DNA of 64,000 nucleotides from Candidatus Sysuiplasma superficiale (lineage in GTDB: Archaea; Thermoplasmatota; Thermoplasmata; Sysuiplasmatales; Sysuiplasmataceae), in contig JAGVSJ010000007.1 of assembly GCA_019720975.1 (NCBI GenBank), forward strand, positions 1 through 64,000, read 5' to 3'. Both the position numbers and the translations under genes were made by a program. Positions within the stretch are counted from its first letter, which is position 1. Each line of letters opens with the position of its first letter. Of the stretch, positions 1 through 64,000 are shown piece by piece. The notes beneath the pieces are model-generated. The model was not told where the DNA came from, searched no databases, and saw only the letters and a list, made by a program, of their open reading frames with translations.

Positions 1-82
1 GAACTATTCCCATTCCTGTCGGCAGGGATATGGCATTCCCGAAATTTAACGTTTTCCACACAATTTTCTTGGAGAGCTATAA
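1..82 (-). mobile_element. End of an IS630-like element running off the left edge
   Basis: These bases closely match 13021–13105. Both copies end in the same cttggagagctata motif and diverge right after it, which marks an element terminus. On the minus strand the ATG at 13–11 opens a reading frame beginning M-G-I-V, the same N-terminus as the transposase remnant at 13034. The transposase body would therefore lie to the left of this window. The family is inferred from the IS630-type HTH in the other copy. Confidence 0.6.
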
Positions 83-196
83 TTAAGGGTTTCGGGCATG
101 CGGCAATGAAAACCAATCTGCTGCAATCTGTCAACCTCGGAATCAATGCCTGTATTCAACATTCCGTCAGATATCATTTCTATGAAATATTGCTGT

Positions 197-1411
197 TCAG
201 GTTGTTACAAGTAACGATTCCATGCCTCTCAGATTTGCATTGTTTCTCCAAACGGGCTCCTGAGCAATCCTTGCGTTGGGCATCCTGTCAAGCAGGGCAT
301 TGATTGCTATTTCCCCTTCCAGTTTTGCAAGTTGCGCCCCAAGGCAGTAATGTATGCCTTTACTGAAGGACAGGTGCCTGTTGTTCTTTCTGGTTATGTC
401 AAGCCTGTCAGGATTTTCGAACACTTCCGGATCCCTGTTGGCCGCGCCGATGACCGCAATAACCTTCGAACCGCTGCTGACAGGATGACCGGAAAGTATG
501 CTATCCGCCATGACACCCCTGGCAACCATCTGAACAGGAGGATCATATCTCAGGAACTCCTCGATAGCAGATCGCAGCAATGACCTGTCATCGCACAGTA
601 ACTGCATCTGCTCGCGGTTCCTCATGAGTGCCAGAAATCCGTTGCCTATGAGATTGGTTGTAGTTTCATGCCCAGCAATCAGCAGAAGTATGCACATCGA
701 CAGCAGCTCTTCACGATTCAACCTGTCACCAGACTCCTCCGCGCTTATGAGTGAATTGAGAAGGTCATCGCTCTTGCTGTTTCTTCTTTCATCTATGAGG
801 CTTGCAAAATAAGCTCCCAGTTCGGATGTCGCCCTTGCAGCCGCAATCATATCCTCTCTTGGCCGTGTCGCATCCAGGGAGAGCACAGCCTTTTCTGACC
901 ATTCCTTGAACCTCTTCATGTCTTTGGAAGGAACTCCCAGCATTCTTGCGATTGTAAATGCAGGTAACGGGCCGGCGTACTCGTTCATTATGTCATATTC
1001 ACGCCTGTCAGCGCTTCTCAGCAGATCTCTCGCGAGATTCTCAACGAACGGGCGTATCCTTTCTACTGCGCCAGGGGTGAAGGCCTTAGAGACAAGCTGT
1101 CTGAGGCGTGTATGGTTTGGCGGATCCAGAAATAGCATTGATTTCGAAAAGGGCACGATACTATCGCCATCTTTGAGTTTGTTTTGGCGCGAAATTTCGG
1201 TTTCAATCCTCCTCTCGAAATCCTTTCCGAAGGAGGGATTCGAAAGAATATAGTCGCAGTCCTGGTGCCGTGTCAGCATATAACCCCCGACATCATCCGA
1301 CAGGTATACGGGTGATGCCGCTCTTATCCTTCTGTAGACCGGATATGGGTTGGAAATAAACTCCATGGACACGATGTCCGGTTTCCAGCCCCTGGCGCCT
1401 GAACTCTCCAT
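197..1411 (-). CDS. Cytochrome P450
   Basis: A soluble heme monooxygenase of 404 residues, the normal size for bacterial class I P450s. The I-helix oxygen-binding motif AGHETTT lies at residues 246–252, the K-helix ExxR at 285–288, and the heme-ligand loop FSKGIHYCLG near 349–358 with Cys356 as the thiolate ligand. A DPPNHTRLR stretch near 96 is also typical. There is no membrane anchor, so the protein should be cytoplasmic and need an external ferredoxin or flavodoxin system, none of which is encoded nearby. It resembles CYP107/109-type bacterial enzymes more than the thermophilic CYP119, which suggests lateral acquisition. It is transcribed divergently from a PadR regulator and two ABC exporters, so a role in modifying or detoxifying a small hydrophobic compound is plausible. 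The substrate cannot be read from sequence. Confidence 0.95.
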   Translation of the reverse strand: MESSGARGWKPDIVSMEFISNPYPVYRRIRAASPVYLSDDVGGYMLTRHQDCDYILSNPSFGKDFERRIETEISRQNKLKDGDSIVPFSKSMLFLDPPNHTRLRQLVSKAFTPGAVERIRPFVENLARDLLRSADRREYDIMNEYAGPLPAFTIARMLGVPSKDMKRFKEWSEKAVLSLDATRPREDMIAAARATSELGAYFASLIDERRNSKSDDLLNSLISAEESGDRLNREELLSMCILLLIAGHETTTNLIGNGFLALMRNREQMQLLCDDRSLLRSAIEEFLRYDPPVQMVARGVMADSILSGHPVSSGSKVIAVIGAANRDPEVFENPDRLDITRKNNRHLSFSKGIHYCLGAQLAKLEGEIAINALLDRMPNARIAQEPVWRNNANLRGMESLLVTT

Positions 1412-1627
1412 GATAACAGGAGAGAAATGAGGTTATTTTATTAATTTTCTTTCTTCACAGCCTGGATTCATGTGCTTCATCTCTGATGATTCCCTGCTGA
1501 ATACGCTTTGACATCAACTTGGCAGCATAACTCGTTTGCACTCCGATGGGAGCCGGTCGGCACACTGCCGCTACATTGCCCTCTTCTGCTGTGTAAAATA
1601 TCTATATTGACCTAAATATGGATTACA

Positions 1628-1654
1628 GTATCGACGTCTATATATATCGGATAC
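1628..1654 (+). promoter_or_regulatory. TATA box inside an imperfect dyad, promoter of the padR–ABC operon
   Basis: A tatatatat element at 1639–1647 lies about 26 bases before the GTG start at 1670, as expected for a leaderless archaeal transcript. It is framed by gtatcga (1628–1634) and tcggatac (1647–1654), which form an imperfect inverted repeat. Autoregulation by the PadR protein is an inference from this placement. Confidence 0.45.
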
Positions 1655-1669
1655 TCCTTGTTATGAATT

Positions 1670-2203
1670 GTGAAAAAAACAGGAAAGACCGTCGCAGATG
1701 GATGGCATACCGGACTTATCGGTCTTTATGCTCTCAAGATGATGGATGACGGGCCGGTTTACGGTTATCAGATATCACTCGTAATATCAGAAAGGACGCA
1801 TCACACATGGAAACCCGGTGCAGGCTCCATATATCCTGCACTCAAGGCTCTGGTAGGCAAGGGAATGGCAGAAGAAAAGGTTGTTTCGGGGAGAAAGCTT
1901 TACACGATTACAAAGAAGGGAAGGAGAGCCCTCAAAGAGATAAAATCCAGGGTTGTCAACAGATCCTTCGACAGCATGGAGGTCTCCAGGTTGTGGTTCG
2001 ATCTTATAGGGCCGGAAAATATCGCGGATTTCGTCGTTGGCAGGCTCAGGAGGGATCTTAAAAATCTGGAGGAACTGATTGAAGGAACCAGCTATGACCT
2101 CTCAGCATCCGAGAGGGACTATGTCGTATCACTTTCCCTTTCGGAAATAAGAAGGATACAGGCGAGACTTGAAAGGCTACAGTCGGGAGGTGCTGGAAGA
2201 TGA
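1670..2203 (+). CDS. PadR-family transcriptional regulator
   Basis: A 177-residue regulator with an N-terminal PadR winged helix. The segment around residues 18–90 contains the signature GLYALKMMDDGPVYGYQI and then KPGAGSIYPALKALVGKGM. The C-terminal half is helical and probably the dimerisation arm of PadR proteins. The GTG start at 1670 fits a TATA box about 26 bases upstream; the nearby ATG at 1663 is in another frame. The stop overlaps the start of the following ABC ATPase by four bases (ATGA), so the two are translationally coupled. PadR proteins commonly repress adjacent DrrAB-type exporters and are released by the exported compound, and the arrangement here is exactly that. Confidence 0.92.
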   Translation: MKKTGKTVADGWHTGLIGLYALKMMDDGPVYGYQISLVISERTHHTWKPGAGSIYPALKALVGKGMAEEKVVSGRKLYTITKKGRRALKEIKSRVVNRSFDSMEVSRLWFDLIGPENIADFVVGRLRRDLKNLEELIEGTSYDLSASERDYVVSLSLSEIRRIQARLERLQSGGAGR

Positions 2204-3213
2204 ACACAGTCGCTGAAACTGCCTCAGGAAGTCAGTCTGTAAATCTTGAAATACGGACGAGAAACCTTGTCAAGAATTACGGTCACGTCAGAGCACTAGA
2301 CAATGTGAGCATTGACATACCATCCGGAACCATATTCGGTCTTCTCGGCCCGAACGGTGCCGGAAAGACCACTCTCATAAAGGTCCTGACCGCCTTAATC
2401 AAGCCGGATGGAGGTCAGGCGACTGTTGCCGGTTATGACATACTTGCCAGCCCTTTCGAGGTCAAAAAGAGGATAGGCTGGGTCGCGGCCGAAGTTATAC
2501 TTGACGATGACCTCACAGCCTGGGAGAATCTCTGGCTTCAAGCCAAATTGCAGAACCTTAAAGATTGGACAGACACTGCCAGGAAGTTGCTGGACTATCT
2601 GGGTCTCTCCGACCGTGCTGACAGCAAGGTAAAGGAATTCTCGACAGGCATGAGAAAGAAACTGGAAATAGCTCTGGCGCTTCTTCACAACCCTTCCGTC
2701 ATATTCATGGATGAGCCAACAATCGGCCTTGATCCTGGAACAAGGAGAATGCTCTGGGATCTCATCAGGGGCATAAACCGCAATTATGGAGTGACAGTTC
2801 TGCTGACCACGCACTATATTGAGGAGGCGGACGCGCTTTGCGAAAGGCTTGCAATCATAAGCAGAGGAAAGATAGTTGCGGCTGGAACGCCCTCTGAACT
2901 CAAGTCAAGGGTCAAGGGAGAACTCATAGAAGTGGAGACTGAAGGGGTGACGGATCCTTCACCTCTCAGACTGCTTGAAGGCGTCAGGGAAGTGACTGGG
3001 GAAGGCAATCGAATGATAATCAGGGTTGATTCCTCTGAAGAGACGCTTCCCCTCATTCTTTCGAAGATGAACACAATGTCAATAAAGAAAATTAATGTGC
3101 AGAAGCCCAGTCTTGAAACAGTGTTTCTCGACATAACCGGAACGCGTATAGACGAAGAACAGCAGATGGACATAAGAAAATTCTATGCAAACATACGGAG
3201 GGCGAGACAGTGA
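2200..3213 (+). CDS. ABC transporter ATP-binding protein, DrrA/multidrug-export type
   Basis: A 337-residue nucleotide-binding subunit. The Walker A motif GPNGAGKT is at residues 50–57, the signature loop reads FSTGMRKK (about 148–155, a variant of LSGGQ), and Walker B with the D-loop reads VIFMDEPTIGLD (about 167–178), followed by the switch histidine in LLTTHYIEEAD. The C-terminal 90-residue extension is typical of DrrA-like daunorubicin-resistance ATPases. It overlaps padR upstream and the permease downstream by four bases each, so the three form one unit. It should power the membrane partner encoded at 3210 to export a hydrophobic compound; the substrate is unknown. Confidence 0.93.
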   Translation: MNTVAETASGSQSVNLEIRTRNLVKNYGHVRALDNVSIDIPSGTIFGLLGPNGAGKTTLIKVLTALIKPDGGQATVAGYDILASPFEVKKRIGWVAAEVILDDDLTAWENLWLQAKLQNLKDWTDTARKLLDYLGLSDRADSKVKEFSTGMRKKLEIALALLHNPSVIFMDEPTIGLDPGTRRMLWDLIRGINRNYGVTVLLTTHYIEEADALCERLAIISRGKIVAAGTPSELKSRVKGELIEVETEGVTDPSPLRLLEGVREVTGEGNRMIIRVDSSEETLPLILSKMNTMSIKKINVQKPSLETVFLDITGTRIDEEQQMDIRKFYANIRRARQ

Positions 3214-3989
3214 CATATGATTCTGTAAGCCAGTTTGAAGGCCTTTTCTCAAGGGAAGTGAAGAGGATATACAGGAATCCGCTGGTAATACTGATAACAA
3301 TAGTACAACCGTTCCTATGGCTTGCTTTTTTCGGAAGCAGTTTTGCGAATGCACCTAAATCCTTTCTGTTCAGCTACTTTGGTACCACAAATTACATCGC
3401 TTTCCTATTGCCAGGAGTTCTTTCGACATCCATGCTCACTATAGGCATGTTCGGCTCAATGAGTTCAATACAGGACAAGAGATTCGGCTACATGAAAAGA
3501 ATACTCATAACACCAACAAGACGTTCCGTTGTATTCCTGTCGAAGGTTTTCGGCGCCACAGTCAGGGGATTGATTCAGATACCAGTGATGATTGGTGCTG
3601 CAGTCCTGTTCGGCGTCCATTTCTCTTTTGGATTGGACTGGGTCGGATGGATGCTGGCGCTGTTCCTGCTTGGCCTGGGCTTTTCATCTATGTTCCTCGG
3701 CCTTACTGTATCCAGTGTCGACTGGCAGACTCCCGGCGTGATATCAAATTTTATCACCATGCCGCTCATGTTCGCAAGCACTGCGCTCTTCCCCAAAGCT
3801 GGCTTCCCGTCCTGGATGAAGGCAATATCAGACATCAACCCGGTCACCTTTTCAGCGACTCTTGGCAGGAGCATAGCACTTGGAGGCACGGACCCAAACT
3901 GGATGTACCTGGGATATCTGGGCATATTTGCCTTTCTCATGCTCGCACTGGGCACCTTTGCAGCAAGCAGGTGGCTAAAGGTTGAGTGA
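3210..3989 (+). CDS. ABC-2 type transporter permease, DrrB-like
   Basis: A 259-residue integral membrane protein with about six hydrophobic segments. It is the membrane partner of the preceding ATPase. The conserved ABC-2 region runs through GVLSTSMLTIGMFGSMSS and KRILITPTRRSVVFLSKVF, followed by FITMPLMFASTALFPKAG. The GTG start overlaps the ATPase stop (GTGA), so the subunits are co-translated. The order padR–ATPase–permease is a classic self-contained export operon. Confidence 0.9.
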   Translation: MTYDSVSQFEGLFSREVKRIYRNPLVILITIVQPFLWLAFFGSSFANAPKSFLFSYFGTTNYIAFLLPGVLSTSMLTIGMFGSMSSIQDKRFGYMKRILITPTRRSVVFLSKVFGATVRGLIQIPVMIGAAVLFGVHFSFGLDWVGWMLALFLLGLGFSSMFLGLTVSSVDWQTPGVISNFITMPLMFASTALFPKAGFPSWMKAISDINPVTFSATLGRSIALGGTDPNWMYLGYLGIFAFLMLALGTFAASRWLKVE

Positions 3990-4042
3990 ACGAATGTCCT
4001 TACTCACGAATAGTGTAAAATACAAAGAGGAGAGCTGAACGC

Positions 4043-4987
4043 GTGCCATCCATCGTCATGGAACAGCTGTCAAAGAGGTACGGATCTCTAATGGCCCTCG
4101 ACAGTCTGAGTCTGACCCTAGAAGGAGGCAGGTGCGTAGGTTTTCTCGGTCCCAACGGCGCAGGAAAGACGACAACACTGAAGTTGCTGACAGACCTGAT
4201 AAAGCCGACGTCCGGGAAAGCTTCGATCAACGGCTACGATGTGCACACCGAGAAGCGCAGAGCGCTTGAGCGCTGCGGTGCTCTTGTAGAAACGCCGGAG
4301 ATATATCCATCTCTTACGCCGAGGGAAGCCCTTTCTCTTCTGGCAGAGATGCGGGGAATCAGAGGCGGGGAGAGAGAGGAAAGGGTGAAGGCTGTCATAG
4401 AGGAGGTAAAGATGGAGGACTGGATGGACAGCAGGATCGGAAAGTTCTCAAAGGGAATGAAACAGCGCATAAATATCGCCTCCACACTCCTTGCAGAACC
4501 TGAAATCATCATACTTGATGAGCCAACAAGCGGACTTGACCCGCGAGGTATGGCTGAAGTCAGGGAGATGATAAGGTCCCTAAAAAGAAAGAATATACTG
4601 ATATTCATGAGTTCGCACCTGCTAAGTGAAGTACAGGATATTTGCGATGACGTTGCAATTGTAGACCATGGTAAATTGCTTGTGCACGGTCCACTGTCAG
4701 AGGTGACTTCGAAATTTTTGCCTGAGGGTGCGAAGAGAACGATTGATGTCCAGTGTTCCGCATCGGTTGATGATGCATTGAAGTCGAAGGTCGCCTCCAT
4801 TGAAGGTGTTGTATCAGTTGATGGAGGTTCCGGCAGGATGTCCATAGCCTTCAGTGGAGGCAGTGCGGCGCAGGCAAAATTGCTTGAAGAGATGGTGAAA
4901 CTGAACATAGGAGTTTATTCTTTCAGGGAGGCGACAACATCGCCTCTCGAAGAAACTTACATGAGACTGATAAAGGAAACGCTGTGA
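4043..4987 (+). CDS. ABC transporter ATP-binding protein, second exporter
   Basis: A 314-residue ATPase of the CcmA/bacitracin-resistance type. Walker A GPNGAGKT is at residues 36–43, the signature reads FSKGMKQR near 131, and Walker B reads IIILDEPTSGLD near 151–162 with the H-loop in FMSSHLLSEVQ. The start is GTG, 53 bases after the previous permease, so this is probably part of the same transcript. It pairs with the permease at 4993. The C-terminal 90 residues are the extra domain common in this family. The substrate is unknown. Confidence 0.93.
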   Translation: MPSIVMEQLSKRYGSLMALDSLSLTLEGGRCVGFLGPNGAGKTTTLKLLTDLIKPTSGKASINGYDVHTEKRRALERCGALVETPEIYPSLTPREALSLLAEMRGIRGGEREERVKAVIEEVKMEDWMDSRIGKFSKGMKQRINIASTLLAEPEIIILDEPTSGLDPRGMAEVREMIRSLKRKNILIFMSSHLLSEVQDICDDVAIVDHGKLLVHGPLSEVTSKFLPEGAKRTIDVQCSASVDDALKSKVASIEGVVSVDGGSGRMSIAFSGGSAAQAKLLEEMVKLNIGVYSFREATTSPLEETYMRLIKETL

Positions 4988-4992
4988 TCTAG

Positions 4993-5859
4993 ATGACTGA
5001 AAATGTATCTGCAGTTGTTGAAATGGAAAGGAAACTACCGGGCAGTCCTGCTCAATCCCTTAAGATAGCAAAATATGAGATGCTCAACTACATGAGGTCC
5101 AGAAGATTCCTGGTGCTGCTTGTCGTTGACGCTGTCATCGGAGCAATACTCACTGGCATTGTTGCATATTACAGGCCTCAGGCGTTTCTCGGCAGCATGC
5201 TTGGATTCTATGCGCTCTGGTGGGGGAATGTGGCTTCCTTCGTTGTTATCCTGTCCTGTATATTCTTTGGAGGGGATGCCATCTCAGGTGAGTTCCAGAA
5301 CAGGACAGGTTATTTCATAATGGCGAATCCGATACGCCGGTCATCGGTGTATGTTGGGAAATTCATTGGGGCGTTCATTTCATCCCTCATCATACTTGTG
5401 TTTTTCTTTGTGATTACCATTGCCAACGGCATTTACTATTTCGGCGCTTCGATACCAGCACAGCTCGCTGAATCTCTGCTTTTCTCTGTCATTTATCTGC
5501 TCTCGGTTCTCGGCTTTACCTTCTTCTTCAGCTCGCTCTTCAGGAGTTCAGTAACCTCTGTTATACTGACGACCATATTGTTCCTCTTTGTCTTTACAAC
5601 TGTTCAGACATTTGTTTCATCCTTTGTCGGAGTGGAGCCCTGGTTCCTCATCACCTATGGCGCCGGCATAATAACCAACATCTTTACGGTGCCTTACCCG
5701 TCACACATGACGAAGACTGTGGAAAGGTTCGGAAGGCATGCAACAGTCCTCACGACATATATACCAACCGTAGCCGAAGGGTTAGTCATAATGGCTGCCT
5801 ATTTCATCATTTCAAGTCTGCTCGGTCTCTATCTGTTTGAAAGGAGCGAGTTCAGATAG
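4993..5859 (+). CDS. ABC-2 family transporter permease, second exporter
   Basis: A 288-residue membrane protein with an N-terminal cytoplasmic stretch of about 35 residues and then six hydrophobic spans. The FGGDAISGEFQNRTGYFIM segment is the ABC-2 motif that contacts the ATPase; such proteins resemble NosY and gliding or bacitracin-immunity permeases. It begins five bases after the ATPase stop and is the last gene of the export cluster. An aromatic-rich loop (EPWFLITYGAGIITNIF) lies between the last two spans. Confidence 0.88.
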   Translation: MTENVSAVVEMERKLPGSPAQSLKIAKYEMLNYMRSRRFLVLLVVDAVIGAILTGIVAYYRPQAFLGSMLGFYALWWGNVASFVVILSCIFFGGDAISGEFQNRTGYFIMANPIRRSSVYVGKFIGAFISSLIILVFFFVITIANGIYYFGASIPAQLAESLLFSVIYLLSVLGFTFFFSSLFRSSVTSVILTTILFLFVFTTVQTFVSSFVGVEPWFLITYGAGIITNIFTVPYPSHMTKTVERFGRHATVLTTYIPTVAEGLVIMAAYFIISSLLGLYLFERSEFR

Positions 5860-5983
5860 TCATCTATGAGGGTAAGTGGGACATGCCTGTCTCAGTCTGC
5901 CTCTGCTTTTTCGGCGAGGAGCGAAACATCATTATGAAAGTGTTTTGCAAAAGGTTAATAAGGTTCAGCAAAATGTAACATAC

Positions 5984-6208
5984 ATGGCTGTCCCGGTGAA
6001 GCCGATAGCGTTTCTTGCGCAGGCAATGGAATCCCATGTGATGGTGGAGCTCAAAGGTAACAGGGGATACAGGGGAATACTGGACGGATACGACCCACAC
6101 ATGAACCTTGTCCTTAAAAATGCGGAAGAGATAGTGAACAACGAAGTGGTCAGAAAACTTGAAATTGCGATTGTCAGGGGAGATAACGTTATATACATCT
6201 CTCCGTGA
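5984..6208 (+). CDS. Archaeal Sm-like protein (LSm / Sm1)
   Basis: A 74-residue protein with an Sm fold that assembles into a ring and binds U-rich RNA. The Sm1 motif runs through VMVELKGNRGYRGILDGYDP with HMNLVLKNAEE, and the Sm2 motif is the C-terminal IVRGDNVIYISP. An open frame extends upstream to 5876, but the conserved protein starts at ATG 5984 (MAVPVKPIAFL), and a ttaataa box about 25 bases before it supports this. L37e and purF follow closely, and LSm–L37e pairing is a well-known archaeal gene order. Confidence 0.93.
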   Translation: MAVPVKPIAFLAQAMESHVMVELKGNRGYRGILDGYDPHMNLVLKNAEEIVNNEVVRKLEIAIVRGDNVIYISP

Positions 6209-6219
6209 AGGTGTGAATC

Positions 6220-6384
6220 ATGGGAAAAGGAACCCCGTCTCAGGGAAAGAGAAGCAGGAACAAGTCCCACATCATCTGCCGGAGATGCGGGAAACACTCC
6301 TACAATATCAAGGGATACTGTGCTTCTTGTGGCTACGGTAGGAGTGCGAAGGGCAGAAACTATTCATGGGCAAAGGCACATTAG
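6220..6384 (+). CDS. rpl37e: 50S ribosomal protein L37e
   Basis: A 54-residue basic ribosomal protein with a four-cysteine zinc site: CRRC (residues 20–23) and CASC (34–37). The [17 protein letters not shown] start and the [16 protein letters not shown] end match the L37e family at full length. It lies 11 bases after the LSm gene and is immediately followed by the purF start. Confidence 0.95.
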
Positions 6385-7857
6385 GTGATGAAGAAGATGG
6401 ATCCCGACAAAGCCGGGCACAAGTGTGGCGTTGTCGGCATCATATCGTCAAATAACGTTGCACCGGAATTGTATGCGAGCCTCCGTATAATGCAGCACAG
6501 AGGTCAGAACAGTGCCGGAATTGCCGTGAGTTCATCGGAAGAGACGATTAAGGCTGTCAGGGGTCTCGGCCTGGCACACGAGGTATTCAATGCAGAGAAT
6601 CTTTCTTCTCTCTCCTCACATTCAGGGATAGGCCACGTTCGCTATCCTACCACAGGCGATGACATGATTGAAAATGTGCAGCCTCTGGTGCTCCGTTCCG
6701 CCGTAGGTGATGTCGCTCTCGGCCACAACGGTGATATTGTCAACTCCGGAGCGCTCCGGGATAGGCTGGAGAATCTCGGATGGGCTTTCTTCTCCACTAC
6801 GGACACTGAACTGGTTCTCCGTCTCATAGTCAATGAACTCAGGGATATGAACGACCCTGTCAGGGCAATAAGAAATGCGCTCAAGCTCGTGGAGGGAGGA
6901 TATGCCTTCACACTGATGATAGGAAGTAGAGTGTTCGGCATTAGAGACCCGCTAGGTATAAGACCGCTTGCACTTGGAAAAATTCCCGGTGGGTATGCGG
7001 TGGCAAGTGAAAGTGTCGTTTTCGACATGCTTGACGGGCAGCTTGTGAGGGACTTCTATCCGGGTGAGATTATTGAGCTGACAAGTGAAGGGTACATGTC
7101 TTATCCTTCCCCTCTCTCTCCTGAGAAATCCGAACGTGCCAGCTGCATGTTCGAATATGTTTATTTCGCAAGACCAGACAGCGTTATAGATGGAAAATCA
7201 GTTTTTGAGGTACGAAGGAACATAGGCCGCGTGCTCGCGAGGGAACATCCAGTTGAAGCCGATGTCGTCATACCTGTGCCAGATTCCGGCAGGACGCATG
7301 CCATAGGTTACTGCGAAGTTTCCGGTATACCGCTCTCAGAGGGTTTGATGAAGAACCGTTTCATAGAAAGGACGTTCATCATGCCGGAGCAGGGAGCAAG
7401 GGAGAACACTGTCTCTCTCAAGCTCAACCCCCTTCGCTCAGTAATAAGCGGGAAGAGGGTTGTGATCATTGATGACAGCATTGTTCGCGGGACAACAATG
7501 AGGAAGATTGTGCAGATGGTGAGAAAGGCCGGTGCAACAGAAGTCCATGTGAGGATAGGATGCCCGATGATAGTGGCGCCATGTTATTATGGTGTGGACA
7601 TGAAGACAAGAGATCAGTTCATAGCAACGGGCAAAACGGAAGAGGAGGTTGCAAGGGAGATAACGGCCGACAGCCTCGGATATCTCAGCATAAACGGACT
7701 TGTCGAGGCACTCGGAATGAAGAGTTCAGAGCTCTGCCTTGGATGCCTCACGGCTGAATATCCCACAAGAATACCCGGTGAAAGGATGCGGTTCCAGAGG
7801 AGTCTGGAAAGTTTCCAGGAAATGCGTAGCGCCTCACCGCAGATAATGCGAAAATGA
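6385..7857 (+). CDS. purF: Amidophosphoribosyltransferase (purine biosynthesis)
   Basis: Catalyses the first committed step of purine synthesis, PRPP plus glutamine to 5-phosphoribosylamine. The N-terminal Ntn glutaminase domain has its nucleophile cysteine at Cys14 in KCGVVGI, which implies cleavage of a short propeptide. It continues with MQHRGQNSAGIAV and GHNGDIVN. The C-terminal phosphoribosyltransferase domain carries the PRPP loop VVIIDDSIVRGTTMRK near residue 355. Cysteines in GCPMIVAPCYYG and ELCLGCLTAEYP match the Bacillus-type enzymes that bind an iron–sulfur cluster. Start options are GTG 6385, directly after the L37e stop, or ATG 6388. The 490-residue length is normal. Confidence 0.96.
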   Translation: MMKKMDPDKAGHKCGVVGIISSNNVAPELYASLRIMQHRGQNSAGIAVSSSEETIKAVRGLGLAHEVFNAENLSSLSSHSGIGHVRYPTTGDDMIENVQPLVLRSAVGDVALGHNGDIVNSGALRDRLENLGWAFFSTTDTELVLRLIVNELRDMNDPVRAIRNALKLVEGGYAFTLMIGSRVFGIRDPLGIRPLALGKIPGGYAVASESVVFDMLDGQLVRDFYPGEIIELTSEGYMSYPSPLSPEKSERASCMFEYVYFARPDSVIDGKSVFEVRRNIGRVLAREHPVEADVVIPVPDSGRTHAIGYCEVSGIPLSEGLMKNRFIERTFIMPEQGARENTVSLKLNPLRSVISGKRVVIIDDSIVRGTTMRKIVQMVRKAGATEVHVRIGCPMIVAPCYYGVDMKTRDQFIATGKTEEEVAREITADSLGYLSINGLVEALGMKSSELCLGCLTAEYPTRIPGERMRFQRSLESFQEMRSASPQIMRK

Positions 7858-8292
7858 GCGGAGGAAATGTGTCATTTCCCGATCTCGTCATAAGGTGCGT
7901 GCAGACCATCAGTATTGATTTCCATATGTCGATTCATCCGTGATTGAGCAAACTGGACAAGCGTCATATTTTACAGGGACGACACCGCTGTGGGGCACTA
8001 TTGTTTTACGTTTTTGCCCTCAACGATGTTCTTAGTTATGGTCATACAAACCCTTCTGCCAGGGTATCTCCTCGGTACGTCTGGAATGGCTGAAGTGCCG
8101 CTGGCAGTGACAGTCCTTTCAGGGAACCCTTCAATCTCCTCATCCCTTCAGTGTGAGCGCTCCCTTCTTGATTTCAATCTTCCCTGGCTTGGTGTACTCC
8201 AGTTCGCATGAAGGCAATAAAAATAGCTCTTGTGTCGATGCGCAGATGTCAATAGAACTATCCATAATTATCTGCTGATACGCCGTTGCCGC
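7858..8292. other. Intergenic stretch at the border of the IS-rich region
   Basis: About 435 bases between purF and the first transposase remnant. I see no convincing gene, RNA or repeat. Open frames here are short and lack family motifs. The segment probably contains the unrecognisable left part of the decayed element that follows. Confidence 0.4.
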
Positions 8293-9338
8293 ATGAGGGC
8301 AAACGTCGATATTCAGCGCAAACTGCGTGAGATAGACGACTACCCTGGCAGGAAATATGTGCTCGGGCATCCGCCGAAGAAACGTGATTGGCGCACATAC
8401 GAGCCGCAGCTCGCTCTGAGAATCAGAACATCGATTTATGAGCAGATCGGGCTCATACATCAGGCGGTGTCCGTCATTCGCACTCTGCAGGGACCGGGAC
8501 ATCCCCCACTCCCTGACATTCGAACAGTGGGTGAAGTTTCCGCTAATCAAGCAGTTCGCAGGAGAGAACAACCGCATGTTCGCCCACATTCGTGTATGTA
8601 CTCAACGCTCTCAGGTGCCGGTGCGTCTTACAAGTCAGTCGAACGGATGTATTCGGATGAGGAGGTGCAGCTGGCAATACACAACCTGCATGTGCTCATG
8701 CTTGGCAGGGATGACATACAAAGCTCGGATGCCACCGGTGACGGAACAGTTTACTCGCTGGCTGTGAAGGAGAACTGCGAACCACATGCACGGAAACTCA
8801 AGGATCTTGCAAAGGAGAATCCTGATAAGGATGAAGAGAACGGCGCAGCTGTTGCACCGAAGGAGCGTAAGAGGCACTTCTTTGCATATTCATTCATAGT
8901 GATGGATCTGAAAGCAAAAATGTACGTTGCATTCGGCTTGAATTCGAGCATGAAATCGGAGCGGGAGGCGTTCGACAGGGTCATGTCCATGCTTTCATCC
9001 TTGGACATTTAGATGTCGTCCGCCAGGCTCGGCAGGTACTATTCATCACCTTCATATGTGAACGGATTCGGAAGTGTGAAGGTGTGCATCATATCGAAGA
9101 GCTGCGTCACACTGAACAGCTCATTGGAGTGGAAACACACCATGAAGGACTTTGTCGAAAACACTATGCAATATCTCGAGAATTGCAACCGAGAAACAAC
9201 TCGGAATCTGGTTTCTCTGCGGACAGGAAGATGCCTGGATGGAACATAGCGAAGGAGTGAAGCGACGGGATAGACAGTGTGTTATTCAGTTCAGGCGTGT
9301 GGCATAATCTGCTCAATATGGGAAGACCTCAGCAATAG
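8293..9338 (+). pseudogene. Decayed DDE-type transposase
   Basis: The reading frame matches an archaeal DDE transposase pattern: YKSVERMYSDEEVQLAIHNL, then SSDATGDGTVYSL with a catalytic aspartate, then RLGRYYSSPSYVNGFG. It is broken in several places. Compensating frameshifts lie near 8530 and 8590, where the frame-2 reading VKFPLIKQFAGENNRMFAH restores the pattern. There is an in-frame TAG at 9010–9012, another frameshift near 9190 and an in-frame TGA near 9257. The corrected tail ends in DSVLFSSGVWHNLLNMGR before TAG 9336–9338. No intact copy exists in this window. The family assignment beyond DDE type is uncertain. Confidence 0.75.
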
Positions 9339-9411
9339 TGTCTCGCAGCCGGGCGATACAAAACAGTTATAATGCCGGACTCAATGGCTTTGACGCTTAA
9401 GTCTGGCTTAT

Positions 9412-9484
9412 GGGCCGGTAGATCAGTTGGAAGATCGCTACCTTGGCATGGTAGAGGCCACGGGTTCAAATCCCGCCCGGTCCA
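9412..9484 (+). tRNA. tRNA-Ala (anticodon GGC)
   Basis: Seventy-three bases fold into a cloverleaf. The acceptor arms gggccgg and ccggtcc pair with a G3·U70 wobble, the universal alanine identity element. The anticodon stem ctacc/ggtag closes a ttggcat loop with anticodon GGC, the T-arm is cgggttcaaatcccg, and the discriminator is A. There is no intron and no encoded CCA. An A/T-rich box (gttataatg, about 9365–9373) lies upstream. Mobile-element debris lies on both sides. Confidence 0.95.
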
Positions 9485-9498
9485 TACCGATTTACGGT

Positions 9499-9982
9499 TC
9501 AAATATCTTGATTTTCAACAGTTCGGAAAGCGAATCCAGCTTGCAGAGAGCCCAAATCTACTTGTGCGGAAACTAAGACAACGATCTGTCGGTTTGGACC
9601 AACGGTGACAAAACCACTGCAGTAATTTTCATCGCACCATTTTTCACCTGGAAAGACGGGCGAATCATACAGCGTCGAGGTAATGAACCCATCAGGATTC
9701 GACTCAAGGACGAATACCGTCACATTCTCTTTCGCATCTGGGGGCAGATTGAAACCCGCCCCAATTATAACCAAGATGTGACTATCAGTTGACAAAACCG
9801 TGACATTTTTATTGCATGGCAGCCACGATTCTATCTTCTGCGCATTGTGAAATGCGAAATTGGCATCATCGGCGGGATTGAAGACAGCGGTAACAATCAG
9901 GGGAAGGTTTATGTTTGCATGTGACGACCTAACACGTTCGGTCAAAGTTACCGGTCGCGGGTTGTGTTTGTTGATGAAGCAA
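9499..9982 (-). pseudogene. C-terminal remnant of an uncharacterised protein cut by the IS701-like element
   Basis: The minus frame ending at 9499 encodes about 160 residues of beta-rich sequence, including LPLIVTAVFNPADDANFAF and GFVTVGPNRQIVVLVSAQ. It differs from the neighbouring antisense frames in having ordinary, soluble-looking composition. Above 9983 the same frame runs into the back of the transposase and is meaningless. The flank across the element (11484–11552) does not join it in frame without a stop, so the parent gene was already damaged or started inside the lost segment. No family recognised. Confidence 0.4.
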
Positions 9983-9983
9983 T

Positions 9984-10007
9984 TAACACTATTTCCGGAC
10001 CTTAATT
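9984..10007 (+). repeat. Left terminal inverted repeat of the IS701-like element
   Basis: Reads taacactatttccggacct followed by taatt. It pairs with 11459–11482 with only two mismatches over 24 bases. Confidence 0.8.
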
Positions 10008-10024
10008 CAGATTGAAACACCCTG

Positions 10025-11458
10025 TTGTCCATGCATCCCACGGGATGCACTTTGGAAACAGTATTGATACACAGGCATGCCGAAGCACAGTACTTCATGA
10101 AGGAGTACCGGAACATATTCACAACGAGGTCTGACGGAAAGTCATGGCCGAGACGGAATGGAACATGGATGATGGCATCCGGATACAACCAGGCGCTTCT
10201 CGCGCCTGCAAAGAAGAAGAACATGCAGCTCATTGCAGGACGTGTGGACGTTCCGGAAGACAGAGTTGAGCAGTTCATACGCGAGAGTCCCTGGGAATAC
10301 GAGCGCCTGCAGGTGCACCTCAACGTGAACATACCTGCTGCCATCATGTCGCCGCACGGCGCATTCATAGTCGATGAGGTGGGCATTACAAAGCAGGGGA
10401 AGCACAGTGTCGGCGTCCAGCGTCAGTACAACGGTGCACAGGGGAAGGTAGGCAACAGCCAGGTTGCCGTGGACCTGATATACGCCGTTCCAGGAGAACG
10501 GCGCAATGCGGACCAGAAGACATGGCCTCTGGGAATGGACATATACCTTCCCGAACACTGGACTGAGGACAGGGAGAGGAGGAAGGAGGTGGGCATCCCT
10601 GACAGTGTGGTATTCATGACAAAACCGCAGATTGCACTGTCGCTCATAGATCGTGCACTGGATCAGGGACTGATGCCAGCATTTGTGACGGCGGACTGCG
10701 GTTACGGCGACAGTTCTGAGTTCAGGAAGCATCTGCGTGACAGGCATGTGCCCTATGTGCTCGCCATAAGCCCCGGAGACATCAGGGTGGTGAACGCATC
10801 GGTAAATGTCATGACTGGAAACGGCACAAGGCAGAGAACAAGGGGCACATTCCCCGAGGGTACCGCCGTGGAATCCGCCACTGACATAGCCGGGCGGACA
10901 GACTGCTGGAAAACGGTTACATGGTCGGATGGCACAAAGGGAAAGATGAAAGGCGAGTTCAGCCCTGAAATGGTACGCATTATCGATAACACTGCAAAGC
11001 GCTATGTGACGGATGAGTTGTGCTGGCTCCTGCTTGAGAGGATTGAGGGCAAATCTGGCGTTGTTGAACTGAAGGCGTATCTCTGCTGGGGAATGGACAG
11101 TGCATCGCTGAAACACCTTGTGAAGAGCGCACATGTCAGATGGACAATAGAGCAGTTTCACCGCGATGCAAAACAGCTGCTCGGCCTCGACAGCTTCGAG
11201 GGAAGGTCGTGGAAGGGGTGGCACCACCACATATCGATGGTGCTGCTCGCATTCGCCTTCCTGTCTCTGCTGAGGGCGGAAGCGCAGAACAGCGGCGGCA
11301 GGCTGCCCTCGCTCCGTCAGGTGGCGAGAGCGGTCGTTCTCGAAGTGGCCACCCGGGAACTGATGATGGAACGTATCAGGCTGAAGAAATACAGGCGGGA
11401 CAGCACGAGAGCTAAATATGAGGCGGAGTTCATGCTGAGGAGGTTCAGCGATTGGTAA
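10025..11458 (+). CDS. IS701-family transposase
   Basis: A DDE transposase of 477 residues. The first catalytic aspartate is in FIVDEVGITKQGKHSVGVQR, the second in FVTADCGYGDSSEF, and the glutamate in RWTIEQFHRDAKQLLGLDSF. The KHSVGVQRQYNGAQGKVGN segment and the C-terminal GWHHHISMVLLAFAFL are hallmarks of the IS701 group. The start is uncertain: TTG 10025 or ATG 10031. Base composition is somewhat richer in G+C than the flanking remnant genes, consistent with an acquired element. Confidence 0.92.
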   Translation: MSMHPTGCTLETVLIHRHAEAQYFMKEYRNIFTTRSDGKSWPRRNGTWMMASGYNQALLAPAKKKNMQLIAGRVDVPEDRVEQFIRESPWEYERLQVHLNVNIPAAIMSPHGAFIVDEVGITKQGKHSVGVQRQYNGAQGKVGNSQVAVDLIYAVPGERRNADQKTWPLGMDIYLPEHWTEDRERRKEVGIPDSVVFMTKPQIALSLIDRALDQGLMPAFVTADCGYGDSSEFRKHLRDRHVPYVLAISPGDIRVVNASVNVMTGNGTRQRTRGTFPEGTAVESATDIAGRTDCWKTVTWSDGTKGKMKGEFSPEMVRIIDNTAKRYVTDELCWLLLERIEGKSGVVELKAYLCWGMDSASLKHLVKSAHVRWTIEQFHRDAKQLLGLDSFEGRSWKGWHHHISMVLLAFAFLSLLRAEAQNSGGRLPSLRQVARAVVLEVATRELMMERIRLKKYRRDSTRAKYEAEFMLRRFSDW

Positions 11459-11482
11459 AATTAAAGTCCGGAAGTAGTGTTA
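11459..11482 (-). repeat. Right terminal inverted repeat of the IS701-like element
   Basis: Reads aattaaagtccggaagtagt and then gtta, the reverse complement of the left end at 9984–10007 with two mismatches. It begins right at the transposase stop codon. Confidence 0.8.
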
Positions 11483-11552
11483 AATTCCAACACTGCCAGC
11501 GTACCTATCATGACCAAGTACTGAATTTGCCATTGCGCACGCAGGATCGTTC

Positions 11553-12305
11553 CTATGTGTTGCCTGTTATGTTCAATGTTATTTCGCAGGCGAGAGGATT
11601 TGCAAATCCTGTGAGATAAGCAATGAAATTTAAAGTTGTGTGCGTAACATTGTAGGGCGTTGGTTGAAAAACTTCAACGATGACGCCAAAACTGAAATAA
11701 TAGTCAGCATTCCTGACATTAGTCCCTGAATTCTCATTTATTAATTTGCCATATGCAGAGAACGAGCCAAAACCGCTAAATCCACGAAGTTCAACATTCG
11801 TTCTCTGAAGAATGGTTTTATTTGAAAAATTGACGTCGTGGAAGTTACTCACATCAAATAGCGGTAAAGTTTGTGCCAACGAGACGGGATCAGTATTATT
11901 GCCGAAATCATTGAAAGTCAAACCTCCAAGATCGGGTCTTAGAGTACGATTGACGGAACCGTTGATATATGCATGGAATATAGTCAGCGGCCCGTTGGGG
12001 CTGCCAAATGCATCAGCACCTCCTATGATGTTTAAGTACAGAATAGAATTCATGTGTGATTTGTTCAGGCCGAAATGGGTTGTGCCATTTATGTTGCCAA
12101 AAGCTGTATAATAACTTCCATGTGGCCATGATACACTTACGAATTCGTGATTGTTTGTGCTATAAACAAAGACCGGCTTCGGCCTCTTACTAAAACGAAA
12201 ACCTGTTATAGTGTAAACGGAAGAAACTACAATAAGACAGACAATTAACACTAAAAAGACTTTGTGTCTGCCCATGAAGAATCTTTTCAATTTATCACCA
12301 TGCAA
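11553..12305 (-). CDS. Uncharacterised exported or membrane-anchored protein
   Basis: A 250-residue protein with an N-terminal hydrophobic segment at about residues 13–34 (KVFLVLIVCLIVVSSVYTI) preceded by lysines and arginines, so it is a signal anchor or signal peptide. The rest is rich in Asn, Ser, Thr and aromatic residues with many NxS/T sequons (NGT, NGS, NKT, NVT), typical of glycosylated archaeal surface proteins. The start is 32 bases downstream of the Hint-domain frame on the same strand, which suggests the two were once co-transcribed. I do not recognise a family. Confidence 0.65.
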   Translation of the reverse strand: MHGDKLKRFFMGRHKVFLVLIVCLIVVSSVYTITGFRFSKRPKPVFVYSTNNHEFVSVSWPHGSYYTAFGNINGTTHFGLNKSHMNSILYLNIIGGADAFGSPNGPLTIFHAYINGSVNRTLRPDLGGLTFNDFGNNTDPVSLAQTLPLFDVSNFHDVNFSNKTILQRTNVELRGFSGFGSFSAYGKLINENSGTNVRNADYYFSFGVIVEVFQPTPYNVTHTTLNFIAYLTGFANPLACEITLNITGNT

Positions 12306-12337
12306 AATGTTATGGTCTCACCAAAATTTAAATGTTA

Positions 12338-12991
12338 TCAAGGTGCCTTCTTATCAAGCAGTATTCCGTTCGCTATATAATCACTTCTCAAATAATTACC
12401 ATTGTAGAAGAAATTAGAAGAAACGACATCGAATACTGTGAAATTTCCTGTCAGTATAGTGAGACTGGAGACAGGTACCCAGGTATTGTTGATCGGATAA
12501 TATATCTTCATTGTGAAATTGAGCTGTTCGAGCATTACCCATTCCTTAGTTCCGTTTTGGACCTGTACATACACAGGCTGATCATTGAGACCTGAGATGT
12601 AAACGATACCATTTACGTTGACAACAAGCGTTACACTCGATGAATTGACATAAAGGACAGTGGAGTCAACAAGAGATCCGTTGTCGGGATTATATGAAAG
12701 TATCTTCATCCCATGTCTCAACAACTGAACTGGTATTGTGGTGCCGTTTGCGAGTGTAATGTTGGTTCCAAAAAGGACGCAACCGCCACCGCCGGGAGGA
12801 GATGTCGGCGGTCTTCCGGACCGCTCAAGGTCCGCAACGCTCTTCTCGCTGTTCCAGCGCTCTGCCCATCTGTAGACAGTGTCTTCATCAACTGAGAATA
12901 TACTTGAAGCTTCCTTCACTGAATAACATGCTGAGAACATAGAGGGCACGCAGGCGTTCCCTCTCCAGAGGATCCATTGATTCCTTTGCAA
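12338..12991 (-). CDS. Chimeric frame: IS630-type HTH fused to a Hint-like domain
   Basis: The first 60 residues or so come from an IS630-like transposase HTH (YSVKEASSIFSVDEDTVYRW, then ADLERSGRPP) read after a frameshift. From GGGGC onward the sequence resembles a Hint domain, the fold of hedgehog proteins and inteins. The nucleophile-position cysteine and block A are in CVLFGTNITLANGTTIPVQ, the pattern GMKILSYNPDNG follows, and the tail VSSNFFYNGNYL resembles the FxVNG end. Key splicing residues look altered: the usual TxxH region reads NDQPVYVQ, and no terminal His-Asn is visible. The Hint part is probably the surviving C-terminus of a larger surface protein, truncated by the element. Whether the chimera is expressed is unknown. 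Confidence 0.55.
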   Translation of the reverse strand: MQRNQWILWRGNACVPSMFSACYSVKEASSIFSVDEDTVYRWAERWNSEKSVADLERSGRPPTSPPGGGGCVLFGTNITLANGTTIPVQLLRHGMKILSYNPDNGSLVDSTVLYVNSSSVTLVVNVNGIVYISGLNDQPVYVQVQNGTKEWVMLEQLNFTMKIYYPINNTWVPVSSLTILTGNFTVFDVVSSNFFYNGNYLRSDYIANGILLDKKAP

Positions 12992-13034
12992 GCCTGTTAA
13001 GAATCTTTGATTCTGAATCCGGAACTATTCCCAT
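12805..13034 (-). pseudogene. N-terminal fragment of an IS630-like transposase
   Basis: From ATG 13034 the minus strand reads MGIVPDSESKILNRLAKESM and then DPLERERLRALYVLSM. A one-base frameshift near 12930 is needed to enter YSVKEASSIFSVDEDTVYRW. The homology stops at the GRPP motif near 12805, where Hint-domain sequence begins. The DDE domain is missing. Confidence 0.7.
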
Positions 13035-13105
13035 CTCTGCCGGAGAGCCATATGGCATTCCCGAAATTTAACGTTTTCCACACAATTTTCTTGGAGAGCT
13101 ATAAC
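12805..13105 (-). mobile_element. IS630-like element remnant with one terminus
   Basis: The terminus at about 13100–13105 is shared with 1–82 at the left edge of the window, in the same orientation. The outer boundary falls at gctata, consistent with insertion at TA, the usual IS630 target. The element ends abruptly in a beta-lactamase-family gene (13104 onward), and its other end is missing. Confidence 0.65.
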
Positions 13106-13628
13106 TACAGAGGCATCACTTTTCGGTAGTGAAGGATATGGATACGGGCTCGGGATAGCGTCGGATTTTCTAGGTCACAAACTCATCAGTCACGGTGGTT
13201 CAGTATTCGTATACACTTCCTTTTTTGCCTACATGCCCGATGCAGGAGTGAAGGTCTCCGTCCTCTCAAACACCACTGGTTTTCCAATGAGTGAGATAGC
13301 ACATTATGGAATTGCCCTGGCACTGGACGCTGACCCGGAAAGGATACATTATTTCAGAAGGAACAGAATCCTAAGACAGCTGCAGGGAAGGTACGGCTCA
13401 TTTATGAACAGGATTGTTGACGAAATTACGGTGCACGGGGACCTTCTTGAGCTGCGCAACAATTTCGTCGAAGGATCTGTCATACTTGTTCCGGAGACAA
13501 TAGATGAGAATCATTCATCATTCTACACAATGAACAATGGAAGGAGAACAATATCAGAGTTTTTCATTCGCCAGGATGGCAGAGTGGAGCTGATCCATGG
13601 TGGCGTCAGGTTCAGAAAAATTGCCTGA
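13104..13628 (+). pseudogene. 5'-truncated serine hydrolase, beta-lactamase/PBP class C family
   Basis: From the IS boundary the frame reads LFGSEGYGYGLGIASDFLGH and then KLISHGGSVFVYTSFFAYMP, followed by DAGVKVSVLSNTTGFP. This is the C-terminal part of the class C beta-lactamase/esterase fold, where the HGG triad corresponds to the KTG element. The catalytic SxxK and YxN motifs are absent because the first 250 or more residues are gone. The remaining 130 codons after the internal ATG 13233 are the domain that follows the hydrolase core. It was probably inactivated by the IS630-like insertion. Confidence 0.7.
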
Positions 13629-14014
13629 ATTCACAATCCGTGCTAACATTAACAGAAACTAAGACTCTCATAGTTGCTGCGTGCAGCCCTTTGGGATCTC
13701 CAGGATGTTTCCTAAGTGCGTTGAACACCGCTCTGATGCAGGCGTCTGCTTATCAGCAGTAATTCAACGGACTGTCCTGATTCACGCTGTAACCATCAAC
13801 CTTCAATTTTGTTTGAGGCCGATATCATCACATGACCTCCATAAATCACAGAACGAATCATTAAGAAGCAATGCAACAACTGCAGCCTGTAGACAAACTG
13901 CAGACAGTATCAGCAGCAATTTAACCTTTCCACGCTTTACAGTCACGGCTAATTATTCCCACTAAGACTATTAATATAAAGAGCAGATAGCTCGGCTGGT
14001 GGTTCCGTGGAACA
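13629..14014. other. Non-coding interval before the ABC importer
   Basis: About 385 bases with no supported gene. An A/T-rich element, ttaatataaa at 13971–13980, is a good TATA candidate for the transporter operon downstream. I see no RNA gene or repeat. Confidence 0.5.
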
Positions 14015-14080
14015 ATAATCGAGGCCAGGGATCTCGAATTTACGTACGAGAACGGATTCAGAGTTTTCTCCAGCATTAAC

Positions 14081-14770
14081 ATGGGTGCTGAAAGCGGTAA
14101 ATTTGTCGCGCTGGTCGGACCGTCGGGTGTCGGAAAATCCACGCTGCTGAGGCTTCTTGGCGGATTCCTCAAGCCTGCATCAGGGGAGGTGCTCCTGCAG
14201 GGAAAAAGGATACTTAGACCAACGCCACAAGCTGTTCTCGTGCATCAGTCGATTGTCACATTTCCCTGGATGACAGCTGTGGAGAACGTTATGCTCGCTC
14301 TGAAACCCAAGCGCCTTTCGAGGGAGGAGGCGCGAAGAACCGCACTCTCTGCACTTGAAACAGTAGGTCTTCAGGGTTTCGAGGAGCTGTATCCTAAGGA
14401 GATGAGCGGGGGTATGAGGCAGAGGGTTGCGGTTGCAAGGGCGCTTGCAGGAAATCCACTTGTTCTGCTTATGGATGAACCATTTGCGCACCTTGACGAG
14501 CTGACTGCGGAAGGTCTGAGGCATGATATATACAACATACTTTTCAGCGAGCAGAATCCTCTGAAGTCGGTGATAATGGTCTCACATAATCTGACAGAGG
14601 TGCTGGAACTCGCAGACACAATATACATAATAAACGGCTCACCAGCCACCGTTGTCGGAAGGGTTGATGTGCAGCTTCCCAGGCCGAGAAATCCGAGGGA
14701 TGAAGAGTTCAATGCCTACCTTGACAGGCTCTATAATTATCTCACACAGGGGAAGGTGGCGAGGACATGA
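14081..14770 (+). CDS. ABC transporter ATP-binding protein, nitrate/sulfonate/taurine importer type
   Basis: ATPase of a SsuB/TauB/NrtD-like importer. Walker A is GPSGVGKST near residue 13, the signature is EMSGGMRQRVAVARAL, Walker B is LVLLMDEPFAHLDEL and the H-loop is VSHNLTEV. The first ATG gives only 229 residues and omits the first beta strand. The same frame upstream encodes IIEARDLEFTYENGFRVF (from about 14015), which fits the missing N-terminus of the family, but contains no ATG, GTG or TTG. A rare start such as ATA 14015, or a sequence error, is likely. The stop overlaps the permease start (ATGA). Confidence 0.9.
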   Translation: MGAESGKFVALVGPSGVGKSTLLRLLGGFLKPASGEVLLQGKRILRPTPQAVLVHQSIVTFPWMTAVENVMLALKPKRLSREEARRTALSALETVGLQGFEELYPKEMSGGMRQRVAVARALAGNPLVLLMDEPFAHLDELTAEGLRHDIYNILFSEQNPLKSVIMVSHNLTEVLELADTIYIINGSPATVVGRVDVQLPRPRNPRDEEFNAYLDRLYNYLTQGKVART

Positions 14771-16392
14771 CTATGCTGCTCCTCATGATCCTGGCAGTTA
14801 TTGCCACATCTGCGAGGGTTCTCGGGCTCATTGGGCTCTCGATAATAACAGGATGGTTCCTTGCATACCAGGCAGTGAAAAGCCGGGCATTTGAGAACGT
14901 CTTCATATCATCTATCGAAGTATTCGAATCTGTTCCCGTTATCTCCTTCTTCCCCGTGGTTCTGAGTATTTTCATACTGGGGATCGGCGGGCCACTTGGG
15001 GTTGAATTTGCTGCTGACTTTCTCGTATTCACTGCCGTGGTATGGAACATATGGATAGGGCAGTATCAGGCTTTTAAAACCGTTCCGAAGGAGATGCTTG
15101 AGGTCACTCAGAACTTCAGGTTCAGTTTTTTTGACAGGATGCGTTATCTTTTCATTCCATACTCGGTGCCAAGGATTTCTGCAAACCTCTTTCCGAGCGT
15201 GTCCGATGCTTTCTTTTATATTACCGTCAGTGAAGTTTTTGTGGTTGGGGTCCACAGCTATCAGACATTCGGCGTCGGTACGCTACTCGATGCCTATGTG
15301 GCTTCCTCGATGTGGCCCGATGTATTTGAGATACTTTTAATCCTTGGCGTCGCAATAGTGCTGATTATTCTGGCACTCAGGGCTTTCAGCAGAAGAGCTG
15401 TGTCAAAATATGCACTAGACACCGATGTGCCCATTGTTCGAAGAGGACGCCTCAACGTCAGGGAGTCTCTGCGTTTTTCAGCTGTAACTTCTGTAAATCC
15501 GCTAAACAAACTCGCACAGTACAACCGCGCCAGGCGGCCACATAGGAAAGTGGAGAATGACGATTACTATGAAGAGGCGAGGAAGCACAGCTATCGTGCT
15601 ATATGGGTCGCCGTTGGTATTGTCCTGCTTGGATTGGTGATTTTCGGCATTTACCGGATAGTCTCCTCTGTCTCGACTGCCGAATGGAATTATCTTATTG
15701 GAAGGACGCCCTCGCTGCTGCTCGATATGCTTTACGACTATCTTCGTGTGGGAATCATTGTCGTAGCTTCATTCATCTTCTCAATCTTTGTAGGGTACTA
15801 TCTCGCAGTAAACAGGAAGGCTGAGGCGGTGGGTGTCCCTGTGATTCAGGCATTCAGCGCCTACCCGACGCCGACTTACTTTCCTTTCTTCTTTCTTGCT
15901 GTCTATCCCTTCATTTATGCGTTTTTTGGTCAGCTGACGGGTGAATTTTTTGTGCTGTTTCTTGGCTTCATTAGCACATTCTACTATGTTTTCTACAACT
16001 TCTGGATGGGGGTGAAGGCGATGCCTTCAGAATATTACGAGATAATGGAAAATCTTAATCTGAGCTTCTTCCAGAAGATGAGGCTGATTGTTATGCCCGC
16101 AACCTTTCCCTATCTTATCAGCGGCATCTCATCCACAATAAACAGTGCGTGGGGGGGGCTCATGATAGGTGAATTCTGGCCCGACATAATAGGGCACCAC
16201 TCGCTGTCGGTAGGAAATGGACTTATGAAGGTCATTGATGTTGCTACAAACACTGGGAACATTGCGCTGGCTGCATGGGGATCGTTCCTTTTCGGCATTG
16301 TAGTGGCAGTCTATTCAATACTCTTCACCAGAAAGATGATGGATCTTGCAAGGAAAAAATATGTTGCTGAAGAGGGAATATACGCTGCTTGA
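14767..16392 (+). CDS. ABC importer permease, two fused BPD-type domains
   Basis: A 541-residue membrane protein containing two copies of the binding-protein-dependent permease domain in one chain. The first half (about 1–225) ends near VAIVLIILALRAF. A charged linker rich in Arg and Glu follows (about 240–280), and the second half covers about 285–530. Each half has an EAA-like loop: KTVPKEMLEVTQNFRFSFFD and KAMPSEYYEIMENLNLSFFQ, the latter followed by RLIVMPATFPYLISGI. Fusion lets one polypeptide form the whole transmembrane pore with the ATPase dimer. No periplasmic binding-protein gene lies nearby. Anion substrates such as sulfonates, nitrate or bicarbonate are typical for this family. 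Confidence 0.88.
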   Translation: MTMLLLMILAVIATSARVLGLIGLSIITGWFLAYQAVKSRAFENVFISSIEVFESVPVISFFPVVLSIFILGIGGPLGVEFAADFLVFTAVVWNIWIGQYQAFKTVPKEMLEVTQNFRFSFFDRMRYLFIPYSVPRISANLFPSVSDAFFYITVSEVFVVGVHSYQTFGVGTLLDAYVASSMWPDVFEILLILGVAIVLIILALRAFSRRAVSKYALDTDVPIVRRGRLNVRESLRFSAVTSVNPLNKLAQYNRARRPHRKVENDDYYEEARKHSYRAIWVAVGIVLLGLVIFGIYRIVSSVSTAEWNYLIGRTPSLLLDMLYDYLRVGIIVVASFIFSIFVGYYLAVNRKAEAVGVPVIQAFSAYPTPTYFPFFFLAVYPFIYAFFGQLTGEFFVLFLGFISTFYYVFYNFWMGVKAMPSEYYEIMENLNLSFFQKMRLIVMPATFPYLISGISSTINSAWGGLMIGEFWPDIIGHHSLSVGNGLMKVIDVATNTGNIALAAWGSFLFGIVVAVYSILFTRKMMDLARKKYVAEEGIYAA

Positions 16393-16449
16393 GATCCCTG
16401 CTCATAGGGAGAGATGCGGCATGCCTGCACCTGCATTCCGCGGTCTGTG

Positions 16450-16932
16450 TCAGGATTTTCGCGGAGGGTTCTGTATTTCAAAACCATCGTCTGTTTTTCT
16501 CAACAGCCCTGAGTAAAGTCCCCACTCAATCAGTGTTATTTCCAGATCCCTTCTACCTGATGGCGTATTGTAGGTCTGCAGACCCTTTGCCTCCAGTTCT
16601 TCATGTATCTTTTCAACAGAAAATGTACCAAGAGAAATGGCAGTTTTGAACGGTTCAACATTGTCGAGCGAACCCCTGAGCATTTCCTTTCTTCGCTTAA
16701 GGCTCGATGCAATGTACTCCTTCCCCTTTGGCGTTATGCTTATGTCTCCCTCTGTTGCATTCACAAAACCGAGTGTGGATGCTGTATATACAATGGGCAT
16801 CAGATCATCAAGATCTACTTCCATCTCCTTTTCAAGTTCATACAGATCTGTTTTATCCTTGAAAATAAAATTAAGCACATAAAGCAGACCGACGAGATCT
16901 GCTATACGTGCATTAGGTTCTATGCTCTCCAT
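16450..16932 (-). CDS. AAA-associated C-terminal-domain protein (stand-alone)
   Basis: A 160-residue soluble protein. Residues 4–80 form a winged-helix-like segment (IADLVGLLYVLNFIFKDKTD and a TPKGKEYIASS helix), and the tail contains RRDLEITLIEWGLYSGLL. I recognise the AAA-associated C-terminal domain that in many bacteria and archaea is fused to the C-terminus of the SsuB/NrtD-type ATPase. Here it is a separate gene, convergent with and 57 bases from the fused permease gene. It is therefore a candidate third subunit or regulator of that importer. An ISH3-like element sits 59 bases upstream of its start. Confidence 0.75.
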   Translation of the reverse strand: MESIEPNARIADLVGLLYVLNFIFKDKTDLYELEKEMEVDLDDLMPIVYTASTLGFVNATEGDISITPKGKEYIASSLKRRKEMLRGSLDNVEPFKTAISLGTFSVEKIHEELEAKGLQTYNTPSGRRDLEITLIEWGLYSGLLRKTDDGFEIQNPPRKS

Positions 16933-16985
16933 GTATGGTTTATCACGCGCATCGGATAGTTCTGTATTTATTTAGTCTTTATTAA

Positions 16986-16991
16986 GAACAT
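16986..16991 (+). repeat. Target-site duplication, left copy (gaacat)
   Basis: The six bases gaacat immediately precede the left inverted repeat and recur directly after the right one at 18332–18337. Confidence 0.75.
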
Positions 16992-17103
16992 CAGAACCTC
17001 CGAAGCCGATTTGAAGCTTGATGGTTCAGCCTGTTGTTATCTTGGGCTCCTGAGAGTTTGAGAAGGAATCTGCCGCGTATGCCATACGCTGCGGCTGCGC
17101 TCC

Positions 17104-18201
17104 TCAGATGCCTTTTGCTACGGAGCGCTTCCCAGCCGCCCTCTCCTCGGCCCGTTCCACACGCTCTGTGCATGTGTCGCTGAGAGCTATGAGCATCCCC
17201 TTGAATGACACCTCCTCTCTGTAGAAGACAGACCATATCAGCTGCAGCAGCTGCTCATATGCGAAGTAGAAGAAACGTATGGTCACATCCTTCGACTTGG
17301 ACCTGATTGTTGCCTCATCCTGCATCTTGAATGCATTCTCTATGTTCCATCTCTGCCTGTATGTGGCAACGATGTCGTCCAGGTCTATCTCCTGCTGGTT
17401 TGTTGCGAATGCCCAGTCGATGCATCTGTCCAGCCTCTTCTCATATATCTGCCTGAGAAGTGCGTAGGTGGTTTCGCCCTTTATGACAGTCCTGTCCATG
17501 TTGAGAATGAACTCATGCCCAACCGTGCGCATGTCGCCGGAACGCATCGGTGCAAGCGCCCTCTTCACCGGTCCGTTCTTCGGCACGAATATGAGATACG
17601 GCACATTCGAACTGGAGAGCGTGAGCATGAGCTCGTTGTTGTAGAACCCCCTGTCGAACAGGGCAAGCCTTATAGAGCGGAACAGAGGGCGGACAAGCTC
17701 CAGCATGAACGACACATCGGCCGGGTTGCTGTACCCTATGTGCACCGGGATGGAGAGGAGGGGCACCTTCTCCGGCACATCCCTGCCGACGAGTGCGCAT
17801 GTGAGGAATTTGAATCTGCCCGTCACCGCATGCTCCCCTGTCCAGTTGTGTATCCATGCAGTTTCCACGCTGCCGTAGAACTCCTCGTCTGTATGGTCGA
17901 AGGCCAGGACGGCATCATGCTCCGTGAAGCCGGTCCTGGGCAGCATGGCATGGAGTGTCCCGAGATAGGCCCAGTATATGTCTGAAGGATTCACAGACTT
18001 GACAGCAAGATGAATGCTGTCTGCCCTGCTGCCTACAGTCTCCAGGTAAGTGTTAGCCATTGACGCTTTCAGCAGGTCTCTGTTGTAGTTGAAGCCTGAC
18101 AGCGTCGTCGACTTCGGTGTGAGGTGCAGTGCCCTGTCCACGAATATGTCGAGTGTTGTGAGCGACCTGTAGAGTCGCTCCCTGTTCAGCACACCCTGCA
18201 T
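17104..18201 (-). CDS. DDE transposase (ISH3/ISC1359-like)
   Basis: A 365-residue transposase. The first aspartate lies in AVLAFDHTDEEFYG, the second in RLALFDRGFYNNELM, and the glutamate in TYRQRWNIENAFKMQ, the YREK-like signature of the IS4 superfamily. The spacing and the HTDEEFYG motif resemble the ISH3 group of archaeal elements. The C-terminal tail is basic and variable. The gene fills most of the 1340-base element and shows no interruption. Confidence 0.88.
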   Translation of the reverse strand: MQGVLNRERLYRSLTTLDIFVDRALHLTPKSTTLSGFNYNRDLLKASMANTYLETVGSRADSIHLAVKSVNPSDIYWAYLGTLHAMLPRTGFTEHDAVLAFDHTDEEFYGSVETAWIHNWTGEHAVTGRFKFLTCALVGRDVPEKVPLLSIPVHIGYSNPADVSFMLELVRPLFRSIRLALFDRGFYNNELMLTLSSSNVPYLIFVPKNGPVKRALAPMRSGDMRTVGHEFILNMDRTVIKGETTYALLRQIYEKRLDRCIDWAFATNQQEIDLDDIVATYRQRWNIENAFKMQDEATIRSKSKDVTIRFFYFAYEQLLQLIWSVFYREEVSFKGMLIALSDTCTERVERAEERAAGKRSVAKGI

Positions 18202-18318
18202 CAGGGGTGGATTCGCGGCGGAACGTTATAACAGGATCGGCGGGCAGGCGGCAAAAGGGCCGGAAAGCAGGAATACAGGCATATTTCACTCGATCTTCGT
18301 ACGAAGATTACGATCCTG

Positions 18319-18331
18319 TTCGGAGGTTCTG
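18319..18331 (-). repeat. Right terminal inverted repeat of the ISH3-like element
   Basis: Reads ttcggaggttctg, an exact reverse complement of 16992–17004. It is followed directly by the second gaacat copy at 18332–18337. Confidence 0.85.
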
Positions 18332-18462
18332 GAACATGCAGAGCCGCCCGATTTCGAAGCCGGCTGCACTGACCCAATGTAAGGAAAGGCGTTGCGCGAT
18401 AACCTCATCAATTCACTGAGCGGAAGCAGTGGCCTTCGCATCGCCGTTCACCGGCTTAACAG

Positions 18463-18831
18463 TCACATATGCGGGATGATAATTATTGCGATGAACAGGT
18501 TTACAAGCACAATGATGGAAAGGACGAGATAGAGTCTGTCCCTGACGGCAGCAAATTTTCCTATCAGGAGTATAACACGGGATATGGGCGTGAAGATCAA
18601 TACAACAAGACCTGTATAGATTAGAGTGACACCGCTAAAGTGGGAGTATGCTTCGAAGAAATTGTAAGTCTTGGTGTTGACGTTTGAGTGCACATTAGCC
18701 ACACCGTAAAGCGGGATACCTGGTATGCCTCCCTGTATGAACAGGAGTATCACACCTGCTGAAATAAGCACGATGCTGATTATGACGCCTGTTATCAGAG
18801 AGTAACTGATCCAGTCCTCAATGTCCCTCAA
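18463..18831 (-). CDS. DUF1634 family membrane protein
   Basis: A 122-residue protein with three predicted membrane spans (about 10–33, 65–87 and 98–120) and a short loop rich in Asn and Thr. The opening DIEDWISYSLITGVIISIV and the spacing match DUF1634 proteins, almost always found beside TauE/SafE permeases. It overlaps the upstream TauE/SafE gene by four bases. Its role, perhaps as an accessory subunit of the exporter, is inferred only from this association. Confidence 0.85.
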   Translation of the reverse strand: MRDIEDWISYSLITGVIISIVLISAGVILLFIQGGIPGIPLYGVANVHSNVNTKTYNFFEAYSHFSGVTLIYTGLVVLIFTPISRVILLIGKFAAVRDRLYLVLSIIVLVNLFIAIIIIPHM

Positions 18832-19748
18832 AACAGACCAAGCCCCCTGAGGATCATCTGAACGCCAAGGATTGCCAGCAGAGCAAGAAATACCAGTCTA
18901 ATCCTGTTATTTCTCATCTTCACAAGGACACGTGTTCCAAACATCGCCCCAATCAGGACTCCTATGGCAGTTGGTGCAACAATGAATGGCTGCAGCAGAC
19001 CGTCAGCCCAATATATTCCGCTGCTTGTAGCGGCAGTGACACCTATCATAAAGTTGCTCGTCGTTGTTGTCACCTTTATCGGAAGGGCCATGGCATAATC
19101 CATGCCAAGTACCTTGAGTGCGCCAGAACCGATTCCCAGCAGCCCTGAAACAAATCCAGCCGCTATCATAACCATGAGACCCAGCCACCACTTTGAACCG
19201 TCGTAGTGAACTGTTTTCTTCAGCGATTCGTCATAATATTCACCGGAAAGGCCGAAGAAACGCGTGGACCAGTCTGGCTTTCTGGAACTTGGTATATCAC
19301 CTGTTATCTTCTTGGCAGTGGGATAGATGGAAAGCAGGAGTATTACTCCGAATGCAACAAAGATTATGCTTGAGAGATGATGCGCATAGATATATGTCGC
19401 CGTCAGCGAACCCATGATTGCACCCGAGGTTGTGCCGATTTCAAGACCAATACCTATCTTGACATTCGTCAGCCTTTCCTTGACATATGCGCTCGCTGCA
19501 CCGCTTGACGTGGATATGGTGGATATGAGGCTTGCACCTGTGGCGTATGCGATTGGCACGCCCACATACAGTGATAGAATGGGCACAAGAATTGTGCCAC
19601 CACCTAGCCCTGTCAGTGCACCGAGAAAACCCGCAATTATTCCGGAAAAAAATATCAGGAAGAAAAGAAGTACAGGTGCTATGCAAATCACCTGTCTTTG
19701 TTCCGTTGGAGGAGATAATCCGGTCGCAAACACATTGGTGAGAAGCAA
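18828..19748 (-). CDS. TauE/SafE family anion exporter
   Basis: A 306-residue permease with two repeats of the TauE/SafE fold. The first contains GFLGALTGLGGGTILVPILS and the second GFVSGLLGIGSGALKVLGM. Members export sulfite, sulfoacetate or related small anions. The annotated N-terminus before ICIAPVLLFFLIFFSG is poorly conserved in character, so the real start may be later. Proximity to a sulfonate/nitrate-type ABC importer suggests a sulfur-anion uptake and release module, now split by the ISH3-like element. Confidence 0.9.
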   Translation of the reverse strand: MLLTNVFATGLSPPTEQRQVICIAPVLLFFLIFFSGIIAGFLGALTGLGGGTILVPILSLYVGVPIAYATGASLISTISTSSGAASAYVKERLTNVKIGIGLEIGTTSGAIMGSLTATYIYAHHLSSIIFVAFGVILLLSIYPTAKKITGDIPSSRKPDWSTRFFGLSGEYYDESLKKTVHYDGSKWWLGLMVMIAAGFVSGLLGIGSGALKVLGMDYAMALPIKVTTTTSNFMIGVTAATSSGIYWADGLLQPFIVAPTAIGVLIGAMFGTRVLVKMRNNRIRLVFLALLAILGVQMILRGLGLF

Positions 19749-19975
19749 AATGATGCTGATCCTCCGAACAGAGGGTCGCCCGTCGGATTTCTGTCACTTT
19801 CAGCTGTGTGGGAAATACAGATGCTTGACTTAAAATTAAAGTCATTTGAAAACAGTAATCCACACATATGGCTCTCCAAGAATGTCAAATCATATAAATG
19901 ATTAATCATTGAAATGTATTTGCGCTGAGAAGCTCGAAATGAAATAGTATACGTTGCATATGCCGGGGAGGAGAT

Positions 19976-20956
19976 GTGAGAGTGAAGCTACTTGTGGCCG
20001 GACGTGTCCCGGAAGAGATGAGGAAGTTCATAGACAGTTCGTGCAGGACTGCAGGTCTGCAGCACACATATGTTTCGGATGCTTCAAAGAACGAGATGAG
20101 AGAATGCGACGTACTCTTTCTTGGCTTCGGCACAAGGGAGAGGCTTTCGGAGCTGATAAACGGATGCGAAAGGCTGAGGATGCTGCAGACAGAATCCGCG
20201 GGTGTGGATTACATTGATTTTGCGTCGGTACCTCCGGAGACTATTGTTTGCAGCAATGCAGGCGCATTCGCCGAACCAATCGCAGAACATGTGTTTGCGA
20301 TGATACTTTCCCTCGCCAAGAACCTGAAGAAAGGTGAAATGGCAATGCGCAATGGTATTTTCGGAACAGGTGAGCTTAGCCTGGAAATGAGGGGGAGCAT
20401 ACTCGGAATATTTGGGTATGGTGGAATAGGGAGGGAAGTCGCTAAACTTGGAAGATTGTTCGGAATGAAGATCTATGCCATATCCAGGAACATATCTGGG
20501 GAACCGCAACCTGACTGGTCTGGGGGAACTGCAGAACTCGACAGCATGCTCTCTGCCGCCGACGTTGTTGTGATTTCGGCACCGCTCAACCTGCAGACGC
20601 GGAACCTTTTTGACAGGAACAGATTTGACAAAATGAAAAGGGACGCAATACTGATCAATGTCGCAAGAGGAGGAATAATTGTAGAGGAAGATCTATACAG
20701 ACATGTGGTAGCAAATGAAAAATTCCGCGTGGGAATAGATACTTGGTGGAATGAGCCTGGCAAAAAGAAACATTTCACCCCCAGGTACGATTTCCTTGCG
20801 CTGCCTAATGTAATAGGGTCTCCTCATAATTCGGAGGATGTTCAGGGCATCGAGATGAAGGCTGTCAGAAGAGCCTTCGATAACATCTTTCGTTTTGCTA
20901 GGGGGGAAAAGCCGCTGAATATTGTGAAAAGGGAGGACTACATGGAGCGGACATAA
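19976..20956 (+). CDS. D-isomer-specific 2-hydroxyacid dehydrogenase
   Basis: A 326-residue NAD(P)-dependent oxidoreductase. The Rossmann motif is GIFGYGGIGREVAKLGR near residues 144–160. The catalytic triad is present: Arg231 in NVARGGII, Glu260 in WWNEPG and His284 in GSPHNSE. Length and motifs fit the phosphoglycerate/glyoxylate dehydrogenase superfamily without the ACT domain of SerA. The substrate (glyoxylate, hydroxypyruvate or a longer 2-ketoacid) cannot be decided. Start is GTG 19976, with GTG 19982 also possible. It probably shares a transcript with the gene starting two bases after its stop. Confidence 0.92.
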   Translation: MRVKLLVAGRVPEEMRKFIDSSCRTAGLQHTYVSDASKNEMRECDVLFLGFGTRERLSELINGCERLRMLQTESAGVDYIDFASVPPETIVCSNAGAFAEPIAEHVFAMILSLAKNLKKGEMAMRNGIFGTGELSLEMRGSILGIFGYGGIGREVAKLGRLFGMKIYAISRNISGEPQPDWSGGTAELDSMLSAADVVVISAPLNLQTRNLFDRNRFDKMKRDAILINVARGGIIVEEDLYRHVVANEKFRVGIDTWWNEPGKKKHFTPRYDFLALPNVIGSPHNSEDVQGIEMKAVRRAFDNIFRFARGEKPLNIVKREDYMERT

Positions 20957-20958
20957 AG

Positions 20959-21372
20959 GTGCCTTTGAGTGGAGTGCACAGAACGTTGATCATGAGAGTT
21001 GGGGAGCTACAGATCAGTATGAAGGATGAGAAGATTGGGGAAATGCGCAGGAGCATGTTCATGACGCTCAAAAACGAGGGATTTCATGCGGTTGCGGCGC
21101 TTATCGACGGGGAACCTTTGCCGGGAAAGATCAACGGAGTGCAGCCTGATCTTATAGGGTTCAACGAAAAGGGTATAGGAGTGGTGGTCCAGGTGGAAAC
21201 CTGCGAAACAGTAAGGAGCATAGATGCGGAGGAACGCCTGACGTCACTGGTGATGGTTCAGGCAGAGGGCCATGAGTTCAGGCTGCTGGTACCAACTGAA
21301 TGCATGGACAGGACTGTGGAATGGGTCAAGAGGCTGGGGCTTGATGAAGACATCGTTTGGGAATATTTTTAG
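20959..21372 (+). CDS. Conserved hypothetical protein, possible PD-(D/E)XK-like fold
   Basis: Up to 137 residues. The central part, GVQPDLIGFNEKGIGVVVQV followed by ETCETV, has the strand–loop–strand layout of nuclease-like domains (PD ... QVET), but the canonical lysine is not evident, so enzymatic activity is doubtful. It follows the dehydrogenase with only two bases between. Starts at GTG 20959, ATG 20992 or ATG 21016 are possible; the conserved-looking part begins at KDEKIGEMRRSMF. No family assigned with certainty. Confidence 0.6.
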   Translation: MPLSGVHRTLIMRVGELQISMKDEKIGEMRRSMFMTLKNEGFHAVAALIDGEPLPGKINGVQPDLIGFNEKGIGVVVQVETCETVRSIDAEERLTSLVMVQAEGHEFRLLVPTECMDRTVEWVKRLGLDEDIVWEYF

Positions 21373-21377
21373 AATGC

Positions 21378-22925
21378 TCATCTCCTGCTTTCATTGTATT
21401 CGGAATTGAGTTCCTCCATCACATAACGGCGCATGGCGAGCGGGTTTACTGCGTCCAGATATATTCTGAGATCATCGGGTGAAATTATTTTCAATGCGAG
21501 GCTGAATGCGAGATAGATTAGTATACCTGCAATCGCAAATATCAGCCCGTCATACCATGCCCAGTGGAGCATCGGAAGTACATAGGTGAGAGGTATCAGC
21601 AGTGCATATGAAAGCGAGGCTGCAAGTAGGAAATAGACCACGCTAGGATCAAAATGAGTATTTGCCAGCTTCCTCGCATGATGATGGGAGAGTGCATAGA
21701 TGACAATGGCACCTCCAAGAAGACCCACACCCCCACCTGCAGGGCCAAGTCCCAGGAGTGGTATTGAAGCAATTCTGTCCGGAATCGCAATAACCATGAG
21801 TCCGATTGACACAGCAGTCGACAGAAGAGTGATCTGTCCAGAAATACGTGGTCTGTTCATTCCAGTAATGAGGCTGCTCTTTGGTCCTGAAATGCTGCTT
21901 ACGTAGAGCCACAGCGCGAGAACGGAAAGAGAGCCTGATGCCCCTATAAAGGCGTTCGACATTATGACATGTAGTATTCCCTCAGGGAAGAATAACATGA
22001 ATGCCGAAACTGGAGCCAGAACAAACGAAAGGAAATACTCCGAGCTTCTGGTGCTCTCCCTGATCTGCACATGCTTACCGAGGGAATGCAGTTCAGATAT
22101 CCTCGGAAATATCACTGACGAAACGCTTCCTCCCAGAACAACAAATACAGAGGTTATCCTGTAACCTGCGTAGAAGAGACCGGCACCATACAGATGCCAG
22201 AACAGTTCGACAAGAACAACAGAAATGCTTGTGGGAAGCAGACCTATCAGGGAAGGAAGCAGGAGCGGATCCGCAAATTTTCTGTACTCGTGAATGATAC
22301 GCCTCGATGGTTTCCTGATCGGATAGCCCCTGAAATAATAGAATGTGACCGCGGCAGAGGCGACCCCTCCGATGAGATAAGTCCATACAACATCGATTGG
22401 ACTCAGCCTGGAAAATACAACAAATACTATAGCAGCCACCCTTACTATATGCCCCACGAATGTCCCTATCTGCGATTTGACGACCTCCCTCCGTGCACTG
22501 AATGTTGATGCAGGTATGCCCGCAAATGAATTGATCACAGAATAGGCAAGCATTATCCATATTCCCTGAACCTCAAGCGGTGTCTCAAAACCCTTATGAA
22601 GTATGTATATCCAGAAGAAGACAGTGCCAAAAACAAACGCTGTCATGAGCGCGGTGAGGATTGTTGTAATGAACAGAAATGCACCGTTGCATTCACCGAT
22701 GTCTGCCCCTTCCGATACCTTCTTTATATGAGCACCCTGGAACCCAAGCTTGCTCAAGGGCAGATAAACACCGACATAACTGACGGTGAAACCGATTAGC
22801 CCAATTGTGAATTCACCTGAAGGCATGAATCTGGAAACTGTGAAAATACCAAGATAGGCAACAACTGCCCCGATGAGATTTATGAGCGTTGAGAAAAAGG
22901 ACTTTCTCGCGAGCGACTCAACCAT
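21378..22925 (-). CDS. Polysaccharide biosynthesis flippase (MOP/Wzx-like)
   Basis: A 515-residue integral membrane protein with about 14 hydrophobic spans. The N-terminal GEFTIGLIGFTVSYVGVYLP and the ISGPKSSLITGMNRPRI segment in the middle are typical of Wzx/oligosaccharyl-lipid flippases of the MOP superfamily. It probably moves lipid-linked glycans across the membrane for surface glycosylation. No glycosyltransferase is adjacent. It converges on the preceding gene with a five-base gap. Confidence 0.85.
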   Translation of the reverse strand: MVESLARKSFFSTLINLIGAVVAYLGIFTVSRFMPSGEFTIGLIGFTVSYVGVYLPLSKLGFQGAHIKKVSEGADIGECNGAFLFITTILTALMTAFVFGTVFFWIYILHKGFETPLEVQGIWIMLAYSVINSFAGIPASTFSARREVVKSQIGTFVGHIVRVAAIVFVVFSRLSPIDVVWTYLIGGVASAAVTFYYFRGYPIRKPSRRIIHEYRKFADPLLLPSLIGLLPTSISVVLVELFWHLYGAGLFYAGYRITSVFVVLGGSVSSVIFPRISELHSLGKHVQIRESTRSSEYFLSFVLAPVSAFMLFFPEGILHVIMSNAFIGASGSLSVLALWLYVSSISGPKSSLITGMNRPRISGQITLLSTAVSIGLMVIAIPDRIASIPLLGLGPAGGGVGLLGGAIVIYALSHHHARKLANTHFDPSVVYFLLAASLSYALLIPLTYVLPMLHWAWYDGLIFAIAGILIYLAFSLALKIISPDDLRIYLDAVNPLAMRRYVMEELNSEYNESRR

Positions 22926-23066
22926 ATGATTTCAGAGACTATCGATACGTCTGCACTTCAATAAGCTTTTGATTGATCAGCGCAGTAGGGCCAGTGAAAT
23001 GGATTGGGGCAGAAAAATACGCGAGAAGGAGGTTAATGCTCCCATTGATGGCTGAAGGGATAATTA

Positions 23067-23171
23067 AGCCACTGGAGGGAATTGAACCCTCGACCTACGC
23101 CTCTTCGTATGTGATATACCAAGGCGTCGCTATAGAGTGGTGCAGTTGCACTACCACTAAGCTACAGTGGC
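23067..23171 (-). tRNA. tRNA-Thr (anticodon GGU) with two intron-like insertions
   Basis: Acceptor arms gccactg/cagtggc, T-arm gagggttcaattccctc and anticodon stem acgcc/ggcgt with loop ttggta define tRNA-Thr(GGU). U73 as discriminator agrees with archaeal threonine tRNAs. The gene is 105 bases, 33 more than the mature form. One extra segment of 14 bases lies in the anticodon loop near the canonical 37/38 site. The other, 19 bases, lies in the D arm near position 22/23. The second can form a bulge–helix–bulge: D-stem gct/agc, agtg/cact helix, three-base bulge gta and a gtgc/gcac hairpin. Its removal restores a normal D arm. Confidence 0.85.
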
Positions 23172-23391
23172 ACAGTGTGTGTGAGAAAACTGCCATCGGT
23201 ATTAACTTTTTGGCGTTGAGTACGGAACACAGATCGCACACCGCATTCCGTAAAACACATTCGGTCCGCAGCGCGAAACGTCCCGGTTGCTGTTGATTCA
23301 TCCGAAGGCATGGGCAGTTTCGGAGAAATATCAGCTAATGATTCGAAAATAATACTATATCCGAAGCCTGATTGCTGTTGGAAGTGTTAAG

Positions 23392-25257
23392 GTGCGCAAG
23401 ACAAAGAGCTCAATGACCTCTCTCGATGCAAAGGTGATGTCGAAAGAGCTTAAGTCCCTCACAGGGTCGTACGCGGAAAAGGCGTATGGCGGAAATCCAT
23501 TTTCCATACGTTTCAACACGCAGACTTCCAAAAGGGAACTGCTGCTCATGGACGGCCTCTTCCTGGCGCTCAGCGACAGGATTGAAAGGAATGGCGGAAC
23601 GGAGATTGGTGAATTTGCAGGGGCGGTGAGAAGGAAGTTTGACAATTCGAGGGTTCTGAGTGTGACTCAGAACGGTTTTGACAGGATCATCAGGATAGCA
23701 TTTTCAAGACCGGAAGGCTCTGAAATGATCTTCGAACTTCTTGGAAAAGGAAATGTGCTGATCGTGGAGAACGGCATGATAACGGCAGCGATGAGAACCG
23801 ATAGGAGAGGGAATTTTGAGGCAAAACCCGGGAGGAAGTATGAAGCACCATCCCAGAGATTCAACCCGATTGATTCATCAGATGAACAACTGAAGGAACT
23901 CCTCAGATCCTCTAGGGGTGACACTGTGAGGACACTTGCGACAATTGCCGGCCTTGGTCCTGATCTTGCGGAGGAGGTCTGCGAGAGAACATCCATAGAG
24001 AGGGAAAGAAGGCCGTCGGACCTTTCTGATGATGAAATAGGTGCCATAAACAGGACAATTATGGATATAGTATCCTCTGCGCTCGAAAGGCCTGATCCTG
24101 TTGTTTACTATAAAGGGGAGGCGGCTGTCCAGTTCACGCCTGTGCCATTCAGAATCTTCTCATCACTGGATGCAAGGAAATACGATTCGCTCAGCAGTGC
24201 GATAATTGGCTTCATCAGGGACAGGAAGATTGAAGCAGTGAACGCGGACGAGGAGCGTTACGCTCGTTTGATCAGGAGACAGCAGGAACAGATAGAGAGG
24301 TTCCGGGCCGACCGGGACGCTGCACGCGCTTTTGCATCTTCAATTTACGAAGATTATCCTGCATTCGAGAAGATGATTCAGTCGATAAGGAAGGGGAAGG
24401 AAACAGCATTCAGCTACAGGAAGACTTCAGGCGGGAAAGTGGCGATAAGTGTCGGGACAGGAGAAATAGAGATAGATCCGTCGATGGAGCCGAACACAAT
24501 TGCTTCAATGATATACGATGGCGCAAAGGAGATAGAACGAAAATTGCGAAGAGCAGAGGAGGCGCTTGCTGAGATCATCAGGAACAAACCAGAAGCAGTG
24601 CCTGAAGCAAGGAAAATTGTTATCAAGAAGGCCATCAGAAGGTTCTGGTTTGAGCAGTACAGGTGGTTTGTAAGCAGTGAGGGATGCCTCATCGTTGGAG
24701 GCAGAGATGCTAAGACCAACGACAGACTGGTTTCAAAGCATCTCTCACCAGGAGACAGATACGCGCACGCTGACATATATGGTGCTCCAAGCGTTGTTGT
24801 CAAATGGAAAGAGGGGGCTACCGAAAAGACGCTGGAGGAAGCATGCACATTCGCCGTGTGTTTTTCACGTGCCTGGAACTCAAAGATCGGTGCTGCATCA
24901 GCCTACTGGGTGATGCCTGAACAGGTGAGCAAGACACCCCAGACAGGCGAATTTCTTCCGCGGGGGGCATTTGTGATAAGGGGAAGGAGGAATTATTTTA
25001 ACAAGCTCAAGCTCGAACTTGTGCTCGGAAAGATTACGTACGAGGGAGAGACAAGGCTTGTTTGCGCACCTGAGAGCGCCATGAGCCAAAATTCGACTTT
25101 TTATGTCAGGGTGATCCCGGGAAACCGGACCAAGGAAAACTTGGCGGCGGAACTCGCTGATAAACTTGACGTCGGTAGGGATGAAATAGTTTCTGTTCTT
25201 CCGCCGGGAACCAGCGACATAGCTGGCGCCCCGATAACCCATCAGACAAAAGAGTAA
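23392..25257 (+). CDS. rqcH: RqcH/NEMF-family ribosome quality-control protein (NFACT)
   Basis: A 621-residue cytoplasmic protein of the NFACT family, which binds split 50S subunits carrying stalled nascent chains. The NFACT-N domain opens with MTSLDAKVMSKELKSL. HhH and coiled-coil segments occupy about 170–420, with a long charged helix around RRQQEQIERFRADRDAARAF. The NFACT-R domain follows, with RRFWFEQYRWFVSSEG and then GRDAKTNDRLVSKHLSPGD. The C-terminal CSAAxxxxxxQ-like region is also visible. The start is GTG 23392. It stands alone, with a tRNA gene upstream on the other strand. Confidence 0.92.
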   Translation: MRKTKSSMTSLDAKVMSKELKSLTGSYAEKAYGGNPFSIRFNTQTSKRELLLMDGLFLALSDRIERNGGTEIGEFAGAVRRKFDNSRVLSVTQNGFDRIIRIAFSRPEGSEMIFELLGKGNVLIVENGMITAAMRTDRRGNFEAKPGRKYEAPSQRFNPIDSSDEQLKELLRSSRGDTVRTLATIAGLGPDLAEEVCERTSIERERRPSDLSDDEIGAINRTIMDIVSSALERPDPVVYYKGEAAVQFTPVPFRIFSSLDARKYDSLSSAIIGFIRDRKIEAVNADEERYARLIRRQQEQIERFRADRDAARAFASSIYEDYPAFEKMIQSIRKGKETAFSYRKTSGGKVAISVGTGEIEIDPSMEPNTIASMIYDGAKEIERKLRRAEEALAEIIRNKPEAVPEARKIVIKKAIRRFWFEQYRWFVSSEGCLIVGGRDAKTNDRLVSKHLSPGDRYAHADIYGAPSVVVKWKEGATEKTLEEACTFAVCFSRAWNSKIGAASAYWVMPEQVSKTPQTGEFLPRGAFVIRGRRNYFNKLKLELVLGKITYEGETRLVCAPESAMSQNSTFYVRVIPGNRTKENLAAELADKLDVGRDEIVSVLPPGTSDIAGAPITHQTKE

Positions 25258-25291
25258 GTACGGTGTCAATTATGTTTGAAAGGGTGAAAAG

Positions 25292-26866
25292 ATGACATTC
25301 GCAAATGAGAATACATATCAGAGGATGAAAACGTCGAACAGCGAGGCAGATTTCCATTCAAAATATGAAAAGGCGTTGGAGGAGGTCAGGCATAAACTGG
25401 GGAGAACTTTTCCGTCATACATCAGCGGTTCGGAACACTTTTCGAAGGAGGGAACATTTGAGGTTCGTTCACCACAGAACACCGATCTCCTCGTCGGGCG
25501 TTTTCAGAATTGCAGCAGGAAGGACACTGCTGCAGCAGTACTGGCTGCGTCAGACGCATTTGATAAATGGCGTGATACCGATTACAGAAGACGGACAGCG
25601 ATTGTACTGAAGGCTGCGGAAATTGCAGTCAGGAGGAAGTTCGAACTCGCTGCAATGATGACGTTTGAAAACGGGAAGAACAGATTTGAAGCTGTTGCAG
25701 ATGTTGACGAAGCCATAGATTTCATGCGCTATTACAGCGAGCTAATGTCGATTAACAGAGGTTATGAGGTGGAGATGGGAAGGCTTGCACCATCGGAGAA
25801 GAACAGGAGCGTTATGAGGCCGTACGGGGTATGGGGAGTAATCGCGCCCTTCAACTTCCCATTCGCCATTGCTTGCGGAATGACAACCGGAGCTGTAATC
25901 ACAGGGAACACGGCTGTTCTAAAACCGAGCAGCAGCACACCGCTAATGTCTCTCATGCTCTACAGCATATACGCCGAGGCCGGTCTGCCTCCGGGGGTCC
26001 TCAATTACATTACAGGCCCTGGCAGTGTCGTGGGAGCCGAGCTTATAGAGAATGAACATGTTGCAGGCATAGTCTTCACGGGTTCAAGGGATGTTGGCAT
26101 CTCCTCCGCAAGGCAGTTCAACAGGGATGGATTCAGGCCCTTCATTGCAGAAATGGGCGGAAAGAATGTGGTGATTGTCACAGAGCATGCTGATCTGGAC
26201 AAGGCGGCTGAGGGTACTGCGAGGGCTGCCTTTGGCTTCAGCGGTCAGAAATGCAGCGCTGCCTCGAGGGTTCTTGTTCAGAAAACTGTCAGCAGTAAGT
26301 TTCTCAGCAAACTTGTCTCTTTCACTGTAAAACTGAAGGCTGGTGATCCTTCAGACGCAAATACGTTTGTTGGGCCTGTGATAAGCGAAGAGGCTGTAAG
26401 AAAATTCGAGAATGCAATGGTCGAAGCAAAGGAAATGGGGAAGGTCCTTGCAGGGGGGCATGTGCTCAGGGAAGGTATCTTCGCGAAGGGGTTCTTCGTA
26501 GAGCCCACAATTGTTACAGATCTCCCATCCGATTCCAGGCTGCTGCGCGAGGAGCTTTTCCTCCCCCTCCTTGCTGTGAGGGAATTCGACACTTTCGAAG
26601 AGGCAATCGTGATTGCCAACTCTGTGGACTATGGACTCACAGCGGGAATCTTCAGTGAGGATGAGAGAGAGGTCAAAAAGTTCTTTGACAGAATTGAGGC
26701 AGGTGTCTGCTACTCAAACAAGCGGAGCGGCGCAACAACAGCTGCAATGGTGGGCGCACAACCGTTTGTCGGCTGGAAAAAGAGCGGTTCGACGGGTAAA
26801 GGCACAGGAGGCATCTATTACCTGCTCCAGTTCATGAGGGAACAGGCACAGGCGGTATTTTCATAG
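25292..26866 (+). CDS. Aldehyde dehydrogenase, P5C-dehydrogenase-like
   Basis: A 524-residue NAD(P)-dependent ALDH. The cofactor-binding stretch has NTAVLKPSSSTPLMSLM, the general-base glutamate lies in IAEMGGKNVVIV, and the catalytic cysteine in FSGQKCSAASRVLVQ. The GQKCSA motif, the 524-residue length and the end PFVGWKKSGSTGKGTGG resemble 1-pyrroline-5-carboxylate dehydrogenase (RocA), which oxidises glutamate semialdehyde in proline catabolism. Archaeal 2,5-dioxovalerate dehydrogenases are a possible alternative. No proline dehydrogenase lies nearby. Confidence 0.88.
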   Translation: MTFANENTYQRMKTSNSEADFHSKYEKALEEVRHKLGRTFPSYISGSEHFSKEGTFEVRSPQNTDLLVGRFQNCSRKDTAAAVLAASDAFDKWRDTDYRRRTAIVLKAAEIAVRRKFELAAMMTFENGKNRFEAVADVDEAIDFMRYYSELMSINRGYEVEMGRLAPSEKNRSVMRPYGVWGVIAPFNFPFAIACGMTTGAVITGNTAVLKPSSSTPLMSLMLYSIYAEAGLPPGVLNYITGPGSVVGAELIENEHVAGIVFTGSRDVGISSARQFNRDGFRPFIAEMGGKNVVIVTEHADLDKAAEGTARAAFGFSGQKCSAASRVLVQKTVSSKFLSKLVSFTVKLKAGDPSDANTFVGPVISEEAVRKFENAMVEAKEMGKVLAGGHVLREGIFAKGFFVEPTIVTDLPSDSRLLREELFLPLLAVREFDTFEEAIVIANSVDYGLTAGIFSEDEREVKKFFDRIEAGVCYSNKRSGATTAAMVGAQPFVGWKKSGSTGKGTGGIYYLLQFMREQAQAVFS

Positions 26867-27172
26867 GATGTTTCCCGGCACTAACGGTCGCGCTCACAGA
26901 ACGCTCGGCGCACTCCCGCACCTGACCCATGCCGGGATGTTGTGCAAGGCGTTGTCCCCACATCATCCCTGGACGGCACGTCCCTGTCAGTGGGGGACCC
27001 ATTGAACTATGCACTGTAGCCGCACCGGGTTTACCGGAATCACCAATCATCCGGAGGTTTTGTGCGACATTATTGAACATGCACTCATTCTATTAAACGA
27101 TAGGGCGGCATTCGGCCATCCCCGCTAAAGGTTTATTAATCTACTTTACGAATATCACAATGTGCATAAAAA
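26867..27172. other. Non-coding interval, possibly transposon debris
   Basis: About 306 bases that are G/C-richer than usual intergenic DNA until 27080 and A/T-rich afterwards. The minus frame across 26870–27060 looks faintly like a TnpB C-terminal tail or 3' guide-RNA region, but no zinc-finger cysteines survive, so this is only a suspicion. A box gtttattaat at 27131–27140 is a good promoter element for the DUF72 gene. Confidence 0.3.
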
Positions 27173-28063
27173 TTGAACATATCAGTTGGCTGCAGCGGGT
27201 GGTCATACACGGACTGGATCGGGCCATTCTATCCCAAGGAACTGTCCGGAAAGCATTCGGCCTGGTTACGTTATTATGCGGCGTATTTTAGCACGACAGA
27301 GGTCAACAGCACATTCTATTCATTTCCGTCAGCTCAGACGGTTGACTCATGGATTGAGAAGACAGAAGGACTTTCGGGCTTTCAGTTTTCGCTGAAGATC
27401 CCCCGGACGATCACGCATGAACTGCTCCCTGCCGGAAGGCTTGGCGAAGCGCTGAGCGGACTGCAACGTTTTGAAAATGTCTGCATAGAGCCACTTGCCG
27501 GCGCGGGACGGCTCGGTGCAATCCTGTTCCAGCTTCCGCCTGACTTCAGGTTCGACGGGGAACAGACCATAGCTTCGCTCAAAACTGTCCTGAGTGCAGT
27601 GGAAAAGTATGAAGTTGCTGTGGAATTCAGGGACAGAAGCTGGCTTTCACCTTCAGGCGGAGAGCTGAGGGAGGAGGTGCTGGAGATGCTTTCGGAAACA
27701 GGGAGCTCGCCCGTATTCGTTGACAGCCCGGCGTTCACTGCAACAGGTGCAATCACATCAGTTCATGCATATTTCAGATTCCACGGCAGGAATGAGGACA
27801 TATGGTTCCGCAGGATGAATGAGCAGGACAGCAGGATGAACAGGTACGACTATCTTTATTCAAGGGGAGAAATGGAGTCATGGGTCCCGCGCATACGGTA
27901 TGCGGCTGAGAAGTGCAGCACTGTCCGTATATACTTCAACAATCACGGCAAGGCGAAGGCTCCAAAGAATGCGATGGAGCTGATGGATCTTCTCAGAATA
28001 AACCATCCCGTCAAGGAGATTCGCATTACAGACCAGTTCAAGCTTGGATCATTCGGAGAATAG
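27173..28063 (+). CDS. DUF72 family protein (YecE-like)
   Basis: A 296-residue soluble protein with the DUF72 TIM-barrel-like pattern. It begins ISVGCSGWSYTDWIGPFYP, followed by EVNSTFYSFPSAQTVDSW and FSLKIPRTITHE. Later segments AVEFRDRSWLSPSGG and AYFRFHGRNED carry the conserved Arg, Asp and His residues. No biochemical role is firmly established for the family. The start codon is TTG 27173, about 38 bases downstream of a TATA-like element. It ends eight bases from the convergent antiporter gene. Confidence 0.9.
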   Translation: MNISVGCSGWSYTDWIGPFYPKELSGKHSAWLRYYAAYFSTTEVNSTFYSFPSAQTVDSWIEKTEGLSGFQFSLKIPRTITHELLPAGRLGEALSGLQRFENVCIEPLAGAGRLGAILFQLPPDFRFDGEQTIASLKTVLSAVEKYEVAVEFRDRSWLSPSGGELREEVLEMLSETGSSPVFVDSPAFTATGAITSVHAYFRFHGRNEDIWFRRMNEQDSRMNRYDYLYSRGEMESWVPRIRYAAEKCSTVRIYFNNHGKAKAPKNAMELMDLLRINHPVKEIRITDQFKLGSFGE

Positions 28064-28071
28064 AAGGAATG

Positions 28072-29826
28072 TCATCGCATCAGCATATCAAGAATTATTT
28101 CATTATCTGTCATCTTGTTTCTCGGAGCGCTGCCTGCATCCCTGTTTCTTGCTGCAGGAAGCGATATCTTGAGATCTGATATGCCCTTCCAGAGAAGAAA
28201 TATGATTAGCGCTGAAACAACGACGGATATCACCGCAATCACAGGCTGAACATAGAAGAGAGATGATATCGCCGTTGCAACAACGATGTAACCCACAACC
28301 ACATAGATAGCCATTAATATCCTCCTGAAAAGCGTGGAGACGAAGCGCGATTTAATGTCGGAATCTCCGAAGAAAACCCTCACCTCCTCCATCAGTGTGT
28401 TCAGCGATGCGAACAGTATGAGGGCGACAATTATGATGTAACCCAGATAGATAAGGAAAGAGTCGGCCTGTGCCCTCATCGCAGCAGAGGTCACGTAGTC
28501 CACGAAGAACTTTGTCATCAGAAGCACAGACATCACAACCATCAGGTTGAGCAGGAATGTGATGAACATTGAACGGGAAGACCTGTCCATCCTGAACGGA
28601 TTCCTGAGCTGTCCAAGGGCACGTTCGAAGAAGCTGCGCAAGGCGAGCACGTAGAGCGCAGGACCCTGAGGCATTCTGGAACGTATCGCCCTGTATATGC
28701 CCTCGTTTCTCTTTATGCTCTGTGGCAGTATGATTATAGTAACAGTGGACATTAGAACAATCAGCGTGTATATCTCCTGATTGAACACACCGTACTGGAG
28801 CCCCAGCCTGCCGATCACGAATGAGAACTCACCCATGGCACCCGCGGCTATACCAACATATGAGGCGTTCTGAAGCCCATACCCCATCGACGTGAAACCG
28901 AATGTGACGGAGATGAACTTCCATACTACGAACAGAACGCCCAGAAGGATGGCTAGCGGTATAAGCCGGATGAGATATGATGTCTGTATCAGTGTCCCTA
29001 TTGAGACAAAGAAAACAGCGAGGAAAATATCCCTGACAGGAACCATCTTTGAATATATCCTCTCCTTGTGGTCAGATTCCGCAACAGCAACTCCGACAAT
29101 GAATGCACCTATAACAAACGAGAAACCAAGCTCCTTAGCGAAGAGGGCAAGCGCAAAGCACAGGCCAAGGGATGTTATAACAATGATTTCATCACTCCCA
29201 AGGCTCACTATGTGGTTGATGACCTTTGGGATGACACTGATGGCCAGCAGCATGCTGACGACACCGAAGAATGCCATTCCACCGACCAGTTCGAAGAACT
29301 GCAGCACTCCGATGGAGGTGTGTGTTCCTGCACTTGACAGAACACCGAGTATAACAACCGTCAGCAGGTCTTCCACTATCAGGAGCCCAAGAACAAGATC
29401 TGCATAGGACTTTATTGTTTCCCTGCAGTCCCTCATTGTTTTTGTCACCACCGTCGTGCTTGTGAGTGCAAAGGCGGCAGCGAAGAAGACTGCTGCGGAA
29501 GGGGACCATCCCATGGCGATGGATATCAGGTAGCCTGCGGGCATCATCAGAAGCAGTTCAATGATGCCTGCCATTATCACCTTCTTGCCTATCTCCTTCA
29601 GAACCTTCAGGCTCAGCTCCATGCCCATGGTAAAAGCAAGAAGCGTGATGCCCAGGTCCGAAATCAGTGCCATGACGTTGGTAACTGAAATGAGGAAGGA
29701 TGCTGAAAGGACGCCTGCAACTATATAACCGAGTATGAGTGGCTGCCGAAGCTTCTTAAACAGTACACTTATAAGTGCAGCGACGGCAAACAGTATGGCT
29801 ATTCCTTCGTATCCCAACGATTGCAA
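28072..29826 (-). CDS. CPA2-family cation/proton antiporter (KefB-like)
   Basis: A 584-residue membrane protein. The first 390 residues form the Na+/H+ exchanger domain with about 12 spans, including LRQPLILGYIVAGVLSASFL at the start and the motif LGFSFVIGAFIVGVAVAESD in the middle. After about residue 440 there are two or three further spans and a short cytoplasmic tail, instead of the TrkA-N domain of true Kef proteins. It is expected to exchange Na+ or K+ for protons. The gene reads toward the DUF72 gene. Confidence 0.9.
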   Translation of the reverse strand: MQSLGYEGIAILFAVAALISVLFKKLRQPLILGYIVAGVLSASFLISVTNVMALISDLGITLLAFTMGMELSLKVLKEIGKKVIMAGIIELLLMMPAGYLISIAMGWSPSAAVFFAAAFALTSTTVVTKTMRDCRETIKSYADLVLGLLIVEDLLTVVILGVLSSAGTHTSIGVLQFFELVGGMAFFGVVSMLLAISVIPKVINHIVSLGSDEIIVITSLGLCFALALFAKELGFSFVIGAFIVGVAVAESDHKERIYSKMVPVRDIFLAVFFVSIGTLIQTSYLIRLIPLAILLGVLFVVWKFISVTFGFTSMGYGLQNASYVGIAAGAMGEFSFVIGRLGLQYGVFNQEIYTLIVLMSTVTIIILPQSIKRNEGIYRAIRSRMPQGPALYVLALRSFFERALGQLRNPFRMDRSSRSMFITFLLNLMVVMSVLLMTKFFVDYVTSAAMRAQADSFLIYLGYIIIVALILFASLNTLMEEVRVFFGDSDIKSRFVSTLFRRILMAIYVVVGYIVVATAISSLFYVQPVIAVISVVVSALIIFLLWKGISDLKISLPAARNRDAGSAPRNKMTDNEIILDMLMR

Positions 29827-29928
29827 GGATCTACCTGATCGTCAAGCTGGAATATGAGTTATAAAGCTAATATCAAGAATTTCATTTCTGATAAACGGGT
29901 GTGATGACCGAATCAGGAGAGAGGGACA

Positions 29929-30846
29929 TTGGCAAGAATTAGCCTGAGGAAACAGGGAAACAGGCCGCTCAGGGCGCTGACTGTCTCCTGCGGGGGAGGG
30001 GGACGCAACATTGCAAATGCGCTGAAAGGAGATATGATATCTGTGGATACATCTGCGGAAGCGGATCTCAGGATGGATGCAGCTGCGATATCTGTGTCAG
30101 ATATGGATTCACAGTTTACAAGATATGTCACTTCCCCCTTCACCGAAGGGTTAAAGAAGGCAATGATCGGCCATGATGCTGTTTTTGCTGTGGCGGGACT
30201 CGGCGGTCTCGCTGGAGGGGTTGCCGTGGAGACCGTTGCCAAGCTTGCAGCTGTAAATTCACTTCCCTGCATTGCGTCAGTTGCACTGCCTTTTAACGTC
30301 GAGGGTTCACTGAGAAGGACTGAAGCAAGGAAGGCACTGAATCGTATTGGAGGGAGTGCAAGCATCACCATACCGTTTGAAAACAATATGATTGTTGAAT
30401 CAGTTCCATCGTTCAACATAATGAGGGCGCTGGCTGTGATGAACAGGATTATTGCATCTCCGCTACTTGACATCGGAGATGCTGGCGACGCCCTATGGTC
30501 AAAGGCACTCATAGGAAGGCATTTCATGGGGACATACACCGTTGGGTACTCTGCTGGCAAGGACTGGGAGGAAAGGGTGGTCTCAGAAATACTCTCCAAT
30601 ATCTTCGAACACCATCAGGGTCCGGGGAACATGTGCCTCTTTGTGAGAACCTCAAGCGACTCTGAAGAGAGCTGCCGGAAAATCGCAGAGGAGATAGAAA
30701 GGCGTTCAGATGTCGATGAAATAACAGTTTACGGAATGAGCGATGCCCATCCCGATCAGAACAGGGTTTCGGCCATATATCTCTACGCGGGAGCAGCGAA
30801 GAAATCACATTATCAGGCTGTTGATATCGTCCCTGACGGCACCTGA
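29929..30846 (+). CDS. Divergent FtsZ/tubulin-like protein
   Basis: A 305-residue protein that follows the FtsZ layout. The N-terminal strand and loop RALTVSCGGGGRNIANAL replaces the GGAGNNAV loop. The tubulin signature position reads AVAGLGGLAGGVAVETVAKL where FtsZ has GGGTGTG. MNRIIASPLLDI matches the helix before the T7 loop, and the DFAD catalytic motif is not clearly preserved (GDAGDALW). Nucleotide hydrolysis may therefore be lost. The start is TTG 29929, the only in-frame choice after an upstream stop. The last 42 bases overlap the convergent dphB. Confidence 0.65.
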   Translation: MARISLRKQGNRPLRALTVSCGGGGRNIANALKGDMISVDTSAEADLRMDAAAISVSDMDSQFTRYVTSPFTEGLKKAMIGHDAVFAVAGLGGLAGGVAVETVAKLAAVNSLPCIASVALPFNVEGSLRRTEARKALNRIGGSASITIPFENNMIVESVPSFNIMRALAVMNRIIASPLLDIGDAGDALWSKALIGRHFMGTYTVGYSAGKDWEERVVSEILSNIFEHHQGPGNMCLFVRTSSDSEESCRKIAEEIERRSDVDEITVYGMSDAHPDQNRVSAIYLYAGAAKKSHYQAVDIVPDGT

Positions 30847-31605
30847 GAATTCAACAAGAGACTCCGCCTCCGCGAAATGCAGTCTTGCCGGTATTATCAC
30901 GCTGTGAGGATGCCTTCCGAAATCCCTTTCAGCGAGAGATGAAATTCTTCCGGCTGCAGTAGCGCAGTCTTCCATTCCGGCCCTAGAAACAACACAGGCG
31001 AATGTGTCGCCGGTAATCGGAGGGGGGTTCCTCCGGGATGAAAGATGAAGCAGCTGACTGAAGCATTCAGCAGGCTGCATGTAATAGCCTTTTTCCTGGT
31101 CCACATCCAGCAGAAGGAGCGTGTGAAGATTGTTTTCCAGGTTGAACATTATGTTGTCCAGAACGCTGTCTGGCATGAAGGAATCGGTGAAGCGTGGTAC
31201 AGATACCACCCTTCCAAAACGGTAATGCTGCAGGCCTGAATAGGAAGCAGCAGCAGTCAGGATAGAGGAACCCGGAACTATGACAGTATCAATGCCATTC
31301 CTGCTTGCCGCTATTCTGAGTGACGAATGTGTTGTCGCAGTCATCGCATCCCCTCCGGCTATTAACACGCAACTTCCCTTCCTTGAACTTTCGAGAACTG
31401 CATGTCCGTCCTCCACCGCCTTCCTTGACAGTGGGAGTGCTCTTTTACCGGTACGTTTGAGGAGTTCTGCCTCAAAGTCATCAGGCAGGTATGTCGTGTA
31501 TCTTTCAACAAACACTGTGTCAGCCCTGCTTATCTCGGAGAGTGCATCTAGCGTCATTCCCCGTACGCCGTTGAGCCCTGCACCTACAAATACAAGCCGC
31601 CCCAT
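30805..31605 (-). CDS. dphB: Diphthine synthase
   Basis: A SAM-dependent methyltransferase that trimethylates the modified histidine of EF2 on the way to diphthamide. The 266-residue length is standard. The N-terminal RLVFVGAGLNGVRGMTLDAL and the CVLIAGGDAMTATTH and VPGSSILTAAASYSGLQHYR motifs match DphB well, and DQEKGYYMQPAECFSQLL is in the C-terminal lobe. The start lies only 14 bases from that of the divergent trm5. The 3' end overlaps the FtsZ-like gene by 42 bases. Confidence 0.94.
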   Translation of the reverse strand: MGRLVFVGAGLNGVRGMTLDALSEISRADTVFVERYTTYLPDDFEAELLKRTGKRALPLSRKAVEDGHAVLESSRKGSCVLIAGGDAMTATTHSSLRIAASRNGIDTVIVPGSSILTAAASYSGLQHYRFGRVVSVPRFTDSFMPDSVLDNIMFNLENNLHTLLLLDVDQEKGYYMQPAECFSQLLHLSSRRNPPPITGDTFACVVSRAGMEDCATAAGRISSLAERDFGRHPHSVIIPARLHFAEAESLVEFSGAVRDDINSLIM

Positions 31606-31619
31606 TTTCTCGATTACAG

Positions 31620-32645
31620 ATGTATAACAAGGGTATTAGAGTATCACTCCGTCTGGCAGAGAAGGCAAGAAGGGAGCTTAACAGAATGGGGGTCTCTGAA
31701 GACAGACTGAAGATCAGAAGGGAGGGGGATTCCATCATCATACCGGTGACCGAATTCCCCGATGGTCATGATGAAATTGAATGGGAGGAATGCTTCGCTG
31801 AGTTTGAGGCCAGAAGGGGTTTTGTTTCAGATTACAGGAAACTGCTGGAATTTGATCCTGCAAAAATGAGCATTCTTCCCTCTTCATACGACATCATCGG
31901 GAAGAAGATACTTGTAAAGATACCGGCTGAACTGAGAAAGGAGGAACGGAACATAGGAGAGGCGCTACTTGAAGTACACAGATTCGCTGACAGTGTATTC
32001 AGGGATGATGGCGTATCAGGTGCTCACAGGACAAGGAATGTGGAACTCATCGCTGGAAGGGGCGGAACGGAGACTTGGGTGACGGAATATGGCTTCAGGT
32101 TCCGCCTCGACGTCCGCAGGACATTCTATTCACCAAGACTTGCTGTTGAGAGGAAAAGGGTATCGTCCACCGTAAGGCCTGATGAGCATGTCCTTGATAT
32201 GTTTGCAGGAGTCGGTCCCTTCACAATCTTTGTGGCAGCAAAGGCGTACAGAGGGAAGGTGATGGCGTTTGACATAAATCCTTATGCAGTGTCCTACCTC
32301 AGGGAGAATGCAGTCATCAATGGCATGACAAATATTGATGCACACATGAAAGATTCAACCCTCCTCGACTTCGGACCCGATTTCGACAGAGTCATAATGA
32401 ACCTTCCCAGAGGTTCACCGTCATTCGTGGACAAGGCCCTTTCCATGTTATCTGAAGGCGGTGTTATTGACTACTACGAACTTGTTGATGACATATCCGT
32501 CAACAGTCGTGCGGAAGAGCTTGGAAATAAGATTGTTCACGCGAGGGTTGAGGCAGTGAGAAGGGTGAAGAGCTATTCAGCATCTTCGGGGATATACCAC
32601 TTTCTCATCAGGAAGACCGCCCCACGCTCCCGTAGTCGAGCGTGA
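31620..32645 (+). CDS. trm5: tRNA (guanine-37-N1)-methyltransferase, Trm5
   Basis: Methylates N1 of G37 next to the anticodon and so prevents frameshifting. The 341-residue protein has an N-terminal D1-like domain (RVSLRLAEKARRELNRMGV), a D2 domain and a Rossmann methyltransferase domain with VLDMFAGVGPFTIFVAAK, the SAM acidic residue in VMAFDINPYAVSYL, and the NxPP-type loop VIMNLPRGSPSFVD. Its divergent start lies 14 bases from dphB, and its end overlaps dut by 38 bases on the other strand. Such tight packing places both promoters inside coding sequence. Confidence 0.93.
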   Translation: MYNKGIRVSLRLAEKARRELNRMGVSEDRLKIRREGDSIIIPVTEFPDGHDEIEWEECFAEFEARRGFVSDYRKLLEFDPAKMSILPSSYDIIGKKILVKIPAELRKEERNIGEALLEVHRFADSVFRDDGVSGAHRTRNVELIAGRGGTETWVTEYGFRFRLDVRRTFYSPRLAVERKRVSSTVRPDEHVLDMFAGVGPFTIFVAAKAYRGKVMAFDINPYAVSYLRENAVINGMTNIDAHMKDSTLLDFGPDFDRVIMNLPRGSPSFVDKALSMLSEGGVIDYYELVDDISVNSRAEELGNKIVHARVEAVRRVKSYSASSGIYHFLIRKTAPRSRSRA

Positions 32646-33105
32646 TATCCTTCTGCCCCTGGTAATGACCCGATCTAATGTCATAGGCTTTCTCGGCCCT
32701 GTCGCACATCCTTTCAAAAACTATCTGAACCATCCTGTCACCTTTCGAAATGATGAATTCAGAGGATGATGAATTGAAGAATGCGAGCGTCAGTGTTCCT
32801 TTGAAGCCGGCATCAACTTTGCCGAAGCTGGCCAGTATTCCCTTTCTCGCATAGCTGCTCCTTATCCAGAGCTGCGCTGTCATGTCTGAGGGAAGGGAGA
32901 CAGTCTCAAGGGTTGATACAGCGAAACGTGAGAGGGAAGGGACGGAGGCTCTTTCCATTTCCTCGGAGCCACTGTCGGGAAGCATCACTGTTCCAACCCG
33001 CAGATCATAGCCGTTGGGTGTGAGCGAGGGTTCGCTGAATCCGGAGACAATAAGTTTTCCCTCCCTTACAAGCAGTGAAATCTGGGAATCGTTCAGGACG
33101 CACAT
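32608..33105 (-). CDS. dut: dUTP diphosphatase, archaeal DCD-type
   Basis: A trimeric nucleotide hydrolase of the dCTP-deaminase/dUTPase superfamily, 165 residues. The pattern SLTPNGYDLRVG, then QLWIRSSYARKGILASFGKV, then DAGFKGTLTLAFFN, and a C-terminal HYQGQKDITLDY matches archaeal dUTPases. At the position of the deaminase catalytic glutamate (usually TLE) the sequence has TLA, which argues against dCTP deamination and for dUTP hydrolysis to dUMP. The gene overlaps trm5 by 38 bases tail to tail. Confidence 0.85.
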   Translation of the reverse strand: MCVLNDSQISLLVREGKLIVSGFSEPSLTPNGYDLRVGTVMLPDSGSEEMERASVPSLSRFAVSTLETVSLPSDMTAQLWIRSSYARKGILASFGKVDAGFKGTLTLAFFNSSSSEFIISKGDRMVQIVFERMCDRAEKAYDIRSGHYQGQKDITLDYGSVGRSS

Positions 33106-33186
33106 AAACAGGGTTGATGCAGTGTTCCTATTTTATCTTGACCGGAACGGTGCGTTTCAAAAAGCACGGGACAGGATCGCGGAGTT

Positions 33187-33396
33187 TCACCTAATAAAGG
33201 GGGCAACTTGATATTTATCTGCCTTGCGAGGGGGAGGAGTAGGCAAAACAATCCTCGTTGCTTCACGCCCTTTGGCGTCTCCGGCCATAAGACTGAGCAG
33301 CAGAAAGCCGTCCTGCAGTGCAGAACCCATCTCTCCATGATTTAGCTCATGGAGAAAACGAAGCGCCGTACTCATGAGTGCCTCATCACTGCCCAT
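33187..33396 (-). CDS. Small hypothetical protein
   Basis: A 69-residue frame with a plausible promoter: a tttaatag-type element on the minus strand about 35 bases upstream of ATG 33396. The N-terminal half could form a helix pair (MGSDEALMSTALRFLHEL), and the C-terminal half is basic and proline-rich. Stop at 33187, 82 bases before dut on the same strand. No family recognised. It could equally be a chance frame. Confidence 0.4.
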   Translation of the reverse strand: MGSDEALMSTALRFLHELNHGEMGSALQDGFLLLSLMAGDAKGREATRIVLPTPPPRKADKYQVAPFIR

Positions 33397-33522
33397 GCCT
33401 GTCCCTTGCTTCCCAATCCGTTGGCTGGCTATTAAAGGAATATAATTAGAATATCATTTTTGCAAATAATGCCCGGCTATCAGCATGGAATTCTTCTGCT
33501 CATGAACCATCAATTCGCGCTC

Positions 33523-36500
33523 TCACCTGCCAAAGAGCCTTGCGATCATCTCATCGATTCCCTCAATTTCCGACTGTCCTCCGTCCCACCTTTCCAGTGC
33601 AGGATATCTCCTCTCAACTGTTTCGATGAAATATCTGATATCCCTCGACCATCTCTTTGGCGGCTGACCTGAATAAAGCAGCAGAGCGAATACGTTCCTT
33701 CCTCTCTCTATGCCTATCGACATCCTTCCCATATCGATACGTCTCAGTGACTGATCCTCCTCCATCTGGGAGAAGGCCGTGGAAACAAAATCCTGTATGG
33801 CGGTAAACATGCCCACTATCAAGTCGCTGTCCTTTTTGTCCGCACCCTTCCTTCTGCCAGAGGCTATCAGTCTCCCATCCCTGTGAATGAGCAGAAGTGT
33901 ATCGAGTTCGAAGTCCGGAATTGCAAGACGTGTGTAGGCGGCGATTGCAGCAAAGACAGCAACTACGGATAGAAGAGCATAGGAGAGAATCGCATAAATA
34001 TTGGACTGATGAGAGACAAGCCGCACATGTACAGTTTCCTCAATGACCTGCCCTCTCGGGGAGGATACGAATATAACTATATTCTCCCCAGATATCCCGG
34101 ATGGCAGGTGCACCAGCACGTAATAACCTGCAGTCGAGACGCCCCTGCCCGACGCATTGATGCCCAGCGGCAGGTTGTTGGGGTTGCTGATGTATGGAGA
34201 GAGGTTTATCAGGAACATCGGGGAAGTGCTGTTGATGACAGACGGAATGCTGACCACCGGCGGTATGTATATCGGGAAGACAAAAACAAGCAGGACATAG
34301 TAGATGAAGCCGCTGCTTGAATTTATCAGGAAGACAACCCTTGTGCTGCCAGTGAAATATTCAGTTGGCCTTATGGTGACAGTGCCTCCTGTGGATATGC
34401 TCACATTGAGTTTGCCCGCGACAGCACTGAAATGCAGTATACTGTTCTGGGGCGATATGAAGAGTGCTGATAGATTGAGGTCCCTGAAAACGCCATTCTC
34501 CGGGACCGAGATTATTGCAGGAGGTCTGACTCCTGGAACAACAGAAGGTGGATAGCTTGATGACACCAGGATGCTGACTGGCACGCTCACGGAGTCGTTG
34601 GCAGAGAGCGAAAGAGGGCCGCCTACAAACAGCAGGGAAGTGTTGTACCAGTATGGCCCACGGTATACTGATCCGCCGCTTGAGTTGGCCGGCATTGAGA
34701 AGATAAGAGAGAAATTGACCCTGCTAAACACAATGCTGTCAGTACCGGTGAGAACAGTCACCTGATCAATCGGTACGTAGCTGTCAGTGACATACGGTAT
34801 GAGAGAAAGCATGTATGTTCCTGTGCCGTTGACAGCGTAGTGCACGCGGATTTGCGGGATGGGTGATACGGAAGGGGGGGAGACGTCATTGACAATGCCC
34901 ACCTCAACCAGCAGGAAGGAAAATTCACCATGGCTGCTGTTTGCCTCTATGAGCACTGACCCGCTGGAGGAGATTGGGTTGGCGGGAGCGGAAATCATGA
35001 CGGCGCCTGAAGAGGTGATATGTGCTGAAACAACGGATGACGAAACAGAGAAGGAGAGTGGTGTGGGGTCGTAGAAGTAGCTGCTGACAGTGTGCGGCAG
35101 AAGGAGAGTTCCTCCCCTGTCGACTGACACGAACGAGGGAGGTGCATTCTTTGTGTCTACCACCGGTACAGGGTAGGGGAGGACCTTTACTATCTGTATG
35201 AATCCTGCGGTCATGTTGTCAGGATCTGCAGCCGTGATGTAGACGGGAAATGAAGAGTAAAGTGACCCGGACGGAAAATAATAGTCAAGGGAGTAACCTG
35301 ACGTATAGACATAGGGTGAGGATGTCGATATCCTCACATCCAGAGGGGAGTAAGGCGCTGAATTCAGGAAGTACGTGTAGTTGAGAGAAAATACTCTCCC
35401 GGCCTCCACTGACATATAGCTGGGTAGGATGGAATTCCAAGAAGGTTTCGCAAGTATATCTACCAGCAAACTGGCTGAGGAAGAGTACCCTTGGGAATTG
35501 GAGATGACAACCGTCACGTTTGAAGAGCCGTAGACGCCAGCAAAGGAGATGAATGTTATGTTCATCTCGCCGAAGACACCTGAGCCTACCGTGTAGAAGA
35601 GCGAATCGCCGCCGTAGATGTGGAACTGCACATTGGAAAGGTTCGGATCGTTGGCATCAGATACATATGGGGAGAGATTGAACGACAGGCTTGCTCCGGA
35701 AGGTATCGTGATTTCCGGAAGATCCGAGAGAAACACAGGACTGAAGGCAGAGGGAATTACCTGAACAGAAGTTGACGTGCTTATGCCGGCTGATGTCACC
35801 TCGATGTAGCCGCTGGATACAGGCTCCTTTGATGCGACAAGCACGGCATAGCTGCCGTTGTAGGAGAGTTCTCCGGCATTGGTAGACCATACAGCATTTT
35901 CAACGTTGACCGGGTTTCCGTAGACATCATATCCTGATGCCTGGAAGAAATATGTCTGACCTGCAAGGAGCGTTTCGTTGGACGGACTTATATCCAGCGT
36001 GAAGAGCGGACCGGATGAAACTGATACTTCAGCATATCCACTGATGCCGTTGGACGGATCCGTGGCCTCTATTCTCCCTGTTCCGTTCCTCTGGGCAAGG
36101 AAGTTGCCTGAGGATGTGATATTTCCGATGTTCCCGGTTACGCTCCAGACAGGTGTCCAGCTCGTGTTCAGATTCCCATAGATGTCATAGCCATGTGCGC
36201 CGAATGTCTCATTCTCACCAGCGATCATGGAATACACTCCGGGCACAACGACTATCTTCTGAACCGTCGATGGGCTTACCGAAAGGCTGCCTTCTGAAAC
36301 AATCCTGCCGTAGGAAAGGACAAGTGTGAAGTTTGAAGAACGCAGGACGGTCAGGTTGAATGATGCTTCACCAGCTGTGAACACAGCACTCACAGGTGAA
36401 TAGAGAGAGGTGCTTAGGGAGGTGCCGTTGTTATACAGTAGTGTGACACTGACATTACCATCGAATGTCTGCATGACCTGGCCGCTGTCAGAGACAGCTG

Positions 36501-37545
36501 AGACTTTGAGGTTGTATGGGACTCCAGCATTGAGATGGGATGAAAGCGGCACTGAAAAATACTTCAGAGAGGGAAATACCTCAAGCGTTATGTTCTCGAA
36601 GTATCTTTCTGAGTATCCTGTCATGTTCGACACGGTCGAAGCAACGAAGCTTACAGTGTAATTGCCATACTCGAGAGGTGCAGCAGTATAAGTATAGGAT
36701 CTGAAGTAGCTGCCTGTTGTGAGATTGGACATGGCTGAGGAGAGGATCTCTGCCCCGCTACTGTTCATGATTGTTACAGTGACCCCATGTATATCACTGC
36801 TGCCCAGTGAGTCTGAAACATTTGCATAAAGACCTATGGACTGGTTGTCATATACCGCTCCCTTATCAGTGACAGAGGCTGAAAGTGAATCGAGTCTGGG
36901 TGTTATGTTCAGCTTGAAGTTTGAGGGGACATTGCTGTAATCGAATTCGACATAAACACTTGTCTGGTAGTTGCTGTCGATTCTTGTGAGATTGAGAACA
37001 ATGTTGCTTCCGGCGCCAATGCTGTAGCCCTGCCCTGGTATGTTCATCCGGACATGCACCAATTCATTCGGCACGATGAATATGTTGCCGGTGCTGCCGG
37101 AAGTGATGTTAGATATCACCCCACCTGTGACATTCTGGAGAGTGGCTTCGATGTCCACGGGACTTCCTGTCGATGTGTTGGACGGGGTGAGATAGAGCGT
37201 AACATTGACCTCTCCGCTGAGCACTGCCGGGAAACCCATGGCGGGTGCCGCTATCCATCTGAATGAATTGTATGGCGGAGAGGCGTTGATGGATATCCCC
37301 TGATAGCTGCTGCTTATGAAGTAAGGATTGGGCGGATTGTAGGGAGTTGATGTGTTTGCCCAGTCAAACCGCTTCGAATAATCTCCAAAACCGTGCTGGT
37401 CGTCGTGCAGGTAGAAGGTTGTGTACGATGTCTGGGGGGATGAAGCGTGAACACCTGCTGAGGTTGCAAGCGGAAATGCGGAAACAAGCATTATGATGAG
37501 CAGAATAAGATTGAAGCCCTTCCTGAAAATCAAGTCGCTGCCCAT
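33523..37545 (-). CDS. Giant surface protein with Ig-like repeats, C-terminal membrane span and cytoplasmic roadblock/longin-like tail
   Basis: 1340 residues. The signal sequence is LILLIIMLVSAFPLATSAG near the N-terminus. The ectodomain (about 40–1180) is Ser/Thr/Asn-rich with many NxS/T sequons and several Ig- or cadherin-like beta repeats, recognisable by recurring motifs such as the VSSGPLFTLDISPSNETLLA segment and the phrase LSPYVSDANDPNLSNV. A span (about 1182–1205, IYAILSYALLSVVAVFAAIA) is followed by a charged 134-residue cytoplasmic domain: LDTLLLIHRDGRLIASGR, FTAIQDFVSTAF and IERGRNVFALLLYSG. This strand–helix–strand pattern looks like a roadblock/longin module. It lies 56 bases downstream of a Ras-like GTPase on the same strand. 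Confidence 0.8.
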   Translation of the reverse strand: MGSDLIFRKGFNLILLIIMLVSAFPLATSAGVHASSPQTSYTTFYLHDDQHGFGDYSKRFDWANTSTPYNPPNPYFISSSYQGISINASPPYNSFRWIAAPAMGFPAVLSGEVNVTLYLTPSNTSTGSPVDIEATLQNVTGGVISNITSGSTGNIFIVPNELVHVRMNIPGQGYSIGAGSNIVLNLTRIDSNYQTSVYVEFDYSNVPSNFKLNITPRLDSLSASVTDKGAVYDNQSIGLYANVSDSLGSSDIHGVTVTIMNSSGAEILSSAMSNLTTGSYFRSYTYTAAPLEYGNYTVSFVASTVSNMTGYSERYFENITLEVFPSLKYFSVPLSSHLNAGVPYNLKVSAVSDSGQVMQTFDGNVSVTLLYNNGTSLSTSLYSPVSAVFTAGEASFNLTVLRSSNFTLVLSYGRIVSEGSLSVSPSTVQKIVVVPGVYSMIAGENETFGAHGYDIYGNLNTSWTPVWSVTGNIGNITSSGNFLAQRNGTGRIEATDPSNGISGYAEVSVSSGPLFTLDISPSNETLLAGQTYFFQASGYDVYGNPVNVENAVWSTNAGELSYNGSYAVLVASKEPVSSGYIEVTSAGISTSTSVQVIPSAFSPVFLSDLPEITIPSGASLSFNLSPYVSDANDPNLSNVQFHIYGGDSLFYTVGSGVFGEMNITFISFAGVYGSSNVTVVISNSQGYSSSASLLVDILAKPSWNSILPSYMSVEAGRVFSLNYTYFLNSAPYSPLDVRISTSSPYVYTSGYSLDYYFPSGSLYSSFPVYITAADPDNMTAGFIQIVKVLPYPVPVVDTKNAPPSFVSVDRGGTLLLPHTVSSYFYDPTPLSFSVSSSVVSAHITSSGAVMISAPANPISSSGSVLIEANSSHGEFSFLLVEVGIVNDVSPPSVSPIPQIRVHYAVNGTGTYMLSLIPYVTDSYVPIDQVTVLTGTDSIVFSRVNFSLIFSMPANSSGGSVYRGPYWYNTSLLFVGGPLSLSANDSVSVPVSILVSSSYPPSVVPGVRPPAIISVPENGVFRDLNLSALFISPQNSILHFSAVAGKLNVSISTGGTVTIRPTEYFTGSTRVVFLINSSSGFIYYVLLVFVFPIYIPPVVSIPSVINSTSPMFLINLSPYISNPNNLPLGINASGRGVSTAGYYVLVHLPSGISGENIVIFVSSPRGQVIEETVHVRLVSHQSNIYAILSYALLSVVAVFAAIAAYTRLAIPDFELDTLLLIHRDGRLIASGRRKGADKKDSDLIVGMFTAIQDFVSTAFSQMEEDQSLRRIDMGRMSIGIERGRNVFALLLYSGQPPKRWSRDIRYFIETVERRYPALERWDGGQSEIEGIDEMIARLFGR

Positions 37546-37601
37546 TTGGTATCGCCATCATATTTTATCCCAGCAGACGGCATGAAAACACTGTTTCCCC
37601 T

Positions 37602-38183
37602 TCATTTCCTTGATGTCAGCATGGAGGCAAGTCGCATGAAGGCTGACTCCACACCCTCGCCCGTCTTCGCACTGGTTATCATAGAAGGAGCTCCATATGA
37701 GGTCGCGACCTTCTCAATGTCCTGATTCGTGACCGTTATTCTGTCCCTGAGATCACTTTTATTGCCAATGAATATCATGGGTATGTGGCCTGTTATGCTC
37801 TCCATTGACTTTATCCAGTATTTAAGCTCTTCAAGCGACTCCCTGTTTGTCAGATCGCAGACGCATATGGCACCCTCCGCACCGTAGAAATAGGATTCGC
37901 GCAGCAGTTCCCTGAAGCCTTTCTGGCCCATTATGTCCCAGATGAGCATTGACAGGTTGATCTCCCTGCCGTTGTCTTTCTTTACGGTCACTTCCTTCTT
38001 CGTGACTTTCGTTCCTATGGTTGAGGTGTACTTATCGTCAAATGTATCGAGTACGAATCGCCTGATCAGACTTGTCTTACCGACATTGTTGTCTCCGACC
38101 AGACATATTTTCGTCTTTATTTCTTCATTCAGCCCAATCACCCTGACAGCGCCGTTAACTGAGTGAGTCAGTGCATTAATCAT
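37602..38183 (-). CDS. Ras/Rab-like small GTPase
   Basis: A 193-residue P-loop GTPase with all five G motifs: G1 GDNNVGKTSL (30–39), G2 threonine in STIGTKV (about 54–60), G3 WDIMGQ (82–87), G4 NKSD (141–144) and G5 TSAK (170–173). This is the eukaryotic-like Rab/Ras type, not the bacterial MglA or elongation-factor type. The C-terminus has no cysteine for lipidation, so membrane recruitment must use a partner. The first ATG (38183) lies only about ten bases from a TATA-like aaatatattta stretch, so a later start such as GTG 38141 is possible. The receptor-like surface protein is downstream. Confidence 0.92.
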   Translation of the reverse strand: MINALTHSVNGAVRVIGLNEEIKTKICLVGDNNVGKTSLIRRFVLDTFDDKYTSTIGTKVTKKEVTVKKDNGREINLSMLIWDIMGQKGFRELLRESYFYGAEGAICVCDLTNRESLEELKYWIKSMESITGHIPMIFIGNKSDLRDRITVTNQDIEKVATSYGAPSMITSAKTGEGVESAFMRLASMLTSRK

Positions 38184-38229
38184 TCATAAATATATTTCAT
38201 CCTGCTTTCACTTAATGAAATTAATGAAT

Positions 38230-39012
38230 TCAGCTGTCGGAAAAGCTTGGCTTGCGCTTGTGAAGAAATGCCTCCATACCCTCCTTTCTGTCGGCTGTCG
38301 AAAAAAGAGAGTAGAAGAGCTGCCTCTCGAATTTCAGTCCCTGTGTCAGTGTACTCTCCTGTGAGAAGTTGACAGCTTCCTTTGCCAGCAGTACGGAAAT
38401 TAGCGATTTTTCGGCAATTTTCTCAGCAATTCTGATCGCTTCAGTCAGCGCCTGGCCTGGTGGCACGAGTGAACTGACAAGCCCCATGCTGAATGCTTCC
38501 GCAGCAGTGAACAGCTCTCCTGTCAGTATGTAGCGCATTGCCCTGTGCCGGCCTATTGCCCTTGACAGACGCTGTGTGCCTCCAGCACCGGGTATTATTG
38601 CAAGATTTATCTCCGGCTGCCCGAACTTCGTTCCTTCGGCTGCAACGAGTATGTCGGCTGACATGGCCAGTTCACAGCCTCCCCCCAGTGCATACCCTTC
38701 GACAGCCGCAATGACAGGTTTCCTGACTTCCAGCATATCGTCCCAGACGGAAAAATCGTCCCGATGCTCGAACGAGATGAAGCTTCTGTTTTCCATGTCC
38801 CTTATATCCGCGCCTGCAGAAAATGCCCGTCCGTTACCAGTAATAACAACAGACTTGACATCATCATCAGCATCAGCCTCCTTCATCGCTTCGGCAATAT
38901 GGGATACGAGCTGAAAGCTCAGAGCGTTGAGCACATCTGGTCTGTTGAGCTTGAGGAGTAGATAACCGTTCTTCTTCTCCACAGTGAGATCCTCGTATGA
39001 GTTGTATGACAT
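38230..39012 (-). CDS. Enoyl-CoA hydratase/isomerase (crotonase family)
   Basis: About 260 residues. The oxyanion-hole segments are GNGRAFSAGADIRDM and ALGGGCELAMSADILVA. The general-acid/base glutamates lie in GQPEINLAIIPGAGGTQRL, as in mitochondrial-type 2-enoyl-CoA hydratases. I chose ATG 39012 because the frame's first codon (39045) falls inside the likely TATA element (gatttattg on the minus strand). The family suggests fatty or branched-chain acid beta-oxidation, but no partner gene lies nearby. Confidence 0.92.
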   Translation of the reverse strand: MSYNSYEDLTVEKKNGYLLLKLNRPDVLNALSFQLVSHIAEAMKEADADDDVKSVVITGNGRAFSAGADIRDMENRSFISFEHRDDFSVWDDMLEVRKPVIAAVEGYALGGGCELAMSADILVAAEGTKFGQPEINLAIIPGAGGTQRLSRAIGRHRAMRYILTGELFTAAEAFSMGLVSSLVPPGQALTEAIRIAEKIAEKSLISVLLAKEAVNFSQESTLTQGLKFERQLFYSLFSTADRKEGMEAFLHKRKPSFSDS

Positions 39013-39385
39013 GATGGCACGCATCGGCATCCGACAATAAATCACTTTCAGTGAAATTCAGGCAGGTGGCTGCGCAGTTCTGCTCACCTCCGTCTCTTCC
39101 GGTGCAAGAGGAAGTTAACGGTATTATCTGCGTGCAAAAATGTTATCTGCTTCACAGTCCGTGACTTGTCATTGCAGCCATGCCACAATCTGGTCTGTTA
39201 AGTGCAAAGAGAGTTGACTGTAAGCAGTGGACAGAGATACCTGTTCGAATTTGAATGAATGTATCACCTGTTACCTTCTTACTGATGTGGGAAAACCAAT
39301 AAAAGGTAAACTCTGGCAACCTTAATTGAAACTCCCAGCTATGGCGCAATGTCTGTGAATTGTATTAATAGAGAGAAGTCAATCA
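39013..39385. other. Intergenic interval between two divergent genes
   Basis: About 370 bases. The left part holds the promoter of the crotonase gene. The right end holds tgtattaata (39361–39370), a TATA candidate for the membrane protein that follows. No RNA or repeat is apparent. Confidence 0.5.
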
Positions 39386-39927
39386 ATGGAGCAGCAATAT
39401 GATGGTGGTGTCGGACGGGAAGGATTGGTGAGGGAGCTAAGGCTGGTGTCATAGCAGGAACAGTATACGGCATTTTGGACGCAATAGTGGCTGTTGTATT
39501 TCTGACGGTATTCAGGGATCTGATAATTTCCGTGCTGTCAAAGTCCATTCTTCCGGGCACATCGGTGAATGTCAACTCACTCTATGCACTGGCGGAGACT
39601 GCCGCGGTTGGCGTTGCACTTATAGGTGGAATCATCTTCGGCCTCATTTTCGGTATAGTATTTGCTGCGGCATCGGAGCACATACCAGGGAGGAGCGGTG
39701 TGGTGAAGGGGGCTGTGTTCGGGATAATAATGTGGCTTCTGCTCGGTGTACTTCTTGGATTGGCGGACCTCAGATACGGCATCATCTATTATCTCCTAAG
39801 CATTTCCGCTTCTCTTCTTACCGCACTCGTATTCGGCGCACTGCTGGGGCATCTCTTCGAAAGCGGAATAAAGAAGGAGGAGAGGAATTCACATGCGGCG
39901 CAGCCCGATTCATCCAATCGCCGATAA
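39386..39927 (+). pseudogene. Small membrane protein with an apparent frameshift near its N-terminus
   Basis: The promoter-proximal ATG 39386 opens MEQQYDGGVGREG and then goes out of frame and stops. A second frame carries the body: GEGAKAGVIAGTVYGILDAI followed by four hydrophobic helices with small-residue packing (ALIGGIIFGLIFGIVFAAA, IIMWLLLGVLLGLADL). A single base missing near 39418 would join them into a protein of about 180 residues. The only ordinary start in the second frame is TTG 39475, which removes part of the first helix. This could be a true mutation, a sequencing error or programmed frameshifting. Resembles small glycine-rich membrane proteins of Thermoplasmata; no function known. 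Confidence 0.5.
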
Positions 39928-40186
39928 CTTCCCTTCGTCCCTACAGTGCAGCAAATCATCCCTTGGATGGGAATATTCATCTGCACTCCTGTGCACCATT
40001 CCCTATACGAGAATGAAACCAGTCCGATTAATTCATGTGTCCAGATCACTCGTGAGAGCTTCGTTCCCAGAAGGAGGCTTGCAATCCGGAATGAGAGCCC
40101 CATGGACAGCTAATTAAAAATAATAGAGAGAGATGCTGAGAGACGTGTCAGGGCGGCTACAACTGAATGCTTGAGGCGGTTTTGGA

Positions 40187-40570
40187 ATGAGCAATATTCC
40201 CGATGATTTGCTTTATACAAAGACGCATGAATGGCTGAAGAAGGAAGGAAAACTGTACAGAATAGGCATCACCGATCATGCACAGTCCGAACTCACGGAC
40301 GTTGTCTTCGTAGAATTTGAGAAGAAGGGAAAGATGGTCGGAGCTGGAGATGTTGTGGCTACTGTTGAATCTGTAAAGACGGTGTCTGAGATATACGCAC
40401 CTGTCCCCGGAACAATTTCTGAAATCAATGAAATTCTCCTGAAATCTCCGGAGAAGATAAACAGCGACCCGTATGGTGAGGGCTGGTTTCTTCTCCTCGA
40501 GCCCTCCGGTGGAATGGAGACAGCGAGCCTGCTTTCACCCGAAGCCTATAGAAGGACTATCGGTGAGTGA
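40187..40570 (+). CDS. gcvH: Glycine cleavage system H protein
   Basis: A 127-residue lipoyl carrier that shuttles aminomethyl groups among GcvP, GcvT and GcvL, none of which is nearby. The N-terminal TKTHEWLKKEGKLYRIGITD and the lipoylation motif VVATVESVKTVSEIYAPVPG with Lys64 are typical. The start ATG 40187 lies just after an intergenic stretch. The stop overlaps the start of the nucleoside phosphorylase (GTGA). Confidence 0.95.
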   Translation: MSNIPDDLLYTKTHEWLKKEGKLYRIGITDHAQSELTDVVFVEFEKKGKMVGAGDVVATVESVKTVSEIYAPVPGTISEINEILLKSPEKINSDPYGEGWFLLLEPSGGMETASLLSPEAYRRTIGE

Positions 40571-41367
40571 ACTTGCCCCGGCAGATCATCACAGGGATTG
40601 ATGAGAAGGAAGGGGCGAGGTACGCACTGATATGCGGCGATCCGGAGAGGGTGCCGAAAATAGCGTCAAGACTTTCCGGAGGCAGGCAAATCAGGCAAAT
40701 CAGAGAATTCAATATATTTTCCGGAATGATTAACCGTGCACGGGTCAATGTGGCATCCACCGGCATCGGAGGGCCATCGACAGCCATACTGATGGAGGAG
40801 ATGGCCAATACGGGCACCGATACGTTCATACGCGTCGGCACATCAGGCGGACTGGATGAACGTCTGAGGAAAGGCGACCTTGTCATCACAACGGCCGCCT
40901 TTAGAAAGGATGGAACAAGCAGAAGTTACGTGCCTGATAATTTTCCTGCTGCCGCCCATCACAATGTCGTGTCTGCACTGGAAGAATCGGCTGCAAGACT
41001 GGGATACAGCTACCAATCAGGCGTAACGATGTCTGTCGACGGCTTCTATTCTGAGAACAGGATACTCGAGGGCAGAAGGACAAAATCAATGTCCCATTCA
41101 GGATTCATTCTCTCAGGGATGGAAGACAATCTTTCGGATGCAAAGAAACTTGGAGTCAGGAATATTGAGATGGAGATGGGAACTGTTCTGACACTGACCA
41201 CTTTGTGGGGAATGAGAGGCGGAGGTGTCTGCCTTGTCTCCGACGTTGCGCCCTGGCGTGAGACAGAGGAGATAATTGATGCCGAGACAGGCATGGAACG
41301 GTGCATAGAAGTTGCTGTTGAAGCTCTGCGGAAGATAATAGAATCAGACATCAGGACGCACAGATAG
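40567..41367 (+). CDS. Uridine/purine nucleoside phosphorylase family protein
   Basis: A 266-residue phosphorylase of the PNP/UDP family that cleaves nucleosides to base and ribose-1-phosphate. Motifs are ALICGDPERVPKIASRL, the phosphate-binding TGIGGPSTAILMEEM, FIRVGTSGGLDERL and the active-site NIEMEMGTVLT. The residues favour a uridine-phosphorylase-type enzyme, though purine nucleosides cannot be excluded. The start is GTG 40567, coupled to gcvH by a four-base overlap. The pairing with gcvH is not metabolically obvious. Confidence 0.9.
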   Translation: MNLPRQIITGIDEKEGARYALICGDPERVPKIASRLSGGRQIRQIREFNIFSGMINRARVNVASTGIGGPSTAILMEEMANTGTDTFIRVGTSGGLDERLRKGDLVITTAAFRKDGTSRSYVPDNFPAAAHHNVVSALEESAARLGYSYQSGVTMSVDGFYSENRILEGRRTKSMSHSGFILSGMEDNLSDAKKLGVRNIEMEMGTVLTLTTLWGMRGGGVCLVSDVAPWRETEEIIDAETGMERCIEVAVEALRKIIESDIRTHR

Positions 41368-41376
41368 GTCTGCCTG

Positions 41377-42258
41377 TCACAGGCTGTTCAGGAAATCAGA
41401 AACTTTCTCAAAGAACCTTTCTCTCTCCTCCCACATCGGGAGGTGTGAACTCTCATTGAATATGAGCAGTTTCGAGTCCTCCACTCCCCTGTGAATCTGC
41501 CTTGCAACGACAGGTGTGACCTCATCATATTTTCCTCCGGTGACGAGTGTCGGAACGCATATCTCTCCGAGCCGGTCGGATATGTCCCAGTACCTTATGT
41601 TTCCGATTATTGTGAATTCGTTGGGTCCGTTCATCGTATTATAGACTGAAGAACTGATGTGTTCCATAGAATATACCAGTTCAGGAGGCCAGACACTAAG
41701 CCTGCATACGTGCCTTCTGTAGAATACCTCAACAGCCTTGAGGTATTCGGCGTTTGAGTAGTCTCCTGCCTCTTCATATTTTTCCATTGTCCTGATCACA
41801 GCATCAGGCAACTGCATCTTCAGTCTCTGCATTTCCCTTGAGGCAAGCGGAACACTCGCAAGCCCACCCTCGGTTATTATGCTCCTCAGGTTTCTCTGGT
41901 ATCTTAGAGCGTAGGCAAGAGCAAGCAATCCTCCGTAACTCGAACCCATCAGATGAATCCTGCCAAGCCTCAGTTTCCTTCTCAAAACTTCCAGTTCCTC
42001 CACGTTATTTTCTATCGTAAACAGTGCAACGTTCCTAGGAAGAGAGGAACGGCCACAGCCCAGCTGGTCATAGAGAAGGACGTCGTATCCGCACGAAACA
42101 AGATCCGACATCGGAAGAAGATAATCGTGGGTGGCTCCCGGACCGCCATGCAGGCAGACAACCGTTCCCTTTTCCGGGACCCTTTTGCCAGGCTCACTGA
42201 AAAGACGGTAATAAATGCTGTATTTCCCTACAGGAACTGAACCTTCTGTTTCATTCAT
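41377..42258 (-). CDS. pip: Prolyl aminopeptidase (tricorn interacting factor F1-like)
   Basis: A 293-residue alpha/beta hydrolase. The oxyanion motif HGGPG is at 38–42, the nucleophile Ser107 lies in GSSYGG, the catalytic aspartate in GGKYDEVTP and the histidine in ESSHLP. The 293-residue length equals that of the Thermoplasma factor F1, and the start at ATG 42258 fits an upstream aaatatttag box. F1 trims short peptides released by the tricorn protease and removes N-terminal proline and other residues. Other tricorn-system genes are not in this window. Confidence 0.9.
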   Translation of the reverse strand: MNETEGSVPVGKYSIYYRLFSEPGKRVPEKGTVVCLHGGPGATHDYLLPMSDLVSCGYDVLLYDQLGCGRSSLPRNVALFTIENNVEELEVLRRKLRLGRIHLMGSSYGGLLALAYALRYQRNLRSIITEGGLASVPLASREMQRLKMQLPDAVIRTMEKYEEAGDYSNAEYLKAVEVFYRRHVCRLSVWPPELVYSMEHISSSVYNTMNGPNEFTIIGNIRYWDISDRLGEICVPTLVTGGKYDEVTPVVARQIHRGVEDSKLLIFNESSHLPMWEERERFFEKVSDFLNSL

Positions 42259-42388
42259 ATAAGGGTAATGGAGTATCACAGGCTAAATATTTACTGAATA
42301 TTTCAAATGAGGGAAGACAAACTCCTGCACGAATGGCTTGCACGCGCTTACGCAAATAATAGTTTCACCATCCAGTCATGAGTGTGAT

Positions 42389-43222
42389 ATGAAGATAATT
42401 TCCGGAGACAGCTATGCGCTCGTCGAACCACGAGGCGCATATGTCAGAAAGCTGGTAATAGGCGGCAGGGACATACTCAAGGAGACTCAGGATGGGAAGG
42501 AAACACATGGAGGTGCATGCAACCTCATACCATATGCTGGCAGAGTCAGGAATGCCACTTACACGTTTGACGGCAGGGTATATCTGCTGCCTGTCAACAG
42601 CGGAAGCAACAGCATACATGGTTTCGCGAAGGACAGGGTGTTCAAGCTTGAAGAAGGAGACTCGGCATGCATGCTAAGAGCTTTGTCACAAATATCAGAC
42701 AGAGGTTATCCCTCGGAACTTAGGACAGAAATAACCATGAGGATTGGAGAGAGGCGGTTCGAAGTGGCCTACGAAATCACAAACACCGGAGCACAGAGAG
42801 CCCCTGTAGTGATCGGGAGTCATCCATACTTTTTGACGGGGGAAAGATGGAGACTCATCCACAGCAGTGAAATCGAGAGGTTGAACACAGACTCTGAGGG
42901 CATACCTGACGGAACGCTTCAGAGAGTGGATTACAATCACCTCAGGGACATGAGCGGAATGACTTTCGATGAATGCTATTCAGGCGGAGGGCTTATCAGT
43001 CTTGTTTCCGATGAGACAGTTATAAGGATACAAAGGAACGGCATGAACTTCTTTGTACTCTACAATGGACGGTACTGTTCAGGGAGTTCAGTTGCCGTGG
43101 AGCCAATGACCGGGGCGCCCGATGCGTTCAACAACAGAATCGGGCTGAATATACTGGAGCCAGGGCAGTCGATGGAATGTTCATTTCTCATTGAAGTTGG
43201 AGATTCCGGCGAACAGACGTGA
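42389..43222 (+). CDS. Aldose 1-epimerase family protein
   Basis: A 277-residue galactose-mutarotase-fold protein that interconverts alpha and beta sugar anomers. The catalytic histidines are in NSIHGF and GSHPYF, and the catalytic glutamate is in VAVEPMTGAPDAFNNR. An N-terminal GGACNLIPYAGRVRNATY completes the family pattern. I chose ATG 42389 because upstream residues do not resemble the family. The neighbour is a HAD phosphatase 49 bases downstream. Confidence 0.9.
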   Translation: MKIISGDSYALVEPRGAYVRKLVIGGRDILKETQDGKETHGGACNLIPYAGRVRNATYTFDGRVYLLPVNSGSNSIHGFAKDRVFKLEEGDSACMLRALSQISDRGYPSELRTEITMRIGERRFEVAYEITNTGAQRAPVVIGSHPYFLTGERWRLIHSSEIERLNTDSEGIPDGTLQRVDYNHLRDMSGMTFDECYSGGGLISLVSDETVIRIQRNGMNFFVLYNGRYCSGSSVAVEPMTGAPDAFNNRIGLNILEPGQSMECSFLIEVGDSGEQT

Positions 43223-43271
43223 ATCCATGGTGAGAGAAGCGGTTTGACCGCCAGTTAAGGAGGTAAGGAAA

Positions 43272-44339
43272 GTGCATTACAGCAGTGATTATTCTTATGT
43301 CTCCGACAGACTGAAGATAGAGCACCCAATAGCGATGGGATTCGACTGCGACGGTGTTCTTGTAGATACTGCCCGTTCCTATGATTTGGCTGTATACAGG
43401 ACTGTAGAAATGCTTTTCAATGAATGGTGCGTGGAAAAAGCATGGGCTGAGGAACTAGAGGAGACAGTAAACACCCTGCTGTTCAGGCTGAGGCTTACCG
43501 GCAATTTCAACAACGACTGGGACAGCACATATGCCATCTCTATCCTTTGCGCCACGGCCGCCCTGAAGAATGGTTTAAACGGAGATGGGAGGCGTTCAGG
43601 GTGGATGAAGATCATTGCGCTAGAAGAACTTGCTCGGTGGGGCGTGTCAGCATCTGTCCTGACTCCCCGAACCATTGAAGAATTCATTGGAACAATAGAG
43701 GATCCGAAAATTAGGCAAAGTGTGCTTGATTTCAACCGCCATACAGGATATTTGCAGGAAAGGGAGAAGAGCAGACTCGCAAGGACGTTTGATGAGCTCT
43801 ACTACGGTGGTGAACTGTTCGCTGAAATGCACGGTACAGACTGCCATTCCGACTCGGACGGCCTGATGCGCAACGAGAGGCTTCTTTTCAGTGCCGAAAC
43901 GGCTGAAAGGCTCAGGCATCTTTCTGCAGGAAGAATGGCCATAATCACCGGCAGACCGTACAGGTCAACTGCCAGATCCCTGGGCAGCCTGATCAGCTTC
44001 TTCAACATGGAGGCTTCAACATTCACCGGAGACTTGGATCTGAGCGGAACGGACGCAGGTGCACTCAGGAAGCCGGCCCCCTTGCCGATAATAAAATGCA
44101 TGAAATCCTTTGGCGCGAAGAGGATGATCTATGCAGGAAATGCTGCCGAGGATATCAGAATGGTTCAGGCTGCAAGAATGCTCGGGTACGACGTTCTGTT
44201 CGCTGCTGTCTGCGGGCACAGCGCTGAAGCTGATTTGATGATAGACTACTTCAGGAAGGAAGGGGCAGACATCATTATAATGGATATTTCGCAGCTTCCT
44301 GATGCACTTGCCGTTCCTTCGCTGAGAAAATCAGACTGA
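43272..44339 (+). CDS. HAD-superfamily phosphatase
   Basis: A 355-residue HAD hydrolase. Motif I is AMGFDCDGVLVDTARSYDL, motif II is MAIITGRPYRS, motif III lysine is in LRKPAPLPIIKCM, and motif IV acid residues are in AGNAAEDIRMV. The large insertion of about 190 residues between motifs I and II is a cap domain. Some HAD proteins of this size and layout occur next to histidine or sugar-phosphate genes; the substrate is not decidable here. A ggaggt Shine–Dalgarno-like element precedes GTG 43272, in contrast to the leaderless genes. The end overlaps trpA by nine bases tail to tail. Confidence 0.88.
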   Translation: MHYSSDYSYVSDRLKIEHPIAMGFDCDGVLVDTARSYDLAVYRTVEMLFNEWCVEKAWAEELEETVNTLLFRLRLTGNFNNDWDSTYAISILCATAALKNGLNGDGRRSGWMKIIALEELARWGVSASVLTPRTIEEFIGTIEDPKIRQSVLDFNRHTGYLQEREKSRLARTFDELYYGGELFAEMHGTDCHSDSDGLMRNERLLFSAETAERLRHLSAGRMAIITGRPYRSTARSLGSLISFFNMEASTFTGDLDLSGTDAGALRKPAPLPIIKCMKSFGAKRMIYAGNAAEDIRMVQAARMLGYDVLFAAVCGHSAEADLMIDYFRKEGADIIIMDISQLPDALAVPSLRKSD

Positions 44340-45119
44340 CGAGGAAGCGTCCCTCAGCTTTGATACGAAGGCCGAGACGACGGAAGGATCCTCTCCCTTG
44401 CCTATCAGTGACACTATAGCGCTGCCGACAACGATGCCGTCCGCACCTGTCTGAGAAATTGATCTGATCTGCTCTGGGGATGATATTCCGAATCCAACGG
44501 CCACAGGCTTTGAGGAGAGGGCACGGTACGAGGAAACCATAGATGCAAGGCTTTCCGTCATCTCAGTCCTTGCACCAGTGACACCGTATCTGCTTACCAC
44601 GTAGAGAAAACCGGAAGTCAGTTCGGCGATCCTTCGTGCCCTCTCAGGCTTCGTGGAGGGGGAGGAGAGGAGTATGCAGTCCACTCCCGCTCTTGCACAT
44701 TCCCTCCTGAGCGATGTACCTTCCTCATACGGCAGATCAGGCACTATAAGGCCGCTGACTCCTGCAGCCGACATGCGGGAAACAAATTCCTTTTCCCCTG
44801 CACGATGGACGGTATTGTAGTATGTCATCAGCACGACGGGCGCAATCCCGGATATTTCGCCGCACGCCTCGACGACGGCACCGACCCTTGTATTTCTTGA
44901 AAGTGCCCTCGTGGAGGCAGCCTGTATCACCGGTCCGTCTGCTATCGGGTCGGAAAAAGGTATCCCGATCTCAATTATATCTGAAACGGATGCGATGGAA
45001 CGGGCATACTCAAGGAAGAGAACAGGATCCGGATCGCCGCCCATAATGTAAGATATGAGAGCAGCCCTGTGCTCCGAAGACGCCCTGGCAAATGCTTCAG
45101 CGATCCTGCCCGCTCTCAC
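44331..45119 (-). CDS. trpA: Tryptophan synthase alpha subunit
   Basis: Cleaves indole-3-glycerol phosphate to indole and passes it to TrpB. The 262-residue TIM barrel has the catalytic region [20 protein letters not shown], the [15 protein letters not shown] loop and the phosphate-binding [12 protein letters not shown] and [11 protein letters not shown]. The GTG start overlaps the trpB stop by four bases. It is the last gene of the aromatic operon. Confidence 0.96.
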
Positions 45120-46288
45120 ACCCCCAGATACCTAGCCACCGTCTCCACATCCTTGTCTCCTCTTCCGCTCAGGTTCACGACAATCAACGAATCGGCAGGC
45201 ATGTGCCTTGCTTCCTGTACAGCAGCGTAGACAGCATGAGCTGACTCGAGTGCAGGTATTATACCCTCATATCTGGAAAGCAGTGTGAACCCTTCGACAG
45301 CCTCCGAATCTGTGACCGCAACGTATCTCGCCCTTCCTGTCTGCTGAAGGTATGCATGCTCTGGTCCAGCCGAGGGGTAATCAAGGCCAGCGCTTATGCT
45401 CGACGTCTCAAGTATCTGGCCATCTTCGTCCTGCATTATCATGCTCCTTGAACCGTGGAGTACACCGGTGCTTCCTGCAATGAGGGGAGCGGAGTGCTTT
45501 CCGCTGTCTATCCCCTCGCCGCCGGCCTGCGCCCCGAGGAGAGAGACGCCTTTTTCTCTGATGAAAGGATGGAATGCTCCTATAGCGTTGCTTCCGCCGC
45601 CAACGCAGGCGACGACCATATCCGGCAGTCTCCCTTCCGATGAGAGTATCTGCCTCTTTATCTCCCTCCCTATCACACTCTGGAAGTCCCTGACTATGGT
45701 GGGATACGGGTGGGGTCCCACTGCGCTTCCGAGGAGGTAATATGTGCTTTCCACGTTTGTCACCCAGTCTCGAAGCGCCTCATTGATCGCGTCTTTGAGC
45801 GTCATCGAGCCTGATTCAACTGTGTGGACTCTGGCCCCGAGCAGATGCATCCGCACAAGATTCAGTCGCTGCCTCTCCGTGTCCTTTCTGCCCATGTATA
45901 TCTCAGTCTCCAGACCCAGGGCGGCCCCCGCTATGGCGGTAGCCACACCATGCTGACCCGCACCTGTCTCGGCTATGATGCGCTTTTTCCCCATGTACTG
46001 GGCGAGAAGTGCCTGCCCCATCACGTTGTTGAATTTATGTGCACCACCGTGCAACAGGTCCTCGCGCTTGAGGTAAATTTTTGCGCCGCCCGCATACTCC
46101 GTCAGACGCCTGGCAAAGTAGAGAGGTGTAGGCCTCCCGCCAAAATCACTGTAATAGCGGTTAAGCCTTGAGCTGAACTCTCTGTTCCGCCTGCATGTCC
46201 TGTATGCCTCCTCGAGTTCGTCCAGTGCGGAAACAAGTGTTTCCGGGACGTATCTGCCGCCGAACTCACCGAACCATCCTCTAGGCAT
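45116..46288 (-). CDS. trpB: Tryptophan synthase beta subunit (TrpB1 type)
   Basis: Condenses indole with serine using PLP. The Lys that binds PLP lies in [18 protein letters not shown], the phosphate-binding [13 protein letters not shown] and the conserved [12 protein letters not shown] are present. The 390-residue length and the N-terminal [20 protein letters not shown] match TrpB1, the form that needs TrpA. It overlaps trpF upstream by eight bases and trpA by four. Confidence 0.96.
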
Positions 46289-46877
46289 ATCCGATCCCCC
46301 TCACCTTCCTTATGAATCTGTCAACTTTACGCAGGGATTTCATACCGTTCTCCTCCACACCGCTAGAAACGTCCACGGCTGCAGGAACCACTGTCCTTAT
46401 CGCATCATCGACGTTCTCCTCATTGAGGCCACCGGAAAGCATGAGCGGCCTTGGATAAATCGCATCCCTGATTCGTCTTGTGATGCTCCAGTCATGCACC
46501 TTCCCTGTGCCTCCGCTCTCGCCTGAAACTGCCGTATCGGCCACAACCATGTCGCAGACGCGTGAAATCTGCCTCGCACTCTGAACATCATCATTGCCTG
46601 GCATGACTAGAGCGATTAAGCCTGTGCCGGAAATATCACTCAGAGCTGCGAGCTGTTCTGGTGTGGCGCGGGTATGAAGCTGAATGAAGTCCGGCCGCAG
46701 CAGTTGCGCAATGCTGTTGATGAACGTGCTCTCCGCATTCTTCACGACGGCGACTGTCTTGGCAAATTCTGAGGCGTGCCTGAAGAGAGGCACCGCTTCC
46801 TCCACTGCAACCGAGCGACGTGAACCCGCAACTTCAACGACGAACCCTATGTAGTCTGCGGCTGCGGCGTAATCCAC
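46281..46877 (-). CDS. trpF: Phosphoribosylanthranilate isomerase, N-terminus upstream of the first normal start
   Basis: Isomerises PRA to CdRP. The first ordinary start, GTG 46877, yields 198 residues, but the family's opening strand with the catalytic cysteine (KICG) is encoded in the same frame at about 46896–46910 as VKICGNRSIAD. There is no ATG, GTG or TTG between a TAG near 46935 and GTG 46877, so translation must begin at a rare codon or the sequence has an error. The rest is typical: [31 protein letters not shown] and [14 protein letters not shown]. It follows trpC closely. Confidence 0.92.
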
Positions 46878-46906
46878 GTCCGCGATACTTCTGTTGCCGC
46901 ATATCT

Positions 46907-47680
46907 TTACCTGTGTCGTTCTTTCAGCGCCCCCCTAAGTTTTCTCAGCAGACCGATGTCGCCCCCCATCAGCGAGGTCCCTATAAGTACTGCGTCAGCC
47001 CCTGCGTCAAGTATGGAAAGTGCACGTTCGACAGTATCGATGCCACTCATTCCGATAACAGGTCTGTCCTTCTCCACTGATGCCAGCACACGCTCGCACC
47101 TTCCATCCTCAAGGACAAGTGAGCGCATGTCCCTGTTGTTTATGCCGATTATATCTGCTTCACTCCTCTTTGCACGCTCAAACTGCTCGACGGAATTGAC
47201 CTCCAGTACCACCTCCAGCCCCAGCGAATGAGCATGCTCCATCAGAACTTCGATGCTGTAGCGTGTCGTCTCGAATATATCGAGTATCAGAAGTGCTGCG
47301 TCCGCACCTGATCTGTACGCTGCATCCAGCTGGTCAGTGGAGATGATAAAATCCTTCATCAGCAGCGGAACACCGAAATCGGAGGCTATGACGAGATTTT
47401 CAAGTGATCCATCGAACCTGTGCGGCTCAGTGAGCACAGAAAGGCCGCAGACGCCCTCGGAAACGAATTCACCGAGCCTCTGATGGATGCTGACGTTGGA
47501 CGAGAGTTCCCTGACAGAGGGTGTCCTCCTCTTGAACTCTGCGATAACAGGTATTCTGCGGTCGTCGAGCAGGGATGAACGGAGGGAGAGGAGCGGTCTC
47601 TTCCTGTGTTCACTGGTGCTGTAGTATCCTGACATGACAAGCGAGAATGCGTTGTCAACAAAATTTTCAAGTTCATCCAT
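46907..47680 (-). CDS. trpC: Indole-3-glycerol-phosphate synthase
   Basis: A TIM-barrel enzyme that closes the indole ring. About 257 residues from ATG 47680, chosen because it follows the trpD stop by four bases and upstream residues lack family character. The catalytic lysine lies in RIPVIAEFKRRTPSVR and the second in VPLLMKDFIISTDQLDAA, and ADIIGINNRDMRSL and AVLIGTSLMG complete the phosphate site. Confidence 0.95.
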   Translation of the reverse strand: MDELENFVDNAFSLVMSGYYSTSEHRKRPLLSLRSSLLDDRRIPVIAEFKRRTPSVRELSSNVSIHQRLGEFVSEGVCGLSVLTEPHRFDGSLENLVIASDFGVPLLMKDFIISTDQLDAAYRSGADAALLILDIFETTRYSIEVLMEHAHSLGLEVVLEVNSVEQFERAKRSEADIIGINNRDMRSLVLEDGRCERVLASVEKDRPVIGMSGIDTVERALSILDAGADAVLIGTSLMGGDIGLLRKLRGALKERHR

Positions 47681-47684
47681 TGTG

Positions 47685-48701
47685 TCATCCTCCCCCCCTG
47701 CTTGCGTGTATGAAACCACTGAGCTTTTCCGCAGCCCTTCCACTTTCGATCTCGTCCAGCGCCATTTCCACACCCTTCACTATCGATGGGACACGCCCAG
47801 AAACATAGAGGCATGCGCCTGCGTTGATAAGCACTATACTGCGCTCACCTGGTGTGGCAGTGTTATTCAATACACTGAGTGCATGAGAGGCACTGTCCTC
47901 AGCATCTGAAACAGGCTGCGGAGACCATTTCTCTGTCCCGTATTCCCTAAACTCCGAGCTGTCAAGCTGGTATCTCTCAATGCCTCCATTCCTCACCTCG
48001 CAGACCTCCGTCAAGCCGGCGGGTGATATCTCATCCATTCCCGCCCTCCCGTAAACGACAAGTGCCCTGTCAGTACCCAGCATCAGGAGGGCTTCCGCCA
48101 CTCTCTCGATGTATTCCTCTGAAAAGACACCGATCAGCTGTCTCCTCACGCGGGCAGGATTCGTCAAAGGTCCGAGAAGATTGAACACTGTTCTGAAACC
48201 TAAGGCCTTCCTGACAGGTGCGACATTCCTTGTGGCAGGATGATAGGAAGGTGCAAACAGAAAAGTTATCTTCTCTGACAGGAGCATCTGTCCCGCGAGT
48301 CCGGGCTCTATCTGTATGTTCACACCGAGTTTCTCTAGCACGTCCGCACTTCCGGATCTGCTCGTGAAGGATCTGTTGCCATGCTTTGCCACTGGAACAC
48401 CTGCCGAGGCAACAACAATGGAGCTGACAGTGGAGACATTGAATGTCTTTATCCTTGCACCGCCAGTTCCGCACATATCAACGGTATCGTGAGGCGCGGA
48501 AACGCTCCTGCTCCTGTCCCGCATAACAGACGCTATTGAAGCTATCTCCTCTGCCGTTTCTCCTTTTAGACGAAGCGCTGTCAGGAAGGCCGCCATCTCA
48601 GCCTCAGACGCTTTTCCGTCCATAATGTACCTGGCAGCCTCCTCCGCCTCCGCTTCATTGAGATCCCGACGGTCAACCAGTTTTTTTAGCAGTTCAATCA
48701 C
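47685..48701 (-). CDS. trpD: Anthranilate phosphoribosyltransferase
   Basis: Joins anthranilate to PRPP. The 338-residue protein has the PRPP-binding glycine-rich loop VDMCGTGGARIKTFNVST, then AKHGNRSFTSRSGSADVLE, and the RKALGFRTVFNLLGPLTNPA region. GTG start at 48701 overlaps the trpG stop by one base. It precedes trpC. Confidence 0.96.
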   Translation of the reverse strand: MIELLKKLVDRRDLNEAEAEEAARYIMDGKASEAEMAAFLTALRLKGETAEEIASIASVMRDRSRSVSAPHDTVDMCGTGGARIKTFNVSTVSSIVVASAGVPVAKHGNRSFTSRSGSADVLEKLGVNIQIEPGLAGQMLLSEKITFLFAPSYHPATRNVAPVRKALGFRTVFNLLGPLTNPARVRRQLIGVFSEEYIERVAEALLMLGTDRALVVYGRAGMDEISPAGLTEVCEVRNGGIERYQLDSSEFREYGTEKWSPQPVSDAEDSASHALSVLNNTATPGERSIVLINAGACLYVSGRVPSIVKGVEMALDEIESGRAAEKLSGFIHASRGGG

Positions 48702-49288
48702 TATATCCCCTTCACTATATCTCTGAAATTACGGAGTATCTTCCTTCCCTCAGGAGTGAGGATAGATTCCGGATGGAACTGTATACCATGTATCTCATGT
48801 TCACTGTGCCTGAGCGCCATGATCTCGCCGCTCTCACTGATGGCAGTGATCTCGAGACATTTAGGCAGCGTTTCCTTTTCGACTATTAGTGAATGGTATC
48901 TGCCGCCCACCGTCGGTGAATCAATGCCGCTGAATATGCCCTCTCCGTTATGGCTTATCGAGGAGGTCTTTCCATGCATGACCCTCTGTGCGTGTATGAC
49001 TCTTCCGCCGAATGCATGTGCTATTCCCTGATGGCCAAGGCACACACCGAGTATCGGTATCTCCTTTCCCATCTCCCTTATCACACTGAGCCCGACACCG
49101 AAATATCTTTTACTTGAGGGGTTGCCTGGACCGGGGGATATCACTATGCCGTCAGCATCCAGTGCGCGTATATCTCTCAATGTGAGAGCATCATTTCTGT
49201 ATACCTGAACTTCGATCCGGAGCTCCCCCAGCAGCTGGTAAAGGTTATAGGAAAAGGAATCGTAGTTGTCTATGAGAAGAAGTTTCAT
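48701..49288 (-). CDS. trpG: Anthranilate synthase component II (glutamine amidotransferase)
   Basis: Supplies ammonia from glutamine to TrpE. The 195-residue class I amidotransferase has the nucleophile cysteine in PILGVCLGHQGIAHAFGG, the histidine and glutamate in IHGIQFHPESILT and the oxyanion loop ISPGPGNPSSKRYFG. ATG 49288 overlaps the trpE stop (ATGA), which supports this start over an upstream open frame. Confidence 0.95.
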   Translation of the reverse strand: MKLLLIDNYDSFSYNLYQLLGELRIEVQVYRNDALTLRDIRALDADGIVISPGPGNPSSKRYFGVGLSVIREMGKEIPILGVCLGHQGIAHAFGGRVIHAQRVMHGKTSSISHNGEGIFSGIDSPTVGGRYHSLIVEKETLPKCLEITAISESGEIMALRHSEHEIHGIQFHPESILTPEGRKILRNFRDIVKGI

Positions 49289-50604
49289 CTTTCCCTCCTG
49301 TAAACAGACAGGAGTGCTCCCATCTTGTTCTCCGTTTCCTGGAACTCCATTTCCGGGACAGAGTCGTATACAATGCCGCCACCGGCCTGAAGGAACGCCT
49401 TGCCGCGATTGCAGAATAATGTCCTGATTGATATTGCGCTGTCGAGACATCCATTCAGAGAATAGTATCCGACAGCTCCAGCATACGGGCCGCGCCTGAA
49501 TTTCTCCAGTTCCTCGATGATCTCCATTGCCCTCACCTTCGGAGCACCGCTCACCGTGCCCGCAGGGAATATTGAGAAGAGTGCGTCTGCCGGTGTGCTT
49601 CCCGGCCTGAGCGTCCCTTCCACACGTGAAACAATGTGCTGAACATGGCTGTATTTCTCAACTTTCATGTATTCAGGCACAGACACACTTCCGAAACTGC
49701 TGACCCGCCCTACATCGTTTCTCGCCAGATCCACAAGCATGTTATGCTCTGCCCTTTCCTTCTCGCTTGAGAGCAGTTCTCTTCTGAGCCTCCTGTTCTC
49801 CATCTCATTCCTGCCAACCGGCTTTGTTCCCGCAATTGGGTAGGTTGTGATCCTCCTTCCCTCCACCCTTACAAGTGTTTCAGGACTGGAGCCTATGACC
49901 ACCCTGTCACCGAATTTAACGAAGTACATATATGGTGAGGGATTGATTGCTCTCAGCGCAGAATAGAACTCAAGCAGCCCCCTCATCCTCTCAACAACAA
50001 CGCGCCTTGAGAGAACGACCTGGAAGATGTCACCCTCGACGATATACTCCTTTGCCCGCTCGACTGCACTGAGATAAGCTTCCTTCGAAGGCTGAGCCGT
50101 CAGCTTTCCGAACGACATCTCTTCTGCTGAAGCATCATTCCCGGTCATTTCCTTCTCCCTGTCATCGCTGTGAGTGAAGTATGACATGCGACCGGATCTG
50201 TGGTCAAAGACAAAACCGTCCTCGAAAAAGCCGAGCTCTGCGTCGGGGAAAGGGGATTCCCTGTGAAGGTCCGGCAGCTTTTCGAATGATCTGATGGTAT
50301 CGTAAGAGAAATATCCGACAAGTCCTCCAGTGTACGGGTATGGGTGCACCGCTCTGCCGCGCGACGGCGGTATCGTTTCCTTCAGGAATTCATCTATTCT
50401 CTGTCTCACTGTTCTTGATTCGAATGTTATATACCCCTTTCTGTACAGCGCCACTGAAACAGGCGATGCTCCCAGGAAACTGTATCGGGCGGAATGCGCA
50501 GGACCTGTTGCGCTCTCCAGAAGAAAACACTCCCTGCAGGAAGAGAGAAGCCTTGAAAAGAGGCTGAGCGGGTTCAGTTTTCTGTCGCACTCCTTCACAA
50601 TCAT
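49285..50604 (-). CDS. trpE: Anthranilate synthase component I
   Basis: Converts chorismate to anthranilate. About 439 residues from ATG 50604, four bases after the lysC stop. The catalytic region includes GDIFQVVLSRRVVVERM, PSPYMYFVKFGDRVVIGSSP, ITTYPIAGTKPVGRNE and GAPKVRAMEIIEELEKFRRG. The LLESATGPAHSARYSFLG region near residue 35 is the usual tryptophan feedback site (LLES). It is the first trp gene after the aspartate enzymes. Confidence 0.95.
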   Translation of the reverse strand: MIVKECDRKLNPLSLFSRLLSSCRECFLLESATGPAHSARYSFLGASPVSVALYRKGYITFESRTVRQRIDEFLKETIPPSRGRAVHPYPYTGGLVGYFSYDTIRSFEKLPDLHRESPFPDAELGFFEDGFVFDHRSGRMSYFTHSDDREKEMTGNDASAEEMSFGKLTAQPSKEAYLSAVERAKEYIVEGDIFQVVLSRRVVVERMRGLLEFYSALRAINPSPYMYFVKFGDRVVIGSSPETLVRVEGRRITTYPIAGTKPVGRNEMENRRLRRELLSSEKERAEHNMLVDLARNDVGRVSSFGSVSVPEYMKVEKYSHVQHIVSRVEGTLRPGSTPADALFSIFPAGTVSGAPKVRAMEIIEELEKFRRGPYAGAVGYYSLNGCLDSAISIRTLFCNRGKAFLQAGGGIVYDSVPEMEFQETENKMGALLSVYRRER

Positions 50605-50608
50605 TCCA

Positions 50609-51979
50609 TCACCCGCCGAAGAATACGGTGTGTACCGCCCTCGCCGCTGTTTCCAGATCGCGCATGGAAACGGTGAAGTGGTAGGCAGCAGTGGATGCAC
50701 CGGCGGACATCATCCCGACGTTAACACCTGCCGATGCAATCGCACCGAAGACTCTTGCTGCTATGCCCCTGGTGCGCCCAAGCCCTTCTCCAACAGCACA
50801 AAGTAGAGCAACCCCCTTCTCTGTCTCCACCTTGTCAAGCCCATGTGAGACAAGGGGTGCAAGCGCATCTGAGGATCTGACAATATCCTCAGTCCTGAGC
50901 AGGAATGCGATACAGGTCTGGGAGGTAGTTGCTGAAATTATATTCACGCCCGCCCTCCCGAGATAACCTGATATGCCTGATATTGTGCCTGAGGTATAGC
51001 CTCCTCCTGTGACGTAGACACGCAGTATGCTCAGATTCTTTAAACATGAGACACTCTTCACAACGCCGATTGTCTCCTTCTTGCTTGACGTTATCAGTGT
51101 TCCCTGAGAGCTGGCGTTGGCAATGTTCATAATTCTGATACCGATATTTCCCATTCTTGCGGGATCGACGGCCTTCGGATGTAGAACCTCAGCTCCGAAA
51201 TAGGAGAGTTCCGCAGCCTCGTCGTAGGATATCTCATCTATCAGCTTCGCACCGGGGACAAGAGAAGGGTCTGCAGTCAGGAAACCGTCGACATCCTTCC
51301 ATATCACGAGCCTGGTTGAATTGATGGCATATGCTATTATTGAAGCACTGTAGTCGGTTCCGTTCCGTCCAAGAAGTGTGATATTGTACGACCTGTCTCT
51401 TCCGAAAAAACCCGTAATGACAGGCGTGATCCCCTTGGAAATTACCGCACTCAGTTTCCTGCCTGCAAGTTTTCTTGTTGCCTGCAGATCGGCCGTCGCA
51501 TTCTCATAATCGGTGTCTGTGACAATTCCGAGGGAGTCCGCTTCGAACACGCGTGAAGGAAGGCCTGCTGTACTGAGTGCCGACGCAACAATATGCGAGG
51601 AGAGCCGCTCTCCGAAACTCAGGAGCGTCGCCCTGGTCCTTGGCGTGAGTTCACGCGTGTAATACACGCCGTAAAGGAGCCTCTCCATGTGTCTGAGAAG
51701 GCGGTCCACGGCCCTTCTGCCCTCACTGCAGGCGTTCTGTGATGAAACCTCCGAAAGAAGACTGATATGCCTTTCCCTCAGAAAGGAGATGACCGATTCT
51801 ATTCTCTTCTCACTTAGATGCCCGGTGACTGTGTCAAGTATTCTGTCGGTGACACCGGAGAGAGCGCTGACAACCACAACCGCTCTTTCCTCCTTTGAGA
51901 CAATGTTCACAAGCTGCCTTATTCCGTCCGAATTCCTGAGACAGGAACCGCCGAATTTCATGACTACTACATCCCTCAT
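50609..51979 (-). CDS. lysC: Aspartate kinase
   Basis: Phosphorylates aspartate, the first step toward aspartate semialdehyde. The kinase domain starts VVVMKFGGSCLRNSDGIRQL and contains GFFGRDRSYNITLLGRNGTD. Two ACT domains follow (about 300–456, LSILRVYVTGGGYTSGTISG and VALLCAVGEGLGRTRGIAAR), so the enzyme is probably feedback-regulated by an amino acid. Start ATG 51979 lies one base after the asd stop. It sits inside the aromatic operon because ADTH synthase uses aspartate semialdehyde. Confidence 0.93.
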   Translation of the reverse strand: MRDVVVMKFGGSCLRNSDGIRQLVNIVSKEERAVVVVSALSGVTDRILDTVTGHLSEKRIESVISFLRERHISLLSEVSSQNACSEGRRAVDRLLRHMERLLYGVYYTRELTPRTRATLLSFGERLSSHIVASALSTAGLPSRVFEADSLGIVTDTDYENATADLQATRKLAGRKLSAVISKGITPVITGFFGRDRSYNITLLGRNGTDYSASIIAYAINSTRLVIWKDVDGFLTADPSLVPGAKLIDEISYDEAAELSYFGAEVLHPKAVDPARMGNIGIRIMNIANASSQGTLITSSKKETIGVVKSVSCLKNLSILRVYVTGGGYTSGTISGISGYLGRAGVNIISATTSQTCIAFLLRTEDIVRSSDALAPLVSHGLDKVETEKGVALLCAVGEGLGRTRGIAARVFGAIASAGVNVGMMSAGASTAAYHFTVSMRDLETAARAVHTVFFGG

Positions 51980-51980
51980 C

Positions 51981-53027
51981 TCAAAGCACCTTTCTAGCAT
52001 GCATTATTTCTGCATTGAGTAACGAGCCTCCAGCAGCACCCCGTATGGTGTTGTGGGTTAGTATGACAAAACGTACAGTGCTGCCTTCGACACGCAGCCT
52101 TCCAACCGTTGCAGCCATCCCTCTTGCAGAGAAGGGTTCACCTGCATTGACGTCAAGCAGCGGCTGGGGCCTGTTCCTTTCCATCCTGAGTATCACTGGT
52201 CTGAGAGGTGCGGAGGGAAGCGAGAGTTCCTGTGGAAGGGATCGGAACGATGAGAACGCGTCCGCCACCTCCGGGAAGGTGACCGCCTGCCCGAGCTGTA
52301 CCGTAACTGACTCCATGTGGCCATCCCTCACCGGAACCCTTGTGCAGGTGGCCCTGACGATGATGCCGGAGGGCAATATTTCACCAGAAGCAAGGTTGCC
52401 GAACATCTTCGGTATCTCCTGCTGCAGCTTCTCCTCCTCTGAATCGATGAAGGGGATCACGTTTCCTGAGGCGTCAAGGGACGGAACGCCCGGATATCCT
52501 GCACCGCTCAGTGCCTGCAGCGTTGTGACCTCGACACTCCTTAGCCCGAAACGTTCCAGCGGTTTGAGCCCCATGGCAAGTCCTATCGCACTGCAATTCC
52601 CGTTAGCAACTATGAATCCTTTCCTTCCTTCAACAGCGGAAAGATGCTCATGATTCACCTCCGGAACAACAAGCGGGACATTGGGTTTCATCCTGTTTGG
52701 AGAGGCGTTGGTGAAGACCCTGTTGCCTGAGGAACAGAGATCTTCCTCAAACCTGAGCGCTGCATCCGAAGGAAGAGCGCTGAATATTACATCATACTTC
52801 TCCCTCTTCACAGCCTCCTCCGTGAGCGCTTTCATCTTCATCTGAAGCAGTTCTTCGCCTATGCGGTGCTCAGGAAGAATCACCACTTCTGAGAGGGGCC
52901 TGCCAGCACTCCTTTCGCTGCCGTAGATATCCGGTATGTCGAAATAGGGATGGGATGAGAGCATTTCGCAGAACCGCTGCCCGACAATGCCACCCGCCCC
53001 CAGAACGGCTGTCCTCAGTTTAGACAT
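51981..53027 (-). CDS. asd: Aspartate-semialdehyde dehydrogenase
   Basis: Reduces aspartyl phosphate to aspartate semialdehyde with NADPH. A 348-residue archaeal/fungal-type enzyme with the N-terminal AVLGAGGIVGQRFCEML, the active-site cysteine in VANGNCSAIGLAMGLKPL and RVPVRDGHMESVTVQL. It overlaps the tyrA end by eight bases and precedes lysC. With lysC it feeds the first reaction of the operon. Confidence 0.95.
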   Translation of the reverse strand: MSKLRTAVLGAGGIVGQRFCEMLSSHPYFDIPDIYGSERSAGRPLSEVVILPEHRIGEELLQMKMKALTEEAVKREKYDVIFSALPSDAALRFEEDLCSSGNRVFTNASPNRMKPNVPLVVPEVNHEHLSAVEGRKGFIVANGNCSAIGLAMGLKPLERFGLRSVEVTTLQALSGAGYPGVPSLDASGNVIPFIDSEEEKLQQEIPKMFGNLASGEILPSGIIVRATCTRVPVRDGHMESVTVQLGQAVTFPEVADAFSSFRSLPQELSLPSAPLRPVILRMERNRPQPLLDVNAGEPFSARGMAATVGRLRVEGSTVRFVILTHNTIRGAAGGSLLNAEIMHARKVL

Positions 53028-54162
53028 TCTGCGCCTCCTCGAAATACAGACGACCCCTGTTCATTATATCTATGAAATCATCTGCACTGCTGCTGAAAGA
53101 TGCCTTCCTGACGGCTTCCAGCGAGCGTGCAAGGGAGGAAAATACCGTATCCCTGTGGCTGTTAAGATTCTGTATCTCATAGTAGAGGAGAGGATTCTCG
53201 CGTGCGACATCAGCAGCGGTTGAAATCTGCCTGCGCAGGGTTGTGCTTGCGAATCTGTCCATTTCCGCTGCACCAATGCCGCTTCTGGAGAGCATGTCGA
53301 AAAATACGATGTTGATTGCATGAGCGGCGCCGAGAGCATATCCCATTATCTCGTCGTGCCTTGCAATATCAATCACGGTGATATTCAGACTGGTATCCCT
53401 GAAGAGGGATACTGCCGTCTCAACAGCCTCCCTGTCTCCGCAGTCGCATACAATGAGATTCTGGTCCACAAGCATCCTTGTACCAGGCCCAAACATGGGA
53501 TGTATGCTCGCAATTCTCATCCCACGGCTGATGCCGAAGCGTATCTCATTGATGAGAGGAGACTTGAGGCTGCATCCGTCTATGACAGTAGCACCGCAGG
53601 ATGCTTCGGCCAGCTGCCTTATTATGCCTGCCGTAACGGAGATTGGTGTTGAAAGTATGACAACATCTGCCATTGAAACTGCCCTGAGCAGGTCCGGTTC
53701 GAATTTGAATGGTGACGGTACTCTTTCAATATCATTTATGACAACCTCATGCCCCTGTGTGTTGAAGTAATGCGCATACCATCTTCCCATTTTTCCGTTT
53801 CCGCCGACTATGAGAATCCTCCTTGACTGCCCCTCATAGACAGATATGTCGCTCGATGTCTGAACCGAAAGAGATGCCATGATCAGCGATTTGGAGACCT
53901 CTCTTCCGATATGCCCTGGTATGCCATTCATCTCACAAATGCGCTCAGCACGCTCAATGACCTGTGCTTCAACAGTAAAGTCGCGAACAGGTACCTTTCT
54001 GTCTCTCTTCATTCTTCCTATCTTCTCCGCTTCCCTGATTCTCTCACAGACCAATTTCATGATCTGTTCATCGATTTCGCCTATTCTCCTTCTAGCTGAA
54101 TTTATGTCCTCGGTCAGTCCAATCCACTCCTCAGATACAGATCTGCCAGCGTGAGGCAGCAT
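53020..54162 (-). CDS. tyrA: Chorismate mutase–prephenate dehydrogenase fusion
   Basis: 380 residues. Residues about 18–100 form an AroQ-type chorismate mutase helix bundle (SARRRIGEIDEQIMKLVCER, EAEKIGRMKRDRKVPV). Residues 110–370 form a prephenate dehydrogenase, starting RRILIVGGNGKMGRWYAHYF and containing ASIHPMFGPG. The protein therefore makes prephenate and 4-hydroxyphenylpyruvate for tyrosine. The start at 54162 overlaps the aroC 3' end by 49 bases. A separate prephenate dehydratase for phenylalanine is not in the window. Confidence 0.93.
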   Translation of the reverse strand: MLPHAGRSVSEEWIGLTEDINSARRRIGEIDEQIMKLVCERIREAEKIGRMKRDRKVPVRDFTVEAQVIERAERICEMNGIPGHIGREVSKSLIMASLSVQTSSDISVYEGQSRRILIVGGNGKMGRWYAHYFNTQGHEVVINDIERVPSPFKFEPDLLRAVSMADVVILSTPISVTAGIIRQLAEASCGATVIDGCSLKSPLINEIRFGISRGMRIASIHPMFGPGTRMLVDQNLIVCDCGDREAVETAVSLFRDTSLNITVIDIARHDEIMGYALGAAHAINIVFFDMLSRSGIGAAEMDRFASTTLRRQISTAADVARENPLLYYEIQNLNSHRDTVFSSLARSLEAVRKASFSSSADDFIDIMNRGRLYFEEAQNV

Positions 54163-55193
54163 GCTGCCTCAACCACGATGACGGCCCTTGGCACTATACA
54201 CGGATCATGCCTTCCCCTGACTGTAAGTTCTTTCTCCTCAAATGTTCTCAGATCTATACTCTTCTGTTTTCTCGCAATTGATGAAGTCGGCTTGAATGCA
54301 GTCCTGAAGACAAGCGGCATACCGTTTGTGATACCCCCGTTGATGCCGCCGGAATTGTTCGATAACGTAACAACCTTCCCCTCAGCTGCTGAATACGAAA
54401 AGGGATCGTTATTTCTGCTGCCCCTCCATCCGCTACCCTCAAAGCCGGAACCAAATTCTATGCCCTTTACTGCTGGAATAGAAAAAATCATCTTTGACAG
54501 TTCTCCTTCTACTGTATCAAAGAAGGGTTCTCCGAGCCCGGGTGGTATGCCAACAGCAATGCACCTTATTATGCCTCCAACGCTGTCCCCCTCATTTCTG
54601 GCCCTGAGTATAGCGTCCCTCATCCTACCTGCAGCGTCGGAACCTATGCACCTGATATCGTTGCTGAAACGTTCCTTCTCCACTGTATCGAATTCATATT
54701 CACCACTGTCGTCGACATCCTCTATCCTCACAACATGTGCCGCGACTCGTATCCCCTTTCCCTTCAGAAATTGTCTTGCAACCGCACCTGCAGCAACAAC
54801 GGGAGCGGTCATCCTGCCGCTGAACTGCCCCCCTCCCCTGAAGTCAGAGTGGCCCTTGTATTTGACATATGCAGTGTAGTCTGCATGTCCCGGTCTCGGT
54901 ACAAACTGTGTCTCCGCATAGGATGCGCTGCGAACGTCCGTGTTTGGTAGCAGAAAGAGCAGAGGTGTTCCTGTCAGATGCCCATCCTTGATGCCGCTCG
55001 CTATCCTCACATCATCCTCCTCTCTCCTTGCGGTACCGATGAGCGGCGCAGGCTTCCTCATCCCGATCTCAAAGGCTATCTGTGAAACGTCTACTTGCAT
55101 TCCAGCCGGGAGACCATCGAGAACTGCGCCAACAAGCTCGCCATGACTCTCTCCGAAGAGTGTCAGCCTGAGTGCGGTTCCTATGCTGTTCAT
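54114..55193 (-). CDS. aroC: Chorismate synthase
   Basis: Removes phosphate from EPSP to give chorismate using reduced FMN. A 359-residue enzyme with the signature LTLFGESHGELVGAVLDGLP near the start, then RPGHADYTAYVKYKGHSDFR, then GGQFSGRMTAPVVAAGAVAR. ATG 55193 overlaps the aroA stop (ATGA). The upstream frame extension is ignored as it has no family character. The C-terminus carries RGRHDPCIVPRAVIVVEAA. Confidence 0.96.
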   Translation of the reverse strand: MNSIGTALRLTLFGESHGELVGAVLDGLPAGMQVDVSQIAFEIGMRKPAPLIGTARREEDDVRIASGIKDGHLTGTPLLFLLPNTDVRSASYAETQFVPRPGHADYTAYVKYKGHSDFRGGGQFSGRMTAPVVAAGAVARQFLKGKGIRVAAHVVRIEDVDDSGEYEFDTVEKERFSNDIRCIGSDAAGRMRDAILRARNEGDSVGGIIRCIAVGIPPGLGEPFFDTVEGELSKMIFSIPAVKGIEFGSGFEGSGWRGSRNNDPFSYSAAEGKVVTLSNNSGGINGGITNGMPLVFRTAFKPTSSIARKQKSIDLRTFEEKELTVRGRHDPCIVPRAVIVVEAACCLTLADLYLRSGLD

Positions 55194-56452
55194 CTCACGC
55201 TCACCCTCCCTCCAAGCTGAACGACATCGCTCACGAAGGATGGGTAGGAAACGGTGTAGCACTCTGCATCCTTCACCACTATTCCGCTGCGGGAGGAGAG
55301 TCCCAGGACGCAGGCAGCCATTGCAATCCTGTGGTCCCCAAAGGAGTCCACGACACCTCCTCTCACACTTCCGCCGTTCACTGTAATTGTTTCAGATTGA
55401 GCGGATGCATCAACGCCTGCATTCAGAAGCATGGATAGTGTTGTTTCCACCCTGTCGGTCTCCTTGAGCCTCAGGTTATGAGGACCACTTATGCGGCTCC
55501 TCCCCTTTGCCGAAGATGCTATCGCACAGACTGTCGGGAAAAGGTCGGGGGACTCGGTGCAGTCCACATCCGCCGGCAGGAGTTCGTTGCATCCGACTGT
55601 TACCGCGTCGCCATTCCTTGAGACGGAGCAGTTGAAATCCTTCAATATGTCCAGCATTGTCGCATCAGCCTGAATGAAGTCATCGCTGAGAGAGCGGACG
55701 GTCACGTTACCGCCCGTGACTGCTGCGGCTGCAAAGAGAAAGGATGCGGAAGAGTAGTCACCCGGGACGGTGATATCCCTTGCCCTGTATTCACATCCTC
55801 CGTCAAAGAACAGAATGCCACTGTCCAGATCTGCCCTGCCTCCGAAATACCTGACCATCTGGAGCGTGAGTTCAAGGTACGCCTTTGACTGAATGCCCCT
55901 GACAAGTCTGATTTCGGTCGGACTTTGCTTCAACGGGCAGGACATTGCAAATGATGAGGCAAACTGCGAACTTATGTCTCCTTCCAGAGTGGCACTTTCT
56001 CCATCCATCACGCCTCCGAATACCGCAGGAAGCCTTCCGTTGTTGAGTGTCGAAAATGCCCTGCCACCGAGCTGCACCACCGTGTCAATTGCGGGCTCCA
56101 TCGGCCGCCGCTTCAGTGAGCGATCGCCTGTAATGACTGCGCATCCGTCCATCAGCGCACATATTGAACTGAGAAGCCTGGCAGTCGTTCCTGAGTTGCC
56201 AGCATCTATAACATCTTCAGCCTGATGCATCCTCCCTTCCATCAGAATGCCACCGTCCTCCGTTATGTTTGAACCCATTAACCTTGCCGCTCCGATGGTG
56301 CTCCTTGTGTCGTCGCTGAGAAGGGGATTTCGAACTGTCATCCTCCCGCCTGAGAGAAGAGCAAACAGTACTGCCCTGTGAGTGATGCTCTTCGACGGCG
56401 GTGCGCTGATTTCTCCTGCGATACCTGTCGAATGTTCAGAGAAGAGTTCCAT
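55190..56452 (-). CDS. aroA: 3-phosphoshikimate 1-carboxyvinyltransferase (EPSP synthase)
   Basis: Transfers enolpyruvyl to shikimate-3-phosphate. A 420-residue two-domain enzyme with ISAPPSKSITHRAVLFALL, the glyphosate-loop region DAGNSGTTARLLSSICALM and the LKETDRVETTLSMLLNAGV and DSFGDHRIAMAACVLGL motifs. Start ATG 56452 overlaps the shikimate kinase end by 17 bases. An open frame upstream lacks family similarity. Confidence 0.95.
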   Translation of the reverse strand: MELFSEHSTGIAGEISAPPSKSITHRAVLFALLSGGRMTVRNPLLSDDTRSTIGAARLMGSNITEDGGILMEGRMHQAEDVIDAGNSGTTARLLSSICALMDGCAVITGDRSLKRRPMEPAIDTVVQLGGRAFSTLNNGRLPAVFGGVMDGESATLEGDISSQFASSFAMSCPLKQSPTEIRLVRGIQSKAYLELTLQMVRYFGGRADLDSGILFFDGGCEYRARDITVPGDYSSASFLFAAAAVTGGNVTVRSLSDDFIQADATMLDILKDFNCSVSRNGDAVTVGCNELLPADVDCTESPDLFPTVCAIASSAKGRSRISGPHNLRLKETDRVETTLSMLLNAGVDASAQSETITVNGGSVRGGVVDSFGDHRIAMAACVLGLSSRSGIVVKDAECYTVSYPSFVSDVVQLGGRVSVR

Positions 56453-57302
56453 TGCTGGACACCCCCCTTGCACGGCATACAACTGTCCGGCCGTAACCGC
56501 TGAGTGAGCGCAGTACTCCCGGCATTTCCCTTCCTGTGCAGAGAGCAAAGAGAGCAGGTCCTGTTCCGGTGATGCCCGCAACAGCAGCGCCTTCAATCAG
56601 TGAAGAGAGAAGTGGCGATGGATCTATCGAAAGTATTCTGGAGAGTATGAGCGAATTTGATAGTGCCGCCTCTCTGTAGAGCGAGAGGACGGCCATGCGG
56701 TATGCCTGAAGCATTCCCTCCCTCCACTTCCTCAGTTCCGGCAGTGGAAGCTTTCCCTTCACTATGGCCCTTTCCGGTATGGAATAAACCACCCTGTATT
56801 TTCTCCTGAATGAAAGCCTGCGTTCCATTCTCATCCTTCTGTTGTCCGCAAATACCAAACCGCCGTAGTGACATGCCGCAGCATCGTCGAAAGCGCCTGT
56901 GACTGAGACGCCTGCCCTTATGGAAGCCCTGGCTGCAAGACGTAGAATGCTCAGAGTGGGAAGTCTGACTCCGTAGGCGTCCAGAAGGGCACGAACAGCA
57001 GCCACTGAAACACTGCTGCTGCTCTTCATTCCCCTTGACGGTGGTATTTCAGACCGTGTCTCAATATACAGCCCTCTCCTCCCGGTCTTGTTGAAACGGG
57101 AGGTTACCGCAACACATTCCCTGATAAGAGCATCACTCATATCAGGCATGTCCCTGATGAGCACAACGATGTCCCTACCTTCCTCGAGCTTTACACTGAC
57201 AGTGCTTCTCAGGTCGGTACCGGCCGTAACACCGCGGAATGATGATATCGCGCTGACAATGGTCACCGCGCCGTACTCACTGCAGACGGAATCGAATTTC
57301 AC
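56436..57302 (-). CDS. aroK: Shikimate kinase, archaeal GHMP type
   Basis: Phosphorylates shikimate but belongs to the GHMP kinases and is unrelated to bacterial AroK. A 288-residue protein with the ATP loop IPPSRGMKSSSSVSVAAVRA near residue 85 and the C-terminal GAAVAGITGTGPALFALC, typical of the family. GTG 57302 overlaps the aroDE stop (GTGA), so I chose it over upstream frame extension. Confidence 0.93.
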   Translation of the reverse strand: MKFDSVCSEYGAVTIVSAISSFRGVTAGTDLRSTVSVKLEEGRDIVVLIRDMPDMSDALIRECVAVTSRFNKTGRRGLYIETRSEIPPSRGMKSSSSVSVAAVRALLDAYGVRLPTLSILRLAARASIRAGVSVTGAFDDAAACHYGGLVFADNRRMRMERRLSFRRKYRVVYSIPERAIVKGKLPLPELRKWREGMLQAYRMAVLSLYREAALSNSLILSRILSIDPSPLLSSLIEGAAVAGITGTGPALFALCTGREMPGVLRSLSGYGRTVVCRARGVSSNGTLL

Positions 57303-58699
57303 AGGTTCTTCCCTCCAGTGAGCATTGCGATCATGTCGCTTACAGGCGCCTCCCTGCCGGTCCACAATCTGAAGGACTCAGCTGCCTGAATTGCGAGTAT
57401 CTTCTCTCCACCTGTATAGTCGCATCCCCTTTCTTCTGCGAAACGCCGAAAAGGTCTTTCCGTGTCTGAATATACAAAGTCAATGACGCTGCCGAAACTG
57501 TCTGCGCTTATCTCATGCGGCAGAACGTCGTCCTTACCCTCCATTCCGATGGGCGTGCAGTTGACAAGAAGGTCATATCTTCTGCCTGGAACATGTGCCA
57601 GATGCGGTAGGTTGAATGAATCGAGAAGCGCTTCCACCCTCCTTCTGTCCCTCGAAATGACTGTTATTTTCCAGTCCTCAAGAGCTGCAACAGCGGCCCT
57701 TGCTGCGCCGCCGGCACCGAATATCAGCGCACTTCCCGGATCCATTGCCTCTGTGACCTTCCTGAAGGCTGTGTAGTCTGTGTTGTAACCAGTCAGGACA
57801 CCAGACTTGTTTACGACGGTGTTGACAGCACCGATGCGTCTGATCTCAGACGGTACTTCGTCAATGTACCTGAGCACTGTCTCCTTGTAAGGCATGGTGA
57901 CATTCACTCCTCTTGCCCCTGCTTCTCTTGCATTGATGAAGAAGAATGGCAGATCTCCCGCATCCTCCACATCAAATGGCAGATACAGCCCCTTGAGACC
58001 GCAGCTCTTGAGTGCAAAATTCTGTATCAACGGCGAAAGACTGTGGCTGACTGAACGCCCTATCAGAAGAAGCAGAAAGCCGTTCTCCACATCCATCATC
58101 TCTTCCAGCGAAAGCTGTCCCTCCGCTGTCCTTTCATCCATTCCGAGGGATGCATAGCACCAAGGGTCATTCCTGCGCATCGATGCAATCCTGGTCAGCA
58201 TGCCGAATTTACCCATAGAGAAGGCAATCGCCCTTCCCTCTGCCCGTTCAGGTATGCAGTGAAGCATCTCAGATGCCGACCTGAATGAGTGGGATGTTGA
58301 GACACACTTGGCTATCCTGCCGTAATGCAGTTCCTTCAGAATTATCTTCTCTGCGTCCGCGGCAGAATCTATCCTGCCATGGTGGGACACCACCAGCTTG
58401 GGCCTGAGCCAATCCGGGATGGAAAGCGTCTCTGCATCACTGAGATCAATGTCGACAAATCTGAAGGGGGCGAAAAGAGAAGCGGCTTCAGGGGAGCTCA
58501 AAAGCCCAACCGATCTGCCCTTCAGTGTTACAATCTTCTCAGCATGTATTGAGGCGGATATTTTAACCAGCTGCTCAGGTGACGGTTCATCGAGAGAATC
58601 AATGCGTATCTCTATTAGTCTGGCACCTCTTCGTTCAGCAGAGACAGCCTTCCTTATGACCTCATCCGGATTCCTGCCGGAAACAGAGACACATATCAT
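57299..58699 (-). CDS. aroDE: Bifunctional 3-dehydroquinate dehydratase–shikimate dehydrogenase
   Basis: 466 residues that join two pathway steps. The first 200 form a type I dehydroquinase (VSGRNPDEVIRKAVSAERRG, GARLIEIRIDSLDE, the Schiff-base lysine in YGRIAKCVSTSHSF). The rest is shikimate dehydrogenase: IGRSVSHSLSPLIQNFALK, GVNVTMPYKETVLRYID, GAVNTVV, the NADP loop FGAGGAARAAVAAL and VNCTPIGM. The order AroD then AroE is the same as in plants. It lies nine bases after the DHQ synthase II stop. Confidence 0.95.
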   Translation of the reverse strand: MICVSVSGRNPDEVIRKAVSAERRGARLIEIRIDSLDEPSPEQLVKISASIHAEKIVTLKGRSVGLLSSPEAASLFAPFRFVDIDLSDAETLSIPDWLRPKLVVSHHGRIDSAADAEKIILKELHYGRIAKCVSTSHSFRSASEMLHCIPERAEGRAIAFSMGKFGMLTRIASMRRNDPWCYASLGMDERTAEGQLSLEEMMDVENGFLLLLIGRSVSHSLSPLIQNFALKSCGLKGLYLPFDVEDAGDLPFFFINAREAGARGVNVTMPYKETVLRYIDEVPSEIRRIGAVNTVVNKSGVLTGYNTDYTAFRKVTEAMDPGSALIFGAGGAARAAVAALEDWKITVISRDRRRVEALLDSFNLPHLAHVPGRRYDLLVNCTPIGMEGKDDVLPHEISADSFGSVIDFVYSDTERPFRRFAEERGCDYTGGEKILAIQAAESFRLWTGREAPVSDMIAMLTGGKNL

Positions 58700-58708
58700 T
58701 CTGAACCG

Positions 58709-59740
58709 TTACCTCTCAAAAACAGTTTCCCTGACACTGACACCGAAATGCCTTCCGCCCTTCTGTGTATGGACAAGAACCCTGTCACCCTTCTTCAGTG
58801 ATGTGACCGGTATTGTCCCTGTTGGCGTGCAGAGATTCACAGTCTCCGCATTCTGAAGGATTATGCTGCACTCCTCCCCTCCTACATTGGCCTCAAGAAG
58901 TAGGAGAGGCCTCCTCTCGATCTTCGCCCTTCCGACGGTTACATAGCGTGAGGTGCCATCCTGGCTAACGGCAGGTATGCGGTCCCCTGCCCTTATCTCC
59001 GAAAGATACTTCGTCCTTCCCTTTTCACCAAGAATGTATGAGTGCACTGGGCCGGCGTTGACCCTGAAGGGCCTTGGGTTGACATACTTGCTTTCTAGCG
59101 ACTCCGAATGCACTAGAAACAGGAATGAGGACTGAGAACCAACGAGCATGCCCTCTCCCTTTGAGAGAAGGGAGCAGGTATCGATGCAGACCCTGTCACC
59201 CATACCTGCAGATCTTATGCCGGTGATTTCACCTTCCTGCAGTGCATATACCGTGTTTTTCGATCGCATCAGCTCCTGCAACGCTACAAGCTGGTTCCTC
59301 CCAGAAACATCTGCAAGTATGCCGTCAACGCCCCTTTCAAGCGTATTGAGGAAGAGTGTGGCCTCCTCTACATCTGAGGTACATGCAACAAGCCTGGTGC
59401 CGCTATGCGAGCAGGTGGCTATAAGGTTCTCCACAGGAATGACCTTCCAGTCGTTTACCCTGACAACCAGAAGGCCGTATTTCATGGATGATTCATCAGG
59501 CATATCATCCTCACCTGCAATGTCGACAAAGGTGCCGATCCTTGCACCTCCTGAGATCACACTGTCTCCTTCAATCTCAATGTGATTGAACCTCAGGCTC
59601 CCCTGCATCTCCGCATCCTCCGCTGGAAGGACGAGATCTTCAAACCCGAGTTCGACAGCTTCGATTGCCAGCCTCCTTCTGGACCGGGCGTCGCTGTCGT
59701 TAATCCTGATCCAGATAAATTTATCCTCAGCCACAGTCAT
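58709..59740 (-). CDS. aroB': 3-dehydroquinate synthase II (AroB')
   Basis: The archaeal enzyme that deaminates and cyclises ADTH to 3-dehydroquinate, unrelated to bacterial AroB. A 343-residue protein starting [20 protein letters not shown] and containing the conserved [15 protein letters not shown] and [14 protein letters not shown]. Its start overlaps the ADTH synthase stop by four bases (ATGA). Confidence 0.93.
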
Positions 59741-60528
59741 CCCAGCAGTTTCATGGCATCTTCGACTTCCCCGTTTCTGAAAACAATTTGCGAAAGTGCC
59801 GATGTCATTGCAACCGGATCCCTGTGCTGCCAGATATTCCTGCCAATGGATATACCGCGGGCCCCGGCATTCATTGCCCCCTTAGCCATTCCCAGAACCT
59901 CGCGATCGGATGTCAGCTTCGGTCCGCCAGCGATGAGGACAGGTGCGGGACATGCCTTGACCACCTCATGGAAAGTACTCTCATCGCCAGTGTAGTTGAC
60001 CTTTACGACATCAGCCCCTAGTTCAGCCCCCACTCTTGCGACATGCCTTAGCAGATCGACATCGTACGGATCGCGTATATCCTTCCCACGGGGATACATC
60101 ATCGCGAGAAGTGGCATGCCCCAGTTCCTGCAATCCCTTACAACGCGCCCTGCGTCCTCCAGCATCTTCGCATCATCTTCCGCACCTATGTTTACATGTA
60201 TGGATATGCCATCCGCGCCAAGCTGTATACCCTCCTCAACCCCCGCAACGAGGACCTTTGAATTTGGGGTGGGGGAGAGCCTGGTGCTTGCTGATATGTG
60301 GACAATGAGCCCTATGTCTTTGCCGTGACCTCTGTGCCCGAACTCGACCAGCCCCTTATGTATGACTATTGCCGTTGCCCCGCCATGAGAAACTTTATCA
60401 ATGGTGTCCCTGATGTCGATGATGCCCGGAAGCGGTCCCTCCGACATGCCGTGATCCATCGGAACAATGAGAGCTGAGCGGGATTCCCTGTCAAATATCC
60501 TTTCCAGCCTTATCTGTTTTCCAATCAT
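59737..60528 (-). CDS. aroA': 2-amino-3,7-dideoxy-D-threo-hept-6-ulosonate (ADTH) synthase
   Basis: A class I aldolase that condenses aspartate semialdehyde with a 6-deoxy-ketohexose phosphate, the first step of the archaeal shikimate route. The 263-residue protein from ATG 60528 begins [20 protein letters not shown] and has [15 protein letters not shown] and the Schiff-base lysine region [15 protein letters not shown] gattaaaag element on the minus strand about 25 bases before ATG 60528 supports that start. First gene of the 16-gene operon. Confidence 0.93.
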
Positions 60529-60562
60529 CCAAATACCGTAAGACACTTTTAATCAGACAACA

Positions 60563-60586
60563 TATTTATACATTATTGTATAAATA
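60563..60586 (+). promoter_or_regulatory. Palindromic operator candidate with back-to-back TATA boxes
   Basis: A perfect inverted repeat, tatttataca–ttat–tgtataaata. It lies between the aromatic operon (start 60528, minus) and the HTH–ACT regulator gene (start 60602, plus). The right arm contains a TATA box for the regulator. The left arm lies about 35 bases upstream of the operon start. A dimeric regulator bound here would block both promoters. Confidence 0.7.
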
Positions 60587-60601
60587 CATACGTTGACTGT
60601 G

Positions 60602-61102
60602 ATGATTGAAAAGATAGTCATGGAATTCGGTGCCTATCCGAGCCAGTCGAAGGTCGCGCGGGCGATGCTGCAGTTTGGTTTCAGTGTCAGGGATGGCAAC
60701 ATTTACTGTGGTGAGGTGAAACTGAGCGATGTTTCAATCGCAAGAGCGCTTGGAGTTGACAGGCGTGTTGTGAAGGCGACTGCCAGGACAATATCGGACA
60801 GCAGAGAACTTTCAAAATTTTTCCGTTATCTGAAGCCTGTGGCGAACCTGAAGGATGCAGGACCTGAGATAGGATGGAGCACCATCGAAATCACTCCGGA
60901 CGATGCTGACAAGCCTGGAATACTCGCTGATGTTTCAAGGATAATTGCTGATGCCGGCATAAGCATCAGGCAGGCAATTGTGGAAGACCCCGAGCTTTCT
61001 GAGAATCCGAAGCTCTATGTTGTCACATCCTCAGAAGTTCCTTCCGGACTGATACCTGTGCTGCGCAGGGCAAAAGGTGTCAGGGAATTGACGCTGAAGT
61101 AG
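60602..61102 (+). CDS. HTH–ACT domain regulator, candidate aromatic-pathway repressor
   Basis: A regulator of about 166 residues. Residues 1–75 hold an HTH-like part (VARAMLQFGFSV, DVSIARALGVDRRVVKATAR). The C-terminal half is an ACT domain (about 90–165, STIEITPDDADKPGILADVS). ACT domains bind amino acids, so the protein could sense tryptophan, tyrosine or another end product. The track frame begins at TTG 60593, but ATG 60602 fits the TATA box better. The gene faces away from the aro/trp operon across a shared palindrome. Confidence 0.85.
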   Translation: MIEKIVMEFGAYPSQSKVARAMLQFGFSVRDGNIYCGEVKLSDVSIARALGVDRRVVKATARTISDSRELSKFFRYLKPVANLKDAGPEIGWSTIEITPDDADKPGILADVSRIIADAGISIRQAIVEDPELSENPKLYVVTSSEVPSGLIPVLRRAKGVRELTLK

Positions 61103-61149
61103 GACTGCAGACAGATATCGTGCATATCATACGGTGGAGAATGTGAGGG

Positions 61150-64000
61150 CTATAGCCTTTCTATCCCCGGCTTCCCGTTTATACCGAACTCTATCGCTTC
61201 AATTATTGCCCTCGCACCGTTGATAGTCGTCACAAGTGGTATGTTTGTCTCGACAGCAAGCCTCCTCATCATGGCACCATCTCTCAGACTCCCTGAGCTT
61301 ATCTTTGGTGTATTGATGACCAGCGACACCTTTCCAGCGCGCATCAGTCCGAGGGCGTCAGGCTTGAGGTTCTCTGATATCCTGTATGCTCTGACCGCAT
61401 CTATACCATTGGACTTGAGATACTCCTGTGTCCCCCGGGTAGCGTATATGGTGAAGCCAAGCTTCTCCATCCTGCTGGCAAGGGGAAGGAGAGGTGCTTT
61501 GTCCTCATCACGAACTGTCATGTATACCGAACCCTTCTCGGGAAGTGCGATGCCTGCGGCTGTGAATGCCTTCCAGTAGGCCTCTGCGTAGGTCTTGCCG
61601 AGGCCCATTACCTCTCCAGTGCTCTTCATCTCAGGACCGAGGACGCTGTCAACACCGCGGAGCTTGAGGAATGGGAAAACAGATACCTTAACCGCGATCC
61701 TGTCCTGCCTCTTGCTATGGAGATCGAACTCATCAAGAGAGTGGCCGAGGATGACCTTTGTCGCTATCTTGGAAAGCGGAACGCCTGTCGCCTTGGAAAC
61801 AAACGGTACTGTTCTGCTGCCTCTTGGGTTCGCCTCAAGAACTGAAATCCCCGACTTTCTGACAGCAAACTGATAGTTCGCAAGTCCCCTGACACCCAGA
61901 GCGGATGTGAGCAGTTCCGTCTGCCTTATGATCTCATCTATCTCACTCCGCGACAGTGTATGCGGCGGAAGGACCATGGTTGCGTCACCGGAATGAACAC
62001 CTGCCTGCTCAACATGCTCCATTATTCCGGCGATATATGTTTTCGAACCGTCAGATACAACATCGACATCCACCTCTACAGCACCTGAAAGGTAGCGTTC
62101 CAGAAGGAGCGTGTTGCCGGCATCCACGCGCACGCCCTCGAGATACCATTCTAGCTGTTCCCTGTCTGTGACTATCTCCATTCCCCTCCCACCTATTATG
62201 TGCGATGGCCTGAGAATGATTGGGTATCCCAGCTTTTCAGCAGCCCTGAACGCCTCTTCCTTTGACGATACAGAGATTGATTCCGGCTGCTCAAGTCCGA
62301 GCTTTCTCACAAAATCGGAGAAACGTTTTCTGTCCCCGGCAAGGGAAAGCGATTCAGCCTGTGTGCCAAGTATTCTAACCCTTCTGTCTGAGGCGAGAGC
62401 CATGGCTGCATTGAGAGCGGTCTGCCCACCGAACTGCGTCATAACCCCGAACGGCTTTTCCCTCTCAACCACATTCAGTATGTCCTCGGCTGTTAGTGGC
62501 TCGAAGTACAGGCGGCTGCTCAGATCAAAGTCGGTTGAGACTGTTTCCGGATTGTTGTTTATCACAATTGCGTCGTATCCCTCTTCTCTGGTTGTAATTG
62601 CAGCATGCACGCAGCAGTAATCAAACTCGATTCCCTGGCCAATTCTTATCGGGCCTCCGCCTATGATGAGTACTGATCTGCGTTCGCCTCTGGAGACTTC
62701 ATCCTCGCCGGCGGCTGTGCTGTAATAGTAGGGGGTCTGAGCTTCGAATTCGGATGCACAGGTATCAACCATCCTGTACACGCGCCTTGGCACCGCCGTC
62801 CTGCCCGAAATACGCTTTATGTACTGTGCAGTGAACCCTGTTTCGACTGCCTCCTCGATTGCCTCCCGGCTTCCTGCAGACAGCCTTTTCTCAATGTCAA
62901 CAAGCCTACGCAACTTGTTCAGGAAGAACATATTCCAGTGGCAGAGACCTTGCAGCTTCTCCGCAGGTATTCCGCGGCGCAGCGCCTCTATCAGACAGAA
63001 GAGCCTCCTGTCCGTCGGTACAGCGATCTCAGATATGAGCTGGCTGTCGCTGAATCCGGCTGCTTCACCGGTATCGAGATCTATCAGCCCCAGCTCCAGG
63101 GAACGGATGGCCTTAAGCAATGCCTCTTCGATCGTTCGGCCGATGGCCATTGTTTCTCCGGTACTCTTCATCTGTGTTCCAATCTTTCTGTCTGCCATCC
63201 TGAACTTGTCGAATGGCCAGCGCGGTATTTTCACAACGACATAATCAAGAGATGGCTCGAACGCTGCCTTTGTCTTTTTGGTTATGGCGTTGTCAATCTC
63301 ATCCAAATGGAAACCCAGCGCTATCTTAGCAGCCACACGAGCGATAGGGTAACCGGTAGCCTTGGACGCCAGCGCCGAACTTCTGGAAACCCTTGGATTG
63401 ACTTCCACCACCCTGAATTCCCTCGTGACAGGATGGACTGCAAACTGCACATTGCATGCACCCTCTATTCCAAGCGTTTCCACGATCCTTATTGCCGCAG
63501 AGCGCAGCATCTGATGTTCCCTGTCACTGAGCGTCTGTGCCGGCGCAACAACTATGCTCTCGCCGGTGTGAACGCCCATCGGGTCAAAATTCTCCATGCT
63601 GCACACAATGATGCTGTTACCTGCAGAGTCCCTTACAACCTCATATTCGAATTCTTCCCAGTTCAGTATGCTTTCCTCAACGATCACCTGTCCTATCCTT
63701 GAGCTTGCAAGGCCTGTGCCCACAATGTATTCCAGCTCCTCCTCATTCCTTGCAATTCCGCTTCCTGTCCCACCAAGAGTGTAGGCTGAACGTATCATCA
63801 CCGGAAAACCACCGAGTCTCTTCACGTATTCCCTCGAATCGTGTATTGACGTGCAAGTGAAGCTTCTTGCGACAGGAAGCCCCGCCTTTGTCATTGTTTC
63901 CCGGAAGAGCTCCCTGTCCTCGGATGCAGCTATTGCGCTCGCATTTGAGCCCAGAAGCCTTACGCCATACCTTGAGAGTATGCCCCTTTCTGAAAGTTCG
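61150..64000 (-). CDS. carB: Carbamoyl-phosphate synthase large subunit (partial, runs off the right edge)
   Basis: Combines ammonia, bicarbonate and ATP into carbamoyl phosphate for pyrimidine and arginine synthesis. The frame is open to base 64000; about 105 N-terminal residues lie outside the window. Two ATP-grasp halves are visible: TLGGTGSGIARNEEELEYIV and, near position 62.2 kb, PIILRPSHIIGGRGMEIVTD. The oligomerisation segment between them and a C-terminal MGS-like allosteric domain (GFTIYATRGTQEYLKSNGID) complete the layout. The GGGPIRIGQGIEFDYCC motif marks the second half. carA is expected outside. Confidence 0.96.
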   Translation of the reverse strand, partial: ELSERGILSRYGVRLLGSNASAIAASEDRELFRETMTKAGLPVARSFTCTSIHDSREYVKRLGGFPVMIRSAYTLGGTGSGIARNEEELEYIVGTGLASSRIGQVIVEESILNWEEFEYEVVRDSAGNSIIVCSMENFDPMGVHTGESIVVAPAQTLSDREHQMLRSAAIRIVETLGIEGACNVQFAVHPVTREFRVVEVNPRVSRSSALASKATGYPIARVAAKIALGFHLDEIDNAITKKTKAAFEPSLDYVVVKIPRWPFDKFRMADRKIGTQMKSTGETMAIGRTIEEALLKAIRSLELGLIDLDTGEAAGFSDSQLISEIAVPTDRRLFCLIEALRRGIPAEKLQGLCHWNMFFLNKLRRLVDIEKRLSAGSREAIEEAVETGFTAQYIKRISGRTAVPRRVYRMVDTCASEFEAQTPYYYSTAAGEDEVSRGERRSVLIIGGGPIRIGQGIEFDYCCVHAAITTREEGYDAIVINNNPETVSTDFDLSSRLYFEPLTAEDILNVVEREKPFGVMTQFGGQTALNAAMALASDRRVRILGTQAESLSLAGDRKRFSDFVRKLGLEQPESISVSSKEEAFRAAEKLGYPIILRPSHIIGGRGMEIVTDREQLEWYLEGVRVDAGNTLLLERYLSGAVEVDVDVVSDGSKTYIAGIMEHVEQAGVHSGDATMVLPPHTLSRSEIDEIIRQTELLTSALGVRGLANYQFAVRKSGISVLEANPRGSRTVPFVSKATGVPLSKIATKVILGHSLDEFDLHSKRQDRIAVKVSVFPFLKLRGVDSVLGPEMKSTGEVMGLGKTYAEAYWKAFTAAGIALPEKGSVYMTVRDEDKAPLLPLASRMEKLGFTIYATRGTQEYLKSNGIDAVRAYRISENLKPDALGLMRAGKVSLVINTPKISSGSLRDGAMMRRLAVETNIPLVTTINGARAIIEAIEFGINGKPGIERL

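Follow-up and report, generated by a model that had tools for sequence, protein, structure and literature searches.

A predicted longin domain as the tail of an archaeal surface receptor encoded beside a Rab-like GTPase

In the window analysed here, a 64,000-nucleotide stretch of DNA from the archaeon Candidatus Sysuiplasma superficiale (Thermoplasmatota), the gene for a small GTPase lies just upstream of the gene for a large putative surface receptor. The question raised by this locus is whether the two products work together, with the cytoplasmic tail of the receptor controlling the GTPase. Two related questions are: (i) what kind of domain the tail is; and (ii) whether the two genes belong together in other genomes. 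The features of the locus are as follows.

37602-38183, minus strand: Rab1-like small GTPase, 193 aa, complete G motifs, no C-terminal cysteine (ORF, Pfam Ras and PDB match)
37546-37601, minus strand: intergenic gap of 56 bases between the GTPase and receptor genes, both on the same strand
33523-37545, minus strand: surface receptor-like protein, 1340 aa (ORF)
37456-37545, minus strand: predicted signal peptide, approximately residues 1-30 (hydrophobic N-terminus judged from the sequence)
33994-37455, minus strand: ectodomain with 43 N-X-S/T sequons (no family over the cut-off in its own sequence; Big_9, PKD and FG-GAP in relatives)
33937-33993, minus strand: predicted single transmembrane span, residues 1185-1203 (hydropathy scan)
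33526-33927, minus strand: predicted cytoplasmic tail, residues 1207-1340, 134 residues
33541-33897, minus strand: predicted longin domain, residues 1217-1335, order b-b-a-b-b-b-a-a (AlphaFold, Foldseek and profile-profile match)

The receptor and the GTPase

The original prediction described a eukaryotic-type GTPase of 193 residues followed, 56 bases later on the same strand, by a 1340-residue protein with a signal sequence, a single membrane span and a cytoplasmic domain of 134 residues. The open reading frames, the hydropathy profile and the distribution of sequons all agree with this description. The ectodomain contains 43 N-X-S/T sequons, compared with a mean of 17 and a maximum of 30 in shuffled sequences, and the tail contains none; the ectodomain is therefore predicted to lie outside the cell and the tail inside. 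Judged by hydropathy and sequons, the protein has the signal peptide, glycosylatable ectodomain, single span and cytoplasmic domain of a single-pass surface receptor. The proposal that the ectodomain is Ig-like fared less well, because in the receptor itself the Pfam scan gives a FlgD_ig match that falls below the cut-off (E 0.038); in an orthologue, however, Big_9 scores over the cut-off.

The upstream protein is matched by Pfam Ras at E 1.9e-38, well over the cut-off, and its G1 (GDNNVGKTSL), G3 (WDIMGQ), G4 (NKSD) and G5 (SAK) motifs are present, with the usual Gln after DxxG. The P-loop, DxxG, NKxD and SAK elements, together with the family match, place it in the Ras superfamily. The solved structures nearest to it by sequence are Rab-1B (E 1e-29), Rab-1A and Rab-8A, and these top PDB sequences identify it as Rab-like, as opposed to Ras, Rho, Arf or MglA. 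Its C-terminus (...MLTSRK) was inspected for the prenylation cysteine of eukaryotic Rabs and has none, as had been predicted. The homologues mostly share this property: among 109 distinct sequences, 105 have no Cys within the last five residues and four have one.

Several observations concern these genes and their surroundings. At four loci (L131, L134, L136 and L151) the GTPase is extended at its C-terminus by about 75-90 residues, and at the first three of these its gene is convergent with a longin-tailed receptor gene. One GTPase match (L078 in genome G006) is interrupted by a single TAG, which may reflect a start-site difference, a pseudogene or an assembly error. Near the pair in the window, at 29929-30846 on the plus strand, is a gene for a divergent FtsZ/tubulin-family protein of 305 aa (Pfam Tubulin E 6.8e-8, just over the cut-off).

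The fold and family of the tail

When 55 members of the tail family, including the tail from the window, were scanned against Pfam and NCBIfam, nothing scored above the cut-off; the consensus sequence of the tail had no match in Pfam, and neither single-sequence nor profile searches turned up a sequence relative of the tail in the PDB. The family is apparently missing from Pfam and NCBIfam. A weak match to DUF4372 (E 0.04) was treated as noise. Roadblock/LC7 (PF03259) gave weak matches in 4 of the 55 members, with a best E of 0.033, which falls short of membership in that family.

The assignment of the tail is based instead on its predicted fold, a profile-profile comparison and a genome scan with a longin family. 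Two AlphaFold models, each built from an 11-row alignment with a different first sequence, had pLDDT values of 81.2 (pTM 0.76) and 80.2, and both show the order b-b-a-b-b-b-a-a that is typical of longin domains. The leading Foldseek matches of the models in the PDB are all longin or roadblock proteins (Ykt6, Sec22b, VAMP7, TRAPP, zeta-COP, MglB and Ragulator). The best TM-scores belong to longins, i.e., 0.71 and 0.69 for TRAPP (7b6d_E), 0.61-0.68 for Ykt6 and 0.58-0.69 for Sec22b, and those of MglB and Ragulator are mostly lower; RMSDs to known folds are at least 3.3 A. The profile of the tail aligns with that of ten archaeal Robl_LC7 proteins with a probability of 76 (E 2.3e-5) over 94 collinear columns, compared with probabilities of 0.3 or less for column-shuffled controls. 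Finally, a six-frame scan of 390 Thermoplasmatota genomes with PF19036, the first longin of FUZ, MON1 and HPS1, gave 25 matches at E <= 0.1, and the five with the best scores all belong to the receptor-tail family. The best of these (G389:C4) reaches 27.8 bits against a curated cut-off of 26.1; the copy in the window itself has no match.

We conclude that the receptor tail is, by predicted structure, a longin domain with a sequence link to the longin of MON1, HPS1 and FUZ. The original prediction, a pattern call of roadblock or longin, thus holds and is narrowed to longin, and a fold unrelated to either, which would have counted against it, is not what the models predict. A plain roadblock identity was dropped, as the models lack the N-terminal helix before b1 and Ykt6 and Sec22b rank high.

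The same predicted longin domain occurs in other protein contexts. Relatives of the receptor have ectodomains of FG-GAP and PKD repeats and end in this domain, which is also found within STAND-type ATPases (L075 and L126), after polytopic membrane regions (L129), alone (L128) and in tandem (L143). In three further proteins a receiver-like response-regulator domain, recognised by eye from the sequence, is fused to the longin domain (L211, 3725-4684, minus strand; L213, 8844-9665, minus strand; L214, 367-1230, plus strand), and these fusions link two-component signalling to the tail family.

Pairing of the two genes across Thermoplasmatota

The order of the two genes on one strand, GTPase and then receptor, recurs at other loci, including some from distant families (L009, L011-L013, L015-L020 and L115), where the adjoining receptor orthologues are 1336-1431 aa in length and the gaps are small, mostly 3-128 bases. 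The flanking genes differ between the family of the window and the group formed by L015, L016, L019 and L115, and the pair has therefore been kept while its surroundings changed. Each of the eight genomes sampled from the order has one GTPase gene and one receptor gene, and in seven of the eight they lie on one contig within about 5 kb. The neighbourhood comparison that the original prediction called for thus finds the pair conserved but adjacency not universal: in many relatives the two genes lie apart. Among the loci examined, a natural GTPase-longin fusion was sought and not found.

In the sample of 390 Thermoplasmatota genomes, many of them MAGs, the tail domain is present in 51 and the GTPase (threshold E 1e-10) in 62. 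Both are present in 47 genomes, the tail only in 4, the GTPase only in 15 and neither in 324; many of the 15 GTPase-only genomes are based on weak GTPase matches. At the genus level the corresponding counts are 33, 1, 11 and 111 (p 3e-23), although the samples share ancestry and such p-values overstate their independence. Among the matches listed, the copy numbers of tail and GTPase are correlated (rho 0.87), and a GTPase gene lies within 1.5 kb of 13 of the 150 tail copies, where about one would be expected. Eighteen genomes have exactly one tail and one GTPase; in genomes with several tail copies, the majority of these do not adjoin a GTPase gene. The trees of tail and GTPase are congruent (r 0.82, with species history left in), which lends weak support, and both the co-occurrence and the congruence are partly a matter of shared ancestry. 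Overall, the pairing of GTPase and receptor is far beyond chance.

In genomes with a single GTPase, the GTPase gene is followed in an operon by a gene for a V4R-DUF835 protein. V4R is related to Bet3 and has been proposed as the ancestor of a TRAPP component (PMC2253512). At L179-L184 there is a conserved run of GTPase, V4R-DUF835 protein and pyruvoyl arginine decarboxylase genes (e.g., L180, 7927-9895, minus strand), with heterodisulfide-reductase-like genes nearby. In the window's own genome, a separate pair of V4R and roadblock genes adjoins (L206 in G000:C6, 7016-7363 and 7371-7775, both minus strand), and similar V4R-roadblock pairs are found in G002, G012, G258 and G301.

Possible roles of the pair

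Eukaryotes use the longin fold to control Rab switches, and MON1 and HPS1 are subunits of exchange factors. We consider it reasonably probable that the two proteins form a receptor-GTPase module, in which the longin tail, as a membrane-tethered platform, would recruit the GTPase and regulate it, most likely by acting as an exchange factor, and so pass an external state inward. The tail of the single-pass, 1340-residue surface protein, alone or as a dimer, would dock the Rab-like GTPase encoded just upstream and draw it to the membrane, a role suggested by the lack of a lipid anchor on the GTPase. It would then change the nucleotide state of the GTPase, as do the longin platforms Mon1-Ccz1 and the TRAPP core, such that the switch would follow the receptor's external state. 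Exchange is the most likely activity because the nearest sequence relatives of the tail are RabGEF subunits.

Gene order, topology and predicted fold, the PF19036 link, the recurring pair, co-occurrence, matched copy numbers and proximity all support this module, and from them we infer physical binding, dimerisation, exchange rather than GAP activity, and the direction of the signal. It is supported further by the likeness of the GTPase to Rab1, whose exchange factor in eukaryotes, TRAPP, consists of subunits of the longin and Bet3 types (PMC10933270), together with the V4R gene that adjoins the GTPase in single-GTPase lineages. In general, small GTPases are bound by longin and roadblock platforms in a conserved geometry (PMC10933270, PMC3521125). 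The module is weakened by the distance of most tail copies in multi-copy genomes from a GTPase gene, by the shared ancestry behind part of the co-occurrence and tree congruence, by the 15 genomes with a GTPase match and no tail, by tail models that draw on 11 sequences and have RMSDs of at least 3.3 A, and by the fact that some longin domains, such as those of SNAREs, do not regulate GTPases (PMC10933270).

The signal might also run from the inside out, with the GTP-bound GTPase in control and the receptor tail as its effector, so that the switch sets the clustering of the surface protein or the binding of its ectodomain. Rap1 controls integrins, and relatives of the receptor are integrin-alpha-like in having FG-GAP repeats, a PKD stalk, one span and a short tail. 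Many receptor types with one common tail would likewise be expected of effectors of a shared switch, and in single-GTPase genomes the GTPase shares its operon with V4R, a possible part of an exchange factor, and not with the receptor. We nevertheless regard this direction as unlikely, given that MON1 and HPS1, the nearest longin relatives by sequence, belong to exchange factors and that the fusions of longin to response regulators and STAND ATPases resemble input modules.

It is quite improbable that the tail is a GAP like MglB, which would turn the GTPase off at the receptor until signalling relieves the block, or when signalling imposes it. GAPs such as MglB are indeed among the roadblock/longin platforms (PMC10933270, PMC3521125), and the profile comparison connects roadblock proteins with the tail; however, both the fold of the tail and its strongest sequence link point to longins, the GTPase already possesses the Gln that usually follows DxxG, and the same genome encodes separate, true roadblock proteins. 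Very improbable is the absence of any functional tie, with the tail binding, for example, peptides or lipids like SNARE longins and the shared neighbourhood being coincidental. Longins with other roles are known and many copies of the tail are distant from every GTPase gene, yet the pair is retained in lineages whose flanking genes differ, and co-occurrence, copy number and proximity are all over expectation.

The proposed module resembles several known systems. The first longin of MON1, HPS1 and FUZ (in Mon1-Ccz1, BLOC-3 and CPLANE) has the same fold, is the best sequence relative found and has a Rab-like partner; here, a single longin forms the end of a membrane-spanning surface protein from an archaeon outside the Asgard group, and neither additional longins (a second or a third) nor a partner like Ccz1 were found. 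In MglA-MglB and other prokaryotic pairs, a small GTPase gene also lies beside a gene of the roadblock/longin superfamily, whereas the present tail has the longin order without the N-terminal helix and is fused to a receptor, and the GTPase is nearest to Rab1. Prokaryotic systems of GTPase and roadblock protein are already known, among them the membrane-linked actinobacterial conservon CvnA-D (PMC4316618), which likewise unites a membrane sensor, a roadblock-type protein and a small GTPase; its sensor is a histidine kinase and its roadblock protein is free, whereas the present receptor carries the regulator domain as its own tail and a kinase is absent. The TRAPP core, a longin heterodimer with Bet3-type subunits that is a GEF for Rab1, shares with the archaeal genes a Rab1-like GTPase, a longin and a V4R/Bet3-related protein, the last being encoded next to the GTPase in related genomes; here V4R forms a fusion with DUF835, and its gene does not adjoin that of the receptor. 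Asgard archaea have the same toolkit of folds in their longin, roadblock, TRAPPC3 and Rab-like proteins, but in MK-D1 small GTPase genes are reported to be generally outside operons with such partners (PMC10933270), whereas in the Thermoplasmatota pair they are together. A 2016 paper noted Rab-like sequences from Aciduliprofundum and a Thermoplasmatales archaeon (PMC4915359). In the literature searched, longin domains were joined to Thermoplasmata only in passing mentions, and we saw no account of a surface receptor that ends in a longin and is paired with a Rab-like GTPase.

Finally, we note that the tail family would join many types of sensor to small GTPases. A broader idea, which we offer tentatively and with more doubt than conviction, is that Thermoplasmatota possess a receptor-coupled Rab switch, in which the MON1-type longins of receptors, response regulators and STAND ATPases would be exchange factors for Rab1-like GTPases, and V4R/Bet3 proteins would be further parts. 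Longin-based control of Rab GTPases has been discussed as eukaryotic or Asgard. The co-occurrence of longin-tailed receptor and GTPase across many non-Asgard archaea suggests that receptors control Rab-like switches outside eukaryotes as well. If so, longin-based Rab regulation exists outside Asgard archaea and might predate eukaryotes, and sensing at the cell surface would be among its uses. A linked Rab-like GTPase and longin-tailed receptor, present one-to-one in many near-complete genomes, would offer a small system for asking what such switches did before endomembranes.
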